Of a stretch of DNA of 64,000 nt, positions 1 through 64,000 are shown in pieces. The stretch lies in assembly GCF_010730355.1 (NCBI RefSeq), contig NZ_AP022576.1, positions 1,488,001 through 1,552,000 of the forward strand, read 5' to 3'. Made by a program: the position numbers and the translations under genes. The notes beneath the pieces were generated by a model. The model worked only from the letters and a program-made list of their open reading frames with translations. It made no database searches and was not told the origin of the DNA. Position 1 is the stretch's first letter. The number at the start of each line of letters is the position of its first letter. Source of the DNA: Mycobacterium florentinum. Lineage in GTDB: Bacteria > Actinomycetota > Actinomycetes > Mycobacteriales > Mycobacteriaceae.

Positions 1-39
1 GAGGTCAGCGAAAGCTAGATCCAGCGAAACTCACCCGGT

Positions 40-52
40 CACAATGTGAGGT
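40..52 (+). promoter_or_regulatory. 13-bp element repeated before the DUF3039 gene
   Basis: CACAATGTGAGGT lies here on the plus strand, and the identical 13-mer occurs on the minus strand at 1330-1342, directly against the ATG of the DUF3039 gene. Here it directly abuts a GTG at 53 that opens an 11-codon frame whose stop overlaps the ATG of the next gene. CACAAT could serve as a weak -10 hexamer giving leaderless transcripts. The repeat is seen; the function is inference. Confidence 0.3.
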
Positions 53-84
53 GTGGGCGCACGCGTCGGTAATGCTGGAACGGT

Positions 85-1089
85 ATGAGCGAGCAGAGCG
101 CAAAGCCGTCGCGTCACCACATTTGGCGAATCACGCGCAGGACACTGGTAAAAAGCTGGGACGACTCCATCTTTGCCGAGTCCGCACAGGCGGGCTTCTG
201 GTCGGCACTCTCGACACCTCCGCTGCTGTTGGGAATGCTGGGCAGCCTGGCCTACGTGGCGCCGCTGTTCGGGCCGGATGCGCTGCCCAGCATCGAGAAG
301 AGCGCGATCTCGGCGGCCCACAGTCTCTTCTCGTCCAGCGTCGTCAACGAGATCATCGAGCCCACCGTGCGCGACATCACCGCGCACGCCCGCGGCGAGG
401 TGGTCTCGGTCGGCTTCCTGCTGTCGTTGTGGGCGGGGTCGTCGGCCGTCTCGGCGTTCGTCGACTCGGTGGTGGAGGCGCATGATCAGACGCCGCTGCG
501 CCACCCGGTGCGGCAGCGGTTCTTCGCCCTGTTCCTCTACGTGGTGGGGCTGATCGCCGCGGTCGTGGCCGCTCCCGTGCTGGTCGTCGGCCCGCGCACG
601 GTGTCCGAACACATCCCGGACAGCCTGGCCAACGTGCTGCGCTACGGCTACTACCCGGCACTGGTCCTGGGGCTGATCATGGGGGTCGTCATTTTGTACC
701 GGGTGTCACTGCCGGAACCGCTGCCGACGCATCGACTTCTCTTCGGTGCCGTCCTGGCGACCGCCGTGTTCGTGATCGCGACCCTGGGCCTGCGGGTCTA
801 TCTGCGCTGGATCACCAGCACCGGCTACACCTACGGCGCACTGTCGACGCCGATCGCGTTTCTGTTGTTCGCCTTCTTCGGCGGATTCGCGATCATGCTC
901 GGCGCCGAGCTCAATGCCGCGATCCAGGAGGAATTCCCCGCGCCGCGCACGCACGCCCACCGGCTGCGTAAATGGTTGTTCGCGCGTTCGCCCGCCCTGA
1001 AGAAGACGGCGGAGGCGTTGTCGAATCCGGTGACGACGAACCCCGCCACCCAAGACCGCCATGTCGAACCGGCAGAGCCGGCGACCTGA
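85..1089 (+). CDS. YihY/BrkB-family inner membrane protein (Rv2707-like)
   Basis: A 334-residue polytopic membrane protein of the YihY/virulence factor BrkB family, whose transport substrate is not established. After a basic N-terminus it shows about six hydrophobic stretches (roughly residues 35-65, 110-125, 150-175, 190-215, 225-250 and 265-290). The family-typical small-residue-rich final segment ends in LGAELNAAIQEE, followed by a basic cytosolic tail. It corresponds to M. tuberculosis Rv2707 in position and size. The ATG at 85 overlaps the stop of a possible tiny upstream frame (53-88). Its stop abuts the stop of the convergent DUF3039 gene inside a TGATCA palindrome. Confidence 0.85.
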   Translation: MSEQSAKPSRHHIWRITRRTLVKSWDDSIFAESAQAGFWSALSTPPLLLGMLGSLAYVAPLFGPDALPSIEKSAISAAHSLFSSSVVNEIIEPTVRDITAHARGEVVSVGFLLSLWAGSSAVSAFVDSVVEAHDQTPLRHPVRQRFFALFLYVVGLIAAVVAAPVLVVGPRTVSEHIPDSLANVLRYGYYPALVLGLIMGVVILYRVSLPEPLPTHRLLFGAVLATAVFVIATLGLRVYLRWITSTGYTYGALSTPIAFLLFAFFGGFAIMLGAELNAAIQEEFPAPRTHAHRLRKWLFARSPALKKTAEALSNPVTTNPATQDRHVEPAEPAT

Positions 1090-1329
1090 TCAGCCCTTCT
1101 TGAGCTGCTCGTAGATCTTCTTGCAATCCGGGCAGACCGGTGAGCCCGGCTTGGCCGCCCGCGTCACGGGAAAAACCTCGCCGCACAACGCGACCACGTG
1201 ACTGCCCATGACCGCGCTCTCGGCGATCTTGTCCTTCTTGACGTAGTGGAAGAACTTGGGGGTGTCGCTGCCGGTCCCGTCGTCGACGCGTTCGTCGGTT
1301 TCGGTGCGCTCGATCGTCTGGGTCTGCAT
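1090..1329 (-). CDS. DUF3039 small protein (Rv2708c-like)
   Basis: A 79-residue soluble protein of the actinobacterial DUF3039 family, function unknown. The first 20 residues are polar and probably disordered. The core carries the conserved FHYV, GxxVxALCGE and CPDCKKIY segments; the single Cys near residue 50 plus the C-P-D-C pair could bind a metal. It is convergent with the YihY-like gene, with no gap between the stops. The ATG is preceded directly by the 13-bp element shared with the first gene, whose GTGAGGT can also act as a Shine-Dalgarno sequence. Confidence 0.8.
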   Translation of the reverse strand: MQTQTIERTETDERVDDGTGSDTPKFFHYVKKDKIAESAVMGSHVVALCGEVFPVTRAAKPGSPVCPDCKKIYEQLKKG

Positions 1330-1342
1330 ACCTCACATTGTG
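1330..1342 (-). promoter_or_regulatory. 13-bp element, second copy
   Basis: On the minus strand CACAATGTGAGGT is followed immediately by the ATG of the DUF3039 gene. The copy is identical to that at 40-52 on the other strand. It is a candidate -10 region for a leaderless mRNA, or alternatively a ribosome binding site (GTGAGG). No convincing -35 is shared by the two copies. Confidence 0.3.
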
Positions 1343-1392
1343 CCTGCCAAGGCGCCCCAACCGGAATCGGCCGGATGTGGGACAGTGGAGTA

Positions 1393-1830
1393 ATGAAGCG
1401 CGGCCCGGAATTAGGGTTCGACGACGACGGCCGGCCAGTGCTGATTACCGCCGCCGAGCCGTCATACGAAGAACAGCATCGCGCCCGGGTCCGTAAGTAC
1501 CTGACGATGATGTCGTTTCGCATCCCGGCACTGATCCTGGCCGCGCTGGCTTACGGCGCCTGGCACAACGGCCTCATCTCGCTGGCGATCATCGCCGTGT
1601 CGCTGCCGCTGCCCTGGATGGCCGTCCTGATCGCCAACGACCGGCCGCCCCGGCGCAAGGACGAGCCCCGGCGGTTCGGCGATGGCGCCCGGCGCACGCC
1701 GTTGTTCCCGACGGCCGAGCGACCGGCGCTCGAGGCGCCGCGGCCCCCGCAGCCGCAACCCGGTTCGCCGGGCCGTGAGTACAACCCGGGTCACGGATAC
1801 GACGCCGGTTCCGGTCAACCGGACCTCTGA
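1393..1830 (+). CDS. DUF3099-type small membrane protein (Rv2709-like)
   Basis: A 145-residue protein with two adjacent hydrophobic segments (about residues 35-55 and 60-80) separated by a short polar turn, then a Pro/Arg/Gly-rich, probably disordered cytosolic C-terminus. This fits the actinobacterial DUF3099 family, function unknown, and the position matches Rv2709. The ATG at 1393 gives the conserved start MKRGPELGF; another in-frame ATG lies at 1375 and the open frame runs back to 1198, overlapping the DUF3039 gene. It lies directly upstream of sigB but is separated from it by the sigB stress promoter. Confidence 0.7.
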   Translation: MKRGPELGFDDDGRPVLITAAEPSYEEQHRARVRKYLTMMSFRIPALILAALAYGAWHNGLISLAIIAVSLPLPWMAVLIANDRPPRRKDEPRRFGDGARRTPLFPTAERPALEAPRPPQPQPGSPGREYNPGHGYDAGSGQPDL

Positions 1831-1903
1831 ACGCACTTCTCAGGACATTCTCAGGTCGTCGGCACATTTGTGCACGTCAAAGCGTGTGAGATGACGGCGG
1901 TGC

Positions 1904-1930
1904 GGGAACTCTCAGGGCTGAAATGTCGTT
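1904..1930 (+). promoter_or_regulatory. SigE/SigH-type promoter of sigB
   Basis: GGGAAC at 1904-1909 and CGTT at 1927-1930, with a 17-nt spacer, match the mycobacterial extracytoplasmic sigma consensus (GGGAAY, 16-17 nt, CGTT). The element lies about 40 nt upstream of the sigB start. SigE/SigH transcription of sigB is established in M. tuberculosis; here the assignment rests on the motif. Confidence 0.75.
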
Positions 1931-1969
1931 TAACACCATGACAGCTACAAGCCAAATCGGGAGGCCGCC

Positions 1970-2932
1970 ATGGCGAATGCCATCACAGGCAGGATCGACA
2001 CCAGCGATCTAGATGCTCAGAGCCCTGCAGCGGACCTCGTGCGCGTATATCTGAACGGCATCGGGAAGACGGCGTTGCTGACCGCCGCGGACGAAGTCGA
2101 ACTGGCAAAGCGCATCGAGGCCGGACTGTACGCCGAGCATCTACTCGCGACGCGGAAGCGCCTCGGCGAGAACCGCAAACGCGATCTTGCCGTCGTCGTA
2201 CGTGATGGCCAGGCGGCGCGCCGGCATCTGCTCGAGGCGAACCTGCGTCTGGTCGTCTCGCTGGCCAAGCGCTACACCGGCCGCGGAATGCCCTTGCTCG
2301 ACCTGATTCAGGAGGGCAACCTCGGACTGATCCGCGCGATGGAAAAGTTCGACTACACAAAGGGATTCAAGTTCTCGACGTACGCGACGTGGTGGATCCG
2401 CCAGGCCATCACCCGCGGTATGGCCGACCAGAGCCGCACCATCCGGCTGCCCGTTCATCTCGTCGAGCAGGTCAACAAGCTGGCCCGGATCAAGCGGGAG
2501 ATGCACCAGAACCTGGGACGTGAAGCCACCGACGAGGAACTGGCCAACGAGTCCGGAATCCCGGTCGAGAAGATCAACGATCTGCTCGAGCACAGCCGCG
2601 ACCCGGTAAGTCTGGACATGCCGGTCGGTTCCGAGGAGGAAGCCCCGCTGGGCGATTTCATCGAGGACGCCGAAGCGATGTCCGCGGAGAACGCGGTGAT
2701 CGCCGAACTGCTGCACACCGACATCCGCAGCGTGCTGGCGACTCTCGACGAGCGTGAGCATCAGGTGATTCGGCTGCGCTTCGGTCTGGACGACGGCCAG
2801 CCGCGGACGCTGGATCAGATCGGCAAGCTGTTCGGTCTGTCCCGCGAGCGGGTCCGTCAGATCGAACGCGACGTGATGGCCAAACTCCGTAACGGGGAGC
2901 GCGCCGATCGCCTGCGCTCGTATGCGAGCTGA
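1970..2932 (+). CDS. sigB: RNA polymerase sigma factor SigB
   Basis: The principal-like (group 2) sigma factor, 320 residues, near-identical in outline to M. tuberculosis SigB (323). It directs RNA polymerase to stress and stationary-phase promoters. Region 1.2 starts near residue 22 ([11 protein letters not shown]). Region 2 contains [18 protein letters not shown] and the -10 recognition helix [13 protein letters not shown] (about 132-144). Region 3 follows, and region 4 ends with the helix-turn-helix SRERVRQIE (about 295-303). Only the first 20 residues diverge, as is usual. It has its own SigE/H-type promoter and a strong hairpin terminator downstream, so it is probably monocistronic. Confidence 0.97.
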
Positions 2933-2961
2933 GGTCCCCCACTCAGCCAGGTAGCGCCGAC

Positions 2962-2995
2962 AGTATGCCCGCCGCAATTGCGCGGCGGGCATACT
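2962..2995 (+). terminator. Hairpin terminator after sigB
   Basis: A perfect 14-bp inverted repeat, AGTATGCCCGCCGC (2962-2975) and GCGGCGGGCATACT (2982-2995), encloses a 6-nt AT-rich loop and is followed by TCTTG. It lies 29 nt after the sigB stop and before ideR. The T-tract is poor, as is common in mycobacteria. Confidence 0.7.
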
Positions 2996-3066
2996 TCTTG
3001 CCTGGGTAGCGTTAGACCCATTTCGGCAGCTGGCCAAGTAGACTCGGCGTCAATGGAGGGTGCTGA

Positions 3067-3756
3067 ATGAACGACCTGGTTGATACCACCGAGATGTACC
3101 TGCGGACCATCTACGACCTCGAGGAAGAGGGCGTGACGCCGCTGCGTGCCAGGATCGCCGAACGACTCGACCAGAGCGGACCGACCGTCAGCCAGACCGT
3201 CTCCCGGATGGAGCGCGACGGACTGCTTCACGTGGCCGGTGACCGGCACCTGGAACTCACCGACAAGGGCCGGGCCCTGGCGGTCGCCGTCATGCGCAAA
3301 CACCGCCTCGCCGAGCGACTGCTCGTCGACGTGATCGGGTTGCCGTGGGAAGAAGTGCACGCCGAGGCATGCCGGTGGGAGCACGTGATGAGCGAGGACG
3401 TCGAGCGCCGGCTGGTGAAGGTGCTCAACAACCCGACCACCTCGCCGTTCGGCAACCCGATTCCGGGTCTGCTGGACCTGGGCGTGGGCCCGGATTCCGG
3501 CGCCGAAGACGTCAACATGGTCCGGCTGACCGAGTTGCCGGCGGGGTCGCCGGTCGCGGTCGTCGTCCGCCAGCTCACCGAGCACGTTCAGGGTGACATC
3601 GACCTGATCGCGCGGCTCAAGGATGCCGGTGTCGTGCCGAATGCGCGGGTCACCGTCGAAACCGGTCCCGCCGGGGTCACCATCCTGATCCCCGGGCACG
3701 AGAATGTCACCCTGCCGCACGAGATGGCGCACGCGGTCAAGGTCGAGAAGGTCTGA
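3067..3756 (+). CDS. ideR: Iron-dependent regulator IdeR (DtxR family)
   Basis: A 229-residue Fe(II)-dependent DNA-binding regulator that represses siderophore genes and activates iron storage. The N-terminal winged helix spans about 1-73, the dimerisation/metal domain 74-140 and the SH3-like C-terminal domain 150-229. All metal ligands known from IdeR/DtxR are present at the same numbers: Met10, Cys102, Glu105 and His106 (primary site), and His79, Glu83 and His98 (ancillary site). The start is supported by GGAGG nearby. No IdeR box is visible in its own upstream region. Confidence 0.97.
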   Translation: MNDLVDTTEMYLRTIYDLEEEGVTPLRARIAERLDQSGPTVSQTVSRMERDGLLHVAGDRHLELTDKGRALAVAVMRKHRLAERLLVDVIGLPWEEVHAEACRWEHVMSEDVERRLVKVLNNPTTSPFGNPIPGLLDLGVGPDSGAEDVNMVRLTELPAGSPVAVVVRQLTEHVQGDIDLIARLKDAGVVPNARVTVETGPAGVTILIPGHENVTLPHEMAHAVKVEKV

Positions 3757-3760
3757 GCGC

Positions 3761-4819
3761 CTACCCCGCACAGCGGCCAGATGCCCGCTGCGGCGGTAGC
3801 CGTATTCCGAGCCGCTTGGCCAGCCGGTAGCCGGTCGCCGCGAGTTCGCGGATCTGTTCCGGTCGCAGACCCGACTGCAACGCCGTGTCCAGCATGCCCG
3901 CCATCCGATGAGCGGGATCGCAGCGCAGCGCGGCGTCCAGCGACACGCCCGCCAGCGGGCCGTCGCCGCGGACGTAGGCGCTGAACGCGAGCAACACCAG
4001 CGCTTCGACCCGCCACGGCGCGGGCAGGGTGCGCGCCAGCGACGCCCACAACGCCTCGGCTTCCCCGGCCTTCTCGCCGACCGCCAGCGCGTACAGCGTG
4101 TCGCGCACAGCCGCGTCGTTCAGCGCGCAGCCCAGCGCGGCCAACTCGGTGTCGGACAGCGATTTCCCGCCGGCGACTCGACCGGCCGCGCCCAGCGCGC
4201 TCTGGACGTCGCGACGGCTGCAGCCCGCGGGATCCGCGCCGTGCTCCGCCGCGCGGGTGGCCTCCTGCCGGTCGAGCAGACCGGCCAGCGCGGCGCTGCG
4301 AGCCGGATCCTCGACGGCCATCACGGCCTGCAGGTCGGCGCGCCGCGAATACAGCCGCCGGCCTTCCAGCACCGCCGCGGCGGCCAGGGGCGACGCGGAC
4401 GGATCGTCGACCGTGCCGCTCGCCCCGCAGCCGTCCACGCAATGCCAGCGCCCGCCGCGCGCCACCCGGTCCACCACATGCGCCGCCCACAGCTCAATGT
4501 TGTACTCCGACAACACCTCTGCGAGCATCGCGCAGAGCTGCCGATACTCCTCGTTGCACTGCGGGCATCCGGCGCCGTCCTCGTTGACGATCACGGCGAT
4601 CGCGGCCTCGGGTGACGCCGCGGCGGCCACCTCGACCAGGTGCCCGACCCGGCCGGCGAGCTCGTCGCAGAGGTCGACCCTGAGCACGGCCCCGAGCTCG
4701 CCGCCGTCCAACGACACCAAGACCAATGAATTCTCCGGAACGAAGCCGAGAACGGCCGGTAGCGCGGCGATCAGGGCGCCGGGGCGGTTCAGTTCGAAAT
4801 CGGGTGTATGCCGTGTCAT
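3761..4819 (-). CDS. DUF4192 domain protein (Rv2712c-like)
   Basis: A 352-residue cytosolic protein of the actinobacterial DUF4192 family, function unknown. The N-terminus has the family hallmark: LNRPGALIAALPAVLGF then PENSLVLVSLDG. A middle part has CPQC and a Trp/His-Cys segment (WHCVDGCG). The C-terminal half is Ala/Leu-rich and helical, ending in LDTALQSGLRPEQIREL. The ATG at 4819 is chosen over an in-frame TTG at 4828. It is convergent with ideR, with only 4 nt between the stops. Confidence 0.75.
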   Translation of the reverse strand: MTRHTPDFELNRPGALIAALPAVLGFVPENSLVLVSLDGGELGAVLRVDLCDELAGRVGHLVEVAAAASPEAAIAVIVNEDGAGCPQCNEEYRQLCAMLAEVLSEYNIELWAAHVVDRVARGGRWHCVDGCGASGTVDDPSASPLAAAAVLEGRRLYSRRADLQAVMAVEDPARSAALAGLLDRQEATRAAEHGADPAGCSRRDVQSALGAAGRVAGGKSLSDTELAALGCALNDAAVRDTLYALAVGEKAGEAEALWASLARTLPAPWRVEALVLLAFSAYVRGDGPLAGVSLDAALRCDPAHRMAGMLDTALQSGLRPEQIRELAATGYRLAKRLGIRLPPQRASGRCAG

Positions 4820-4933
4820 GAGGCCCAACGGTGGTGGCCGCCACCGTCAGATCGCGCTCGCACAACACCGTAGGGCCATTCGTCTGTGGAGAAAGTCTCG
4901 ACTGTGGGCTCTATCGTCTATCCCATGGGATCG

Positions 4934-6340
4934 ATGCAGGAATACGACATGATCGTGATCGGCTCGGGGCCCGGCGGACAGAAGGCCGCCATCGCCTCGG
5001 CCAAGCTGGGCAAGTCGGTGGCGATCGTCGAGCGCGGCCAAATGCTGGGCGGCGTGTGCGTGCAGACCGGCACCATCCCGTCAAAGACGTTGCGCGAGGC
5101 GGTGCTCTACCTCACCGGGATGAGCCAGCGCGAACTCTACGGCGCGAGCTACCGCGTCAAGGAGAAGATCACCCCGGCCGACCTGCTGGCCCGCACCCAG
5201 CACGTGATCGGCAAGGAAGTGGACGTGATCCGCAATCAGCTGATGCGCAATCGCATCGACCTGCTGGTCGGACACGGGCGGTTCATCGACGCGCACACCG
5301 TCGAGATCGAAGACCCCTCCCGGCGCGAAAAGCTAACCATCAGTGGCAAATACATCGTAATCGCCACGGGCACGCGGCCGGCGCGGCCGTCCGGCGTCGA
5401 GTTCGACGAACACCGCGTGCTCGACTCCGACGGAATCCTCGACCTCAAGTCGCTGCCCACCTCGATGGTGGTGGTCGGCGCCGGTGTGATCGGAATCGAA
5501 TACGCGTCGATGTTCGCCGCGCTGGGCACCAAGGTCACCGTCGTCGAGAAGCGCAGCGACATGCTGGACTTCTGCGACCCCGAGGTCGTCGAGGCGCTGA
5601 AGTTCCATTTGCGCGACCTGGCGGTGACATTCCGCTTCGGTGAAGAGGTGACCGCGGTCGACGTCGGTTCGGCCGGCACCATCACGACGCTGGCCAGCGG
5701 CAAGCAGATTCCTGCCGAGACAGTGATGTATTCCGCTGGGCGCCAAGGGCAAACCGACCACCTGGATCTGCACAACGCCGAGCTGGAGGCAGACAACCGC
5801 GGCCGGATCTTCGTCGACGACAACTTCGCGACCAAGGTGCCCCACATCTACGCCGTCGGCGACGTCATCGGTTTTCCGGCGCTCGCCGCGACCTCGATGG
5901 AGCAGGGCCGCCTGGCCGCCTACCACGCGTTCGGGGAGGCGTGCGACGGCATCACCGATCTGCAGCCGATCGGCATCTACTCGATTCCCGAGATCTCCTA
6001 TGTCGGCGCCACCGAGGTGGAACTGACCAAGGACGCGATCCCCTACGAGGTGGGCATGGCCCGCTATCGGGAGCTGGCCCGCGGCCAGATCGCCGGCGAC
6101 TCGTACGGCATGCTCAAACTGCTGGTGTCCACCGACGACCTCAAGCTGCTCGGGGTGCACATCTTCGGCACCAGCGCGACCGAGATGGTGCACATCGGAC
6201 AGGCCGTGATGGGGTGCGGCGGCACCGTCGAGTACCTGGTCGACGCGGTGTTCAACTACCCGACGTTCTCCGAGGCCTACAAGGTCGCCGCGCTCGACGT
6301 GATGAACAAGGTGCGCGCGCTCAACCAGTTCCGCCGCTGA
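4934..6340 (+). CDS. sthA: Soluble pyridine nucleotide transhydrogenase
   Basis: A 468-residue FAD flavoprotein that equilibrates NADH/NADP+ with NAD+/NADPH. The N-terminal FAD fold has GSGPGG (about 9-14). The NAD(P) fold has [19 protein letters not shown] (about 179-197). A second FAD contact is [14 protein letters not shown], followed by a dimerisation domain. The segment [13 protein letters not shown] has only one of the two redox cysteines of lipoamide-dehydrogenase relatives, which identifies SthA. The ATG at 4934 gives exactly the M. tuberculosis length. The frame opens further upstream at 4886, but that part is not conserved. Confidence 0.95.
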
Positions 6341-6351
6341 CGTCAGCGGCG
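6332..6351. terminator. 20-bp perfect palindrome between convergent genes
   Basis: CGCCGCTGACGTCAGCGGCG is a perfect palindrome spanning the sthA stop codon, 7 nt before the stop of the convergent lipoprotein gene. It could fold as a short hairpin on either strand and act as a bidirectional terminator. There is no T-tract. Confidence 0.4.
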
Positions 6352-6358
6352 ATCGGGT

Positions 6359-7180
6359 CTAGCAGGTGTCGTCCAGGTCGACCGGTACCGGGTCGCCCGG
6401 GCCGCCGGCTTCGGCGCGGGCCAGCAGCGCGACGATGTGATCGTCGAACGGCGCTGAGTAGGACACGTTCTCGGCGCATCCGCCGCGTTCCAGTCCACCG
6501 ATCAGCCCGACGACCGTGGTGCCGCTGACCCACGGCGCGCCGCTGGTGCCGCCAACGAGCCCCTGGCATGTCAGTGAGGGAAATCCCCCGTCGGTGACGG
6601 CCGTGCTGCCCTGGCAGCCGATCGGCGAGCCGCCCACGCCGCTCGGATACCCCACCACGGTCACGTGACTGCTGGGCGGCGGGGCCATACCCAGGGTCAG
6701 CGCCAGGCCGGCGCGTGCCTCCACCGAACCACCGTGGTCGCTGTTGACGCGCGCGATCGCGTAATCGGCATGCGGATCTTTGCTGGCAATCCAGCGCGGA
6801 TCCAGATAGACGTTGTCGGCCGTCCAGAGATCGGGTGGCGCCCCGTCACCGGACAAACCGGGCACGAACGTGATCTGAGCAGCTCCGGCCAGACAATGCG
6901 CGGCGGTCAGCACCAAGTTGCCGGCCGCGGAGTGCACCACCGAGCCCGTGCACACGTGCTGGGTGCTGCCGTCCAAGAAGATTGCTCCCACCCGACGATC
7001 CGGATCCACCGGGCCGGCAACCGCGCCCGGCTCGGGCTGGCTGAGACGCTGGACGGACTTGGTCGGTTTCGGTGTCTGCGTGCTGGTGGGCAGCGACACA
7101 TGCAGCACCGGACGCCCGCACGACGCCAGTAACGTCGCCAGGCCGACCAGTGGGCATAGCAGCAGCATCCGGACGCGCAT
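6359..7180 (-). CDS. Trypsin-like serine protease lipoprotein
   Basis: A 273-residue predicted lipoprotein with a chymotrypsin-fold protease domain. Residues 1-20 form a signal peptide ending in the lipobox LLAS-C21. A Pro/Thr/Ser linker (25-55) follows. The catalytic triad is His95 (LTAAHC), Asp139 (HADYA) and Ser213 (GGTSGAPW), with Cys pairs around His95 and before Ser213. Its substrate is unknown; it would act at the outer face of the membrane. I do not recall a counterpart between sthA and Rv2714 in M. tuberculosis, so it is probably lineage-specific. Confidence 0.82.
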   Translation of the reverse strand: MRVRMLLLCPLVGLATLLASCGRPVLHVSLPTSTQTPKPTKSVQRLSQPEPGAVAGPVDPDRRVGAIFLDGSTQHVCTGSVVHSAAGNLVLTAAHCLAGAAQITFVPGLSGDGAPPDLWTADNVYLDPRWIASKDPHADYAIARVNSDHGGSVEARAGLALTLGMAPPPSSHVTVVGYPSGVGGSPIGCQGSTAVTDGGFPSLTCQGLVGGTSGAPWVSGTTVVGLIGGLERGGCAENVSYSAPFDDHIVALLARAEAGGPGDPVPVDLDDTC

Positions 7181-7388
7181 CGGCTCCCATCATGCCCGAC
7201 CAGACGGGTGGAGGCGGAATTCGACGCTTCCCGCTGCGGCGGTAGATTTGCTGGCAGAGCCCGGTGGCGCCGGATATGTTCCATCCGGATTACGTTCGAG
7301 CGTCATCCCGTTTTAGGTACTGGTGCCCATTGATTCGGGGGACACTGGTTAGGGCACCCTGGAACAACCCCCGAGAGGAGGCAACCGG

Positions 7389-8363
7389 ATGTCTGACGAG
7401 CACAGCGCCGACGACTTGTACTACCAGCCAGGACAACCCGGCATGTACGAGCTGGAGTTCCCGGCTCCGCAGTTGGTGACATCGGACGGCCGCGGCCCCG
7501 TTCTGGTGCACGCCCTGGAGGGCTTCTCGGACGCCGGCCACGCGATACGGCTGGCCGCTGCCCACCTGAAATCCGCCCTGGACACCGAGCTGGTCGCGTC
7601 GTTCGCGATCGACGAACTGCTGGACTACCGCTCGCGCCGGCCGCTGATGACTTTCAAAACCGATCACTTCACCAGCTACGACGACCCGGAACTGAGCCTG
7701 TACGCGCTGCGCGACAGCGTCGGCACCCCATTTCTGCTGCTGGCCGGTATGGAGCCGGATCTCAAGTGGGAGCGTTTCATCACCGCGGTGCGCCTGCTGG
7801 CCGAGCGGCTCGGGGTGCGGCAGACCATCGGCCTGGGCACCGTTCCGATGGCCGTTCCGCACACCCGGCCCATCACCCTGACCGCGCACTCCACCAACCG
7901 CGAGTTGATCACCGACTTCCAGCCCTGGATTTCCGAGATCCAGGTCCCCGGCAGCGCGTCCAACCTGCTGGAATACCGGATGGGTCAGCACGGCCACGAG
8001 GTGGTCGGTTTCACCGTCCACGTCCCGCACTACCTCACTCAGACCGACTACCCCGCCGCCGCCCAGGCACTGCTCGAGCAGGTCGCCAAGACCGGGTCGC
8101 TGGAACTGCCGCTGACGGCGTTGACCGAGGCAGCGGCCGAGATTCGGGCCAAGATCGACGAGCAGGTCGAGGCGAGCGCCGAGGTGGCTCAAGTGGTGGC
8201 TGCCCTCGAGCGCCAGTACGATGCGTTCATCGACGCTCAGGAAAACAGGTCGTTACTAACACGCGACGAAGACCTTCCTAGCGGCGACGAGCTTGGTGCC
8301 GAGTTCGAGCGATTCCTGGCCCAACAGGCGGAGAAGAAGCGCGACGACGACGACCCGGCTTAA
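7389..8363 (+). CDS. PAC2-family protein (Rv2714-like)
   Basis: A 324-residue cytosolic protein of the PAC2 family (proteasome assembly chaperone fold), orthologous to Rv2714. The conserved start region has LVHALEGFSDAGHAIRLAA (about 40-58). A central G-L-G-T-V-P-M-A-V-P-H-T-R-P segment (about 150-165) is typical of actinobacterial PAC2 proteins. The C-terminal third is charged and helical. The biochemical role is unresolved; actinobacteria have a proteasome, but a chaperone role is not shown. A GAGAGGAGG Shine-Dalgarno sits before the ATG. The hydrolase gene follows after 35 nt, so the two are probably co-transcribed. Confidence 0.85.
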   Translation: MSDEHSADDLYYQPGQPGMYELEFPAPQLVTSDGRGPVLVHALEGFSDAGHAIRLAAAHLKSALDTELVASFAIDELLDYRSRRPLMTFKTDHFTSYDDPELSLYALRDSVGTPFLLLAGMEPDLKWERFITAVRLLAERLGVRQTIGLGTVPMAVPHTRPITLTAHSTNRELITDFQPWISEIQVPGSASNLLEYRMGQHGHEVVGFTVHVPHYLTQTDYPAAAQALLEQVAKTGSLELPLTALTEAAAEIRAKIDEQVEASAEVAQVVAALERQYDAFIDAQENRSLLTRDEDLPSGDELGAEFERFLAQQAEKKRDDDDPA

Positions 8364-8398
8364 ACGTCCGAAGGGGGCGCGACAACAAGGGTGGCGAG

Positions 8399-9430
8399 AT
8401 GACTGAGCGGAAGCGCAAGAGCAATCTTCGTCCCGTGCGGGAAGTGACCACCCCCCGCCTCGAATACCGCACCATCCACGGGTACAAACGAGCGTTCCGT
8501 ATCGCCGGCTCCGGGCCGGCGATCCTGTTGATCCACGGCATCGGCGACAACTCCACGACCTGGAATACCGTGCAGGCCAAGCTCGCTCAGCGGTTCACGG
8601 TGATCGCCCCCGATCTGCTGGGACACGGGCAGTCCGACAAACCGCGCGCCGACTACTCGGTCGCGGGCTACGCCAACGGGATGCGCGACCTGCTGTCGGT
8701 GCTCGACATCGAGCGCGTGACCATCGTCGGGCATTCGCTCGGCGGCGGGGTGGCGATGCAATTCGCCTACCAATTCCCACATCTGGTCGAGCGGCTCATC
8801 CTGGTCGCCGCGGGCGGCGTCACCAAGGACGTCAACGTCGCCTTCCGGTTGGCCTCGCTGCCGATCGGGACGGAGGCGTTGGCGCTGTTGCGGTTGCCCC
8901 TGGTGCTACCGGCGGTCCAGCTGGCGGGACGGCTCGCGGGCCTGGCGATCGGATCGACCGGGTTGGGCCGCGACCTGCCGAACGTGCTGCGCATCCTGGA
9001 CGACTTGCCGGAGCCGACGGCGTCATCGGCGTTCAGCCGGACACTGCGGGCCGTGGTGGACTGGCGCGGGCAGATCGTCACCTTCCTGGATCGATGTTAT
9101 CTGACCGAGGCCATCCCGGTGCAGATCGTCTGGGGCACCAAGGATGTGGTGGTTCCGGTGCGCCACGCGTGGATGGCACACGCCGCGATGCCCGGTTCCC
9201 GCCTGGAGATCTTCCAGGGCTCCGGGCATTTTCCGTTCCACGAAGACCCGGCCCGCTTCATCGACGTCGTCCAGCGCTTCATCGACACCACCGCACCCGC
9301 CGAATACGACCAGGCGGCGCTTCGCGGGTTGTTGCGCACCGGCAGGGCCGAGGCCGCGGTCACGGGCTCGGCCGACACGCGCGTCGCGGTGCTCAACGCG
9401 ATGGGCTCCGACGAGCGCAGCGCGACTTAG
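8399..9430 (+). CDS. Alpha/beta-hydrolase (Rv2715-like)
   Basis: A 343-residue alpha/beta-hydrolase. The oxyanion HG motif is LLIHGIGDN (43-51) and the nucleophile elbow is GHSLGG with Ser113. Probable acid Asp249 lies in WGTKDVVVP, and His277 in GSGHFPFHEDP completes the triad. A cap insertion lies between about 140 and 230. Relatives are annotated as epoxide hydrolases, esterases or C-C hydrolases; Ser rather than Asp as nucleophile argues for an esterase/lipase-type or C-C bond hydrolase. The substrate is unknown. It follows the PAC2 gene and precedes the PhzF gene on the same strand. Confidence 0.85.
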   Translation: MTERKRKSNLRPVREVTTPRLEYRTIHGYKRAFRIAGSGPAILLIHGIGDNSTTWNTVQAKLAQRFTVIAPDLLGHGQSDKPRADYSVAGYANGMRDLLSVLDIERVTIVGHSLGGGVAMQFAYQFPHLVERLILVAAGGVTKDVNVAFRLASLPIGTEALALLRLPLVLPAVQLAGRLAGLAIGSTGLGRDLPNVLRILDDLPEPTASSAFSRTLRAVVDWRGQIVTFLDRCYLTEAIPVQIVWGTKDVVVPVRHAWMAHAAMPGSRLEIFQGSGHFPFHEDPARFIDVVQRFIDTTAPAEYDQAALRGLLRTGRAEAAVTGSADTRVAVLNAMGSDERSAT

Positions 9431-9464
9431 ACAATTGATTTGACCCGGCCCGTACAGTCGGGCC

Positions 9465-10151
9465 ATGGGTATCGACGTGACGGTGTTGCGGGTCTTCACC
9501 GACCAAGACGGCAAATTCGGTAATCCCCTGGGCGTCGTCGACGCCGCCGCGATCGCTCCCGCCGATCGCCAGCGCCTGGCCACCCAATTGGGTTACAGCG
9601 AAACGGTATTCATCGATCTTCCGGCGGCCGGCGCAACCACCGCGCATGCCACGATCTACACCCCGCGCACGGATCTCCCGTTCGCCGGCCATCCCACCGT
9701 CGGGGCGTCGTGGTGGCTGCGCACGAACGGCACGCCGATCAACACGCTGGCGGTGCCGGCCGGCGTCGTGCGGGTGCACTACGACGGCGACCTGGTCGGC
9801 GTCACCGCCCGCTCGGAATGGGGTCCCGAGTACGCGATGCACGAATTCGATTCAGTCGAACAGCTTCTCGCGGCCGACCCGGCCGAGTTTCCCGACGACG
9901 CCGCGCACTACCTGTGGACCTGGATCGACCAGGCCGCCGGCTCGTTGCGCTCCCGGACGTTCGTCGCGAATCTGGGTGTGCCCGAAGACGAAGCGACCGG
10001 CTCGGCCGCGCTGCGGATTACCGACCATCTCAGCCGCGACCTGAGCATCACCCAGGGCAAGGGATCGAGGCTGGAAACCGTCTGGAGCCCCGAGGGCTGG
10101 GTTCGCGTCGCCGGGCGCGTCGTCAACGACGGTGTGACACAAGTCGACTGA
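9465..10151 (+). CDS. PhzF-family isomerase-like protein (Rv2716-like)
   Basis: A 228-residue protein of the PhzF/diaminopimelate-epimerase fold. Conserved features are F-G-N-P-L-G-V-V (18-25), the catalytic Glu46 in YSETVF, PFAGHP (about 74-79) and [12 protein letters not shown] in the second half. At 228 residues it is shorter than typical PhzF proteins (about 280), mainly through a reduced second lobe, but the active-site Glu and glycine loops are intact. It probably isomerises a small metabolite; the substrate is not predictable. The stop is 10 nt from the stop of the convergent nitrobindin gene. Confidence 0.85.
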
Positions 10152-10161
10152 GCAAGGAGAC

Positions 10162-10647
10162 TCAGGACTTTCGCTGCAGCACCGCGGCGAGATGATGCTG
10201 CAGGGGTTGCCCGACCGCACCCATCCGCACCGAGTAGGAAAGCTGGTCGCCGTCGATGCGAAACGAACGGCCAAGCGCGGAGACCTCTTTGGCGGTCGGA
10301 GTCAATCCGACCGAGGTGGTGGCCAGCTCGATTTCGATGAGATCGCCGGTCACCGAAAAGGTGCCGACCTCGATTTCGGTGACGCCGCTGGGATGAGCCA
10401 GCACCAGCTCGACATGTCCGGGCTCCGGCACCCGAAGATAGCCGGTCTCGGCATGCATCGGTTTGCCGTCGGCAGCCCCTCTGGTCTTTTGGGCGTAGGC
10501 CAGAAACGGTTTACCCACATGGGAAAAGGCGATCTCTTCGAGATATTCGAAGGGCTGGATGGTGGGGTATTCGCCCGAACCGCGACCGGCCCAGGTGCCG
10601 AGCAGCGGCGCGAGTGCCTCGAGATCGGGATGTAAGTCGGTGGGCAT
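10162..10647 (-). CDS. Nitrobindin-type heme protein (Rv2717c-like)
   Basis: A 161-residue ten-stranded beta-barrel of the nitrobindin/THAP4 C-terminal family, which binds ferric heme and handles nitric oxide or peroxynitrite. The signature GTWAGRGSGEYPTI (17-30) matches the GxWxGxGxxxYPxI family motif. The histidine in PLQHHLAAVL near residue 152 corresponds to the proximal heme ligand. The ATG at 10647 is chosen because the family motif begins 16 residues later; the longer open frame (to 11019) runs antiparallel through nrdR. It lies 5 nt downstream of nrdR, so the two are co-transcribed. Confidence 0.9.
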   Translation of the reverse strand: MPTDLHPDLEALAPLLGTWAGRGSGEYPTIQPFEYLEEIAFSHVGKPFLAYAQKTRGAADGKPMHAETGYLRVPEPGHVELVLAHPSGVTEIEVGTFSVTGDLIEIELATTSVGLTPTAKEVSALGRSFRIDGDQLSYSVRMGAVGQPLQHHLAAVLQRKS

Positions 10648-10652
10648 GCGGG

Positions 10653-11117
10653 TCAGCTCGGAGTCGTTACTTTGCGGTGCTTGCGCAGCGCCGCGATCTC
10701 GCGTTCGAAATCGTCGGCCGACGAAAAGGACCGGTACACCGACGCGAAACGCAGGTACGCCACCTCGTCCAGGTCGCGCAAGGGGCCGAGGATCGCCAGG
10801 CCGACTTCGTGACTGGGGATTTCCGGCGAGCCGGCCGCACGCACGGTGTCTTCGACCTGCTGGGCCAGCAGGTTCAGCGCATCCTCGTCGACCTGACGGC
10901 CCTGGCACGCGCGGCGCACGCCCTTGATGACCTTTTCGCGGCTGAATGGCTCGGTGACACCGCTGCGCTTGACGACGGCCAGCACCGCGGTTTCTACCGT
11001 GGTGAAGCGTCGCCCACACTCCGGGCAGGACCGCCTGCGTCGAATGGCTTGGCCTTCATCGGTTTCCCGAGAGTCGATCACCCGGGAATCGGGATGGCGA
11101 CAGAACGGACAATGCAT
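10653..11117 (-). CDS. nrdR: Transcriptional repressor NrdR
   Basis: A 154-residue repressor of ribonucleotide reductase genes. It has an N-terminal zinc ribbon (Cys3, Cys6, Cys31, Cys34) and an ATP-cone domain from about residue 46 ([15 protein letters not shown]) that senses dATP/ATP. The ATG at 11117 places the first cysteine at residue 3, as in all NrdR proteins. It lies upstream of and in tight linkage with the nitrobindin gene, and downstream of the LexA-controlled LysM gene, in a DNA-metabolism context. Confidence 0.96.
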
Positions 11118-11276
11118 GACCGCTCCTTCGCTGTGCCGGCAACTCGGAAGAACACTCCGAGCGTACCCGGGCGCTCCCTCGCCGGGCCAACGCAGCTGCC
11201 ACACGGACGCTGCCGCCGACGGGCGAAACGAGGAGCCTTGGCGTAGAGCGGTTTTCGCACCGCACGGCGGGCGCGG

Positions 11277-11765
11277 TCAGCCGACCGGCGCGATCAGGGT
11301 CTGACCGGCCGCCAACGCCGGCGAGCTCAGGTTGTTGAGTTCGCGGATACGGTCGGCGACCTGGCGGGCCGGCGCCTCCGGCGCGACCCGATGTGCCACG
11401 TCCTGCAGGGACTCGCCCGGCTCCACCTGCACGACGGAGAGCCGGTCCGGCACTGGAGCGGCGGCGGAGTCGCCGTTGGCGATCTGACCGAGGTTCGCGA
11501 CCAGGCCCAGCCAGAGCGTGATGATTCCGGCCATCAGGGCCAGGCCCACCGTCGTCCCCAGCGTGACCGGGCGGCGGCGGTGCGGCGCGGCCGACATCGA
11601 GACGCCTGTACCGCGATAGCACATCGGCGCTCCGGCCGGCCGTGACTGCACGGACCGGCGGGACCGTAGCACGCGCTCCTGGTCGTAGCGAGGACGTGCA
11701 ACCAGCCCGTCGCTCGGGCGCCGCACGTTGCTGGTCCGCGGTGAGACTGTGTGCATGAGCGTCAT
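11277..11765 (-). CDS. LysM membrane protein, SOS-induced septation inhibitor (Rv2719c/ChiZ-like)
   Basis: A 162-residue membrane protein. It has a basic N-terminal cytosolic segment, one transmembrane helix (about residues 65-90, [19 protein letters not shown]) and a C-terminal LysM peptidoglycan-binding domain (about 108-160). M. tuberculosis Rv2719c (ChiZ) is DNA-damage-inducible and slows division when overproduced. The ATG at 11765 is supported by GGAGGAACGCAC immediately upstream. It is divergent from lexA, and two LexA-like boxes lie 26-62 nt upstream of its start. Confidence 0.85.
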
Positions 11766-11790
11766 GTGCGTTCCTCCGGTCAACTGATCG

Positions 11791-11827
11791 TCGCTCGTGT
11801 GTTCGACACTATCGCTCGTGTGTTCGA
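11791..11827 (-). promoter_or_regulatory. Tandem imperfect LexA boxes before the ChiZ-like gene
   Basis: On the minus strand TCGAACACACGAGCGA occurs twice, identically, at 11791-11806 and 11812-11827, offset by 21 bp (two helical turns). Each has a perfect left half-site TCGAAC and a right half with two mismatches to GTTCGA. This fits cooperative weak LexA binding at an SOS-regulated promoter. Confidence 0.5.
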
Positions 11828-12012
11828 AATCCGAACATTTGAGCAAAGCGTGTCGCACGAGCAAAACGCTAGACCACGGCACCGACAACTTGTCCCGGTC
11901 GCTATCGGTGCCATGCAGCACAAGTACCCGGTCTTTTCACGAGTTACACCATTGTTATTCGTGGAGTGCCGCGGATCACTCTCCCGTGGAACCCGAGGTG
12001 GCGACACGCCAG

Positions 12013-12028
12013 TCGAACACATGTTTGA
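12013..12028 (+). promoter_or_regulatory. LexA (SOS) box of lexA
   Basis: TCGAACACATGTTTGA matches the mycobacterial SOS consensus TCGAAC-N4-GTTYGA at every fixed position. It lies 32 nt upstream of the lexA start and implies autoregulation. Confidence 0.88.
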
Positions 12029-12060
12029 TTCTCGGGTTACAGCAGGCTACATTCAGTGCC

Positions 12061-12762
12061 ATGAGCGACAGCAACGACACCTCGGCAACCGGCTCCAACG
12101 CCCGGCTGCATGCCGTGGATTCATCGCTTACCCAGCGGCAACGCACCATCTTGAATGTCATCCGCGAGTCGGTGACCACCCGTGGATATCCGCCGAGCAT
12201 CCGGGAGATCGGTGACGCCGTCGGGCTGACGTCGACCTCCTCGGTGGCGCACCAGCTGCGCACCCTGGAGAAGAAGGGCTTCCTGCGCCGCGACCCGAAC
12301 CGCCCGCGGGCCGTCGATGTCCGCGGCGCCGACGACGCGGTCGCGGCCGCACCGGCCACCGAGGTCGCCGGATCCGACGCGGTGCCGGAGCCCATCTTCG
12401 TCCCCGTGCTCGGCCGCATCGCGGCCGGTGGACCGATCCTGGCCGAGGAGGCCGTCGAGGATGTCTTCCCGCTCCCCCGCGAGCTGGTCGGCGAGGGCAC
12501 CCTGTTTCTGCTCAAGGTGGTCGGCGACTCGATGATCGAAGCCGCGATCTGTGACGGCGACTGGGTGGTGGTGCGGCAGCAGAACGTCGCCGACAACGGC
12601 GACATCGTCGCCGCCATGCTTGACGGTGAGGCCACCGTCAAGACGTTCAAGCGTGCCGGCGGTCAGGTGTGGCTGATGCCGCACAACCCGGCGTTCGATC
12701 CCATCCCCGGCAATGAGGCGACCGTGCTCGGCAAGGTCGTGACGGTGATCCGCAAGGTCTAG
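12061..12762 (+). CDS. lexA: SOS repressor LexA
   Basis: A 233-residue repressor of the SOS regulon that cleaves itself when stimulated by RecA filaments. The N-terminal winged helix is about 22-88 ([14 protein letters not shown] to NRPRAVDV). The linker is Ala-rich (90-105). The C-terminal S24-type peptidase has cleavage site Ala122-Gly123, nucleophile Ser157 (GDSMIE) and general base Lys194 (ATVKTFKR). The ATG at 12061 matches the M. tuberculosis start region; upstream in-frame codons run through the regulatory region and are not used. It is divergent from the ChiZ-like gene. Confidence 0.97.
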
Positions 12763-12780
12763 CGCCGGGAAGTCCGGCGC
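12762..12780. terminator. Short hairpin between convergent lexA and LGFP gene
   Basis: GCGCCGG (12762-12768) and CCGGCGC (12774-12780) form a 7-bp GC stem with a 5-nt loop. It begins at the last base of the lexA stop codon and ends 2 nt before the stop of the convergent gene. It is a plausible bidirectional terminator; no T-tract. Confidence 0.4.
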
Positions 12781-12781
12781 G

Positions 12782-15169
12782 TCAGTCGGCCTTCACGAAG
12801 CCGTTGACCAGCGCGGCTTCCTCACTGGACAACCAGATCTCGGCCAGCGTGTCGTGGTAGAGGTCGCTGTCCGGGGTGTAGTAGAGGCCGAAGCGCGCAC
12901 TCGCCTTGATCGGATAGCCATCGGGTATCTGGTACGGGTCTTCCAACGGCATGTGAATCGTCGGGCGCCCGGCCGGGCTGAGCGCACCGATGGCCGCGAC
13001 CGGCGCGATGTCCACCTCGTCGTCGTCCGCGGCGGCCGCGTGCCGTCCGGCTCTGCGTGCGACGCCGGACGCGGCGCCGAGCGCAGCGGCCAGGCTGGAT
13101 GCGGCCCCACCCGTGGTGGCGCCACCGGCAGCGGCGGCACCGGCCGCACCGGCAAGATCCGGCGGCGTATGCGCCACGGCGACATCGGGATACGCGGGCT
13201 CCGGCTCTTCGGCGGGATAGGCAGCATCGGGATGGGCGGCGTCGGGCGGGGTGTGCGGGACAGCCAGGTCGGGATAGGCCGCCTCCTCCTCGCCGGCACC
13301 CGGATAGCCCGCCTCCGCATAGGCGGCATCCTCGTCCGCGAATTCCGGATAGCCCGCCTCGGCGGCGACGGCGTCGGCGTAGTCGTCCTCCGCGATGACC
13401 TCCGGATACGCGACCTCGGGCACCTCGGCGGCTTCGGGGTAGCCGGCTTCCGGGAGCTCGTCGGCGTAGCCGGCCTCGGTCAGGTCATCCGCCGACACCA
13501 CGGGGATGGAATCGGTGTCGACCGAGTCGGGATCCCGCTCGTCGACCGCTAACTCATCCCACTCTTCCTCGGATACCGGCCGGGCCGCCTCGTCGTACCC
13601 CGCGTCCTCGTCCAGGTCGGCCGATTCGGGTCCGTGCGGCCACCTGGCGCGCGGCACGTCGTCGATGTCCCGGTGATCCGGTGCGTGCGCGTCGCTGAAT
13701 GACAGGTGTTCGGTGGAGCTATCGCCGTATTCGGGTCCCCAGCGCGGCTCGCCCGCGTCGTCATAGCCGCCGACGTCGACGTCGCGCTCCAGGTCATAGG
13801 GTGCGCTGTTGCGACCGGCGCGATGCTTGCGCCACCGCAACGCCACGAACACCGCCAACAGCACCAGAACCAGCAGCGGGACCAGGGCGAACAGGTACCA
13901 CCAGCTCCAGGTGAACCACTTCTTGGCGTGGGGAGGCATCGCCGAACCGCTCGGCTGGTTCTGCCCCGACACCTGTAGGCCCGACAACAGCGGAGCCAGG
14001 TTGGCCGGGTCAGTGGAGAAGGTGTTCTTGGCGCGGTTCCACGAGATCTTGCCGCCGGTGAACTTCTGCGAGATCACGTCGCCGTCGACGGTCTGATCGC
14101 CGACCGGCGCGCCCAGCTTTCCGGTGGGGCCACGCAGCTTGTCCCACGCGGCCTTCATGGCGCCGCGCACGACGAACGCGCCGTGATCGGACGTCCAGAA
14201 GATCACCGGCTTGTCGGCCGCCGAGAACGTGACGATCCGGCTGTTGGGGCTGATGCCGCCGTCGGACTCGTTGGCGGTCGGGAATCCGAGGTCGCTGCTG
14301 ACCGGGCCACCGACGGCCTCGTACTTCGCCAGGATGTCGCTTTCGACGGCGGCCGCGCCGGTGGCCGGGCTGAAGAACACCTTGCCGCCGGCGAAGTTCT
14401 GGACGATGCCGTCGCCGCCGATCGGATTCTGACCGCCCTGCTTGGCGCCCAGCGGACCGTTGACGCCGCCGGCCGCGCGCCAGGCCATGTTGATGGCCGC
14501 GCCGGGATCGATCGCTACCTGCAGGCCCTTGAGCTGGTCGGCCAAATTCGCTGGCTCAGTGGTGAATTCCTTGGTCTTGCGATTCCAGGAGATCTGGCCG
14601 TTGCTGAATTTCTGCGAGGACACCTCGCCGTCATAGGTCTCGTCGGAGACCGGGGCGCCGAGCACACCGCCGGAGCTGCCGAGTTTGTCCCAGGCGGCAT
14701 TCAGGGCGCCGCGCACGACGAACGCGCCGTGATCGGGCGTCCAGTAAATGACCGGCTTGTCGCTGGCCGAGAACGTCGCCACCCGGCTGTCCGGGCCGGC
14801 CAGGCCGGGCACCTCGTTGATGGTCGGAAAGCCCAGATCGCTACCGGCCGCACCGCCGAGCATGTCGTACTTTTCCAGGATCGGGCCGTAGATGAATTTG
14901 GCACCGGTGGCGGTGGTGAAGTACATCTTGCCGCCGTCGAAGTCGCACACGAAGCCGTCGGCGACCGGGTAGACATCGCCCTTGCGGGGTCCGAGCGGTG
15001 AGGTGTCGCCGCCGGCCTTGCTCCACTCGGCCATGATGGCGGCTTCGGCGTCACCGATCGGGGACGCTGAGACGGTGGGTGCCAACAGCACAACGGCCAA
15101 CGCTGTGGTCGCCACGCTGATCAGCGCCCGACCCGCGAGCCTGCGCACTTGACCTCTCTTCCCGTTCAC
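12782..15169 (-). CDS. LGFP-repeat cell-surface membrane protein with long acidic tail (Rv2721c-like)
   Basis: A 795-residue single-pass membrane protein. It has an N-terminal signal sequence (about 10-37, ending in SAS). Residues 40-400 hold tandem LGFP-type modules (SDLGFP occurs twice; each module repeats W-x-x-x-G-A-F-V-V-R-G-A), a fold linked to cell-wall association. A transmembrane helix lies near 425-447. Then follows a 300-residue Asp/Glu/Ala-rich tail with degenerate EAGYPE/AAYPD repeats, and a conserved C-terminal module (IKASARFGLYYTPDSDLYHDT). The role is unknown. The GTG at 15169 is preferred over the adjacent TTG because of GGAGG 7 nt upstream. It is longer than Rv2721c (699), mostly through the repeat tail. 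Confidence 0.8.
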   Translation of the reverse strand: MNGKRGQVRRLAGRALISVATTALAVVLLAPTVSASPIGDAEAAIMAEWSKAGGDTSPLGPRKGDVYPVADGFVCDFDGGKMYFTTATGAKFIYGPILEKYDMLGGAAGSDLGFPTINEVPGLAGPDSRVATFSASDKPVIYWTPDHGAFVVRGALNAAWDKLGSSGGVLGAPVSDETYDGEVSSQKFSNGQISWNRKTKEFTTEPANLADQLKGLQVAIDPGAAINMAWRAAGGVNGPLGAKQGGQNPIGGDGIVQNFAGGKVFFSPATGAAAVESDILAKYEAVGGPVSSDLGFPTANESDGGISPNSRIVTFSAADKPVIFWTSDHGAFVVRGAMKAAWDKLRGPTGKLGAPVGDQTVDGDVISQKFTGGKISWNRAKNTFSTDPANLAPLLSGLQVSGQNQPSGSAMPPHAKKWFTWSWWYLFALVPLLVLVLLAVFVALRWRKHRAGRNSAPYDLERDVDVGGYDDAGEPRWGPEYGDSSTEHLSFSDAHAPDHRDIDDVPRARWPHGPESADLDEDAGYDEAARPVSEEEWDELAVDERDPDSVDTDSIPVVSADDLTEAGYADELPEAGYPEAAEVPEVAYPEVIAEDDYADAVAAEAGYPEFADEDAAYAEAGYPGAGEEEAAYPDLAVPHTPPDAAHPDAAYPAEEPEPAYPDVAVAHTPPDLAGAAGAAAAGGATTGGAASSLAAALGAASGVARRAGRHAAAADDDEVDIAPVAAIGALSPAGRPTIHMPLEDPYQIPDGYPIKASARFGLYYTPDSDLYHDTLAEIWLSSEEAALVNGFVKAD

Positions 15170-15695
15170 CAAGCCTCCCAGCCGACGGATATGCCCTTAT
15201 GTATGGCCATGCCCGTACCCTGCGGCCCCTGCGAGCGGTTGGTATCCCAAACGCGGGCTACGAACCCCACCGAGTTCGTATTATCGCCGGGCTCGCATAA
15301 CTTTGCTCCAGCGAACGAGAAATACGAAGGCAATTCGCGAATATTACGAAAACGGAGACCACTCCGATGTCGAAATGATGCGGGACGACGATCGTGTCGC
15401 GACCGATCTTGTCCCAGAACACCCCAAGGGCGGGTGATTACGCGCTCCACGGAGCCGAAGGACATGCGCCGACCACACGCGAGGTGCCGACTATCCACTC
15501 GAGCAAAGGAGCTATTCATGGGCAACGACTATTTTGCCGCAAATCCAAGCAATGACAGCGTAAGCCGACTAGTTGGGCTTGGTTCGTGTCACCATCCGCG
15601 CGGGCACCGCGCATCCGTCCACGATTCGTTGTTGCGTGACAGCGGGATTGGTTCACCGCCGCCGACGTTAGCCGATGGGGGTCGCGATCACGCGG
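15170..15695. other. Long intergenic region with a possible small ORF
   Basis: About 525 nt without a secure gene separate the LGFP gene start from the fadE20 stop. GC is lower around 15280-15370. The most gene-like element is an ATG at 15518 preceded by AAAGGAGCTATTC, giving MGNDYFAANPSNDSVSRL; its frame stays open to 15733, antisense to the 3' end of fadE20. M. tuberculosis carries Rv2722 and Rv2723 in this interval; no trace of them is recognisable here. Otherwise I see nothing. Confidence 0.4.
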
Positions 15696-16856
15696 CTAGA
15701 CCCCGAGGCTGCGCCCGACGATCTCTTTCATGATCTCGGTTGTGCCGCCATAGATCGTCTGCACCCGGGCGTCGAGATAGGAACGAGCGACTGGGTATTC
15801 GCGCATGTAGCCATAGCCGCCGTGCAGCTGCAGACACCGGTCGATCAGGTGCACCTGCTTTTCGGTGGAGTACCACTTGGCCATCGCCGCCTGCTCGGCC
15901 GTCAGCTTCTTGTCCAGATGCAGCCGCAGGAACTCGTCGACCATGATGCGCACCACGGTGGCCTCGGTCGCCAGTTCGGCCAGCACGAAGCGGCTGTTCT
16001 GGAAACTGCCGATCGGCTTGCCAAAGGCTTTGCGCTCCTTGGTGTATTGCAGTGTCTGTTCGAGCACCTGCTCCATCGCGGCGGCCGCCATGACCGCGAT
16101 GTTGATCCGCTCCTGCGGCAGGTTCTGCATCAGGTAGATGAAGCCCTTGCCCTCCTCGCCGAGCAGGTTTTCGGCGGGAACCTTGACGTCGGTGAACGAC
16201 AACTCCGCCGTGTCCTGCGCGTCGAGTCCGATCTTGTCCAGATGCCGGCCGCGCTCAAAGCCTTCCATGCCGCGTTCGACGACCAGCAGCGAAAAGCCTT
16301 GTGAGCCCTTGTCCGGATCAGTCTGCGCAACGACGATCACCAGGTCGGAATTGATTCCGTTGGTGATGAACGTCTTTGCGCCGTTGAGCACATAGTGGTC
16401 GCCCTGTTTGACCGCCCGGGTCTTGATGCCCTGCAGATCGCTGCCGGTTCCCGGCTCGGTCATCGCGATTGCGGTGATGATTTCCCCGGTGCAGAACTTC
16501 GGCAACCAGCGTTGCTTCTGCTCTTCGTTGGCCAGCTCCAGCAAATACGGCGCGATGATGTCGTTGTGCAGTCCGAAGCCGATCCCGCTGTATCGCCCGG
16601 CGGTGGTTTCCTCGGTGATGATCGTGTTGTACCGGAAGTCGGGATTGCCGCCGCCGCCATACTCTTCGGGCACCGCCATGCCGAGGAATCCCTGCTTGCC
16701 GGCCTCGAGCCAGACACCGCGGTCGACGATTTTCGCCTTCTCCCACTCGTCGTGGTACGGCGCGACATGGCGCTCGAGAAAGGCCCGGTAGGACTCGCGG
16801 AACAGGTCGTGCTCGGGTTCAAACAGTGTGCGCTGGTACTTGATTGCACTGCCCAT
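15696..16856 (-). CDS. fadE20: Acyl-CoA dehydrogenase FadE20
   Basis: A 386-residue FAD-dependent acyl-CoA dehydrogenase catalysing alpha-beta desaturation in fatty-acid beta-oxidation. The family signatures are AIAMTEPGTGSDLQGI (about 130-145) and the C-terminal QLHGGYGYMREYPVARSYLDAR. The catalytic base is probably the Glu in YGGTTEIMKEIVGRSLG near residue 375. The ATG at 16856 gives exactly the M. tuberculosis length; an upstream in-frame ATG at 16895 falls within the operator-like palindrome and is rejected. Confidence 0.95.
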   Translation of the reverse strand: MGSAIKYQRTLFEPEHDLFRESYRAFLERHVAPYHDEWEKAKIVDRGVWLEAGKQGFLGMAVPEEYGGGGNPDFRYNTIITEETTAGRYSGIGFGLHNDIIAPYLLELANEEQKQRWLPKFCTGEIITAIAMTEPGTGSDLQGIKTRAVKQGDHYVLNGAKTFITNGINSDLVIVVAQTDPDKGSQGFSLLVVERGMEGFERGRHLDKIGLDAQDTAELSFTDVKVPAENLLGEEGKGFIYLMQNLPQERINIAVMAAAAMEQVLEQTLQYTKERKAFGKPIGSFQNSRFVLAELATEATVVRIMVDEFLRLHLDKKLTAEQAAMAKWYSTEKQVHLIDRCLQLHGGYGYMREYPVARSYLDARVQTIYGGTTEIMKEIVGRSLGV

Positions 16857-16882
16857 GGAAAACCTCCGGCCGCCGGGAACTC

Positions 16883-16920
16883 TGCCGACCAACATATACC
16901 AACCAGACGGTTGGTCGGCA
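16883..16920 (-). promoter_or_regulatory. Nested palindrome upstream of fadE20 (TetR-type operator candidate)
   Basis: An 11/11 inverted repeat, TGCCGACCAAC (16883-16893) and GTTGGTCGGCA (16910-16920), encloses a second palindrome ACCAACC-AGAC-GGTTGGT (16898-16915) that shares the right arm. It sits 27-64 nt upstream of the fadE20 start. ACCAACC/GGTTGGT palindromes are typical operators of TetR-family lipid regulators in actinobacteria; the regulator is not identifiable from this window. Confidence 0.6.
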
Positions 16921-16970
16921 GCTGGCCCGGGCCGATCGGGTCGGACTTTCGCCGACCGATGGTGGCGCGG

Positions 16971-18425
16971 TTAGGAGACCTCGTCGCCCGCGGCGCCGAA
17001 TTGCCGCAGACTGGCAGCCAGCGCCACCGGGACCCGGGCCTTGATCCGCGTCCCTTCGGGGTTGTGCTCGGCCTGCTGGACCCGGCCGTCGGCGTGCACG
17101 CGGGCCACCAGGTCGCCGCGGTCGTAGGGGATCACCACGTCGACGGCGGCGTCGGTGGGAGCGGCCAGTTCGGCCATCCGGCGGCGCAACGCGTCGATGC
17201 CGTCACCGGTGTGCGCGGAGACGAACACCGCGCCGGGCAGCCCGTGCCGCAGCTTGGCCAGCATCAGATCGCCGGCCGCGTCGATCTTGTTCACCACCAG
17301 TAACTCCGGCGGGGGCTCCCCGTTGTGGTCGGAGATCACTTCGGAGATCACCTGACGCACCGCATTGATCTGGGCGAACGGGTTGACGTCGGAGCCGTCC
17401 ACAACATGCACCAGCAGATCGGCGTCGACGACCTCCTCCAGCGTCGATCGGAATGCCTCGACCAGCTGGGTGGGCAGGTGCCGCACGAACCCGACGGTGT
17501 CGGTGAGCACGAACGGGCGTCCGTCGTCGAATTCGGCACGCCGGGTGGTGGGCTCCAGGGTGGCGAACAGCGCGTCCTGCACCAGCACCCCGGCTCCGGT
17601 GAGCGCGTTGAGCAGGCTGGACTTGCCGGCGTTGGTGTAGCCGACGATCGCGACCGACGGCATATCGCTGTGCAGACGGCGACTGCGCTGGGTGTCGCGG
17701 GCCTGCTTCATGTCCTTGATCTCGCGGCGCAGCTTGGACATCCGCTCGCGGATACGGCGCCGGTCGGTTTCGATCTTGGTCTCACCGGGACCACGCAGGC
17801 CCACCCCGCCGCCGCTGCCGCCGGCGCGGCCACCGGCCTGCCGGGACATCGACTCACCCCAGCCGCGCAGCCGCGGCAGCATGTACTCCATCTGAGCCAG
17901 CGACACCTGCGCCTTGCCCTCGCGGCTGGTGGCGTGCTGGGCGAAGATGTCCAGAATCAGCGCGGTACGGTCGATGACCTTGACCTTGACGGCCTTCTCC
18001 AGCGCGGTCAGCTGCGCCGGAGACAGCTCGCCATCACAGATCACGGTGTCGGCGCCGGTGGCCACGACCACTTCCCGCAACTCCTGGGCCTTGCCCGAGC
18101 CGATGTAGGTCGACGGGTCGGGCTTGTCGCGGCGCTGGATGAGGCCTTCGAGCACCTGCGAGCCCGCGGTTTCGGCCAGGGCTGCCAGTTCGGCCAGGCT
18201 GGCCTGGTTGTCGGCCGCGCTGCCCTCGGTCCACACCCCCACCAGCACGACACGTTCCAGTCGTAGCTGCCGGTACTCGACCTCGGAGACGTCGGCGAGT
18301 TCGGTGGACAGCCCGACGACGCGGCGCAGTGCCGAGCGGTCTTCGAGAGCGAGTTCACCGACGCTGGGCTCGGACGCGGAATGGCCGGCCGGCCGATCGT
18401 GGTACGGGGTTTCGGGGTGTGTCAT
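16971..18425 (-). CDS. hflX: Ribosome-associated GTPase HflX
   Basis: A 484-residue GTPase that splits or rescues stalled ribosomes. The N-terminal HflX domain (about 60-220) includes DPSTYIGSGKAQEL, then the Gly-rich linker GGRAGGSGGGVGLRGPGETKIETDRR and a coiled coil. The G domain has G1 GYTNAGKSSL, G3 DTVGFV and G4 NKID. The ATG at 18425 (MTHPETP) is preferred to the in-frame TTG at 18431. It lies in line with dapF and miaA as in M. tuberculosis. Confidence 0.95.
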   Translation of the reverse strand: MTHPETPYHDRPAGHSASEPSVGELALEDRSALRRVVGLSTELADVSEVEYRQLRLERVVLVGVWTEGSAADNQASLAELAALAETAGSQVLEGLIQRRDKPDPSTYIGSGKAQELREVVVATGADTVICDGELSPAQLTALEKAVKVKVIDRTALILDIFAQHATSREGKAQVSLAQMEYMLPRLRGWGESMSRQAGGRAGGSGGGVGLRGPGETKIETDRRRIRERMSKLRREIKDMKQARDTQRSRRLHSDMPSVAIVGYTNAGKSSLLNALTGAGVLVQDALFATLEPTTRRAEFDDGRPFVLTDTVGFVRHLPTQLVEAFRSTLEEVVDADLLVHVVDGSDVNPFAQINAVRQVISEVISDHNGEPPPELLVVNKIDAAGDLMLAKLRHGLPGAVFVSAHTGDGIDALRRRMAELAAPTDAAVDVVIPYDRGDLVARVHADGRVQQAEHNPEGTRIKARVPVALAASLRQFGAAGDEVS

Positions 18426-18471
18426 AGGCAATTAGCAATAGTGCACGCGAAATCCGCGACGTGCATCCGAA

Positions 18472-19338
18472 TTATTGGGCGCTCCACCAATCCTCGCTCA
18501 CTAGGCCACGCGCCAACAGCACCGACGGCCCGCGCAGATAGCTGGTGGCGTCGGTGATGGTGACGACGACGTCACCGCCGGGCACGCGCACGGTCAGCGT
18601 CCCGGTGTCGTCCCCGGCGTCGGCCAGCGCGGCCACCGCCGCCGCGACCGTTCCGGTTCCGCACGAACGGGTTTCGCCCACCCCGCGCTCGTGGACCCGC
18701 ATCTGCACCACGCCGTCGGCGGCCGCGGTCAGCACTTCGACGTTGACCCCTTCCGGGAACTGCGCCCGGTCGAACTGCACCGGCGCGGCGACATCCAGCG
18801 CGGCGAGCCCGTCGCCGGTCAGCTCCGGGTCGACGCAGGCCAGGTGCGGATTGCCCACGTCGATGGCCAGCCCGCGCAGTCGCCTGCCGCCGACGACGGC
18901 CTCCCCCGCTCCCAGCCGGTTGGCCTTGCCCATGTCGACGGTGACGTCGGCATGGGTGGGGTCGGCGTGGTGCAGGGTGACCAGCCGCGGCCCGGCCAGC
19001 GATCCGACGACGAACTCGCCGCGGGCCTCCAGGCCGCTGGCCCGCAGGTAGTGCGCGAACACCCGCACGCCGTTGCCGCACATCTGCGCGGTCGAGCCGT
19101 CGGCGTTGCGATAGTCCATGTACCAGTCGTCCGCGCCGACGCCGTCGGGCAGCCGATCGAGCACCCGGGCCTCCAGCGCGGCACCGGCGGTGGTGATCCG
19201 CAGCACCCCGTCGGCACCCAATCCGCGGCGGCGGTCGCACAGCGCGGCCACCCGCGCCGCGGTCAGCGACAGTTCGGCGTCGAGGTCGGGCAGCAGCACG
19301 AAGTCGTTCTGGGTGCCGTGGCCCTTGGCAAAGATCAT
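18472..19338 (-). CDS. dapF: Diaminopimelate epimerase
   Basis: A 288-residue epimerase converting LL- to meso-diaminopimelate for lysine and peptidoglycan. The two catalytic cysteines are present: Cys87 ([11 protein letters not shown]) and Cys226 ([13 protein letters not shown]). The GNPH substrate-binding segment is at 162-165 ([10 protein letters not shown]). A GGAGG Shine-Dalgarno lies upstream of the ATG. It is 46 nt from hflX and downstream of miaA. The partner gene dapA is also in this window, 25 kb away. Confidence 0.97.
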
Positions 19339-19398
19339 CTGCGCCGCTCCTCCGATCCCGGCTGCGCCGGAAGCATCGTCGCGGCGCGGATCACCTGT

Positions 19399-20322
19399 TC
19401 AGGGTACTTGCCGCCACACCCGGCAAGCCTGCTCGACCAAACCGGTACCCGCTGCGTCGACCCAGTGCACCCGGTGGTCGCGGCGAAACCACGACCGCTG
19501 CCGTCGCACGTAGCGCCGGGTGCCGACGAACGTCAGCTGCTGCGCGTCGCGCAGGGCTTCGGGGTCGTCGGAATCGAGGGCGGCAAGCACCTGCGCGTAG
19601 CCCAGCGCGCGCGACGCGGTGACGCCGTCGCGCAGACCCTCGAGCAGCAGCGCGCGCACCTCGTCGACCAAGCCGAGGGCAAACATGGTGTCGGTGCGGC
19701 GGGCCAATCTCTCATCGAGAATGGTTGTGTCACAGTCTAATCCGACGATCGCGGTGCCCCACCGCGGAGCACCGATGCGCGGCGCGGACGCGGCGAACGG
19801 CCGGCCGGTGAGCTCGACGACCTCGAGTGCGCGCACCGTGCGGCGGCCATCGGTGGGCAGGATCGCCGCGGCGGCGGCCGGGTCGCGGCGGGCCAGCTCG
19901 GCGTGCAGCATCCCCACCCCGACCTCGGCGAGGCGCTGTTCCCAGCGCGCCCGTACCGCGGGATCGGTCGCGGGGAACGTCCAGTCGTCGAGCAGCGACT
20001 GGACGTAGAGCATCGAACCGCCCACGATGACCGGCACCGCGCCGCGCGCCGCGATCGCCTCGATCTCCGCGGCGGCGGCTCGCTGATAGCGGGCAACGGT
20101 CGCGGTCTGGGTGACGTCCAGGACGTCGAGCTGGTGATGCGGGATGCCGCGGCGCCCGTCGACGGGCAGCTTGGCGGTGCCGATGTCCATGCCGCGGTAG
20201 AACTGCATGGCGTCGGCGTTGACGATTTCGGCGCCCACCTCGCCGCTGAGTTGCTCGACGACGTCGAGGGCCAGCTGCGACTTGCCGGTCCCGGTGGGGC
20301 CGATGATCGCCAGGGGTCTCAT
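19399..20322 (-). CDS. miaA: tRNA dimethylallyltransferase MiaA
   Basis: A 307-residue enzyme that transfers dimethylallyl to A37 of tRNAs reading UNN codons. It has the P-loop GPTGTGKS (8-15) and the catalytic Asp and substrate loop in [17 protein letters not shown] (about 34-50). The RRxxxALEV region and the C-terminal [14 protein letters not shown] tRNA-binding motif are also present. Its product is the substrate of MiaB (25557-27047). It overlaps the upstream extradiol-dioxygenase-like gene by 4 nt (ATGA), indicating translational coupling. Confidence 0.96.
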
Positions 20323-21017
20323 GGCTGCCAGGCTCCGGCGAAGTACCCCACACCGTAGGGCGCTCCCCGGTACAGCTCCTTGGCCGAACGCGGACCCGGC
20401 TCGGCCAGCCCGGCCAGCACCTGGAAAGCGACCCGCCCGAGGATCGGCTCCGGCAGCCGGGCCAGCGCGGCGCCGTCGCCGTTGGCCAGGGCGTCGTCGA
20501 GAGCCAGTTGGGCATCGGGGCTGGCGGGGTCATGGCCGCCGGGCGCGCCCGGCGTCAGGGTGTTCGCGCCGTCGGCGACGACCAGCACGCCGACCGGATC
20601 GGGCTCGGCGTCGATCTCGGCGCGCAGCCGCCTGCCGATGCTCAGCGCGGCGTCGACGTCGTGGCCGTCGCGATAGACCCGAACCTGCGCGCCGGCCTCG
20701 GGCCGGGCCTGGCCGCGCAGCCAGCCGGCGATCAGCGCGCAGAGCGGGAAGTCGGCCACGGCCCCGGCGGGCTCGTCGGCTCCCGGTGGCGAGAGGTAAA
20801 CACGCACGTCGGCGCCGTAGCCCGCGAAGCTGCCGATCCCGTTGGGGCCCAGCACTTCGTCGGCACCGCCCGTTCCGATGACCACCCACCGCGACGGCAG
20901 CAGCGCCGCCGCCGCCATCACCGCCGTAACCAGGTCGGCCACCTCGGCGGCCGCTGCCCCGGCGAGCTCCGGGACGAGCATCGGTGTGGAGGGAACGATC
21001 GCGATGGCGCTCAGCAC
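20319..21017 (-). CDS. Class III extradiol dioxygenase-like protein (Rv2728c-like)
   Basis: A 232-residue cytosolic protein orthologous to Rv2728c. The start [17 protein letters not shown] and internal WVVIGTGG (about 44-51) resemble the class III extradiol dioxygenase (LigB) superfamily. However, the two N-terminal His ligands of true dioxygenases are not evident, so it may be a catalytically altered member. The start is GTG. It is coupled to miaA by a 4-nt overlap. Function unknown. Confidence 0.7.
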
Positions 21018-21074
21018 GAGATCAAACTAATCGACGCTCACGACGTCAACCGGCCAGGCGGTCGGCCGTTGCGG

Positions 21075-22013
21075 TCAGTGGCTGCACTCCGCCTCGGCGA
21101 GCCGGACCTCGCCCGATCGGCGCAGTGCCTTTTTCGCCAGCTTCTCGGTGAAACTGCTCGACATGGTCGCGGCCTCACCGCGGGCCAGTGCCACGGTCGC
21201 GACGACCACCACCACGACACCGACCGCGAGCACGACCTCCGCCGTCCCGTTGCAGTCCAGGTACTCGCCGAGCACGGCTATGCCCAGGATCGAACCGACG
21301 ACCGGCTTGGCCACCACCGAGGTCGGCAGTGAGGCGGTCAGCGAACCGGCCCGGAACGACGATTGCTGGAAGATCATGCCCGCCAGCGCGGCGGCGATCC
21401 ACGCGTAGAACTCGGGCGCCGTCAACAGCGCACCGACGCCGTCCCCGACGATCACCACCACGGCCTTGGTCAGCACCGCGAACAGCGCCAAGGACGAACC
21501 GGCGACGATGGCCAGCAGCACCGCGGCCACCGAGCCGGGCCACTTGCGCGCGCCCCACAGGCAGAACACCAGCGCGGGGCCCATCACCAGGGCCACCACC
21601 ATCCACGTCTGCACCGAGCCGCGCGAGGCACCGGGATCCGGATCGCCGACGACGACCACCACGGCCAGCGCGGCGGCCAGCAGCAGCGCCCACGTCCATT
21701 CCCAGCGGGTGACCGAGCGCCGGGTCATGTGCGCGTAGATCGGCAGCGCGAACAACAGGGCCGTCACCTGCAGCGACGTCACCAGCATCACGGAACCCAT
21801 GGTCAGCGCGGCGGCCTGCAGCGCGTAATTGGCGATGGCTCCGCCGGCCCCGAGCCACCACTTACCGTCGCGCACCGACATCCGGAAGAGCTCGAGGTGG
21901 CCCACCGGCTTGTCGGTGATCTCCTGCGCCGAACGCTGACGCACGACATTCCCCAGTGCCGACGCGAACGCGGCGAGCAGGGCGAGAACAACCGCGATAT
22001 CTATTTTCTCCAT
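21075..22013 (-). CDS. NIPA/DMT-type permease (Rv2729c-like), copy 1
   Basis: A 312-residue integral membrane protein with about nine to ten hydrophobic helices, of the drug/metabolite-transporter-like superfamily, related to actinobacterial NIPA-type permeases. The substrate is unknown. The N-terminus MEKIDIAVVLALLAAFASALGNVVRQRSA and the segment TASLPTSVVAKPVVGSILG are shared closely with the next gene upstream on the same strand (22476-23378). The ATG at 22013 is chosen for the upstream GGAGGAGG; a longer frame to 22052 exists. The C-terminal 45 residues are a polar tail. Confidence 0.8.
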   Translation of the reverse strand: MEKIDIAVVLALLAAFASALGNVVRQRSAQEITDKPVGHLELFRMSVRDGKWWLGAGGAIANYALQAAALTMGSVMLVTSLQVTALLFALPIYAHMTRRSVTRWEWTWALLLAAALAVVVVVGDPDPGASRGSVQTWMVVALVMGPALVFCLWGARKWPGSVAAVLLAIVAGSSLALFAVLTKAVVVIVGDGVGALLTAPEFYAWIAAALAGMIFQQSSFRAGSLTASLPTSVVAKPVVGSILGIAVLGEYLDCNGTAEVVLAVGVVVVVVATVALARGEAATMSSSFTEKLAKKALRRSGEVRLAEAECSH

Positions 22014-22475
22014 CTGCGACCTCCTCCCCGGCACGGCCCCGTGGGCCATCATCTGCGGCGGGTATTCACTACCCGTTTCGGAACCGTTTCGGTTGTGTGA
22101 GCGATGAAATCGCCCGCGCTGCTTTCCGGAGAAACGGTCCTGCGCAATAAGTAGTTCACGAACCTATGTACAGCCTGTGGAGCGGCTGTGGCTGACTGGT
22201 GACGCCCGATAGGACCGAAGAACCCACCCCAATGGTGTCACAGCCGGACGACCGGCCGCCGCCCCAACATCGCCGACGACAACGATCGCGACCGCTGTGC
22301 AGCGGGTCAAGTCAGTCGGCGCTGCGACCCCACCCTCGCTATCTTGACGTGCCCCCTCCAGCCCCACAAGTACCAACAACACCAATTGTCACTATCACGG
22401 TACCGGGCTCCGCGTGGTGGCCCTACGGCCTTGGCAACGGTGGAATCGAACCGTTACCCGAGCCGGGTGCGCCGG
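22014..22475. other. Spacer between the two permease genes
   Basis: About 460 nt with no convincing gene. A direct repeat CCGTTTCGG lies near 22073-22092. A Pro-rich plus-strand frame begins at 22199-22232, but it runs far into the antisense of the upstream permease and has no good Shine-Dalgarno, so I regard it as fortuitous. The second permease probably has its own promoter here. Confidence 0.4.
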
Positions 22476-23378
22476 CTACGCCGGTTGCTCGGCGGCGTCA
22501 TCGAGCGCGGCCTCGATGCGTTTGCTGGTCGCGACGGCGTCGATGCGGGCGAGTTCGGCGGTGGCCGCCGCCACCACCGACGCGGCCGCGATCAGCGCGA
22601 CCATCCCGCCGCGGCCGGTGTTCAGCGTTTCGCCGAGGACGACGACACCCAGCAAAGCCGCTACGACGGGCTGTGCCACCTGCAGGGTCGGCATCGACGC
22701 GGTCAGCGCACCGGCGCGGAACGCCGATTGCTCCCACGCGAAACCGCCGAGCGCGACCAGCAGCCAGGCGTACACCTCAGGGCTGACCAACACCGCCCAG
22801 CCACCTTCGCCCAGCCGATGGACAACGCCCTTGGTGAGCACCGCGAAGATCCCCCACAGCGAACCCGAGACGAAGGCGAACAGCACCGCGGCCACCGTGC
22901 CGCCCCGGACGCGGGCGGCCACAATGGACCCGATCAGCAGCGGCCCCAGCACCGCCGCGACGTACGCCCAGGTCTGTAGGGGGGCGTTGGCATGACCCGC
23001 CCGCGGGTTGCCGACCGTCACGATCACGCACACCGCGGCGGTCAGCACGATCGCCCAGATCCACTCCCGCCCGGAGACGGTGCGCTGGGCCAATCTCGCG
23101 CTGATCGGCAACGCGAACAGCAGCGAGAGCACCAGCAACGCCTGCACCAGCAACACCGACCCCTGGTCGAGCGCGGCCGCCTGCAACCCGATGCTCCCGA
23201 TCAGGATCAGCACGCCCCACCGCCATCGCTGATTGCGGGCCAGCTTTGCGAACAGCTGCATCTGGCCCAGCGAGGTGTCGGTGATCCGGTGCGTCGCGCG
23301 TTGCTGGAGCACGTCGCCGATCGCGACGCACAGCGCCGAACTCAACGCGAGCAACGCGGCGATATCCACCTTGTTCAT
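22476..23378 (-). CDS. NIPA/DMT-type permease, tandem paralogue
   Basis: A 300-residue polytopic membrane protein closely resembling the downstream gene at 21075-22013. Shared features are the N-terminus M-x-K-V/I-D-I-A, the QRxAxxITD motif after helix 1, the FRAGxLTASxPT motif near residue 220, and AxPVVxxxLGxxVLGE near 235-250. M. tuberculosis has one gene here (Rv2729c), so this is a local duplication or a retained ancestral pair. The substrate is unknown. The C-terminus is short and Ala-rich. Confidence 0.8.
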   Translation of the reverse strand: MNKVDIAALLALSSALCVAIGDVLQQRATHRITDTSLGQMQLFAKLARNQRWRWGVLILIGSIGLQAAALDQGSVLLVQALLVLSLLFALPISARLAQRTVSGREWIWAIVLTAAVCVIVTVGNPRAGHANAPLQTWAYVAAVLGPLLIGSIVAARVRGGTVAAVLFAFVSGSLWGIFAVLTKGVVHRLGEGGWAVLVSPEVYAWLLVALGGFAWEQSAFRAGALTASMPTLQVAQPVVAALLGVVVLGETLNTGRGGMVALIAAASVVAAATAELARIDAVATSKRIEAALDDAAEQPA

Positions 23379-23620
23379 CTGCGGGTTCTCTCCGAAGTCG
23401 AGGGCGGTTCACGAATAAACACACTGGGTGCACCCACTGTTACACAGGGGTCGTCCGGGTGCCGGGAATCAGGTTGCCGCATACGGACCCGCAAGCTGCT
23501 TGAATACTGGTGGAATCGGTGACGGAGCGGCTGTCGGTAGCAGCAGGTCTCCCGACCGTAGAGGCGCCGCTAAGCGCGGCAGATGCGCGGGAAAGCAAGC
23601 GCGCGAAAGGTGTAGAGAGC

Positions 23621-24955
23621 ATGACCGACCACGAGCCCCGCTGCAGCGACGCGCCCAAGCCGGCACCACGCCCCGGGCCGCGACCCGGTCCCCGCCCAGG
23701 GCCATCACCGCGACCCAGCGCCCACCCGGTGGTGTTGCCCCAGACCAGCAATCCGCACCAGTACGGACGCGTCGACGACGACGGGACGGTGTGGCTGGTC
23801 AGCTCGGCCGGCGAACGCATCATCGGCTCCTGGCAGGCCGGCGACCGTGAGGCGGCCTTCGCCCACTTCGGTCGGCGATTCGAGGACCTGAGCACCGAGG
23901 TCACGCTGATGGAGGAGCGGCTGGCCTCCGGAAGCGGTGATGCCCGCAAGATCAAAGCGAACGCCTCCGCGCTGGCCGAGACGTTGCCGACGGCCTCCGT
24001 GCTGGGCGACATCGATGCGCTCGCGGGCCGGCTGACCGCCCTGGTGGAGCAGGCCGACGCCACGGTCGCCGCCGATCGCTCCCGCCGCGACGAGCATCGG
24101 GCCGCGCAGACCGCCCGCAAGGAGGCGCTGGCCGCCGAGGCCGAGGATCTGGCCGCCAACTCGACGCACTGGAAGGTCGCCGGGGACCGGATGCGCGAGA
24201 TTCTCGACGAGTGGAAGACCATCACCGGCCTGGATCGCAAGGTCGACGACGCGCTGTGGAAGCGGTATTCCGCGGCGCGCGAAGCATTCAACCGGCGGCG
24301 CGGCTCGCACTTCGCCGAATTGGACCGCGAGCGCGCGGGCGTGCGGCAGTCCAAGGAACGGCTGTGCGAGCGGGCCGAGGAGATGTCCGATTCGACGGAC
24401 TGGGCCGGCACCAGTGCCGAGTTCCGCAAGCTGCTGACCGAATGGAAATCGGCGGGGCGCGCGACCCGAGAGGTCGACGACGCCCTGTGGAAGCGGTTCA
24501 AGGCCGCCCAGGACGCCTTCTTCTCCGCCCGCAATGCCGTGTCAGCGGAAAAGGATGCGGAGTTCGCGGCCAACGCGACCGCCAAGGAGGCGCTGCTGGC
24601 CGAGGCCGAGAAGATCGACACCAGCAACCACGAAGCCGCCCGGGCGGCGCTGCGGTCGATCGCCGACAAATGGGACGCGATCGGCAAGGTGCCCCGGGAG
24701 CGGTCGGCCGACCTGGAGCGGCGGCTGCGCGCCGTCGAGAAGAAGGTGCGCGACGCCGGCGAGGCGAATTGGACCGACCCCGAGGCGCAGGCCAGGGCCG
24801 AGCAGTTCGCGACCCGCGCCGAGCACTACGAGCAGCAGGCCCGCAAGGCGGCCGCGGCCGGCCGGACCAAGGAAGCCGCAGAGGCACAGGCCAACGCCGA
24901 ACAATGGCGGCAGTGGGCCCAAGCGGCCGCCGAGGCGCTGACCCGCAGGTCCTAG
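23621..24955 (+). CDS. DUF349 repeat protein (Rv2731-like)
   Basis: A 444-residue cytosolic, largely helical protein. After a disordered Pro/Arg/Gly repeat ([13 protein letters not shown], about 13-30) and a small domain ([13 protein letters not shown]), it contains three DUF349 repeats (about 150-370), each with a D/E-W-K-x-I/S-x-x and DDALWKR(Y/F) core. The end is an Ala/Glu/Gln coiled coil. Function unknown. The ATG at 23621 follows AAAGGTGTAGAGAGC; the frame opens earlier (23510) but the start context is poor. The stop overlaps the stop of the convergent membrane-protein gene by 4 nt. Confidence 0.82.
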
Positions 24956-25560
24956 CGGTCCGGGGGTGCCTCGGCTTCGGGATCAGCGGGGGTGTCCTGG
25001 TCGCTCAGGGTCTCCAGCAGCGTCCTGGACTGTTCCTCGGCACTGATCCGGCGCCGCTGCTCCTCGGCGGCGAGTTGCACGATCGTGCGCGACCACACCA
25101 CGCGGGCCCAGTGAAACGTCAACAGAATCACGGTGATCCATGCCACCCACAGCCCGACGCCGGGGCCGGGACTACCGGCGGGCGCGGTCTGGCGTGACCA
25201 CACGGCCAACAGCCCGGCCGCGCCGGCTATCGACGAGCCCGCCAGCGCGATCCAGGCCAGCGCCCAACGGCGGGTCAGCAATGCCAGCATCGAGAATCCG
25301 ACGCCGAAAACCAGTGCCAGCCAAGAGAATACCTTCGAAGGCAGCGACAACGCGGCCGCCCCGGCGCCGTGGCTGCTGAACAGCACATCCCAACCGCGGA
25401 CCTGGCCGGTGTGCGGCAGGATGAACGACCCCAGCAGCACGAAGACCAAGACGGCGACGATGAATGCCCTTGGGCCGGGATCGATTTCGCGTGCAACGCG
25501 GTGTTCTGCGGCCTCGATCTCGGCACGCAGTGCGTCAAGGTCCGTGTGTTCTTTCGTCAT
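24952..25560 (-). CDS. Membrane protein (Rv2732c-like)
   Basis: A 202-residue membrane protein with four hydrophobic segments (about 33-50, 75-95, 100-122 and 135-155) flanked by charged helical termini; it is orthologous to Rv2732c. Function unknown. Its ATG overlaps the miaB stop by 4 nt (ATGA), so the two are translationally coupled, and the 3' end overlaps the convergent DUF349 gene by 4 nt. Confidence 0.8.
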
Positions 25561-27047
25561 CGGCTACATCCCAGGGGTTCGACCGGTTCAATCGCCGGCC
25601 CAATGCCGGGCATGCCCAACCCGATACCGCGCGGGCGCACTCGTGCGGCGTGCGCGTCACCCGCTCTGGTGCGGCGGTGGGTCAGGATGCCGGCGTCGGC
25701 GATCAGGTGGTGTGGCGCGGCCTCGGTGACCGCGGTGGTGATGATGTCTCCCGGCCGCACCGGGGTGTCGGCGGTGAAGTGCACCAGCCGGCCGTCGCGG
25801 GCGCGCCCCGTCATGCGGGCGGTGCGCGCGTCCTTGCGGCCCTCGCCGGTGGCGACCAGCAGTTCGACGGTCTGGCCGATCAGTTCGCGGTTGCCCTCCA
25901 GCGAGATCTGCTCCTGCAGCTCGATGAGCCGCATATAGCGTTCCTGCACAACGGCTTTCGGCAGCTGTTCGTCGAGTTCGGCTGCCGGTGTGCCGGGCCG
26001 CTTCGAATACTGGAAGGTGAACGCGGCCGCGAACCGGGCCTGGCGCACCACGTCGAGGGTGGCCGCGAAGTCCGCCTCGGTTTCGCCGGGGAATCCGACG
26101 ATGAGGTCGGTGGTGATGGCCGCATGCGGCATGGCCGACCGCACGCGATCGATGATGCCGAGGTAGCGCTCGGCACGGTACGAGCGCCGCATCGCCCGCA
26201 ACATCCGGTCGGACCCCGACTGCAGCGGCATATGCAGGGCCGGGCAGACATTCGGCGTCTGCGCCATTGCCTCGATCACGTCGTCGGTGAACTCCGCCGG
26301 GTGCGGCGAGGTGAACCGCACACGTTCGAGTCCGTCGATGCCGCCGCAGGCCCGCAACAGCTCGGCGAAGGCACCGCGGTGGCGGGGCAGGGCCGGATCC
26401 GCGAACGAGACACCGTAGGCGTTGACGTTCTGCCCCAGCAGCGTGACTTCCAGCACGCCGTCGTCCACCAGCGATCGCACCTCGGCCAGGATGTCAGCCG
26501 GGCTGCGGTCGACCTCCTTGCCCCGCAGCGACGGCACAATGCAGAACGTACAGCTGTTGTTACAGCCGACGGAGATGGAAACCCAAGCGGCATAGGCGGA
26601 TTCGCGAGCGCTGGGCAGTGACGACGGAAACTCCTGCAGCGCCTCGACGATTTCCACCTGGGCGACTTTGTTGTGCCGGGCCCGGTCGAGCAGCGTGGGC
26701 AGCGAGCCGATGTTGTGGGTGCCGAACACCACGTCGACCCACGGCGCCTTGCGCAGCAAGGCGTCTCGGTCCTTCTGGGCCAGACAGCCGCCGACCGCGA
26801 TCTGGAAGTCGGGATTGTCGCGCTTGCGCGGGGCCAGGTGGCTGATGTTGCCGTACAGCTTGTTGTCGGCGTTCTCGCGTACCGCGCAGGTGTTGAAGAC
26901 CACCACATCCGCGTCGGCGCCTTCGTCGGCGCGCCGGTAGCCGGCCGCCTCGAGCAGACCCGCCAACCGCTCGGAATCGTGGACGTTCATCTGGCAGCCG
27001 TAGGTGCGCACCTGATAGGTACGCGCCGAAGCCACTGTCGAAGTCAC
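25557..27047 (-). CDS. miaB: tRNA-2-methylthio-N6-dimethylallyladenosine synthase MiaB
   Basis: A 496-residue radical-SAM methylthiotransferase that converts i6A37 (made by MiaA) to ms2i6A37. The N-terminal domain has auxiliary cluster cysteines Cys18, Cys54 and Cys88. The radical-SAM cluster motif is Cys162-x3-Cys166-x2-Cys169 (CNNSCTFC). The TRAM RNA-binding domain spans about 375-445, followed by a Pro/Gly-rich tail. Start [20 protein letters not shown]. It is orthologous to Rv2733c. Confidence 0.96.
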
Positions 27048-27091
27048 GGGGCTATGGTACGGCGACCAGGGCCCGAGGGATTAACGCCCAG

Positions 27092-27613
27092 CTAGACGCG
27101 GCGGCGTTCCCGTTCGGCGTTCAGCTCGGCCAGGACGACCTCGCAGGCCAGGTTCTGGCTGTAGCCGCGTCGGGCCAGCATTCCCACCAGCCGGCGGGTG
27201 AGCCGTGCGTCGTCGCCGCTGAGCGTGTCCCGCCGCAACTTGGCCCGCACCAGTTCTTCGGCCCGGTCCCGCTCGGCACCGGCATCAATGCCGGCCAGCA
27301 CGGTGGTGATGACCTCTTTGTCGACGCCCTTGGTGTGCAGCTCGGCGGCCAAGGCGCGCTTGCTCTTTCCCGCGTGAGCGTGCCGGGACCGCACCCATTG
27401 TTTCGCGAAGTCCTTGTCGTCTACCAGCCCGACGGCGGCCAGCCGGTCGAGCACCCGGGCGCTGACGTCGCCGGGGTATCCGCGTTTGGCGAGCTGGCCG
27501 GACAACTCGGCCCGGGTGCGTGCCCTGGCGGTGAGCAGGCGCAGGCACAACGCCCGCGCCTGCTCTTCGCGGGAGGGATCAGAAGTCGACGGGAGCGGGG
27601 AGGACGTCGTCAT
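27092..27613 (-). CDS. recX: RecA modulator RecX
   Basis: A 173-residue all-helical protein that inhibits RecA filament extension and recombinase activity. The three-helix repeats are recognisable ([26 protein letters not shown], then [16 protein letters not shown]). Its start lies inside the 3' end of recA (35-nt overlap), as in other mycobacteria, giving coupled synthesis. It is 173 residues against 174 in M. tuberculosis. Confidence 0.95.
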
Positions 27614-28622
27614 CAGCAGTCACTACCGCGCCAATGCCAAGCTTTTCCTTGATCTTCTTCTCGATCTCGTTGGCGATGTCGCCGTTCTCCATCAAGAAGT
27701 TGCGGACGTTCTCCTTGCCCTGACCGAGCTGCTCGCCCTCGTAGGTGAACCAGGAACCGGACTTGCGAATGAAGCCCTGGTCCACACCCATGTCGATCAG
27801 CGAGCCCTCCCTGCTGATGCCGCGGCCGTAGAGGATGTCGAACTCGGCCTGCTTGAACGGCGGTGCCACCTTGTTCTTGACGACCTTGACCCGGGTGCGG
27901 TTACCGACCGCGTCGGTGCCGTCCTTGAGGGTCTCGATCCGGCGCACGTCCATGCGCACCGACGCGTAGAACTTCAACGCCTTTCCACCCGTGGTGGTTT
28001 CCGGGCTGCCGAACATCACCCCGATCTTCTCGCGGAGCTGGTTGATGAAGATCGCGGTGGTTCCCGAATTGTTCAGCGCGCCAGTCATTTTCCGTAACGC
28101 CTGGCTCATCAGCCGGGCCTGCAGCCCGACGTGGCTGTCGCCCATCTCGCCCTCGAGCTCCGCGCGCGGCACCAGGGCGGCCACCGAGTCGATGACCAGA
28201 ATGTCCAGCGCGCCCGAGCGGATCAGCATGTCGGCGATCTCCAGGGCCTGCTCACCGGTGTCGGGCTGGCTGACCAGCAGGGAATCGGTGTCGACGCCGA
28301 GCTTCTTGGCGTAATCGGGGTCCAGGGCGTGCTCGGCGTCGATAAACGCCGCGACGCCGCCGGCGGCCTGGGCGTTGGCCACCGCGTGCAGGGCAACGGT
28401 GGTCTTACCCGAGGATTCCGGGCCGTAGATCTCCACGACCCGGCCGCGCGGCAGGCCGCCGATGCCCAGGGCCACGTCCAACGCGATGGATCCGGTGGGA
28501 ATGATCGAGATCGGTTGACGTGTCTCGTCGCCGAGACGCATCACCGAGCCTTTGCCGTAGCTCTTCTCGATCTGGGCCATCGCCAGTTCGAGGGCCTTTT
28601 CGCGGTCGGGCGCTTGCGCCAT
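27579..28622 (-). CDS. recA: Recombinase RecA, intein-free
   Basis: A 347-residue recombinase and LexA co-protease. Walker A is GPESSGKT (about 67-74) and Walker [10 protein letters not shown]; the L1/L2 loops are intact. M. tuberculosis RecA carries an intein after VKNK with Cys as the +1 residue. Here the sequence reads [13 protein letters not shown], with Val at that place and no insertion, so the host-protein sequence itself cannot splice an intein of that kind. The ATG at 28622 ([11 protein letters not shown]) is chosen; the open frame extends to 28733 through the promoter region. Confidence 0.98.
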
Positions 28623-28675
28623 GGTGTCTCTCCTGTAGTCGTCGTTCTCTGACCGGTATCGGTCGGTTGGCCGTG

Positions 28676-28698
28676 ACACTAGAGAGACCCACCGACAA
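28676..28698 (-). promoter_or_regulatory. PafBC/RecA-NDp-type promoter of recA
   Basis: On the minus strand TTGTCGGTG, 8 nt, TAGTGT reads at 28698-28676. This agrees at all fixed positions with the LexA-independent DNA-damage promoter TTGTCRGTG-N8-TANNNT of mycobacteria, now ascribed to PafBC. It lies about 55-75 nt upstream of the recA start. Confidence 0.8.
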
Positions 28699-28725
28699 GT
28701 CATCGTCGAACGATCCCCACAGTAG

Positions 28726-28741
28726 ACGAACACCTGTTCGA
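28726..28741 (-). promoter_or_regulatory. LexA (SOS) box of recA
   Basis: Minus strand TCGAACAGGTGTTCGT matches TCGAAC-N4-GTTCGA with a mismatch only at the last base, and is the expected recA SOS box position, about 105 nt upstream of the start. A further TTCGAC half-site lies next to it. It is also about 55 nt upstream of the divergent B12 riboswitch. Confidence 0.85.
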
Positions 28742-28795
28742 TTCAAGTTCGACACGCCGCGGGCGTTTCGTGTGGCAACATCAGCTACCGACAGG

Positions 28796-28907
28796 GCGCC
28801 GACGGCCCGCATGAACCTTGAGGAAACCGGTGCGAATCCGGTGCGGTCCCGCCACTGTGATCGGGCACATCTTCTCCACCCGAGAGCCAGATACTCACCG
28901 TCGGCGC
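28796..28907 (+). ncRNA. Cobalamin riboswitch
   Basis: A 10-bp perfect closing stem (GCGCCGACGG at 28796-28805, CCGTCGGCGC at 28898-28907) encloses the conserved core of cobalamin riboswitches. In order, the core has GAGGAAACCGGTGCGAATC, the GCGGTCCCGCCACTGTGA segment carrying the B12-box GCCACTG, a variable stem and GAGCCAGATACT. It lies 42 nt upstream of the FhuF-like gene on the same strand. By analogy, cobalamin binding should lower expression of that gene. Confidence 0.9.
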
Positions 28908-28921
28908 TTCCTCACTAGACG

Positions 28922-28949
28922 CTGGGGCGGATCTCCCCAGAGAGGCTGG
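28922..28949 (+). promoter_or_regulatory. Candidate riboswitch expression platform (RBS hairpins)
   Basis: Two mutually exclusive hairpins share CCAG at 28937-28940. CTGGGG (28922-28927) can pair with CCCCAG (28935-28940), leaving the AGAGG Shine-Dalgarno free. Alternatively CCAG (28937-28940) can pair with CTGG (28946-28949), enclosing AGAGG (28941-28945) immediately before the ATG at 28950. This suits translational control by the riboswitch; the switching model is inference. Confidence 0.5.
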
Positions 28950-29636
28950 ATGCGCCGCATGGATATCTCCGGCGAGCTTGCCGAAATATCTTCCTACAGG
29001 GGGTTTTTCGCGCTGACCGTGGGCGGCGCCGCGGCAGGATGGCACCCGGTCCGCCAGGACTACGCCGACGGCTTTGCCGGTTTGATCGACACCACCGCAA
29101 AGCGTTACAACACGACGGACCTGCGGATCGGCGCCTCGCTGGTTCACCTCGGCCACGCCACCCGGCTGTGGTCCCCGGTGCTGGCCTGCGCGTTGGCCCA
29201 CGGCGTCGTCCCGGACCTGCAAGACCTGCAACGTGCCGACGATGGGGCGCAGCTGCGCCTGCCCGAGCCCATCGGAGAGCAGGTCGCGCACACCTCGGCG
29301 GAGTTGTTGTATCGCCTTGTGGTGCAACACCATATGCAGCCGTTCGCGGCCGGCCTGCAGGTCAAACTGGCGCCCGCCCTGCTGGCGGGCAACATCGCGT
29401 CGGCGCTCGTCGGCGCGTCACGGGCGCTGCTCGCGGCCCGGCCTGACCTGCGCGCGCGGATCGTCGAGAGCACCGAATCGCTGCTGAACACCGGCGTGCT
29501 GTCCGGGTCCGGCGCCATCACCGGCTCACATCTGGGGTTCAAGCGCGACAGCTGCTGCCTGTTCTATCGCCTTCCCGGACGATCGGTGTGCGGCGACTGC
29601 GTATTTCGCCAGGCGCCCCGGTCCGGCCGGCGTTGA
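28950..29636 (+). CDS. FhuF-like [2Fe-2S] protein under cobalamin riboswitch control
   Basis: A 228-residue soluble protein whose C-terminus has the FhuF [2Fe-2S] ligand pattern Cys202-Cys203-x10-Cys214-x2-Cys217. The rest is helical with W-S-P-V (74-77) and a G-N-I-A-S-A-L segment (148-154) as in FhuF-like siderophore-iron reductases. FhuF proteins reduce ferric siderophores; here the upstream B12 riboswitch argues for a corrinoid-related role, such as cob(III)/cob(II)alamin reduction, which is inference. The ATG at 28950 has AGAGG at the right distance; the open frame reaching into the riboswitch is not coding. I do not recall an M. tuberculosis counterpart here. Confidence 0.85.
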   Translation: MRRMDISGELAEISSYRGFFALTVGGAAAGWHPVRQDYADGFAGLIDTTAKRYNTTDLRIGASLVHLGHATRLWSPVLACALAHGVVPDLQDLQRADDGAQLRLPEPIGEQVAHTSAELLYRLVVQHHMQPFAAGLQVKLAPALLAGNIASALVGASRALLAARPDLRARIVESTESLLNTGVLSGSGAITGSHLGFKRDSCCLFYRLPGRSVCGDCVFRQAPRSGRR

Positions 29637-29650
29637 GTGTGGTTAGCGGC

Positions 29651-29857
29651 TCACCACTGCTCGCGGGGCACGTCGAAGTCGACGCACAACGCCCGCCAGA
29701 CGTCGCGGGGTTCGATGCCGTCCTCGATCGCCTGGGCGGCGGTCCGGCCCTCGAAACCCGGCAGCACGTGATCTACCAGCACCGATGCACCGTAAGCGGC
29801 GCCAAACCGCAGCACCACCCGCTCGTTGAACTCCGTCAGCCGCACGCCAGCCAACAT
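29651..29857 (-). CDS. DUF3046 small protein (Rv2738c-like)
   Basis: A 68-residue cytosolic protein of the DUF3046 family, found beside recA in many actinobacteria; function unknown. The conserved core is LTEFNERVVLRFG, GRTAAQAIEDGIEPRDVWRALC and the C-terminal FDVPREQW. The ATG at 29857 gives the M. tuberculosis length; an in-frame ATG at 29872 would overlap the upstream glycosyltransferase stop. It lies 11 nt downstream of that gene, probably in one transcript. Confidence 0.85.
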   Translation of the reverse strand: MLAGVRLTEFNERVVLRFGAAYGASVLVDHVLPGFEGRTAAQAIEDGIEPRDVWRALCVDFDVPREQW

Positions 29858-29868
29858 ACCGAGCCCGG

Positions 29869-31035
29869 TCATTTCACGAGTGCCAGCGCTTGGTGGCATA
29901 CCCGCACCGGGTCGGCGACGCGGTGGATGCCGGACGCCGCGGTGCGCGCGGCCTCGCGGTAGCCGGGCGTCGCCAGCACGTCATTGACCGCCTCGACGAG
30001 CGCACCGGCGGTCAGCGGCCGGATCAGCCGCGCGCTCCCCTGCCGCGCCACCCGGTTGGCGATCTCCCACTGGTCGCCGCCGCCGGGAACCACCACCAGC
30101 GGCACCCCGGCCAGCAGCGTCTTGGCGACCATTCCGTGGCCGCCGCCGCAGATCACCAGATCGGCGTGCGCCAGCAGCTCGTCCTGACGTCCCAGCCCGA
30201 CGGCGGCCCACGGCGGCACCGTCAGATTCGGACCGTCGAGACGCGACACCAGCAGGCGCGACCCCGCCGGCAACGTCTCCCCCGGCGTCAGGCACCCCAG
30301 CGCGACTTCGGCCAGCCCCTCGGTGCCGATCAGGGCGGTCGACGGTGCGATGACAACCACCGGCCCGGTGCCGGCCGGCACCTCGAGGATGTGATCGGTC
30401 GGCTCGAAGTGCAGCGGCCCGACCACTACGGCCTCGGCCGGCCAGTCCGGGCGGGACACTTCCAGCGCCGGCAGCGTGGCGATCAGCCGTCGCAGCGGCC
30501 CGAGATCGCGCGCCGGCAGGCCGATCTCGGCCCGGGATGCCTCGCGCTGCTGCAGGCCCGCGCGCACCGACCGTGCCGTCAGCGCCCGCATCGTGGCATC
30601 GCGCAGCCGGCCGCGAATCCCGGTACCGGGCGCCAGCCCGCTGCCGATCGGTGGCAGCCCTTTGGACGGCAGGTACAGCGGATGCGGGTTGAGCTCTATC
30701 CACGGGATGCCGAGCAGCTCGGCGGCCATGCCGCCGCCGGCGGTGATGACGTCGGACACCACCAGGTCGGGCGCCAGCTCGCGCAGCGCCGGCACATTGA
30801 GCACCGCCATCCGGGCCGCGCGCCGGTGGATCCGGGCCCCGGCGTCGAGGTCTTCGTCGGTCGCGGTGAGCCCGTCCAGCCCGACAGCGGCGATGCCGGC
30901 GTCGCGGGCGGCCTGGATCCACTCCGCGCCGGTGAACAGGGTGGGCTCGTCGCCCGCGTCCCGGAAGCGCTGGCACAGCGCGAGCGCGGGAAACGCGTGC
31001 CCGGGATCCGGCCCGGCGACCACGGCGACTCGCAC
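29869..31035 (-). CDS. UDP-glycosyltransferase, MGT family (Rv2739c-like)
   Basis: A 388-residue GT-B glycosyltransferase of the macrolide/UGT type (GT1). The N-terminal acceptor domain starts MRVAVVAGPDPGHAFPAL. The C-terminal donor domain has CGGGHGMVAKTLLAGVPLVVVPGGGDQWEIANRV (about 305-340), the equivalent of the UGT signature, with the HxG reduced to GGH-G. Acceptor and sugar are unknown; mycobacterial relatives glycosylate lipids or small hydrophobics. The start is GTG. It is divergent from ephG, with about 50 nt between the starts. Confidence 0.85.
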   Translation of the reverse strand: MRVAVVAGPDPGHAFPALALCQRFRDAGDEPTLFTGAEWIQAARDAGIAAVGLDGLTATDEDLDAGARIHRRAARMAVLNVPALRELAPDLVVSDVITAGGGMAAELLGIPWIELNPHPLYLPSKGLPPIGSGLAPGTGIRGRLRDATMRALTARSVRAGLQQREASRAEIGLPARDLGPLRRLIATLPALEVSRPDWPAEAVVVGPLHFEPTDHILEVPAGTGPVVVIAPSTALIGTEGLAEVALGCLTPGETLPAGSRLLVSRLDGPNLTVPPWAAVGLGRQDELLAHADLVICGGGHGMVAKTLLAGVPLVVVPGGGDQWEIANRVARQGSARLIRPLTAGALVEAVNDVLATPGYREAARTAASGIHRVADPVRVCHQALALVK

Positions 31036-31084
31036 CGCCTTACCCTGCCACAGTGCCCGGGCAGCACGCGCCTACGCTGGCACC

Positions 31085-31516
31085 ATGACCGAGGTGACTG
31101 GGACAGCCGTCGCGAACACGCGCACGGTCGAGACTTTTCTGAACGCCTTGATGGACGCGGACTACGAAACCGCGGATGCCTCGCTGGACGACAACCTCGT
31201 CTACGAGAACGTCGGATTGCCGACGATCCACGGCCGCGCGGCAGCGATGAAGCTGTTCCGCCGCATGGACGGCCGCGCGGGATTCGAGGTCAAGTTCCAC
31301 CGCATTGCCGCCGACGGCGCCACGGTGCTCACCGAACGCACCGACGCGCTGATCTTGGGCCCGCTGCGCCTGCAGTTCTGGGTGTGCGGCGTGTTCGAGG
31401 TGCACAACGGACGAATCACGTTGTGGCGGGACTACTTCGACTTCTTCGACATGACCAAGGCGTTGCTGCGCGGCGTGGCCGCGCTGGCGATTCCGTCGCT
31501 CAAAGCCTCGTTCTGA
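31085..31516 (+). CDS. ephG: Limonene-1,2-epoxide hydrolase-type enzyme EphG
   Basis: A 143-residue epoxide hydrolase of the small alpha+beta (SnoaL/LEH) fold. The expected Asp-Arg-Asp system is visible: Asp and Arg in the LTERTDALIL region and Asp in ITLWRDYFDFFD, with Tyr38-Glu-Asn as the water-positioning residues. M. tuberculosis Rv2740 hydrolyses lipid and sterol-like epoxides. The start ATG is at 31085. It is followed by about 120 nt where M. tuberculosis has a PE_PGRS gene and pspN; neither is present. Confidence 0.92.
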   Translation: MTEVTGTAVANTRTVETFLNALMDADYETADASLDDNLVYENVGLPTIHGRAAAMKLFRRMDGRAGFEVKFHRIAADGATVLTERTDALILGPLRLQFWVCGVFEVHNGRITLWRDYFDFFDMTKALLRGVAALAIPSLKASF

Positions 31517-31640
31517 CGTCAGCGTTCGCCGGGGCTGCCCGACGGACCGACTTTCGAAATCGATATCGCATCTGCGGATCGCCTCATGGTCCGTCCACGT
31601 GACGCGTGTGGCCGATGGTGGCGGACCGGTTACCCAACCC

Positions 31641-32450
31641 CTAGCGGCGCGGCAGTCCGCCGAGTTCGTCGAACGCCTGAGCCCAACCGGTCAGCCGGTC
31701 GGTAGCCTCGACCAGTTCGGCCCGGTAACGCTCGTGCGCGTCCGCTAACCCATCACCGTTTGCTGAAGAAACCAATTGCGCTACGGCGGTGACCATTTCG
31801 TTGTACTGCCGCACGCCCGCACTCAGCTGTGCGGTGAACGCGTTGATGGTGGGCACCAGATACGCGCGCGACGATTCCGAGTGGTGCGCCGCGCGCTCCA
31901 TCGACAGCACTTCCGCGGCAGTGGATGCCATCGCCGCCGACGTCTTGTTCGCCGCAGCGGTCAGGTCGCTGATCTCGTCGGCCGGCAGCATGGCGCCGCG
32001 CTCGATGACACCCAGCAGCGAGAAGAACCCGCGCTCGGACGCCCCGAGCGCATACATCGCGGGCCGCGCCGCCGAACCCGGTGGCGGCAGTCGTCGGGCG
32101 TTGACGGGTCGGCTGGCCGGCAGCGGCTCGGCCTTGAGCCAGTGGTAGCGGAAGAACAGCAGCGTCGCGGGAATCACCTGGATCACCGCGATCCCGCCGG
32201 TGATCTGCAGCAGCAGCACGAACCAGCCCCACCACGCCAGCACGGCCGTGACCAAACCCCAGAACACGCTGCCGACGGTGAAGATCCAGGCCCAGCGCAG
32301 TGCCCGACGACGACGGCGCAGCAGCCGGGCCCGCGGATCGGCGGCCGCGCTGATCTTCTGGGCGACGAAGCCGGACAAATCGGCCGCGGTGTCCAGCCCG
32401 CGCTGCAGCACTGCCCGCCAAGCGCCGCGCTGCGTTGCCTTCACCGCCAT
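31641..32450 (-). CDS. pspM: Phage-shock membrane protein PspM (Rv2743c-like)
   Basis: A 269-residue membrane protein. A basic N-terminus is followed by two transmembrane helices (about 50-72 and 76-98), then a cytosolic helical domain (130-265). In M. tuberculosis Rv2743c (PspM) binds PspA and localises it at the membrane. It lies 18 nt downstream of pspA. The next M. tuberculosis gene, pspN (Rv2742c), is missing, so the operon ends here with pspM. Confidence 0.88.
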   Translation of the reverse strand: MAVKATQRGAWRAVLQRGLDTAADLSGFVAQKISAAADPRARLLRRRRRALRWAWIFTVGSVFWGLVTAVLAWWGWFVLLLQITGGIAVIQVIPATLLFFRYHWLKAEPLPASRPVNARRLPPPGSAARPAMYALGASERGFFSLLGVIERGAMLPADEISDLTAAANKTSAAMASTAAEVLSMERAAHHSESSRAYLVPTINAFTAQLSAGVRQYNEMVTAVAQLVSSANGDGLADAHERYRAELVEATDRLTGWAQAFDELGGLPRR

Positions 32451-32468
32451 GTCACGCCGGCCGTCGAG

Positions 32469-33284
32469 CTACTGACCAAAGGGTTTCTCGGCGATTTGTT
32501 CCTCGGCCGGGGTGGCCGGGGTGGCGCCGGGGGCCGCGGGTGTTCCGCCCGTCGGCAGGGCCTCGCCGCGCATCGACGCGCGGATTTGCTCGAGCCGGGA
32601 ATGACCCGCCATCTCGACGCTGGCCTGCTGCACCTCGAGCATGCGGCCCTGCACCGAATTCTGGGCGAGCTCGGCAGAGCCGACCGCATTGGCGTAGCGG
32701 CGTTCGATCTTGTCGCGCACCTCGTCGAGGCTCGGCGTGTTGCCCGGCGCGGCGATCTCGCTCATCGACCGCAGCGACGCGCTGACCTGCTCCTGCATCT
32801 TCGCCTGCTCGAGCTGGCTGAGCAGCTTGGTGCGCTCGGCGATCTTCTGCTGCAACACCATGGCGTTGCGTTCGACGGCCTTCTTGGCCTGCGCCGCCGC
32901 GCCCAGGGCCTGGTCGTGCAGTGTCTTGAGGTCTTCGACGCTCTGCTCGGCGGTGACCAGCTGGGCCGCGAACGCCTCGGCGGCGTTGGTGTACTCGGTG
33001 GCCTTGGCGGCGTCCCCGCCGGCGGTGGCCTGGTCGGCCAGCGTCAGCGCCTGGCGCACGTTGACCTGGAGCTTCTCGATGTCGGCCAGCTGCCGGTTGA
33101 GCCGCATCTCCAGCTGACGCTGGTTGCCGATCACCTGCGCCGCCTGCTGGGTCAGCGCTTGATGCGTGCGCTGGGCTTCCTCGATGGCCTGCTGGATCTG
33201 GATCTTGGGGTCGGCGTGCTCGTCAATTTTCGCGTTGAACAGCGCCATGACGTATTTCCACGCTTTGACGAACGGATTGGCCAT
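32469..33284 (-). CDS. pspA: Phage-shock protein A / 35-kDa antigen
   Basis: A 271-residue PspA/IM30-type coiled-coil protein that oligomerises on stressed membranes. It has an N-terminal amphipathic helix ([21 protein letters not shown]) and a continuous coiled coil to about residue 220. A Pro/Ala/Gly-rich C-terminal tail follows ([15 protein letters not shown]). It is the major 35-kDa antigen (Rv2744c) of mycobacteria and in M. tuberculosis also binds ClgR. It lies between clgR and pspM. Confidence 0.95.
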
Positions 33285-33403
33285 GAGTTAGCTCCGCCTT
33301 CGCTTCTGGGTGCCGGTTGGCTTGTCGCTCAATTTATCGGGTCGGCGCCGATCGCCCCACCCCTGGCTGCGCCGCGCGTCCGCCACCCAGCCACTGTGCG
33401 CGC

Positions 33404-33742
33404 TCAGACCGCGGCGAGCGATGCCACCGGCGGGATGACGACTTTGGTGCTCGCGTCGATGGTGGTCGTGCTGACCTCCGCGTTCGGCACGCGCTGCGCC
33501 CAGCGCTCCTCGCTCGCCATTCGCTCACCGGCGTCGGTGAGCACCGTCGACAGCGGGACCTCCAACGCGTCGCAGATCGCGTTCAGCAGCTCGCTGGAGG
33601 CCTCTTTGCGGCCGCGTTCCACCTCCGAGAGATAACCGAGGCTCACCCGCGCGGTGTCCGATACCTCGCGCAGCGTCCGGCCCTGTTCCGTTCGGGCCAG
33701 GCGCAGCACCTCGCCGATGACCTCGCGCACCAATGGCGACAT
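33404..33742 (-). CDS. clgR: Transcriptional regulator ClgR
   Basis: A 112-residue XRE-type activator of clp protease genes and of the psp operon. The helix-turn-helix lies at about 22-55 ([32 protein letters not shown]). The C-terminus ends [14 protein letters not shown]; a V-A-x-x-A/V-like end is consistent with ClpP-dependent turnover known for ClgR. The ATG at 33742 gives exactly the M. tuberculosis length (112). It is first in the clgR-pspA-pspM operon, behind a SigE-type promoter. Confidence 0.95.
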
Positions 33743-33785
33743 CTCGCTCTCCTTCGTCTCCAGAGCAAAGCTGCTACATCTGGTC

Positions 33786-33813
33786 AACGCCGGCAGCGGC
33801 CGTCTAGGTTCCC
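33786..33813 (-). promoter_or_regulatory. SigE-type promoter of the clgR-psp operon
   Basis: Minus strand GGGAAC (33813-33808), 18-nt spacer, CGTT (33789-33786), about 45 nt upstream of clgR. The -35 overlaps the end of pgsA3. SigE control of clgR-psp is established in M. tuberculosis; the spacer here is one longer than at sigB. Confidence 0.6.
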
Positions 33814-34421
33814 GTCCGCCGCACTTCCCTGACGGTCGAGGCCACGTAGTCGATTCCGGTGACCAGGGTCAGCACGATCGCGACGGCCATCACCACCGAC
33901 GCCGCCACCAGGAACGGCCCCGACAGCGGCAGCACGAACAGCCCGATGGCCACCGCCTGGACAAAAGTTTTCAGTTTGCCGCCCCAGCTGGCCGGGATCA
34001 CGCCGCGGCGAATGACGGCCAGCCGCAACACCGTCACCCCGATCTCGCGGATCAGGATCAGCACGGTCACCCACCAGGGCAGATCGCCCAGCATCGACAG
34101 TCCGACCAACGCCGACCCGATCAGCATCTTGTCGGCGATCGGATCGACGAACGCGCCGAATTCGGTCGCCATGCCGTAGTTGCGGGCGAGCAGGCCGTCC
34201 AGCCGGTCGGTGATGCACGCCACCGCGAACACCACGAACGCCACGATCCGCGCCGCGGTTTCGTGACCGCTCCCGGCGAACAATGCGAGCAGGAAGATCG
34301 GAACCAGCATCAGCCGCAAGAGCGTGAGGACATTGGCCAGGTTGGCGATGCTGACGCGTGGCGCCACCGGTCCCGTCTGCGGCTGCCCCGACACGGCATC
34401 AGAATAGCGGTTGACCAGCAC
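33804..34421 (-). CDS. pgsA3: CDP-alcohol phosphatidyltransferase PgsA3
   Basis: A 205-residue membrane enzyme of the CDP-alcohol phosphatidyltransferase family. By homology it makes phosphatidylglycerol phosphate (or cardiolipin) from CDP-diacylglycerol. The catalytic motif D-G-x2-A-R-x8-G-x3-D-x3-D reads [26 protein letters not shown] (about 70-95). Five to six transmembrane helices are visible. The start is uncertain: GTG at 34421 fits the M. tuberculosis protein (209), but the frame opens to 34505. It is divergent from argA. Confidence 0.88.
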
Positions 34422-34450
34422 AGCCGCCCCAGATGTCAATACTGTTACCC

Positions 34451-34969
34451 GTGACCGAACGTTCTCGGGATAGCCAGAAGGTCGTCGTCCGGCGCGCGCG
34501 AACATCCGACGTCCCCGCGATCAAGCACCTCGTCGACACCTATGCGGGCAAGATCCTGCTGGAAAAAGCCCTGGTGACGCTGTACGAGGCCGTCCAGGAG
34601 TTCTGGGTGGCCGAGCTCGACGGCAGGGTGGTCGGCTGCGGTGCGTTGCACGTGTTCTGGTCGGATCTCGGCGAGATCCGCACCGTCGCGGTCGACCCGG
34701 TGGTGACGGGCCACGGTGTCGGCCACGCGATCGTCACGCGGCTCGTCGACGCCGCCCGCGAGCTGCAGCTGCAGCGGATCTTCGTGCTGACCTTCGAAAC
34801 CGAGTTCTTCGGCCGGCACGGATTCACCGAGATCGAGGGCACGCCGGTCACCGCCGAGGTGTTCGAGGAGATGTGCCGCTCCTACGACATCGGGGTGGCC
34901 GAGTTCCTGGACCTGAGCTACGTCAAGCCGAACATCCTGGGCAACACCCGGATGCTGCTGCTGCTCTAG
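34451..34969 (+). CDS. argA: N-acetylglutamate synthase (GNAT) ArgA
   Basis: A 172-residue GNAT acetyltransferase catalysing the first step of arginine synthesis (acetyl-CoA plus glutamate). The acetyl-CoA loop is VDPVVTGHGVGHAIV (about 80-94), and GRHGFTEIEGTPVTAEVFEEMCRSYD follows. The short, kinase-less form matches Rv2747 (174). The GTG at 34451 (VTERSRD) fits M. tuberculosis; an in-frame ATG at 34433 adds six residues and would leave only 11 nt to the pgsA3 start. Confidence 0.92.
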   Translation: MTERSRDSQKVVVRRARTSDVPAIKHLVDTYAGKILLEKALVTLYEAVQEFWVAELDGRVVGCGALHVFWSDLGEIRTVAVDPVVTGHGVGHAIVTRLVDAARELQLQRIFVLTFETEFFGRHGFTEIEGTPVTAEVFEEMCRSYDIGVAEFLDLSYVKPNILGNTRMLLLL

Positions 34970-34979
34970 TCGGGCCACC

Positions 34980-35041
34980 CGCCGAGCGTGCTCTGGTGGC
35001 GGAAATTCCGCCGAAAACCCGCCCTGAGAGCACGTTCGGCG
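34980..35041. repeat. Composite inverted repeat between convergent argA and ftsK
   Basis: Outer arms CGCCGAGCGTGCTCT (34980-34994) and AGAGCACGTTCGGCG (35027-35041) pair over 15 positions, 14 Watson-Crick and one G-U. Inside sits a second hairpin, GGCGGAAATTCCGCC (34998-35012), followed by GAAAACCCGCCC. The element fills most of the gap between two convergent stops. It looks like a structured intergenic repeat with a terminator role; I recall similar elements elsewhere in mycobacterial genomes but cannot verify. Confidence 0.6.
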
Positions 35042-35071
35042 ACGATCTGGGCTGCCGCTCTAGTCGGCGTC

Positions 35072-37570
35072 TTACTCCTCTGGGAGGTCGGATCCGTCGG
35101 CGTTGGCGCCACCGCGGATCAGCGCCAGCGTTCCGGCCAGCTCGTCGGGCTTGACCAGCACCTCGCGCGCCTTGGATCCCTCGGACGGCCCGACGATGCC
35201 GCGGGTCTCCATCAGGTCCATCAGCCGGCCGGCCTTGGCGAAGCCGACGCGCAGCTTGCGCTGCAGCATCGAGGTGGAGCCGAACTGGCTGGACACCACC
35301 AGCTCGACGGCCTGCAGGAAGACGTCCATGTCGTCGCCGATGTCGGGGTCGACGTCGGTGCGCTCGGCGGTGGGCTTGGCGGTGGTGACGCCCTCGGTGT
35401 ATTCGGGTTCGGCCTGGTCCTTGCAGGCGGTGACGACGGCGTGGATCTCGTCGTCGGTGATGAAGGCACCCTGCAGCCGGACGGTCTTGTTGGCGCCCAT
35501 CGGCAGGAACAGGGCGTCGCCCATGCCGATCAGCTTCTCGGCACCCTGCTGGTCCAGGATCACCCGGCTGTCGGTCAGCGACGACGTCGCGAACGCCAGC
35601 CGCGAGGGCACATTCGTCTTGATCAGCCCGGTGACCACGTCGACGGACGGGCGCTGGGTGGCCAGCACCAGGTGGATGCCGGCGGCGCGGGCCTTCTGGG
35701 TGATCCGCACGATCGCGTCCTCGACGTCGCGCGGCGCGGTCATCATCAGGTCGGCCAGCTCGTCGACGATCGCGACCACGTACGGGTAGGGCCGGTATTC
35801 GCGCTGGCTGCCCAGCGGCGCGGTGATGGCGCCGGATCGCACCTTGGTGTTGAAGTCGTCGATGTGCCGCACCCGGGAGGCCTGCATGTCCTGGTAGCGC
35901 TGCTCCATCTCCTCGACCAGCCAGGCCAGCGCGGCGGCCGCCTTCTTCGGCTGGGTGATGATCGGCGTGATCAGATGCGGAATGCCTTCGTACGGCGTGA
36001 GTTCTACCATCTTCGGGTCGATCAGGATCATCCTGACCTCTTCCGGGGTGGCCCGGGTCAGCAGCGACACCAGCATGGAGTTGACGAAGCTGGACTTACC
36101 GGATCCGGTGGAGCCGGCCACCAGCAGGTGCGGCATCTTGGCGAGGTTGGCCGAGATCATCTCGCCCTCGATGTCCTTGCCGAGCCCGATGATCAGCGGG
36201 TGGTGGTCCCGGCGGGTCGACGGGTCGGTGAGCACGTCGGCCAGCCGCACCATTTCGCGGTCGGTGTTGGGCACCTCGATACCGACGGCGGACTTGCCGG
36301 GGATCGGGGCCAGCATCCGGACGCTCTCGGTGGCCACGGCATAGGCGATGTTCTTCTGCAGCGCCGTGATCTTCTCGACCTTGACGCCCGGTCCCAGCTC
36401 CACCTCGTAGCGGGTGACGGTGGGACCGCGGGTGCAGCCGGTGACGGCCGCGTCGACCTTGAACTGGGTCAGCACCTCACCGATGGCCTCGGCCATCTGG
36501 GTGTTGGCCGCGCTGCGCTTCTTGGGTGGGTCGCCGGGGACGAGCAGGTCCATCGACGGCAGCGCGTAGGGGCCTTCGACGACCCGGTCGACCACCGGGG
36601 TGTCCGGCTTCTTGACGGCACGACGGCGGGTCTTCGCGATCGCGGGTTCGGGAACGGTGGGCGTCTCGTCCGGCAGCGGGTCGTCGAGAACGACGGGGGT
36701 CTTGTCGGCCGCCGGCCACGCCTGCGGCTCCTTATCCGGCGCGGCCTGGTCGTAGTACCCGTCGGAAAAGTCTTCGCGCGCTTCGTCATCGGCGTATTCG
36801 TAGTCGTCCTCGTCGGCGTAGAGCTCGTCGACGAACGGGGTGCCGAACAGGGCGCGCATCATTTCGGGCAGCTCGCGGATGGTGGTGCCGGTCAGTAGCA
36901 GCAGCCCGAACATCGCGCCGATGAACAACAGTGGCGCGGCGATCCAGGGCGTCAACCCGTCGGCCAGTGGGCCGCCGATCGCAAAGCCGATGAATCCTGC
37001 TGCGCGACGGCGTAATTCGGGGTCTCCCGGTGAACCCGACCACAGGTGGCGCAGACCGAGCAGCGAAAAGCTGATCATGCTCGCGCCCAGGATCAGCCGC
37101 GGCCGCGCCTCGGGATTGGGTTGAGTGCGCATCAGCACCACCGCCACCGCACCGAGTACGGCCGGCAGCGCCAGGACACCGGCCCCGATGAACGTGCGCA
37201 GCACCGCGTCGACCCACGCGCCGATCGGCCGCGCGGCATCGAACCACGAGCTCGCGGCAACCACGACGGCAAGCGCGAGCAACACCAGCGCGACCCCGTC
37301 GCGGCGGTGCCCGGGCTCGATGTCACGGGCCCGCCCGATCGACCGTGCCGCGCCGCCGGTACCCCGTGCCGCCATCAGCCAGGTGGCCCGCATCGCCCGC
37401 CCGCCGGTTATGCCGGCGGCGACGAGCAGGGACCGGTGGCGCCGTTTGGCCCGCCTGCTCGCCTTCTTGCGGGCGGGTGCCGGTCGCGCACTTCGAGACC
37501 CGCTAGACCGCGAAGTGGCCTTTGACCTGCTCGTTCGGGTTCCGGAGCGGGCAGCGGTCTTACTAGCCAT
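35072..37570 (-). CDS. ftsK: DNA translocase FtsK
   Basis: An 832-residue septal DNA pump that clears chromosomes from the division site. It has a basic N-terminus (1-45), then about four transmembrane helices (about 95-245). An acidic Asp/Glu/Tyr linker follows (about 260-300). The RecA-type motor has Walker A AGSTGSGKSS (about 495) and Walker B VAIVDELADLMM. The C-terminal winged-helix gamma domain (about 760-832; SQFGSTSMLQRKLRVGFAKAGRLMD) reads KOPS sites. The ATG at 37570 (MASKTAARS) is preferred to the frame opening at 37624. It is slightly shorter than the M. tuberculosis protein (883), mainly in the linker. Confidence 0.95.
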   Translation of the reverse strand: MASKTAARSGTRTSRSKATSRSSGSRSARPAPARKKASRRAKRRHRSLLVAAGITGGRAMRATWLMAARGTGGAARSIGRARDIEPGHRRDGVALVLLALAVVVAASSWFDAARPIGAWVDAVLRTFIGAGVLALPAVLGAVAVVLMRTQPNPEARPRLILGASMISFSLLGLRHLWSGSPGDPELRRRAAGFIGFAIGGPLADGLTPWIAAPLLFIGAMFGLLLLTGTTIRELPEMMRALFGTPFVDELYADEDDYEYADDEAREDFSDGYYDQAAPDKEPQAWPAADKTPVVLDDPLPDETPTVPEPAIAKTRRRAVKKPDTPVVDRVVEGPYALPSMDLLVPGDPPKKRSAANTQMAEAIGEVLTQFKVDAAVTGCTRGPTVTRYEVELGPGVKVEKITALQKNIAYAVATESVRMLAPIPGKSAVGIEVPNTDREMVRLADVLTDPSTRRDHHPLIIGLGKDIEGEMISANLAKMPHLLVAGSTGSGKSSFVNSMLVSLLTRATPEEVRMILIDPKMVELTPYEGIPHLITPIITQPKKAAAALAWLVEEMEQRYQDMQASRVRHIDDFNTKVRSGAITAPLGSQREYRPYPYVVAIVDELADLMMTAPRDVEDAIVRITQKARAAGIHLVLATQRPSVDVVTGLIKTNVPSRLAFATSSLTDSRVILDQQGAEKLIGMGDALFLPMGANKTVRLQGAFITDDEIHAVVTACKDQAEPEYTEGVTTAKPTAERTDVDPDIGDDMDVFLQAVELVVSSQFGSTSMLQRKLRVGFAKAGRLMDLMETRGIVGPSEGSKAREVLVKPDELAGTLALIRGGANADGSDLPEE

Positions 37571-37764
37571 GGGCTCTAGCCTAGTCGCACTAGCCCCATA
37601 ATCACCATCTGCCACACGGGTCACAAAAGTGTGTCAATTCGGTCATCAGCGCGCCTCGGCGGGGCCCGAAACGGCCCGTCGGCCGCGGCAGGAGTGCCGG
37701 CAGCCACGATTCGCGCGTGAGTAGGGTGACAAACATCCCGCCGCCACCCCTCAAGGAGCTCCGC

Positions 37765-38079
37765 ATGCCCGTCGTCGTCGTCGCCACTTTGACCGTCAAA
37801 CCCGAGTCGGTCGACATCGTCCGCGACATCCTCACCGCCGCGGTCGAAGAAGTTCACGAAGAGCCGGGCTGCCAGCTTTACTCGGTGCAACAGAGCGGCG
37901 AAACGTTCGTCTTCATCGAGCAGTGGGCCGACGAAGAGGCGCTCAAGGTGCACAGCACGGCGCCCGCGATCGGCAAGCTGTTCGCTGCGGCCGGTGAGCA
38001 CCTGTCCGGCGCGCCGGACATCAAGACGCTGCAGCCCATCCCCGCGGGCGACCCGGACAAGGGACAACTGCGCAAGTGA
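37765..38079 (+). CDS. Antibiotic-biosynthesis-monooxygenase-type protein (Rv2749-like)
   Basis: A 104-residue ABM-fold (dimeric alpha/beta barrel) protein. Core: [33 protein letters not shown] and [22 protein letters not shown]. Members include quinol monooxygenases and heme-degrading enzymes; no heme-ligand assignment is possible here. AAGGAGCTCCGC precedes the ATG. Its stop overlaps the GTG start of the SDR gene by 4 nt, so the two are coupled, suggesting a shared oxidative pathway. Confidence 0.85.
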
Positions 38080-38909
38080 CTGCGCGCGGCCCGGAAGGGC
38101 CACTGAAGGGAAAAGTCGCGCTGATCACCGGTGCGGGCCGCGGCCAGGGCCGCGCCCACGCGGTTCGGCTGGCCGGCGACGGCGCCGATGTGATCGCCAT
38201 CGACATCTGTGCGCCGATCGCCAGCGTCCCCTATGCCCTGGCCACGCCCGAGGACCTGGCGGCCACCGTCAAACTCGTCGAGGACACCGGCGCCCGCATC
38301 GTGGCCGCACAGGCCGACGTGCGTGATCGCGAGTCGCTGACGGCCGCGGTGCAGGCCGGCATCGACGAGCTCGGCCGGCTCGACATCGTGGTGGCCAACG
38401 CCGGCATCGCCCCGATGCAATCCGGTGACGACGGCTGGCGCGACGTGATCGACGTCAACCTCACCGGCGTCTACAACACGATCAAGGCCGCGATACCCAC
38501 CATGGTCAAGCAGGGCGACGGTGGGTCGATCGTGCTGATCAGTTCGGCCGCGGGCCTGGCCGGTGTCGGCAGCCCGGACGCCGGGTCGGTCGGCTACGCC
38601 GCGGCCAAGCACGGCGTGGTCGGGTTGATGCGGATTTATGCGAATCTGCTTGCCCAGCAAATGATCCGAGTCAACTCGATCCACCCCTCCGGGGTGGAGA
38701 CGCCGATGATCAACAACGAGTTCACCCGGGAATGGCTGGCCAAGATGGCCGCCGCGACCGACACGCCGGGGGCGATGGGCAACGCGATGCCGGTGGAGAC
38801 GCTGGACGCCGAGGACATCGCCAATGCGGTGGCGTGGCTGGTCTCCGACCAGGCGCGCTACATCACCGGCGTGACCCTGCCGGTCGACGCGGGCTTTTTG
38901 AACAAGTAG
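38076..38909 (+). CDS. Short-chain dehydrogenase, mycofactocin-coupled type (Rv2750-like)
   Basis: A 277-residue SDR. Cofactor motif is [16 protein letters not shown] (18-33); NAG is at VVANAGIAP (about 104-112). The catalytic Ser-Tyr-Lys are in SSAAGLAG, then GYAAAKHG. The IDICAPI insertion after beta-2 and the length are typical of SDRs that keep NAD(H) bound and use mycofactocin as electron acceptor; that coupling is inferred from family. The GTG start overlaps the ABM gene stop. Confidence 0.9.
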
Positions 38910-38914
38910 CTGCC

Positions 38915-39787
38915 ATGGCGCGAAACCCCGCTGCACAGACCGCTTTTGGCCCGATGGTGCTGGCCGCCGTCGAGCAGAACGAACCGGCCGGGCGCCGCCT
39001 GGTCGACGACGACCTCGCGGACCTCTTCCTGCCGGCCCCGCTGCGCTGGCTGGTCGCCACTACCCGGGCGGCGCCGATCCGGCGCCTGATGATCCGCGGA
39101 TCGGAATGGGCCGGCCCCGGACTGTGGGCAAACCTGGCCTGCCGCAAGCGCTTCATCGCCGACAAGATCACCGAATCGCTCGACGACATCAAAGCGGTGG
39201 TGATCCTCGGCGCCGGACTCGACACCCGCGCCTACCTGCTGAACCGGCAGGTCCGCATGCCGGTCTTCGAAGTGGATCTGCCGGTCAACATCGCCCGCAA
39301 GGCCCAGGCGGTACGAAGGGTGCTGGGGGGTCCACCCCTCTCGGTTCGATTGGTGGCCTTGGATTTCGAGCGCGACGACCTGCTCACCGCGCTGGCCGAG
39401 CACGGCTATCACACCGATTACCGGGCCTTCTTCGTCTGCGAAGGCGTCACGCAGTACCTCACCGAAGACGGCGTGCGGCGAACACTCGACGGCCTGCGTG
39501 CGGCCGCGCCGGGCAGCCGGCTGGTGTTCACCTACGTCCGCCGCGACTTCATCGACGGGACCAATCTGTATAGCACCCGCACGTTGTATCGCAAAGTCCG
39601 CAAGCGCCAACAACTTTGGCATTTCGGCATCGAGCCCGACGAGGTCGCCGACTTCATCGCCGAGTACGGTTGGCGGCTGGTCGAGCAAGCCGGACCGGAT
39701 GAACTGGTCGCGCGTTACGTCGAGCCCACCGGCCGCAAACTCAAAGCGTCGCAACTGGAATGGTCGGCCTACGCCGAGAAGACGTAA
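38915..39787 (+). CDS. SAM-dependent methyltransferase (Rv2751-like)
   Basis: A 290-residue class I methyltransferase of the leucine-carboxyl/O-methyltransferase-like family abundant in mycobacteria. SAM motif I is VVILGAGLDTRAYLL (about 90-104) and FEVDLP follows (motif post-I). VCEGVTQYLTEDGVRRTL is the family hallmark. The acceptor is unknown. The ATG at 38915 lies 5 nt after the SDR stop, completing a three-gene ABM-SDR-methyltransferase operon. The 3' end faces the Esp cassette. Confidence 0.88.
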   Translation: MARNPAAQTAFGPMVLAAVEQNEPAGRRLVDDDLADLFLPAPLRWLVATTRAAPIRRLMIRGSEWAGPGLWANLACRKRFIADKITESLDDIKAVVILGAGLDTRAYLLNRQVRMPVFEVDLPVNIARKAQAVRRVLGGPPLSVRLVALDFERDDLLTALAEHGYHTDYRAFFVCEGVTQYLTEDGVRRTLDGLRAAAPGSRLVFTYVRRDFIDGTNLYSTRTLYRKVRKRQQLWHFGIEPDEVADFIAEYGWRLVEQAGPDELVARYVEPTGRKLKASQLEWSAYAEKT

Positions 39788-39798
39788 CGCGTCGTTGA

Positions 39799-40113
39799 TC
39801 AGCGATCCAGGAGCTGTCGGTCGATGTTCTCGCTCGCTTCGCCGTCGGCGCTTCCATAGACGGTTTTCGCCGTGCGCAGCTTGCCGGCCAGATCGGTCGA
39901 CGCCTTGCTCACGGCATCGGCGGTCTTTTTCCGCGCGGCCGCAGCCCTGGTGAAAGCCACATTGGATGCCCCGCTGATGATGCCGTGGGTGACCCAGGTG
40001 GCGACTTCCACATTGGAGCCCGCCGATGCCGCGGTCGTGGCCTGGGTGGCCGCCTGGTCTTGTTTCTTCGCCAACGTGTCGAGGTGTTCGGGTGTGACGG
40101 CTAGGTCAGCCAT
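39799..40113 (-). CDS. EspC/EspF-like ESX-1 secretion-associated protein
   Basis: A 104-residue protein of the EspC family (DUF2580), ESX-1 co-secreted substrates. It aligns with EspC along its length: an N-terminal L-x-V-x-P-E-x-L-x-x-L-A start, a central V-T-H-G-I-I-S-G motif, and a K-L-R-T-A-K-T-V-Y end region. The type VII export signal YxxxD is present at Tyr86-Asp90, near the C-terminus as required. It lies 32 nt downstream of an EspA/E-like gene, the same arrangement as espA-espC and espE-espF. Absent from this locus in M. tuberculosis. Confidence 0.85.
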   Translation of the reverse strand: MADLAVTPEHLDTLAKKQDQAATQATTAASAGSNVEVATWVTHGIISGASNVAFTRAAAARKKTADAVSKASTDLAGKLRTAKTVYGSADGEASENIDRQLLDR

Positions 40114-40145
40114 GACTACTTCTCCTTAAGTCTTGTTTTGCTGGA

Positions 40146-41522
40146 TCACACTGTGGTCGGCCGCTGGGCTGGTTCATCGCGCGTTACCTCGACCTCGATG
40201 GGTGCGGGCCCGACCGGGCTCGCACCCGCGGCGGCGTAACCCGCGCCCGCGGCTTCTTCGGTGAGGAGCTCGGGCATCACCGGCTCGCGCTCCTGCGCGA
40301 CCATGCCGGCGATATCCGCCAGCTGCATCTTGGCCTGGTTGACCAGGCTTTCGGGCTTGGATACCCGGCTGGACAAGCTGGTGGTCTGTCCCGACATTGC
40401 GGCCGCCTGAACCAGCGTGGGCATGGTGCCCGTCGGCGTGGACACCGACGCGTAGTCCGGTGCGGCGGCCGCCGCGGGTGCCGCTGCGGGTGCCGCGGGT
40501 GCTGGGGCGCCGCCGGGACCGGCCGCGCCCAGCGAAACGTCTGGGCGCCCGCGTTGCTCCACGCGCTCGTCGGCCGCCGGCGGCGACGCGGTCGGCCCGC
40601 CGGCACTGACGGGCGTGTCGGACAGGCGGGCCGAGACGGCCTCGAAGCTCGACACCGTCGACCCGCCCAACGCGGCCACCTTCGACTCAGCGACCGAATC
40701 GTTATGAACGGTCCCCGCGGCCATCGCCGCGTAGCTGTCGGCCAGCGCATCTGCCTTCTTACCGTTTTCGATCGAATAGCCGAGCAAGGTGCCCAGAAAC
40801 GCGACAGCAGCCGAAATCCCCAAACTCGCAACCGTGATCGCGAAGACCTTGGCGACCACGGGGCCGGCCGGCGCCGGCACAGTAAACGTGAGGATCACCT
40901 CGATGACGAGAGCCGCCAACAGGACATCGTTGAGGATGCCGAAAGCCAAATGCATGTGGGTGACCCAGTCGGCCTGATTCTTCACCAGGGCCGCCAGCTG
41001 GTTATCCAGGTCGGCCATTGTCTGCGCGATATTCTGCAACGACTTGTCCTGACCGGCATAGGCTTCCGAAGCCTCACCCTCCCACCCGGCGTCGGGAAGA
41101 GCAGACTTCAGCTGCTCGGCGAGCGTGGTGAATTGCTGTGACCCGGTTTTCAGGGAAGCTCCGTCATACGGTGTCCCGAATCCGGTCGTCAGCTGCAAGA
41201 GTTGGACGGCTGTGATGGTCCAGGAGATGATGCTGAGCCCTTTGGCGAACTCTTTGGCGCCCTGCGGTCCGCCCATCTGGTTTGTCAGATTCATCCTGGC
41301 GAGCGGAGATAGGGACTTGAAATAGCCCGCAATCATCTTCCCGGTAAAAGGAGCCACCAGGCCCCCAATGTCGCCCGCGGTATTGGTCGCCGTCGCCGCA
41401 TAACCTTCTGCGCCCGGTTCGGATCCGCTCCAACCGCTGAAATCGAGGCCCAGGCCCGTGCCTTGTTGACCCAGGGCGGCCAGGCTGGCAAGGACCTTCG
41501 CGGCAGCAGCAAATACAGACAT
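40146..41522 (-). CDS. EspA/EspE-like ESX-1 substrate-type protein
   Basis: A 458-residue protein of the EspA/EspE family. The N-terminal helical domain has W-x-G at 147-149 (AGWEGEASEAYAGQD), with a YxxxD pattern at 155-159. Two hydrophobic helices follow (about 197-217 and 222-248), then an Ala/Pro-rich, low-complexity region (about 300-380) and an acidic C-terminal segment. EspA/EspE are ESX-1 substrates needed for co-secretion; secretion of this one is inferred. The divergent region behind its ATG is unusually AT-rich. It is first in a two-gene operon with the EspC/F-like gene. Confidence 0.85.
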   Translation of the reverse strand: MSVFAAAAKVLASLAALGQQGTGLGLDFSGWSGSEPGAEGYAATATNTAGDIGGLVAPFTGKMIAGYFKSLSPLARMNLTNQMGGPQGAKEFAKGLSIISWTITAVQLLQLTTGFGTPYDGASLKTGSQQFTTLAEQLKSALPDAGWEGEASEAYAGQDKSLQNIAQTMADLDNQLAALVKNQADWVTHMHLAFGILNDVLLAALVIEVILTFTVPAPAGPVVAKVFAITVASLGISAAVAFLGTLLGYSIENGKKADALADSYAAMAAGTVHNDSVAESKVAALGGSTVSSFEAVSARLSDTPVSAGGPTASPPAADERVEQRGRPDVSLGAAGPGGAPAPAAPAAAPAAAAAPDYASVSTPTGTMPTLVQAAAMSGQTTSLSSRVSKPESLVNQAKMQLADIAGMVAQEREPVMPELLTEEAAGAGYAAAGASPVGPAPIEVEVTRDEPAQRPTTV

Positions 41523-41793
41523 CGGAGATTCCCTTCACGCGTTCAGATTGTGTGCACGATGGGCCAGGTCATCGTGTCGCACGCTCAGCGTAACCCCGCC
41601 CTCAGTGTGGTTACGGCACCAATTTTTCGGCGCATCAATTGCAACTGAAAATCAGATTCACTTAAAAAAACTTCCGTTAAATACCTGCGCTCGGAACGGA
41701 AAAGTCACTCTAAACTTGAGGAAATCTGGACCGAAAACGTGACCAGTTGAACCCCGCATCAATGCTGCTGCCCGACAAGGAAGGACGCCAGTG
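41523..41793. promoter_or_regulatory. AT-rich divergent promoter region of the Esp cassette
   Basis: About 270 nt between the EspA/E-like and EspL-like genes. The stretch 41618-41740 is markedly AT-rich for this genome, with runs such as AATTTTT and CTTAAAAAAACTTC. Such islands are typical targets of Lsr2 and of EspR at esx/esp loci in M. tuberculosis. No defined operator can be assigned by eye. Confidence 0.5.
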
Positions 41794-42141
41794 ATGACCG
41801 CCCAAATGCACCCCCAGGTCGCCGAGGCGCTGCGCCAAGCACAACAGTTTCAGTCGGTCCTCGACGACCATCTGCATCGCACGGACACCGGTACCTTCAC
41901 GGCCGCCGACGAAACCGAAACCGTCACAGTCACCCTGAACGGCCAGCTGGTGTTGACCGACCTCACCATCGAACCGGGCCTGCTCAGGCTGGGCGCCGAG
42001 ACCGTCGAGGAGCGCATTAACGGCGCGCTGCAGAAAGCAGCCGCCGCGGCGACCGCGACCAACGAGGCCGAGGAAGAGCGCCTGGTCACGTCGCTCGCCG
42101 AAATCACCGGCTCGCTGAGCAGCATCCTCGGCGTGACCTAA
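41794..42141 (+). CDS. EspL-like protein (YbaB/EbfC family)
   Basis: A 115-residue YbaB/EbfC-fold protein with the pattern of EspL (Rv3880c, also 115): an N-terminal helix with AEALRQAQQFQSVLDDHL, a central sheet ETETVTVTLNGQLVLTDLTIEPG, and a C-terminal helix ending in LAEITGSLSSIL. EspL stabilises ESX-1 substrates and interacts with EspD; a similar role for the adjacent Esp pair is inference. The ATG at 41794 follows AAGGAAGGACGCCAGTG; a GTG at 41791 is also possible. It is convergent with rnj. Confidence 0.82.
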   Translation: MTAQMHPQVAEALRQAQQFQSVLDDHLHRTDTGTFTAADETETVTVTLNGQLVLTDLTIEPGLLRLGAETVEERINGALQKAAAAATATNEAEEERLVTSLAEITGSLSSILGVT

Positions 42142-42188
42142 ACGGACACCGGAAAGTACTGCAGCAGTTTTCATTTCGTTGAGACAGG

Positions 42189-43865
42189 TCAGACTTCGAT
42201 GACGGTCGGCACGATCATGGGGTGCCGGCGATAGGTTTCGCCCACCCATTTGCCGACGGTGCGCCGCACGCCCTGAGCGATCCGGTTCGGGTCGGTCACG
42301 TTGTTGGCGACCAGCGCTTCCAGCTCTTCTTCGACCTTGCGCACCACGGGCTCGAGCGCCTTGGGGTCCTCGGAGAATCCGCGCGAATACAGATGCGGCG
42401 TCGCCGCCGGGCGCCCGGTGCCGCGGGTGACCACCACAGTCACCGCGACGAACCCCTCCGACAGAATGAGCCGCTCCCCCAGCGTGATGTCGCCGACATC
42501 GCCGGTGACCAGCCCGTCTACGAACATCATGCCGACCGGCACCGCCCCTGCGATCGACGCCCTGCCCCCGACCAGATCGACGCTGACACCGTTCTCGGCC
42601 AACAGAATTGACTCCTCCGGCACCCCGGTGGTAGCGGCCAGCTTGGCGTTGGCACGCAGCATGCGCCAGGTGCCGTGCACCGGCATCACATTGCGGGGCC
42701 GCACCCCGTTGTACAGGAAGAGCAGCTCGCCGGCGTAGGCGTGGCCCGAAACATGCACCCGGGCTTGGGCATTGGTGACCACTCGGGCGCCGATCTTGGA
42801 CAGCGCATCGATGACGCCGTAGACGGCCTCCTCGTTGCCGGGGATCAGCGACGACGACAGCACGACCAGATCCCCCGCGGTCAGCGTGATACTGCGATGC
42901 TCGCCGCGCGACATCCGGGACAGGGCCGCCATCGGCTCGCCCTGAGTACCGGTGGTGACCAGCACCACCCGCTCGGGCGCCATCATCTCGGCCGCCCCGA
43001 TGTCGATCAGGTCGGAATCGTTGACTCGCAGGAATCCCAGGTCCCGGGCGATGCTCATGTTGCGCACCATGGACCGCCCGACGAACGCCACCCGTCGGCC
43101 CAAAGCCACTGCGGCATCGATGATTTGCTGCACCCGGTCGACGTTGGACGCGAAGCAGGCCACGATCACGCGGCCTTCGGCGCCGCGGATCAGCCGGTGC
43201 AGGGTCGGGCCCACCTCGCTTTCGGACGGCCCGACACCGGGATGCTCGGAATTGGTCGAGTCGCACAAGAACAGATCCACCCCGGCGTCGCCGAGCCGCG
43301 ACATGCCGGGCAGATCGGTGGGCCGGCCGTCCAACGGGGTTTGGTCGAGCTTGATGTCACCGGTGTGCAATACCGTTCCCGCGCCGGTGTACACCGCGAT
43401 GGCCAAGGCATCCGGGATGGAGTGGTTCACCGCGAAGTATTCGCAGTCGAATACGCCGTGATGGCTGCTCTGTCCCTCTTTGACTTCGACGAACACCGGC
43501 TTGATGCGGTGCTCGCGGCACTTGGCCGCGACCATCGCCAGGGTGAACTTGGAGCCGACGACCGGGATGTCGGGCCGCAGCTTGAGCAGGAATGGGATCG
43601 CCCCGATGTGGTCCTCGTGCGCATGCGTCAGGGCCAGCGCCTCGATGTCGTCGAGCCGGTCTTCGATGTGGCGCAGGTCGGGCAGGATCAGGTCGACGCC
43701 GGGCTCGTCGTGCGTGGGAAACATCACGCCGCAGTCGATGATCAGCAACCGGCCCAAGTGCTCGAAAACCGTCATGTTGCGGCCGATTTCGCTGATGCCA
43801 CCGAGCGCAGTGACCCGCAACCCACCTGCGGTCAACGGACCTGGCGGGCTGAGGTCTTCGTTCAC
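42189..43865 (-). CDS. rnj: Ribonuclease J
   Basis: A 558-residue metallo-beta-lactamase/beta-CASP nuclease with 5'-3' exo- and endonuclease activity in rRNA and mRNA processing. The metal motif is LTHAHEDHIGA (about 73-83); later ligands are in VNHSIPDA and HTGDIK. The beta-CASP domain follows (about 210-370), then HVSGHAYAGEL and the C-terminal dimerisation domain. The GTG at 43865 gives exactly the M. tuberculosis length (Rv2752c, 558); the frame extends to 43895 inside dapA. It lies 7 nt behind dapA, so they are co-transcribed. Confidence 0.95.
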   Translation of the reverse strand: MNEDLSPPGPLTAGGLRVTALGGISEIGRNMTVFEHLGRLLIIDCGVMFPTHDEPGVDLILPDLRHIEDRLDDIEALALTHAHEDHIGAIPFLLKLRPDIPVVGSKFTLAMVAAKCREHRIKPVFVEVKEGQSSHHGVFDCEYFAVNHSIPDALAIAVYTGAGTVLHTGDIKLDQTPLDGRPTDLPGMSRLGDAGVDLFLCDSTNSEHPGVGPSESEVGPTLHRLIRGAEGRVIVACFASNVDRVQQIIDAAVALGRRVAFVGRSMVRNMSIARDLGFLRVNDSDLIDIGAAEMMAPERVVLVTTGTQGEPMAALSRMSRGEHRSITLTAGDLVVLSSSLIPGNEEAVYGVIDALSKIGARVVTNAQARVHVSGHAYAGELLFLYNGVRPRNVMPVHGTWRMLRANAKLAATTGVPEESILLAENGVSVDLVGGRASIAGAVPVGMMFVDGLVTGDVGDITLGERLILSEGFVAVTVVVTRGTGRPAATPHLYSRGFSEDPKALEPVVRKVEEELEALVANNVTDPNRIAQGVRRTVGKWVGETYRRHPMIVPTVIEV

Positions 43866-43872
43866 CTGTCGA

Positions 43873-44784
<912 letters not shown>

Positions 44785-44961
44785 TTACCTGGCGGTGCCA
44801 AACCGATTTCGCCGCCGCGCGGCTCAGGACCGCGGTGCGCGGGCCCTCGATTGTGCGCTGAGGGTTTCGTCTGTGCGGTTAGGGTGGCGACACGCCGGGC
44901 GGGGCCACCCGGGACGCACACGCGACGCCGAGCTTGCACACTCGAATTCGCGCCGCCCGGC

Positions 44962-45714
44962 TCAGGCTTCGGTGGCTAACGGACTGGTCGCGACCTCGGT
45001 CCCGTCGGCAAGAGCGGCGATCTCGAAATCGGCGAAAACCGCCGGTGCCACCGCGCCGAGCTGGCGCAGGCATTCGATGGCCAGGCGCCGGATTTCCACA
45101 TCGGCGTGCTCGCTGGCGCGCATCGCGATGAAGTGCCGCCACGCCCGATAGTTCCCGGTCACGACGATGCGGGTTTCGGTGGCGTTCGGCAGCACCGCGC
45201 GGGCCGCCTGCCGGGCTTGCTTGCGGCGCAGCACGGCGTTGGGCTGATCGGCGAACTTGGCTTCGAGCTTGGCCAGCAGTTCGGTATAGGTGGCGCGGCT
45301 GGCGTCGGCGGCCGCGGCCAGGATCTGTTCCAGTTCTGGGTCGTCCTCCAAGCCGGGCGGCACGACGATCTGCGAGTCCACCTCCGGCACGTAGCGCTGC
45401 GAGAGCTGCGAATAGGAGAAATGCCGGTGCCGGATCAGTTCGTGGGTCAACGACCGCGAAATGCCGGTGATGTAGAACGAGACGTTCGCGTGCTCGAGCA
45501 CCGAGAAGTGGCCGACGTCGATGATGTGTTTGATGTAGCCGGCATTGGTCGCGGTCTTGGGGTTGGGTTTCGCCCAGCTCTGATAGCAGGCGCGGCCGGC
45601 GAACTCGACCAGTGCGGGCCCGCCGTCGGCATCGGTGCTCCACGGCACGTCCGGCGGCGCCAAGAACTCGGTCTTGGCGATCAGTTGTACGCGCAGCGGC
45701 GCGGTCTCGGCCAC
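44962..45714 (-). CDS. thyX: Flavin-dependent thymidylate synthase ThyX
   Basis: A 250-residue FAD-dependent enzyme making dTMP from dUMP with methylene-THF and NADPH. The ThyX motif [17 protein letters not shown] (about 95-111) is intact. Start GTG at 45714 gives exactly the M. tuberculosis length; an upstream frame to 45813 lies within hsdS. It sits 5 nt after the hsdS stop, hence at the end of the ycaQ-like/hsdM/hsdS operon. The window also encodes the classical ThyA, so both synthases are present. Confidence 0.96.
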
Positions 45715-45719
45715 GGCGC

Positions 45720-46775
45720 TTACCTTAGCCGGGCCTGGCCCGACATCAGCAACGGCAGCAGGGCATCGCGGAAACCCGACAGCCGCAGGGATTCGCTGCG
45801 CCGCGCGTGACACAGCTCACCCAGACCGGTGATCGTCTGCGCCGCATCGGCGGTCAGGCACCGGACGTCGCGCACCGCAACATCCATCAGGTCTTGCGGC
45901 GCTACGCGTTGGCGGCTGGTCGACGTTCCGCCGACCTGCTGCCGCAGTCGCTGCGAGACATCGGGTTGCCGCAGCGCGGCCCACAGCGCCGAGGTGCCCA
46001 CACCATTGGGTTTGAGCGCCACGAATTCCGTACTCGCCACTGCCATTTCGGAAGGCAGTTGCACCACATTCCAGATGCGCGGAATCCGCGGGTTCATCTT
46101 GGCGAACAGCACGCACGGCTCGGATAGCACGAGCTTGCCGCTTTTCACGGATGCGCCCTCGACGCGCTGCGGTGTGGCGCCGTCGTCGAATGCCGGAAGA
46201 CTGAAATGCGCGACGACGTCGTCGAATTGCCGCGGACCGCGTGTCACCATGCAGCGTTGCGCCAGGATCGACAGCGGCACCCGGTCCGAAACCGGTTCGA
46301 CGAGAGCGAGCATCAGCCGCTCGGCGGCCTCGATCACGCGTTCGTTCGCGGCGACCTTGTCGTCGAAGGCGCCGAGCAGGGCGGCGATCCGCTGCCGCTG
46401 ACGGCCCGGGACCGTCGGCACCGAAACATCGCGCAGAATCGCCTGATTGAGCAGCGGCTGCCCCGATCCGGCCCGGTGATCGCCCAGCCGGCAGGTTTGC
46501 AGCGCGTAATACCAATAGCGGGTCTCCGCGGGCTCCTTGGCGCGGCACACCAGCGCGTTGTCGGTGACCCACACATCGGAATCGCAGTAACGCACGCTAC
46601 CGCAATAAGATCCGACGCGACCGAGGACGATCAGTGGGCCGCTCGCATTCGATTGTGCCGCATAACCGATCGCGCCGTTGGCACCGTACACGGGAAATCG
46701 CCCATCGGGCACCCGCGCCGGCGAGCCGCTTCCGGTGCGGAAGTCGAGATACTCGCCGAGCGTTGCCTTCAGCAC
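45720..46775 (-). CDS. hsdS: Type I restriction-modification specificity subunit HsdS
   Basis: A 351-residue specificity subunit with two target-recognition domains. TRD1 is about 1-110 ([29 protein letters not shown], then a WVTDNALV segment). The first conserved helix is about 115-160 ([24 protein letters not shown]). TRD2 is about 165-300, and a second helix follows with [17 protein letters not shown] at the end. It therefore looks full-length, unlike the truncated hsdS' (Rv2755c) of M. tuberculosis. The GTG start overlaps hsdM by 7 nt. No hsdR is in the window. Confidence 0.9.
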
Positions 46776-48160
46776 AGCCGACGCACCTGCTCTCGCACCA
46801 CCGTCTCCATTCGCGCCGACTCATCCAGCGCCGCCATAAGCTCCCGGGTCAGCCGCGCGATCTTCTCGTCGGCCGGCTCCGCATCCTCGCCCGGCGCCGG
46901 GGTACCAACATAGCGACCCGGTGTGAGTAGATAACCCGCGGCGGTGATCTCGTCGAGCGACACGGACCTGCAGAATCCCGGAATATCCTGGTAGCCAATG
47001 CCCTTCGCGATGGCCGACTCCGACCCGCACCAACCGTGATAGGTGTCGCCGATGCGGACGACGTCCTCGTCGCTGAGTACGCGTTCGGCGCGATCGACGA
47101 GATGGCCGAGGCCGCGGGCGTCGACGAACAGGACCTGCCCGGACCGATCGCCTTTGTCGGTCGCGAAGAACCACAGGCACACGGGTATTCCGGTGCTGCG
47201 GAACAACTGCGCGGGCAGCGCGACCATGCAGGACACCAGGTCCGCGTCGACGATCCGCGCGCGAATGTCGGCCTCCCCGAGTGTGTTCGACGACATCGAG
47301 CCGTTGGCCATCACCACGCCCGCCTTGCCGCCCGGTGCCAGCTTCGCCAGGATGTGCTGTATCCAGGCGTAGTTGGCGTTGCCGGCGGCGGGCACACCGA
47401 AGCGCCACCGCGGGTCGTGTTCATCGCGGGCCCAATCCTTGATGTTGAACGGCGGATTGGCCATCACGTAATCCATCGCAACGCCGGCGTGCAGGTCGTC
47501 GACGAACGTGTCGCCCCGGGCCAGGCCCGCGTTGTCGATCCCGTGGATGGCGAGGTTCAGCTTCGCCATTCGCCAGGTCTGTTCGACGCCCTCCTGACCG
47601 TAGATGCGGACATCCTTCGGGTCGCCATCGTGGGCGGCGATGAAATTCTCGGTCTGCACGAACATCCCGCCCGAGCCGCAGCACGGGTCGTACACCCGTC
47701 CGCCCGCCGGTTCCAGAACCTCCACGATCAATCGCACGATGCTCGGCGGTGTGAAGAACTCCCCGCCCCGTTTCCCTTCCGCGCGAGCGAAATTGCCGAG
47801 GAAGTACTCGTAGACCTGGCCCATCAGGTCGCGGGGGCGCTCTTGCGGGCGCAATGTCACGCCGTCGAGCAGGTGCACCAGTTCACCGAGCCGGCGCTGG
47901 TCGAGGTTTTCGTAGATCAGCGGCAGCGTTCCGGCCAAGGCCGGGTTCGCGGCCATCACGGCGTCCATCGCCTCGTTTACGAGCCGACCGATGTTGGCGG
48001 TTTTTGCGTTGTCCGCCAACATGTTCCAGCGCGACGCGGAGGCGTAGTTGAGGAACACCAGCCCGAGGATCACCTCCTTGTACTGACTCGCGGACTCCGA
48101 ACCGCGTAGTTTCTCGGCCGCCTTCCACAGCGTGGCCTTGAGTTCCTTGTCGGTCGCCAT
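46769..48160 (-). CDS. hsdM: Type I N6-adenine DNA methyltransferase HsdM
   Basis: A 463-residue N6-adenine methyltransferase. The N-terminal HsdM domain (about 5-120) is followed by GGEFFTPPSIVRLIVEVL. SAM motif I is DPCCGSGGMFVQ (about 160-171) and catalytic motif IV is NPPF (about 227-230). The ATG at 48160 overlaps the stop of the ycaQ-like gene by one base (TGATG). It pairs with hsdS (7-nt overlap). M. tuberculosis HsdM is active in methylation without a cognate nuclease; the same is likely here. Confidence 0.94.
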   Translation of the reverse strand: MATDKELKATLWKAAEKLRGSESASQYKEVILGLVFLNYASASRWNMLADNAKTANIGRLVNEAMDAVMAANPALAGTLPLIYENLDQRRLGELVHLLDGVTLRPQERPRDLMGQVYEYFLGNFARAEGKRGGEFFTPPSIVRLIVEVLEPAGGRVYDPCCGSGGMFVQTENFIAAHDGDPKDVRIYGQEGVEQTWRMAKLNLAIHGIDNAGLARGDTFVDDLHAGVAMDYVMANPPFNIKDWARDEHDPRWRFGVPAAGNANYAWIQHILAKLAPGGKAGVVMANGSMSSNTLGEADIRARIVDADLVSCMVALPAQLFRSTGIPVCLWFFATDKGDRSGQVLFVDARGLGHLVDRAERVLSDEDVVRIGDTYHGWCGSESAIAKGIGYQDIPGFCRSVSLDEITAAGYLLTPGRYVGTPAPGEDAEPADEKIARLTRELMAALDESARMETVVREQVRRLC

Positions 48161-49395
48161 CAGCTGACCCGCTTGGCGGCGGTGCGCAACTCGGCGGCCA
48201 GATCGCCGCGGCCCGAAACGGTAAATCCGCCCAGCCCAAGCCAGGACGCCATCGACTCCAGCTCGCCGGCCAGCGCGGCGGCCACCCGGGAGCGCGGCAC
48301 TCGGTCGTCCTCGCCGGCCTCGCCGAACGCGCCCACCACCCGCAGCGTGCCGGCGGTGCGGTCGGCCTTGAGGTCGACCCGGGCCATCAGCTGACCGTCC
48401 ACCAGCAGCGGCCACACGTAATAGCCGTACCGGCGCTTGGCGGCCGGGGTGTAGATCTCGATGCGGTAGTGGAAATTGAACAGCCGCTCGACCCGGGGCC
48501 GGAAGAAGATCAACGGGTCGAACGGACACAGCAGCGCGGTGCCGCGATCCACGCGCGGCACCGTTCGGCCGGCGCGCAGATACGCGGGCGCGGGCCAGCC
48601 GTCGACCTGGACCCGCTCGATCTCGCCGGCGGCGACCAGCTCGGCGATGGCGGGTTTGACCTGCTGCGCGGTCAGCCGGAAGTAGTCGCGGATGTCGGCC
48701 TCGGTGGCCACACCCAGGGCGGTGGCCGCGCGCAGACTGAGCTCGCGGATGGCGTCGGCGTCGTCGACCTCGCGGGCCAGCACATCGGCCGGTAGCACCC
48801 GTTCCACCAGGTCGTAGTGGCGGGCGAACCCGACCCGGGTGGCGGTGGTGAGCACCCCGGAGGCGAACAGCGCCTCCGCGACCCACTTGGTGTCGCTGCG
48901 ACTGCCCCACCAGCTCCCCCTGGGTCCGGGCGTTTCGGCCTCGAGATGGGCCTCGATCTGTCCGGCGGTGCTGGGCCCGAGTTCGCCGACGGCGTCGACG
49001 ATCTTGTCGGCGAGCTGCGGATTGGCCTTGACGATGTGGGTGCCCCATCGGCCGTGCCGGTAACCGCGCATCCGCCAGCGCAACAGCGGCCAGTCGTCGA
49101 CGGCCATCAACGCGGCCTCGTGCGCCCAGTACTCGGCCAGCAGCCGCGACGAACGGGGTCCCCAGGCGGCCCGGTCCAGCACGTCGCGGTCGTAGGGGCC
49201 GAGCCGGCTGAACACCGGCGCGTAGTGGGCACGCACCGCAACGGAAACTGAATCCAGTTGCAGCACTTGAATTCTCGAGATCAGGCGGCGCAGGTGTGCG
49301 CGGGTGATCTCGCCGCCGGGTCGCGGCTCGGTAAACCCTTGGGCCGCAACGGCTATCCGCCGGGCCTGTGCGGCGGTCAGCCGCCTGATCGACAC
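48160..49395 (-). CDS. YcaQ/AlkZ-type winged-helix protein (HTH_42 family)
   Basis: A 411-residue protein of the HTH_42 superfamily, which includes the crosslink-repair glycosylases YcaQ/AlkZ. Start SIRRLTAAQARRIAVAAQGF and LQLDSVSVAVRAHY (about 44-57) are hallmarks. The A/G-E-Y-W-A-H-E-A segment (about 90-97) and the central winged-helix repeats are visible. The catalytic QxQ/QxD pair appears as QLDSV. The start is GTG. It is coupled to hsdM by a one-base overlap, linking a DNA-repair-type protein with a DNA methyltransferase. Confidence 0.8.
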   Translation of the reverse strand: MSIRRLTAAQARRIAVAAQGFTEPRPGGEITRAHLRRLISRIQVLQLDSVSVAVRAHYAPVFSRLGPYDRDVLDRAAWGPRSSRLLAEYWAHEAALMAVDDWPLLRWRMRGYRHGRWGTHIVKANPQLADKIVDAVGELGPSTAGQIEAHLEAETPGPRGSWWGSRSDTKWVAEALFASGVLTTATRVGFARHYDLVERVLPADVLAREVDDADAIRELSLRAATALGVATEADIRDYFRLTAQQVKPAIAELVAAGEIERVQVDGWPAPAYLRAGRTVPRVDRGTALLCPFDPLIFFRPRVERLFNFHYRIEIYTPAAKRRYGYYVWPLLVDGQLMARVDLKADRTAGTLRVVGAFGEAGEDDRVPRSRVAAALAGELESMASWLGLGGFTVSGRGDLAAELRTAAKRVS

Positions 49396-49436
49396 GCGCC
49401 GAGAATACCGGTCAACCGGCCGCTCTCAGCGCAGGC

Positions 49437-50144
49437 TCACCCCGCGCCGACCTTCTCGTCCTCCGGCACCGCGGCGCCGGCCTGCGCCGGATTCCCTTGA
49501 TCGCGGTACGCCGACTCGAGCGCGGCCGGAACCGTTTCCAGGTCGCGGTAGACGCCCATCAGTTGTTCCAGCACCTTGATGCGTTGCTCGCTCGCGGCGT
49601 CCACCGCGCGGCGGGCCTCTTTTCGATCCCGGTCGATGCGCTCCTTGGCGTCAGCGAGCAGCTGCTCACGCGCCCGCTGGGCGTCGTCGCGCATGCCGGC
49701 CAATTCGGCTTCGAGCGTTTCCTTGGTTTCGCGGTATTCGGCTTCCATCGCCTTTTGCTGCGCGGCCATGTCCGCCAGCACCTCGTGGTGCTGGCGTTGC
49801 TCGGCCTCGATCTCGGCTTCGGCCGCGGTGATCAGCGCCGCCGCCTCGGCCCGTGCCTCGGCCTGCATCTCGGAAATCTCGTCGACGGTGCGCGCCAACA
49901 TCTTTGCCATCCGTTGTTGCATCGCGTGCGGCGCGGGTGAGGTGTCGGTGACCAGGGCGACCTCCTTTCGCAGCGCGGCCGCTTCCTCACCGGAGTCCTT
50001 CAGCCGGGCCCTCAGGCTCTCGACGTCGTTGAGCAGCAGATTCTGCTTGGTGGTCAACATCTCGATGTGCGCATCGACCGCGGCCGAGTCGTAGCCGATG
50101 AACTTGCGGGTGAATGCCGTCGCCGGTTCGGTGATCACTGCCAA
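49437..50144 (-). CDS. DivIVA-like coiled-coil protein
   Basis: A 235-residue protein starting with a DivIVA-like segment (AFTRKFIGYDSAAVDAHIEMLTTKQNLLLND, about 10-40). It continues as an almost uninterrupted coiled coil to about residue 215, rich in Ala, Glu, Gln and Arg. The end is a short polar tail. It resembles small polar-growth scaffold proteins related to Wag31, but the membrane-binding N-terminus of true DivIVA is not clear. Function unknown. It lies between dfrA (108-nt gap) and the ycaQ-like gene (41-nt gap). Confidence 0.7.
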   Translation of the reverse strand: MAVITEPATAFTRKFIGYDSAAVDAHIEMLTTKQNLLLNDVESLRARLKDSGEEAAALRKEVALVTDTSPAPHAMQQRMAKMLARTVDEISEMQAEARAEAAALITAAEAEIEAEQRQHHEVLADMAAQQKAMEAEYRETKETLEAELAGMRDDAQRAREQLLADAKERIDRDRKEARRAVDAASEQRIKVLEQLMGVYRDLETVPAALESAYRDQGNPAQAGAAVPEDEKVGAG

Positions 50145-50252
50145 TTTCCCCTCCCTGGAAATGCCGTAAACCGCATTGCGCCGACCCCACCGACCCCGTC
50201 GAGTATGTCAGGGGCGGGCCACTGGCGCAGGCGCGCCGCCGAAGGCGAACGC

Positions 50253-50738
50253 TCAGAGTCGACGATAGCTGCGAAACCGGTACCGCAGCCCGGAGCGGCT
50301 GACCTGCCACTCCCCCGTCTCGCCAAGCCAAGTCTCGTCGAGCACCGGGGCCAGCGCGTCCTCGCCGTCGGGCACCAGGTCGATCTCGATCTCGGTGACC
50401 TCGCATCGGGTGGCCTGGGGCAGCGCGAGCTGGTAGATCTGGGCGCCGCCGATCACCCACGCTTCGGGGTCGGTCAGCGCGGTGTCGATGGAGCTGACCA
50501 CTTCGGCTCCGTCAGCGATGAAGTCGGCCCGGCGGGACAGGACGATGTTTCTGCGGCCGGGCAGCGGCCGCACCCTGGCCGGCAACGAGTCCCAGGTCCG
50601 CCGGCCCATGACCACGGTGTGGCCCACCGTCACCTGCTTGAAGCGGGCCAGGTCCTCGGGCACGTGCCAGGGAATGTCGCCATTGCGGCCGATGACACCG
50701 GATGTGGACTGAGCCCACACCAAGCCGATGCATGTCAT
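50253..50738 (-). CDS. dfrA: Dihydrofolate reductase
   Basis: A 161-residue reductase regenerating tetrahydrofolate for ThyA. Conserved residues include [25 protein letters not shown], with Asp at the active site (about 29). [12 protein letters not shown] and NIVLSR bind NADPH, and [14 protein letters not shown] follows. The ATG at 50738 overlaps the thyA stop by 4 nt (ATGA), so synthesis is coupled to ThyA. An extended frame to 51131 lies inside thyA and is not real. Confidence 0.96.
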
Positions 50739-51535
50739 ACAGCGACGGGAGCTTTGATCGCCGGGTGCGGATCGTAGTTCTTCACGACGACGTCTTCGTA
50801 GGTGTAGTCGAAGATCGAATCCCGCTGTGCCAAAAGGAGTTCCGGGTACGGCCGTGGGTCGCGACCGAGCTGGGTCCGCACCTGTTCGACGTGGTTGTCG
50901 TAGATGTGGCAGTCGCCGCCGGTCCAGACGAACTCGCCGACACCGAGACCGGCCTGGGCCGCCATCATGTGGGTGAGCAGCGCATAGCTGGCGATGTTGA
51001 ACGGAACGCCCAGGAACAGGTCCGCGCTGCGCTGGTAGAGCTGGCAGCTCAGCCGCCCGTCGGCCACGTAGAACTGGAAGAACGCATGACATGGCGGCAA
51101 CGCCATCTGCGGGATTTCGCCGACGTTCCACGCCGAGACGATGTTGCGCCGGGAGTTCGGGTCACTGCGCAGCAATTCCAGTGCGGCGCTGATCTGGTCG
51201 ATGTGCTCACCCGAGGGGGTCGGCCAGGATCGCCACTGCACGCCGTAGATGGGTCCGAGATCACCTGTGTCGCTAGCCCATTCGTCCCATATCGTGACGC
51301 CGTGCTCCTGTAGCCAGCTCACGTTGGAGTCACCGCGCAGGAACCACAGCAGCTCGTAGACCACCGATTTGAGGTGGACCTTCTTGGTGGTCAGCAGCGG
51401 GAAGCCGGCCGACAGGTCGTAGCGCAACTGCCGGCCGAACAGGCTGCGGGTTCCGGTGCCGGTGCGGTCCGATTTCGCCGAACCCGTCTCGAGCACCAGG
51501 CGCAGTAAGTCCTCGTAGGGCGTGGGGATCGGCAC
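50735..51535 (-). CDS. thyA: Thymidylate synthase ThyA
   Basis: A 266-residue thymidylate synthase making dTMP and dihydrofolate from dUMP and methylene-THF. The nucleophile is Cys149 ([13 protein letters not shown]); DRTGTGT (23-29) binds phosphate and [17 protein letters not shown] closes the site. It leads dfrA by a 4-nt overlap. ThyX is encoded 5 kb downstream on the same strand, so the cell carries both routes to dTMP. Confidence 0.97.
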
Positions 51536-51577
51536 GCGGAAAGCTTACGTCCAGATCCCAGGAGTAGAACGGGTGCC

Positions 51578-52327
51578 ATGCCGAATATCACCGACACCAT
51601 CACCACCGCCGACGGGACCTGCACCGTCCATCTGTTCACCCCCGACGGTCCGGACACCCAAGCCCTGCATCCCGCCGTGATCATGTACCCCGACGCCGGC
51701 GGCGTGCGCGACACGTTCCAGCAAATGGCGGCCAAACTCGCCGGATTCGGTTACGCGGTGCTACTGCCGGATGTGTACTACCGCAACGCCGGCTGGGCGC
51801 CGTTCGACATGGCCAGCGTGTTCGGCGACGAGCAGGAACGCAAGCGGCTGTTTTCGATGATCGGCAGCCTGACGCCGGACAAAATCACCGGCGATGCCCG
51901 CGCCTTCTTCGACTACCTGGCGGCACGCCCCGAGGTTTTCGGTGAACGCTTCGGCGTGTGCGGCTACTGCATGGGCGGGCGCATATCGGTGATGGTGGCC
52001 GGCCGGGTTCCCGACCGGGTCGGGGCCGCGGCGTCGTTCCACGGCGGCGGGCTGGTATCCGACACCGCGGACAGCCCGCACCTGCTCGCCGATCGGATGA
52101 CCGCCACGGTCTACGTCGGCGGCGCCGAGAACGACGCGTCGTTCACCACCGACCACGCCGAACAGCTCGACAAGGCCCTGACGGCGGCCGGCGTGCGGCA
52201 CACCATCGAGTGGTACGCCGCCGCCCACGGCTTCGCGGTCCCCGACAACGCGCCCTACGATGCGGCCGCGGCGCAGCGCCATTGGGAGGCGATGACGGAG
52301 CTGTTCGGTTCGGCGCTGGCGCGCTAG
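51578..52327 (+). CDS. Dienelactone-hydrolase family protein (Rv2765-like)
   Basis: A 249-residue alpha/beta-hydrolase of the dienelactone hydrolase family. The nucleophile is Cys131 in GVCGYCMGG; Asp near 187 (AENDASF) and His near 220 (AAHGFAVPD) complete the triad. The substrate is unknown. Its TAG overlaps the CTA of the convergent glycosyltransferase stop by 4 nt. Divergent from thyA with a 42-nt gap. Confidence 0.88.
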   Translation: MPNITDTITTADGTCTVHLFTPDGPDTQALHPAVIMYPDAGGVRDTFQQMAAKLAGFGYAVLLPDVYYRNAGWAPFDMASVFGDEQERKRLFSMIGSLTPDKITGDARAFFDYLAARPEVFGERFGVCGYCMGGRISVMVAGRVPDRVGAAASFHGGGLVSDTADSPHLLADRMTATVYVGGAENDASFTTDHAEQLDKALTAAGVRHTIEWYAAAHGFAVPDNAPYDAAAAQRHWEAMTELFGSALAR

Positions 52328-53553
52328 GGCGTTGCGCGGCTCACCGCGTCGAGCAACAACTTCGCGGCCATCGCCGCGCCGTCGGTGCGGGTCTGCGCCG
52401 CCACCGCCTTCGCCCGGGTGCGGGTGTCGTCGGCCAGCGTCACCTCGAGCGCGGCCGGTAGCGAGCCCGGGGGCGGGGTCGGGCCGTCGCACGCGGTACC
52501 GATGCCCAGCTCGGCCACCCGGCAGGCCCAGTACACCTGGTCGGCCCCTTGCGGCACGACGAGCTGGGGCACGCCGGCTTGAGCCGCCGTCGTCGTCGTG
52601 CCCGCGCCGCCGTGGTGCACGACGGCGGCCACCCGCCCGAACAGCGCCTGCTGGTTGACCTCCCCGACGCCCATGCAGTCGTCGTGGTCATCGCCGGGGA
52701 CCAGGTCGGCCCAGCCGCGGGACAGCAGCACGCGCCGGCCCTGGGCGCGGATGGCCTCGATCGCCATCGGCACGGCGTCCTTGGAACCCCACAGCGGCAT
52801 GCTGCCGAAGCCCACGTAAACCGGCGGCGTGCCGGCGTCCAGGAACTCCTCCAGCTCGGCCGAGAGCGGGCGGTCGTCGTGCAGCACCCAGGCGCCGGTC
52901 TGCACGACGGACAGGTCCCGCAGCGGCTGCCAGGGGCCCAGCGTCGGGTCCGCCGCCAGCCAGGGGTGGTCGGTGTAGGCGTAGCCGCGCACGTCGCTCA
53001 CCGGGGGCAGACCGATCGCCGCCCGGTGGCCGTTGAGCGCCGGGCCGAACAACGCATTGGCGTTGCGGGCGTTGTGGTTCCACATCACCCGGTTGTCCAG
53101 CTCGCTCGTCCCCATCCCCCGGCCGACGTACTCCGGCGGCGGGTGATACGGCGACGGCAGGTGGGTGGGGTGGTAGCTCGCGTATGCGTAGTGGATGCCG
53201 AGCTTGTCGGCCACCGACCGTGCGCCCGCCGCCGTCCACACCAGGGCGGTCGACACGAGCGCGTCGCAGCCCTGGGCCGCGGCGGCGACGGTGTCGAACT
53301 GCGCGTCGAGCAGCCCGAGTACGTGTGCGCGCACGTCCTCCTCCGACGCCTGCGCCGCCCCGGTCGTCACCTCGCGCACCGACGGACCGAATCCCACCAG
53401 CGGAATCCCGAAATCGGCTGCCCGCTCGGCGAATTCGTCATCGGGCGGCGCGCACACCACCACCTCGGCGCCGAGCATCTGCAGCTGCACCCCGACTCCC
53501 AGCAGTGGTTCGACGCCGCCGCGCGTGTCGTAGGTCGACAACAAGACCCGCAT
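52324..53553 (-). CDS. UDP-glycosyltransferase, lipid-type GT1
   Basis: A 409-residue GT-B glycosyltransferase resembling mycobacterial glycopeptidolipid and sterol glycosyltransferases (Gtf/Rv1524 type). The N-terminal domain starts MRVLLSTYDTRGGVEPLLGV. The donor-binding signature is VVHHGGAGTTTTAAQAGVPQLVVPQGADQVYWACRV (about 312-347). YVGFGSMPLWGS lies at about 245. Acceptor unknown. It follows the two acyl-CoA dehydrogenase genes by 5 nt, so it is probably the last gene of a fabG5-fadE-fadE-GT operon, pointing to a lipid acceptor. Confidence 0.86.
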   Translation of the reverse strand: MRVLLSTYDTRGGVEPLLGVGVQLQMLGAEVVVCAPPDDEFAERAADFGIPLVGFGPSVREVTTGAAQASEEDVRAHVLGLLDAQFDTVAAAAQGCDALVSTALVWTAAGARSVADKLGIHYAYASYHPTHLPSPYHPPPEYVGRGMGTSELDNRVMWNHNARNANALFGPALNGHRAAIGLPPVSDVRGYAYTDHPWLAADPTLGPWQPLRDLSVVQTGAWVLHDDRPLSAELEEFLDAGTPPVYVGFGSMPLWGSKDAVPMAIEAIRAQGRRVLLSRGWADLVPGDDHDDCMGVGEVNQQALFGRVAAVVHHGGAGTTTTAAQAGVPQLVVPQGADQVYWACRVAELGIGTACDGPTPPPGSLPAALEVTLADDTRTRAKAVAAQTRTDGAAMAAKLLLDAVSRATP

Positions 53554-53558
53554 GGCGC

Positions 53559-54656
53559 TCAGCCGGCCGGCAAGTCGACCAGACCGGCCAGCCGGGTCCG
53601 ATGACGGTAGGCGGTGCCGAACGCCAACTGATCACTCTTGGCTCGCTTGAGGTACAGGTGAGCCGGATACTCCCAGGTCATGCCGATGCCGCCGTGCAGC
53701 TGCACACACTCCTCCGCGGCGTGCACCGCGATGCCGCTGCAATACGCCTGCGCGATGGCCGCGGCGATGCCGGCGTCCGGGTCTTCCCGAGCGCACGTGT
53801 CCGCGGCGTGGCGCGCCGCCGCCGTCGCCGAACCGACCTCGAACCACAGATCCGCCAACCGGTGCTTGATCGCCTGATAGGACCCGATCGCGCGGCCGAA
53901 CTGCTTGCGCTGCTTGACATAGGCCAGCGTGGTCTCGAAACACCACTGCGCCAACCCGAGCTGTTCGGATGCCAGCAGTGCCGCGCCGGTCTCCAGCGCG
54001 GCCGCCACTGACGTGTCCGCCGGTCCGACCGGGGTCGACGTTGCGGCCGAAAACTGGACATTGGCAAGCGGTCTCGTCATGTCCAGGGCCAGCAGCGGCG
54101 ACACCTCGACCCCGGCCGCGCTACGCGAGACGGTGTGCAACTCGAGGCCGTCGGCCCCCGCGACCGGCACCACCAACACGTCGGCCTCGGCGGCGCCGGC
54201 GACGCTGGTGACCGACCCGGTCAGGCCGTCGGCGCCGCTGCTCACCCCCGCGATCGGATCGCCGGGCGCGGTGGACAGCGGCACCACCAGCGCCGCCGTC
54301 AGCTCGCCTTGGGCCAGCGCGGAAAGGGTTTCGGTCTCGCCGGCCCGCAGCAGCGCGACCGTGGCCAGCACCGCACTGGACAGAAACGGCACCGGCGCGA
54401 CCGCGCGACCGATCTCCTCCATCACGACTGCGGCCTCGCGGGCACTCGCGCCGGCACCGCCAAGCGATTCCGGCACCAGCAGTCCGGCCACTCCCAGCTC
54501 ACCGGCCAGGCGCCGCCAGACCTTGGAAAAGTCCTGCGGCGCTGGGTCGTAGGCCCGGCTTACTACCTCGGGTGCGCACTGGTCGGCGAATAACTGGCGC
54601 ACGCTGCTGCGCAACGCCTCTTCGGTGTCGGAGTAGAGCAGGTCCCCGATGCTCAT
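53559..54656 (-). CDS. Acyl-CoA dehydrogenase, small divergent subunit type
   Basis: A 365-residue acyl-CoA dehydrogenase-fold protein. The N-terminal helical domain (EEALRSSVRQLFADQ) and an FGRAIGSYQAIKHRLADL helix (about 245-262) are clear. ECVQLHGGIGMTWEYPAHLYLKRAKSD lies near the end. The middle FAD-binding motif is degenerate. The next gene encodes a canonical partner with 4-nt overlap, as in heterotetrameric actinobacterial acyl-CoA dehydrogenases acting on steroid or branched side chains; heteromer formation is inference. Confidence 0.85.
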   Translation of the reverse strand: MSIGDLLYSDTEEALRSSVRQLFADQCAPEVVSRAYDPAPQDFSKVWRRLAGELGVAGLLVPESLGGAGASAREAAVVMEEIGRAVAPVPFLSSAVLATVALLRAGETETLSALAQGELTAALVVPLSTAPGDPIAGVSSGADGLTGSVTSVAGAAEADVLVVPVAGADGLELHTVSRSAAGVEVSPLLALDMTRPLANVQFSAATSTPVGPADTSVAAALETGAALLASEQLGLAQWCFETTLAYVKQRKQFGRAIGSYQAIKHRLADLWFEVGSATAAARHAADTCAREDPDAGIAAAIAQAYCSGIAVHAAEECVQLHGGIGMTWEYPAHLYLKRAKSDQLAFGTAYRHRTRLAGLVDLPAG

Positions 54657-55834
54657 CGATCCAGATCCTTCCAGGCGGCATCCTTGTCGACGCGGTGTTC
54701 GCCGGGCAGGCCGAGAATCCGCTCAGAAATTGTGTTGCGCAAGATTTCCGACGTGCCGCCCTCGATCGAGTTGCCGCGCGCCCGCAGGTAGCGGTACCCC
54801 GGTTCGCGACCGATCAGGTCGACGACTTCGGTTCTGCGCATCGTCCAGTCGTCGTACTGTAGGCCGGATTCCGCGTGCAGCTCGATGTCGAAGCCCGAAA
54901 GTGCTTGCGCCAGTTTGGCGAAGGCGATCTTCATGCCGGCGCCCTCCGGGCCGGGCTGGCCCGCCACGGCCTGCTGCCCGAGCCGCTCTCCAGCCAGCCG
55001 AAGGACTTCCGCCTCGACCCAGAGCCGCATCAGCTCGTCGTGCATCGCGGCGTTGCGCAGCCCCGGCTCGTCCCGCCACGCCCGGGTGATCTTCCCGATC
55101 ATCCCGCCCTCGCGCGGAACGCCGGAGCTGGCACCGATCGCGACCCGTTCGTTGTTGAGTGTGGTGGTCGCGACTCGCCAGCCACCGCCCACGGCGCCAA
55201 GCCGATTCGCGTCGGGCACCCGGACATCGGTGAGGAACACCTCGTTGAACTCGGCCTCACCGGTGATCTGGCGCAGCGGCCGGACGTCCACGCCCGGTTG
55301 CGTCATGTCGCAGAGGAAGTAGGTCAGGCCCGCGTGCTTGGGCACGGTCGGATCGGTGCGGGCAACCAGGATGGCCATCTGCGCGTGCTGCGCCATCGAC
55401 GTCCATACCTTCTGCCCGTTGACAATCCAGTCGTCGCCGTCGCGGACGGCCCGGGTGGCCACCCCGGCCAAGTCCGACCCGGCGCCCGGCTCGCTGAACA
55501 ACTGGCAGTAGACCTGCTCGCCGGTGAACAACGGACGCAAGAACTTTCGCTTCTGCTCGTCGGTGCCGAAGGCCGCGATGGTCGGGGCCGCCATGCCCAT
55601 TCCGATGAAGTTCTTCGCGGTGCCGCCCACCGGCGCGCCGGCGGCGAACAGCCGCGCGTTCACCGTTTCCTGTGCCTTGCGCGGCAGACCCAGCCCGCCG
55701 AAGCCCTGCGGCAGGTGCACCCAGGCCAGCCCGGCGTCGAATTGCGCGCCAAGAAAATCGCGCGGCTCGGTGGTCGCCGGGTCGTGTTCGTCCAGCAGCG
55801 CCTGTATCCGTCTGTCGAGATCGTCGGTGCTCAT
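54653..55834 (-). CDS. Acyl-CoA dehydrogenase, canonical partner
   Basis: A 393-residue acyl-CoA dehydrogenase. The FAD/substrate motif is LFSEPGAGSDLAGVATRAV (about 112-130), followed by WIVNGQKVWTS. The C-terminus has RARGNSIEGGTSEILRNTISERILGLP. Coupled both upstream to fabG5 and downstream to the divergent dehydrogenase by 4-nt overlaps. A co-encoded two-subunit dehydrogenase is typical of mycobacterial FadE pairs. Confidence 0.9.
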   Translation of the reverse strand: MSTDDLDRRIQALLDEHDPATTEPRDFLGAQFDAGLAWVHLPQGFGGLGLPRKAQETVNARLFAAGAPVGGTAKNFIGMGMAAPTIAAFGTDEQKRKFLRPLFTGEQVYCQLFSEPGAGSDLAGVATRAVRDGDDWIVNGQKVWTSMAQHAQMAILVARTDPTVPKHAGLTYFLCDMTQPGVDVRPLRQITGEAEFNEVFLTDVRVPDANRLGAVGGGWRVATTTLNNERVAIGASSGVPREGGMIGKITRAWRDEPGLRNAAMHDELMRLWVEAEVLRLAGERLGQQAVAGQPGPEGAGMKIAFAKLAQALSGFDIELHAESGLQYDDWTMRRTEVVDLIGREPGYRYLRARGNSIEGGTSEILRNTISERILGLPGEHRVDKDAAWKDLDR

Positions 55835-56613
55835 GATTTGCTCCCGGACCGCATCTGGAAGCCTTGCGCGCCACCGAGCAGCAGACCGCCGTCCATGACC
55901 AGCGTCTCACCGGTGATCCAGCTCGCCGCGTCGGAAACCAGGAAGGCCACCGCGTTCGCCACATCGGCGGGCTCACCGATGCGACCGAGCGCGATCTGCG
56001 ACGCCAGCGGATCCTCGTGGTCCTTCCACAGCGCCTCGGCCAATCGGGTGCGAACGACTCCCGGGGCGATCGCGTTGACCCGCACGCGCGGCGAGAGTTC
56101 CAGGGCCAGTTGTTTGGTGACGTGAATCAGCGCCGCCTTGGTGGCGTTGTAGAGCCCCATCGCCGGGGACTGATGCAGCCCTCCGATGGAGGCGGTGTTG
56201 ACGATCGCGCCGCCGTGCTCGCCCATCCATGCCTTGACAACAAGTGATGTCCACAGCAGCGGGGCCCACAGATTGACGTCGAAGATCTTGGTGAACCGCG
56301 CGTGATCCTGGTCGATCAGCGGGCCGTACGCCGGATTGGTGCCGGCGTTGTTGATCAAGATGTCGATGCTGCCGAACTTTTCCAAAGTGAGGTCCACGCA
56401 GTGGCGCGCGGCGTCCTCGTCGACCGCGTGCGCGCCGACGCCCAACGCCCGTTCCCCCACTTCGGCCGCGGCCGCATCCGCCGCTTCCTGTTTGCGGGCG
56501 GTCAGCACCACATTGGCGCCCGCGGCCGCCAGCTGTCGGGAGATCGCCAAACCGATTCCGCGCGAAGCCCCCGTGATAATCGCAGTACGGCCGGTCAAAT
56601 CCAGTGATGTCAT
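55831..56613 (-). CDS. fabG5: Short-chain dehydrogenase FabG5 (Rv2766c-like)
   Basis: A 260-residue SDR, same length as Rv2766c. TGASRGIGLAIS (14-25) binds NAD(P); NNAG is at ILINNAGTNPAYG (about 86-98). The catalytic Ser is in NTASIGG, and Tyr-x3-Lys in LYNATKAAL. Probably a 3-hydroxyacyl-CoA/ACP or steroid dehydrogenase. The ATG at 56613 is chosen; the longer frame to 56838 overlaps the secreted-protein gene. It leads the operon with the two acyl-CoA dehydrogenases and the glycosyltransferase. Confidence 0.92.
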   Translation of the reverse strand: MTSLDLTGRTAIITGASRGIGLAISRQLAAAGANVVLTARKQEAADAAAAEVGERALGVGAHAVDEDAARHCVDLTLEKFGSIDILINNAGTNPAYGPLIDQDHARFTKIFDVNLWAPLLWTSLVVKAWMGEHGGAIVNTASIGGLHQSPAMGLYNATKAALIHVTKQLALELSPRVRVNAIAPGVVRTRLAEALWKDHEDPLASQIALGRIGEPADVANAVAFLVSDAASWITGETLVMDGGLLLGGAQGFQMRSGSKS

Positions 56614-56726
56614 CTTCGTAAACCTTTTGTTTCGTGGGGAGCCCAAGTTCGCTGGCCAAGAACGTCGATTGCAATCAATCTTTTCCAGGAGGTTTTGTCC
56701 GCGCGCGTGCGTGGTATGCGAGTCGC

Positions 56727-57077
56727 ATGTTAGCGAAATTGACCTTCCTGAAACCACTGGTGGTCGGCGGCGCCGTTGCCGCGGCGATCGCCGCCGCACC
56801 GATCGCCGCTGCGGATAGTTTTGCGACCGCTCCGGCAATGTCCGGCCCGGCGCCCACCCACATCGTCTTCAAGGACGACCCAGGTGGCGGCGGCTGCGAC
56901 GCCAACGGCAACTGCGGTTCCGGCGGCCAGTTCAGCGGTCCGGGTGGCGGTCCGGGTGGCACCGGCTGCATCCCGGGCGTCGGCTGTGGCTCCGGCGGCC
57001 AGAACGCCGGCCCGGGTGGCGTTCCTGGCGGCACTGGATGTTTGCCGGGCGTCGGCTGCGGATCCGGCCACGCCTGA
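56727..57077 (+). CDS. Small secreted Gly/Cys-repeat protein
   Basis: A 116-residue predicted secreted protein. Signal peptide 1-34 (MLAKLTFLKPLVVGGAVAAA, cleavage after IAAA). The mature part is short and Gly-rich, with repeats of the form G-G-T-G-C-(I/L)-P-G-V-G-C-G-S-G (about 80-94 and 101-115), preceded by a related GGGGCDANGNCGSGG. Six cysteines are arranged in three C-x4/5-C pairs, suggesting disulfides. Function unknown. It is encoded divergently from fabG5 and ends 16 nt before a strong hairpin. Confidence 0.75.
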   Translation: MLAKLTFLKPLVVGGAVAAAIAAAPIAAADSFATAPAMSGPAPTHIVFKDDPGGGGCDANGNCGSGGQFSGPGGGPGGTGCIPGVGCGSGGQNAGPGGVPGGTGCLPGVGCGSGHA

Positions 57078-57093
57078 TTCCCCTCGGACACGG

Positions 57094-57143
57094 CCCTTCA
57101 GGCTCCCGTCAGCCTGGTGATCCAGGCGCGGGAGTCTGAAGGG
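57094..57143. terminator. Extended hairpin at the 3' ends of the secreted-protein and carboxylase genes
   Basis: Outer arms CCCTTCAGGCTCCCG (57094-57108) and CGGGAGTCTGAAGGG (57129-57143) pair over 15 positions with one G-U. An inner stem GCCTGG (57112-57117) and CCAGGC (57122-57127) closes a 4-nt loop. It starts 16 nt after the secreted-protein stop, and its right arm lies within the last codons of the carboxylase gene. It is a plausible terminator for the plus-strand gene. Confidence 0.6.
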
Positions 57144-60100
57144 TCGATTACGTCGTCCAGCTCGAACGTCGTGGCGGCCCGAAGCGCCTTACCGTGTTGG
57201 TAGGCCGCCGCCACCAGCTTGTCGAACAGCCGCTCGCGTTCGCCGGTATCCGCCGCGGCGGCCAGCTCCTTGCTGAAGCCGAGGCGCACGGCGCCTTCCA
57301 GGCCCATGCCGCCGATCTCCCCCGTCGGCCAGGCCACGGTGAATTGCGGGGCATGAAAAGAGCCACCCGCCATGGCCATTGCGCCCAAGCCATAACCCTT
57401 GCGCAAGATGATCATTCCGAGCGGCACCGTCAGCCGCGCACCGAGCACGAACATCCGGCCGAACCGGCGCACCGCAGCCTGCTTCTCCGCGTCCGGTCCG
57501 ACCATGAATCCCGGTGTGTCGCACAACGAAATCACCGGTAGCCGAAACGATTCGCACAGCGTGAGAAAGTCACCGGCCTTGTCGGCGGCCTCGGCGTCGA
57601 TCGCGCCGCCCAGGTGGTGACTGCTGTTGGCCAGCAACCCATATGCCACGCCCTCCACCCGGACGAGCGCGGTGACGATGCCGACGCCGTAGTCGGGGCG
57701 CAGCTCGAGGACAGAGCCGACGTCCACGATCGACTCGATCGCCCGGCGCACGTCGTAGGCGCGTAACCTGTTCTCCGGCACCACATGTCGGGCCAACCGT
57801 GGCTCGGGCGCTGCCCAGTCGCCGATGTTGCCCTGAAAGTACGACAGGTACTGTTTGGCCAGCGACACCGCGTGCACCTCGTCACGCGCGACCAGGCTCA
57901 CCACCCCGTTGTGCCGCTGCACGTCGATCGGGCCGATCGCCTCGGGCGGATACACCCCGAGCCCGCCACCCTCGATCATCGCCGGCCCGCCCATTCCGAT
58001 GTTGGCGTCCGGCGTCGCGATGATCACATCACACACCCCGGCCAGTGCGGCGTTGCCGGCGAAGCAACGCCCCGAGACGATGGACACCAACGGCACCCGG
58101 CCGCGCAGCCCGGCGAGCACCCGAAACGTGGGCACGTCCAGGCCGGCCGCACCGCCGACGTCGGTGTCGCCCGGTCGCCCGCCGCCACCCTCGGCAAACA
58201 GCACCACCGGCAAGCCTTTTCGGGCGGCCACGTCGAAAACCCGGTCCGTCTTGGCATGGTTGCGCATGCCCTGCGTCCCGGCCAGCACGGTGTAGTCGTA
58301 GGACACCACCACCGCTTCGGCGGCCGGCCGCCCGAATCGGTCGGCGCCGATGGTCGCCAGGCCCGCGACCAGGCCGTCGGCCGGGGTATTGGCGATCAGA
58401 TCCTCGTCGGAGCGCCGGCTGCGTTGCGCCGCAATGGCCAGCGCGCCGTACTCGACGAAGCTGCCGTCATCGATCAGATCGGCGATGTTCTCCCGGGCGG
58501 TGCGGCGACCCTGCTGGTGCCGCTTGGTGACTGCCGCCTCACGGCCTTCGTCGAGAGTGAGTAGATGCCGCCGCCGAACTTCGTCGAGGTCGGCGCGGGG
58601 CCGATCGAGATCGACTGCGGCGATGGCGGACTCGCCGGCGGCGCCGGCCCCGGTGTTGGCGAAGACCACCAGCGGATCCCCGGTTCCGACAACCTGGCCC
58701 GGTGTCACGAGATTGCGCACCGTACGCAGCGCAACCGGCGCGGCAAGCACATGCTGCATTTTCATCGCTTCGAGCACCACCAGTTGATGGCCGGGGTTGA
58801 CCTCGACTCCCTCGGGTGCGATCTCCACCACGGTGCCGGCCAGCTGGGCGCGCAGCGCTTCCTCACCGGGATACAGCTCGACGGACGCGACCCGGGTGTC
58901 GTGCTCGTGGGTCAGCGCCGCGGCGGCCAGCTCGGGCAGCTTCGCGTCGAGGAAGCCCGTGGTCACGATGCCGGACTGAATCTGGCTGTCGGACAACAGT
59001 TCTTGCAGAAATTTGATGTTCGTTTGGACACCCTCGACCCCGAATTCAGCCAGCGCGGTGCGCGACTTGCGCAGCGCGGCCGGCAGCGACGATCCGCGCA
59101 CGTGGGTGATGACCTTGGCCAGCAGCGAGTCGTATCGCGTGCCCAACGCCAGCCCGGTCCGGCCAAAGGTGTCGACGCGCACTCCCGGACCGCTCGGCGG
59201 CGCGAACACCGTCAGCGTGCCCGCGGCGGGCGCCACGGTCCCGTCCGCCGTGATGGTTTCCATGTTGACCCGGGCCTGTATCGCGATGCCGCGCCGGGCG
59301 GCGGGCTCGCCGATGACTTCGTCACCGTCGGAGGCGATTCCGGATGGCAATCCCAGCTGGTAGTAGGAGGCGCCGCCGGCGATCGCGAGCGCGGCGGCCA
59401 CCAGGTCCACGCCGGTGGTCTCCTCGGTGATCGTGTGCTCGACCTGAATGCGGGGATTTACCTCGAGAAAGACGAACCTCTCACCGGCGACCAGGAATTC
59501 GACGGTGGCCAGACCGCGCAGGCCGGCTCTGCCGCACAGCCGGGCCGCGGCCAGGTGCAACTCGCGCCGCAACGAATCCGAAAGCCCTTGCGCAGGAGCA
59601 ATTTCGACGATCTTCTGGTAGCGCCGCTGGATGCTGCAGTCACGGTCGCCGAGGGCAAGCGCATGCGTTCGGGGCCCGGCCGGCGCGGCGACGATCTGCA
59701 CCTCGATATGCCTGGCGTCGTCGAGTAGCGCCTCGGCGAACACCGCCGGATTGCCGAATCCCAGCTGCGCCTCCGCGGCACAGTGGCGGTAGGCGGCCTC
59801 GATCTGGTCGGCACCGTCCACCCTGCGCATGCCGCGGCCGCCCCCGCCGGCCAGCGCCTTGATCATGACGGCGCCGTCGTGGGCGGCGAAGAATGCCCGG
59901 ACATCCTCGACACTGCTCGGCCCCTGGGTGGCCGGCAGCACCGGCAGGCCGGCGGCGATCGCGGCGGCGCGCGCCGCGGATTTGTTGCCGACCGTCTCGA
60001 GCACGTCGGCGTCCGGCCCGACAAACGTGTACCCGGCGGCCGCGCAGGCACGAGCGAAATCGGCGTTCTCGGAGAGGAAGCCATACCCGGGATGAATCAG

Positions 60101-60325
60101 CGTGGCGCCGGCATTTTTCGCCGCCGCCAGTATGGAGGACTGGTCCAGATAGGCGTCGGGGCCGCTACCCGGCAGACCGATCGCTTCGTCGGCCGCGTGC
60201 ACGTGCGGGCTCTCGGCGTCATCCTCGGAGTAGACCGCGACCGTCTGCATACCCAATTCGGTGGCGGTGCGAATGATCCGAAGCGCGATCTCGCCGCGAT
60301 TGGCGATCAGCAGCGTCGCGGTCAT
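57098..60325 (-). CDS. Single-chain long-chain acyl-CoA carboxylase (LCC type)
   Basis: A 1075-residue fusion of all three parts of a biotin-dependent acyl-CoA carboxylase. The biotin carboxylase spans about 1-460 (ATP loop KALAGGGGRGMR, 156-167; FLEVNPRIQVEH, 286-297). BCCP lies about 490-555, with biotinyl Lys522 in EAMKM. The carboxyltransferase spans about 590-1075, with N- and C-lobes (GGGGRPGDTD; CDTPGFMVGP). This order and size match the long-chain acyl-CoA carboxylase described from M. avium subsp. paratuberculosis, which carboxylates long acyl-CoA. The ATG overlaps the upstream synthetase stop by 4 nt. Confidence 0.92.
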   Translation of the reverse strand: MTATLLIANRGEIALRIIRTATELGMQTVAVYSEDDAESPHVHAADEAIGLPGSGPDAYLDQSSILAAAKNAGATLIHPGYGFLSENADFARACAAAGYTFVGPDADVLETVGNKSAARAAAIAAGLPVLPATQGPSSVEDVRAFFAAHDGAVMIKALAGGGGRGMRRVDGADQIEAAYRHCAAEAQLGFGNPAVFAEALLDDARHIEVQIVAAPAGPRTHALALGDRDCSIQRRYQKIVEIAPAQGLSDSLRRELHLAAARLCGRAGLRGLATVEFLVAGERFVFLEVNPRIQVEHTITEETTGVDLVAAALAIAGGASYYQLGLPSGIASDGDEVIGEPAARRGIAIQARVNMETITADGTVAPAAGTLTVFAPPSGPGVRVDTFGRTGLALGTRYDSLLAKVITHVRGSSLPAALRKSRTALAEFGVEGVQTNIKFLQELLSDSQIQSGIVTTGFLDAKLPELAAAALTHEHDTRVASVELYPGEEALRAQLAGTVVEIAPEGVEVNPGHQLVVLEAMKMQHVLAAPVALRTVRNLVTPGQVVGTGDPLVVFANTGAGAAGESAIAAVDLDRPRADLDEVRRRHLLTLDEGREAAVTKRHQQGRRTARENIADLIDDGSFVEYGALAIAAQRSRRSDEDLIANTPADGLVAGLATIGADRFGRPAAEAVVVSYDYTVLAGTQGMRNHAKTDRVFDVAARKGLPVVLFAEGGGGRPGDTDVGGAAGLDVPTFRVLAGLRGRVPLVSIVSGRCFAGNAALAGVCDVIIATPDANIGMGGPAMIEGGGLGVYPPEAIGPIDVQRHNGVVSLVARDEVHAVSLAKQYLSYFQGNIGDWAAPEPRLARHVVPENRLRAYDVRRAIESIVDVGSVLELRPDYGVGIVTALVRVEGVAYGLLANSSHHLGGAIDAEAADKAGDFLTLCESFRLPVISLCDTPGFMVGPDAEKQAAVRRFGRMFVLGARLTVPLGMIILRKGYGLGAMAMAGGSFHAPQFTVAWPTGEIGGMGLEGAVRLGFSKELAAAADTGERERLFDKLVAAAYQHGKALRAATTFELDDVIDPSDSRAWITRLTGA

Positions 60326-61854
60326 CGGAGCGGGTCACCCCACTTCACTTCGCCGCGAAGTCTGGCTTTCAGCAGTTTGCCACCGGCGTTGCGCGGCAGC
60401 GGTTCTGAGGCTACCGTCACGTATTGCGGAATCTTGTGGTCGGCGAGCTGCCCGCGGCAGTGCTCGAGCACGGCCGACACATCGATCGCCGTCTCACCGG
60501 CGAACAGCACGGCTCCGACCTTCTCCCCCATCACCTCGTCGGGCACCGCCAGCACGCAGGCATCCACGACGTTGGGCGCGGCCAACAGCACCGCCTCGAC
60601 CTCGACGCTGGAGATTTTCTCGCCGCCGCGGTTGATGATGTCCTTGAGCCGGTCGACGATGTGCACCCGGCCCGCGGCGTCGACCCGCACCACGTCGCCG
60701 GTGTGCAGCCAGCCGTCCGCGATGGTGGCCTCGGTGGCTTCCGGCCGATTCCAGTATCCGGCAGTCAGATTGGCGCCACGCGCCACCAACTCACCGACGG
60801 ACGGGTCGTCTCCGCTGGGGATCACGCCGAGGTCCACCGAGGGGACCGCATACCCCACCGAGTCGGCGTGGTCGAACGCCTCGGAGTCGGGCAGCAGGGT
60901 CATCAGCGACGCGGACTCGGTCATCCCGTAGCCGTTGAACACCGTGGCTTGTGGAAACGCCTCCTTCACCGAACTCACCAACGAGGGGGCGATCGGCGCA
61001 CCGCCATAGCCCAACCAACGAACCGCGGAAACGTCGGCGTCGGCGAAATCCGGGTGCCGCAGCATTAACGAGTAGATCGCCGGCACCGTCACCATCGACG
61101 AGATCCGTTCGCCGGCCAGTGTGGCGATCAGCTGGTCCAGGTTCAGCGTGGGCATGATCACCGCCGCTCCCCCGAGGCGAGCTGCGGCCAAGAGCTGGGT
61201 GTTGCAACCGGTTACGTGGAACAGCGGCACCGATATCAGCGTGCGCAGGCCCGCACCGATGTCCCCGGGCAATCCCGAACACCGGGCCATGTTTTCGGTG
61301 TTGGTGATGAAGGCCTCGTGGGTGGTCGGCACGCCCTTGGGATGGCCGGTGGTGCCCGAGGTGTAGAACAGCGCGGCCGTGTCGGCAGGCGCGAGTCCCT
61401 CTGCCACATACGGTTGCCCGTCGGGTAGCGGCGCATCCGCGGCCAGATCCACCCGTGCGCCCGCGTCTGACAGCACGAATTCGACTTCGGGCTGCGCGGA
61501 GCGCGTATTGACCGCCACCGCAATGCCGCCGGCCATCACCGTGCCCCAGAATGCCAGCACCCAGTTGATTCCCGCGGGATAGCGCACCGCGACCCGGTCA
61601 CCGGGTCGCACACCGGCCGCCCGCAGTCCGCCCGCCACGCGCGCGGCGCGGTCCCACAGCTGCCGGTAGGTCAATCGCCCCGCACCGAGTTCGACGACGG
61701 CCTCGTTGTCGGGGCGCTGCTCGACGTGCCCGGCCAGCATGTCGAGCAGCGTGGCCGGCAGATCGTCGTAACGCGGGATACCGTCGCGGTCGCGGGACAC
61801 GCCCGTCATCGAAAACGGGTTGTGGTCGCGTGGCAGGTCGATCACTGGAGGCAT
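60322..61854 (-). CDS. Fatty-acyl-CoA synthetase
   Basis: A 510-residue adenylate-forming ligase. A3 core is LFYTSGTTGHPKGVPTTHE (about 163-181). YGMTESASLM (about 300) is A5, and A8 GDVVRVDAAGRVHIVDRLKDIINRGGEKISSVEVE follows. The C-terminal catalytic Lys is expected in PRNAGGKLLKARLRGE (about 490). It would activate a fatty acid to CoA, supplying the carboxylase it overlaps by 4 nt. Divergent from the thioesterase gene. Confidence 0.92.
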   Translation of the reverse strand: MPPVIDLPRDHNPFSMTGVSRDRDGIPRYDDLPATLLDMLAGHVEQRPDNEAVVELGAGRLTYRQLWDRAARVAGGLRAAGVRPGDRVAVRYPAGINWVLAFWGTVMAGGIAVAVNTRSAQPEVEFVLSDAGARVDLAADAPLPDGQPYVAEGLAPADTAALFYTSGTTGHPKGVPTTHEAFITNTENMARCSGLPGDIGAGLRTLISVPLFHVTGCNTQLLAAARLGGAAVIMPTLNLDQLIATLAGERISSMVTVPAIYSLMLRHPDFADADVSAVRWLGYGGAPIAPSLVSSVKEAFPQATVFNGYGMTESASLMTLLPDSEAFDHADSVGYAVPSVDLGVIPSGDDPSVGELVARGANLTAGYWNRPEATEATIADGWLHTGDVVRVDAAGRVHIVDRLKDIINRGGEKISSVEVEAVLLAAPNVVDACVLAVPDEVMGEKVGAVLFAGETAIDVSAVLEHCRGQLADHKIPQYVTVASEPLPRNAGGKLLKARLRGEVKWGDPLR

Positions 61855-61917
61855 GCCCGGTCCTTACTAATCCGGTGTCCTATCGTGATAGCGGTGACGA
61901 TCGAGGATTCCGCCATC

Positions 61918-62727
61918 ATGCCCGAGGCATTCTTCACTGTCGACGGCGACTCCTACGTTCCGGGCCCGCTGACGCACGGGCCGTGGGGCGCGGCGATGGG
62001 CGGCCAGATCGTCGGTGGCCTGTTGGGTTGGGGCATAGAACAATCGGGCATCGATCCCGACTTTCAGCCCGCCCGCCTGACCGTTGACCTGTTGCGCCCC
62101 GTGCTGATGCGGCCGGTACAGATTCAGACGTCGATACAACGGGAAGGCCGCCGGATCAGGCTGGTCGACGCAGCCCTGATTCAGCGCGACACGATCGTCG
62201 CGCGGGCCAGTGCGCTGTTCCTGCGCCGCGGCGAGCATCCCGACGGCCAGGTGTGGTCCTTTCCGGTGCAGATGCCGGCGCTGCCGACCTCCTACGAGGG
62301 CTTCCCGGCCGACATGCCGTTTCTCATCTGGGGATACGGCGCCACCTTCGAAGGCAGTCCCGGTATCGCCGCCGGCGAATGGGAGCAGTCCCACGCCCAG
62401 AAGTTCGCCTGGGCGCGACTGTTTCGGCCGATGGTGCACGGTCACCCGCTGACACCGTTTACCCGCCTGGCCTTCGCCGGAGATATCACGAGCTCGCTCA
62501 CGCATTGGGGCACAGGCGGATTGCGCTACATCAACGCCGACTACACCGTGACCGCGAGCCGATTGCCCGACGGCGAATTCATCGGGCTGGCCGCCCAAAG
62601 CCACTACGGCACGGCCGGGGTGGCCACCGGCGCGGCCACCCTGTTCGACTGCCACGGCCCCATCGGCACCAGCTCCGCCCTCGCAGTGGCCCAGCCCGCC
62701 GACGCATTCAAACCGACCTACACGTAG
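61918..62727 (+). CDS. Acyl-CoA thioesterase-like (TesB/4HBT) protein
   Basis: A 269-residue protein with a double-hotdog thioesterase pattern (4HBT_3/TesB-like): G-P-W-G-A-A-M-G-G-Q-I-V-G-G-L (about 19-33), FQPARLTVDLLRPVLMRPV (about 46-64) and REGRRIRLVDAAL. A second hotdog domain holds LTPFTRLAFAGDITSSLTHWG. It would hydrolyse acyl-CoA. The ATG at 61918 (GAGG 9 nt upstream) is preferred over GTG at 61894. It faces the LysR gene, with 6 nt between the stops. Confidence 0.78.
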   Translation: MPEAFFTVDGDSYVPGPLTHGPWGAAMGGQIVGGLLGWGIEQSGIDPDFQPARLTVDLLRPVLMRPVQIQTSIQREGRRIRLVDAALIQRDTIVARASALFLRRGEHPDGQVWSFPVQMPALPTSYEGFPADMPFLIWGYGATFEGSPGIAAGEWEQSHAQKFAWARLFRPMVHGHPLTPFTRLAFAGDITSSLTHWGTGGLRYINADYTVTASRLPDGEFIGLAAQSHYGTAGVATGAATLFDCHGPIGTSSALAVAQPADAFKPTYT

Positions 62728-62733
62728 GAGACG

Positions 62734-63636
62734 CTAGGCCCGGCCCGGGGCGGTGAGGTGTGCCGTAGCGAGTTCGCGAAAGGCCGCCACCAGACGACTG
62801 CGGTCCCCCGCGCGGCTCGCCACAACAACATGGCTGACTTCGACGCCTTCCAACGGAATGGTCGTGATATCGGGACGCAATCGCTCGTAAAAGCCGGTCG
62901 TGACGGCGACCGCCTGCCCGGAGGCGATGAGTTCCAACCCGTCCTCGAGGGTGTCCAAGAGTGGGCCGTCGGGCGCCCCGCGCCCGTCGGGCCGAGGATC
63001 GATGCGCCAAAAGTCATTCCAGGCAGGGGCGCAGTGTCGAAATTTCGGTATTGGTTCGTCGGCGATGTCATCGACGGTGACCGCCCGCCTGCCCGCGAGG
63101 CGATGGTCGACGGCCACGACCAACACCCGGGGCTCGTCGTAGAGGATCGTGACATGCAGCTGGTCGGTGGAAAAGGGCAGCGGGGTCACCACCGCATCCA
63201 CCCGGTGGTCGAGCAGTGCATCGCGCGGCTCGTTCCAGTCCAGGTGCAGGGTTTCCACAGCGGCATCGGGGTGCTCGCGACGCAGCGCACGCACCACCGG
63301 GGTGATGATCAGACTTGTTGTGTAGCCGATGACGATTCGGCCGGGCTGCGCGGCGTCCCGGGCCTGCGCGGTGGCCTGGACTGCCGAGCGTAGTAGGGCC
63401 TTCGCCCGGGGCAGGAACACCTCGCCGGCATCGGTGAGCCGGGTGCTTTGCGGAGTGCGGTCAAACAGGCGGACGCCCATCTGCTGCTCCAGGCGGCGGA
63501 TCTGCCGGCTCAGCGACGGCTGCGCGACGCGCAGCTCGGCCGCGGCGCGGCCAAAGTGCCGGTGTTCGGCCACCGCGACGAAGTATCCGACTAGTCGCAG
63601 GTCGAGATCCACCACCCGCGATGCCGAATCAGGCAT
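62734..63636 (-). CDS. LysR-family transcriptional regulator
   Basis: A 300-residue LysR-type regulator. The N-terminal winged helix-turn-helix (about 7-65) reads DLRLVGYFVAVAEHRHFGRAAAELRVAQPSLSRQIRRLEQQ. The effector domain (about 95-295) follows. The ATG at 63636 gives the standard LysR length; the frame opens to 63735. It is divergent from the F420-type oxidoreductase (155-nt gap), the usual arrangement for a LysR protein and its target. Confidence 0.92.
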   Translation of the reverse strand: MPDSASRVVDLDLRLVGYFVAVAEHRHFGRAAAELRVAQPSLSRQIRRLEQQMGVRLFDRTPQSTRLTDAGEVFLPRAKALLRSAVQATAQARDAAQPGRIVIGYTTSLIITPVVRALRREHPDAAVETLHLDWNEPRDALLDHRVDAVVTPLPFSTDQLHVTILYDEPRVLVVAVDHRLAGRRAVTVDDIADEPIPKFRHCAPAWNDFWRIDPRPDGRGAPDGPLLDTLEDGLELIASGQAVAVTTGFYERLRPDITTIPLEGVEVSHVVVASRAGDRSRLVAAFRELATAHLTAPGRA

Positions 63637-63791
63637 GAGATCACTGTAGCCCTCCGGGTGCCTCGGCGGGTGGGACAGGAACGATGCCTGATTTGCATCG
63701 CGCAATGTGGAACAGGTCTTGGACACGCAACGCAATGCGGCATTGACTCGATGACAACAGCAGGTAGCGATCAGAAGGGCGGGGACAACAG

Positions 63792-64000
63792 ATGAAAATT
63801 GGGGTCGCCACCGTCATCACCGATGAGGGTATACGTCCGGACGTACTCGCAAAAGCACTGGAAGATCGAGGATTTGACTCGCTCGTCGTGGCCGAACACT
63901 CACACGTCCCGTCAAGTCGAGCCACTCCGTTCCCAGCGGGCGGCGAGTTACCGCGCGAGTACTACCGCTCCTATGACCCTTTCGTCGCGCTGACAGCGGC
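63792..64000 (+). CDS. LLM-class F420-dependent oxidoreductase, 5' part
   Basis: The first 69 codons of a luciferase-like monooxygenase, cut by the window end. It starts KIGVATVITDEGIRPDVLAKALEDRGFDSLVVAEHSHVPSSR, the N-terminal beta1-alpha1 and the SLVVAEHSH strand typical of mycobacterial F420-dependent LLM enzymes. The Gly-Glu-Leu-Pro-x2-Tyr-Tyr segment follows. GC is lower than neighbouring genes. The divergent LysR gene is a likely regulator. Substrate unknown. Confidence 0.85.
   Translation, partial: MKIGVATVITDEGIRPDVLAKALEDRGFDSLVVAEHSHVPSSRATPFPAGGELPREYYRSYDPFVALTA

Follow-up and report, generated by a model that had tools for sequence, protein, structure and literature searches.

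The FhuF-like gene that adjoins recA in Mycobacterium florentinum is, judging by the cobalamin riboswitch in its leader, a member of the B12 regulon, and the encoded protein very probably handles corrinoids. We propose, with a probability of about 0.6, that a FhuF-family [2Fe-2S] protein has been taken over from ferric-siderophore reduction for the assimilation of corrinoids, in which it would reduce the imported Co(III) corrinoid. The first-pass annotation had suggested a corrinoid rather than a siderophore role, and that suggestion was strongly supported, if not settled, by relatives fused to importer ATPases, by importer operons led by cobalamin riboswitches and by neighbouring CbtA and CobO genes.

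The leader and the gene beside recA

The window is the whole stretch of DNA that was analysed, 64 kb of the M. florentinum genome (G000, one contig, 6,219,859 bases), in which the plus-strand riboswitch and FhuF-like gene adjoin recA (minus strand, from 27579). The locus contains the following features:

28726..28741, + strand: SOS-box-like palindrome ACGAACACCTGTTCGA, with one mismatch to TCGAACNNNNGTTCGA, which we take to be the SOS-box motif; between the divergent recA and FhuF-like gene
28770..28781, + strand: putative extended -10 promoter element GTGTGGCAACAT
28786..28916, + strand: cobalamin riboswitch aptamer, 131 nt (RF00174)
28796..28805, + strand: 5′ strand of the P1 stem, GCGCCGACGG, pairing with 28898-28907
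28898..28907, + strand: 3′ strand of the P1 stem, CCGTCGGCGC, pairing with 28796-28805
28910..28913, + strand: CCUC, possible anti-Shine-Dalgarno strand, pairing with GAGG in 87.9% of cells
28922..28940, + strand: P13-like hairpin CUGGGG-CCCCAG, the expected expression platform, with 94.4% of cells paired
28940..28945, + strand: GAGAGG, probable Shine-Dalgarno sequence adjoining the hairpin, in 12 of the 15 rows of alignment A3
28959..29636, + strand: gene for the FhuF-like, predicted [2Fe-2S] protein, 225 aa (PF11575, predicted model)
29553..29600, + strand: C-C-x10-C-x2-C motif of candidate cluster ligands (C199, C200, C211 and C214; 94-row alignment)

A cobalamin riboswitch had been read in this leader from a 10-bp closing stem, a GCCACTG B12-box core and a GAGCCAGATACT element. 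The two elements were both found and the stem is exact. The covariance-model scan bore out the assignment, with RF00174 matching the plus strand over model positions 1-189 at 53.5 bits against a cut-off of 31.5 (E 1.7e-10). This was the sole gathering-level Rfam match in the window, and a whole-genome RF00174 search returned the same site. The spacing of 42 nt between riboswitch and gene given in the first-pass annotation holds for the second of two in-frame ATGs (28950 and 28959), and the reading from 28959 begins with MDIS as the orthologues do.

Across 15 orthologous leaders, standard pairs filled 95.9% of the cells of five helices, compared to 45-51% when the partner strand was slid, and P1 was paired in 98% of cells. 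Changes on both sides were seen in three pairs, two in P1 and one in P13. None of 500 shuffles attained the covariation score, but 82 of them had at least as many both-sided pairs, so the covariation is modest. The folding energy of the leader was no better than that of shuffled sequences (z 0.13), and in the minimum-energy fold P1 itself is absent and its 3′ strand pairs around the start codon. The case for the predicted riboswitch rests on the covariance-model match and on conservation, not on folding energy. A register for an L5-L13 kissing loop was dropped because one of its four pairs was non-standard.

Two terminator-like sites were found near the leader where 0.3 were expected. Both (28747-28764 and 28990-29003) lie outside the expected platform, so control by an intrinsic terminator is disfavoured and translational control is preferred. 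When B12 is scarce, the GAGAGG Shine-Dalgarno sequence would be free and the protein would be made; when B12 is plentiful, the aptamer would close, the Shine-Dalgarno sequence would be hidden and translation would fall. The P13 hairpin and the CCUC that follows P1 would assist in the hiding. The direction of this regulation is presumed from the known behaviour of the riboswitch class.

A sigma-70 consensus scan found no promoter at the leader. A loose form of the putative -10 element occurs upstream in 16 of the 26 recA-locus orthologues of the genus sample, and nine of these 16 belong to the 17 orthologues that lack a full-scoring riboswitch. The SOS-box-like palindrome is a candidate element that might act on both recA and the FhuF-like gene.

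The only Pfam match of the protein is PF11575, FhuF_C, at 29.9 bits (gathering cut-off 20.5), spanning residues 199-218 of the 228-aa reading from 28950. In an alignment of 94 rows, R196, C199, C200, Y203, C211 and C214 (225-aa numbering) are invariant; the Cys-Cys-x10-Cys-x2-Cys ligand set that had been noticed at the C-terminus is therefore not only present but kept in every row, and its four cysteines are the predicted ligands of a [2Fe-2S] cluster. The predicted structure (pLDDT 94.4) had E. coli FhuF (PDB 7qp5) as its best match, obtained with VIA-align and with a profile; Foldseek against the PDB returned nothing at E 0.001, and phmmer with the single protein gave no match. The FhuF fold is thus seen in the predicted model, and the four-cysteine motif in the alignment. 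The closest named relative is in Mycobacterium sp. Aquia_213 (93% identity), followed by homologues in M. ahvazicum, M. triplex and M. genavense (87-91%). Relatives currently carry names such as 'iron reductase' and '(2Fe-2S)-binding protein'.

Riboswitches, importers and fusions among relatives

Within the genus, a homologue was found at E 1e-6 in 62 of 98 genomes, and the remaining 36 gave none at that threshold. In all 26 loci of the recA type (L016-L041) recA adjoins the FhuF-like gene. A riboswitch search with stricter filters placed, among the matches listed, nine of the 26 above the Rfam cut-off (L016-L020, L023, L024, L026 and L029). Two others have a decayed riboswitch (L022 at 23.8 bits, L025 by eye), two have the footprint of a deleted aptamer (L021 and L027), and in 13 the leader is short and has no aptamer (L028 and L030-L041). 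In a separate set of named species the riboswitch was present in eight of ten, the exceptions being L011, with a deletion footprint, and L013, with a decayed switch and an apparently interrupted frame. In L011, L021 and L027 the 5′ strand of P1 persists in the footprint and the gene is kept; the riboswitch appears to have been deleted in place. The first-pass annotation would have been contradicted by a riboswitch missing from all orthologues. This was not the case, as some carry one; 17 of the 26 recA-locus orthologues are without a full-scoring one. As read from these leaders, B12 control is not universal at the recA locus and is dispensable in many species that retain the gene.

More distant members of the genus place the FhuF-like domain in another setting. 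In 11 loci (L046-L056) it is the C-terminal domain of a protein that begins as an ABC ATPase. A single 575-residue frame in L046 matches both ABC_tran and FhuF_C in Pfam, and genes for a Peripla_BP_2 binding protein and a FecCD permease precede it. A same-strand RF00174 riboswitch leads the operon in eight of these 11 loci (L046-L051, L053 and L055). Unfused arrangements also occur: L058 and L059 have the order riboswitch, binding protein, FecCD, ATPase and separate FhuF-like gene; L061 has riboswitch, binding protein, FhuF-like gene, FecCD and ATPase; and in L063 and L064 the riboswitch directly precedes a lone FhuF-like gene. Identification of the operon genes by Pfam covers L046, L059 and L061.

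Several other genes lie close to these operons. A PPE gene with its own upstream cobalamin riboswitch was found near the importer-FhuF operon in L046-L050, L052 and L054 (in L046, a PPE-PPW gene at 7573-9306 and the riboswitch at 9382-9564), an arrangement that would suit a PPE2-type role in corrinoid uptake. Also in L046, a same-strand DUF7676 gene (6784-7362) comes after the fusion gene and may be part of the corrinoid operon. In genome G049, a short second FhuF-like fragment (C25:260183-260344), possibly a decayed copy, lies about 30 kb from the fused gene (L047, C25:224000-237000).

At the family level, 52 of 201 genomes, own genus included, had a match at E 1e-10. We examined 40 of the 47 rows from outside the genus, with up to 4.8 kb upstream, leaving out two pieces of G186, G217, G130, G194, G261 and the second G166 hit (inside L073). 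A same-strand B12 riboswitch was present upstream in 22 of the 40 loci (21 RF00174 and one AdoCbl-II). The riboswitch counts of the genomes would predict 0.11, on an estimate that takes no account of kinship. Eighteen of the 22 have genes for the binding protein, FecCD and ATPase in order, followed by the FhuF-like part. In L102 the order FecCD, ATPase is kept and the binding protein alone was undetected, in L100 the FhuF-like gene is second in a riboswitch-led operon, in L101 the riboswitch occurs with CbtA, and in L103 it occurs with the FhuF-like gene alone. The other 18 loci have no same-strand riboswitch within the upstream sequence of up to 4.8 kb, and two of them have one on the opposite strand, before CbtA in L098 and before FecCD-ATPase-binding protein genes in L105. 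Five of the 18, all of a single genus (L072, L074, L075, L076 and L081), have a lone FhuF-like gene and other members of that genus have the fusion, which suggests that the importer genes were lost and the FhuF part survived. A tRNA gene lies near four of the five, as it does near the fused loci L070 and L071.

Fusion to an ABC ATPase was found in 18 of the 54 loci checked by frame, 11 in the genus and seven outside it; L073, whose best hit is a second copy, is not among the 18, and its coordinates put the ATPase and the FhuF-like domain in-frame. The fused position would suit a gate, and the protein could act as a non-enzymatic corrinoid chaperone or a redox sensor that gates the importer. 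That is the least likely of the alternatives that we weighed, because in M. florentinum the protein stands alone in a genome with no FecCD importer and because R196, Y203 and the four cysteines do not vary in the alignment.

In the class set, 67 of 197 genomes had a homologue at E 1e-8, and 20 loci were chosen to spread over families. The riboswitch is directly upstream of the FhuF-like gene in L109 and L111 and nearby in L125 and L126. CbtA adjoins the gene in L120, L122, L123 and L128, and in L127 the gene is divergent from a chelatase-like gene and CobO/BtuR. In the part of the neighbours that was scanned, the other 11 loci had no riboswitch, CbtA or cob gene; ABC-transporter pieces lie near three of these, namely L116 (of the oligopeptide type by Pfam), L117, and L118 (with FecCD and ATPase). 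A cation-efflux transporter and an ArsR-type regulator stand beside the FhuF-like gene in L113 (605-1950, by Pfam) and L114 (553-1917, by resemblance), which hints at some connection with metals apart from B12. Contig ends truncate L069, L070, L084, L101 and L112.

The CbtA neighbours (L098, L101, L120, L122, L123 and L128) and the chelatase-like gene beside L127 could also mean that a Co(III) complex is what the protein reduces, or that it otherwise aids cobalt assimilation, as with CbtA, before cobalt is inserted into the ring, and the cbtBA pair of M. florentinum is likewise linked to a riboswitch. We consider this improbable, since an intact corrinoid as cargo better explains why the domain is fused to ATPases of FecCD-type importers under B12 riboswitches, and the function of CbtA is itself a prediction.

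In a tree of the family, B12-linked members are scattered over several branches. The fork that holds the recA-locus clade includes L042, L044 and L059, each with an upstream riboswitch and L059 in an importer operon, and also L045, L057 and L060, in which no riboswitch was found. The placement of L108 and of the L102-L107 group is unsure, and the label of L043 reflects an upstream sequence that looks ATPase-like by eye, with no riboswitch above E 1 in its 1.5-kb flank. The labels serve solely to show the spread of B12 contexts.

Candidate corrinoid uptake genes of M. florentinum and the proposed reaction

The M. florentinum genome has three RF00174 matches, before the FhuF-like gene, before metE (TIGR01371, 1100 bits versus 930) and before cbtB-cbtA (PF09489 and PF09490; TIGR02458, for CbtA, stayed under its cut-off). 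It has a single FhuF_C gene and a single PduO-type adenosyltransferase. No match to FecCD (PF01032) was found in the genome at E 0.001, with the control search positive in 13 of 14 genomes, and none to IucA/IucC, with the control positive in two of 14. Of the BtuFCD set of binding protein, FecCD permease and ATPase, the genome thus lacks the permease. Two ABC transporters match PDB 6tqe, which we take to be Rv1819c, along their length (E 0 and 3e-270), and both match the human lysosomal cobalamin transporter ABCD4 more weakly. By these matches, a candidate B12 importer and an adenosyltransferase are present. M. tuberculosis imports B12 via Rv1819c and has no BtuFCD, according to PMC3603451.

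These gene contents bear on what the protein reduces. Pfam is blind to the difference between B12 and siderophores as cargo, FecCD-type importers carry siderophores too, and we infer the B12 cargo of the relatives' importers from their riboswitches. An ordinary ferric-siderophore reductase whose B12 control is incidental would account for the fold and the motif, which are those of FhuF, and for its company with FecCD systems. This explanation is very unlikely. A FecCD-imported ferric siderophore is unavailable as substrate in a genome without FecCD, IucA/IucC matches are missing as well, the score for the siderophore-iron reductase FhuF equivalog TIGR03951 is far under its cut-off (21.7 versus 63.85 bits), and B12-riboswitch contexts recur among the relatives.

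Under the preferred reading of a corrinoid reductase, electrons from the cluster would pass to the Co(III) of imported cyano-, hydroxo- or alkyl-cobalamin or cobinamide to give cob(II). This would free the upper ligand, keep the corrinoid inside the cell and leave it ready for the PduO-type adenosyltransferase. In the relatives, the protein would act directly at a FecCD-type (BtuFCD-like) importer under riboswitch control, often within the same polypeptide as the importer's ATPase, and in M. florentinum, whose genome is without a FecCD permease, it would act behind the Rv1819c-type importer. The riboswitch match, cluster motif, predicted fold, operons, fusions and lack of a FecCD match are read from the sequences; the reaction on Co(III) and its supply with electrons by a donor are proposed on that basis.

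Alternatively, the protein may be an electron-transfer partner of the adenosyltransferase, supplying the PduO-type enzyme with the electron for its cob(II)-to-cob(I) step, and no general cob(III) reductase. The presence of that enzyme in the genome and the CobO/BtuR gene beside L127 are in line with this idea, which we find unlikely because the recurrent gene partner is the importer instead. A potential near -0.36 V is moreover low enough for cob(III) to cob(II) and high for cob(I), so that if the protein resembles E. coli FhuF, the first reduction would be easy and the second would not. The potential given for E. coli FhuF is -0.36 +/- 0.09 V at pH 7.4 (PMC8068687).

Several observations were counted against a corrinoid reductase. 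These are the 17 of 26 recA loci without a full switch, the genomes without a homologue and the loci without a B12 context. M. tuberculosis presumably has only a fragment of the FhuF-like gene beside recA. Despite this, it uses exogenous B12 (PMC3603451), and mycobacteria probably convert cyanocobalamin without specific enzymes, a view put forward in PMC8088520 that was weighed on the same side.

A wider proposal, which we hold only tentatively and at somewhat less than even odds, is that these proteins form an actinobacterial class of dedicated corrinoid reductases that decyanate or dealkylate B12 as it leaves the importer. They would be functional counterparts of human CblC without its ancestry, and in several lineages they would be welded to the importer ATPase so that transport and reductive trapping become one machine.

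Relation to earlier work and to known systems

The FhuF fold and the RF00174 riboswitch class are already known. Reported riboswitch targets in mycobacteria include metE, PPE2-cobQ-cobU and rpfB (PMC4428469, PMC12713380 and PMC8192938), and the available portions of these three papers do not name the FhuF-like gene as a target. The word 'FhuF' is missing from the main text of PMC3766115, PMC10924821 and PMC2667541, and 'iron reductase' from that of PMC4428469, PMC10924821, PMC11260477 and PMC3766115; PMC7689651 mentions FhuF and a cobalamin riboswitch in unrelated places. A literature search on Rv2737A found nothing. As far as these searches go, a corrinoid function of the FhuF-like protein is not in print, though an earlier regulon table might list the gene.

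A figure legend in a 2025 review of M. tuberculosis cobamides lists the decyanation steps as undetermined (PMC12713380). The FhuF-like protein is a concrete and testable candidate for decyanation in non-tuberculous mycobacteria and other actinobacteria, and a dedicated corrinoid reductase would, if real, fill the decyanation or reduction step in the species that have the gene. Genes at present annotated as 'iron reductase' or '(2Fe-2S)-binding protein' may then encode corrinoid rather than siderophore proteins. The results also suggest that, together with the FecCD importers common to both cargoes, a reductase family of the siderophore type was drawn into cobalt chemistry.

BtuM is a membrane protein with a cysteine ligand, and to our knowledge neither BtuM nor MMACHC carries an iron-sulfur cluster. 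Both are decyanating proteins that couple the chemical processing of B12 to uptake (BtuM, PMC6072759; MMACHC/CblC, PMC3603451), as is proposed here. Compared to E. coli FhuF (PDB 7qp5; PF11575/TIGR03951), the M. florentinum protein has 14% identity and the same C-C-x10-C-x2-C motif (PMC8068687). It differs in having a B12 riboswitch upstream of its gene and relatives in importer operons under B12 riboswitches, in falling below the TIGR03951 cut-off, and in belonging to a genome without FecCD or IucA/IucC. The leader switch is of the same Rfam family, RF00174, as the mycobacterial metE and PPE2 switches, but its aptamer is shorter than that of the metE riboswitch in the same genome (131 versus 214 nt). 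The relatives' operons resemble BtuFCD in that a B12 riboswitch leads Peripla_BP_2, FecCD and ABC_tran genes. In contrast to BtuFCD, they add a FhuF-like domain or gene, and M. florentinum has that added part without the FecCD permease.
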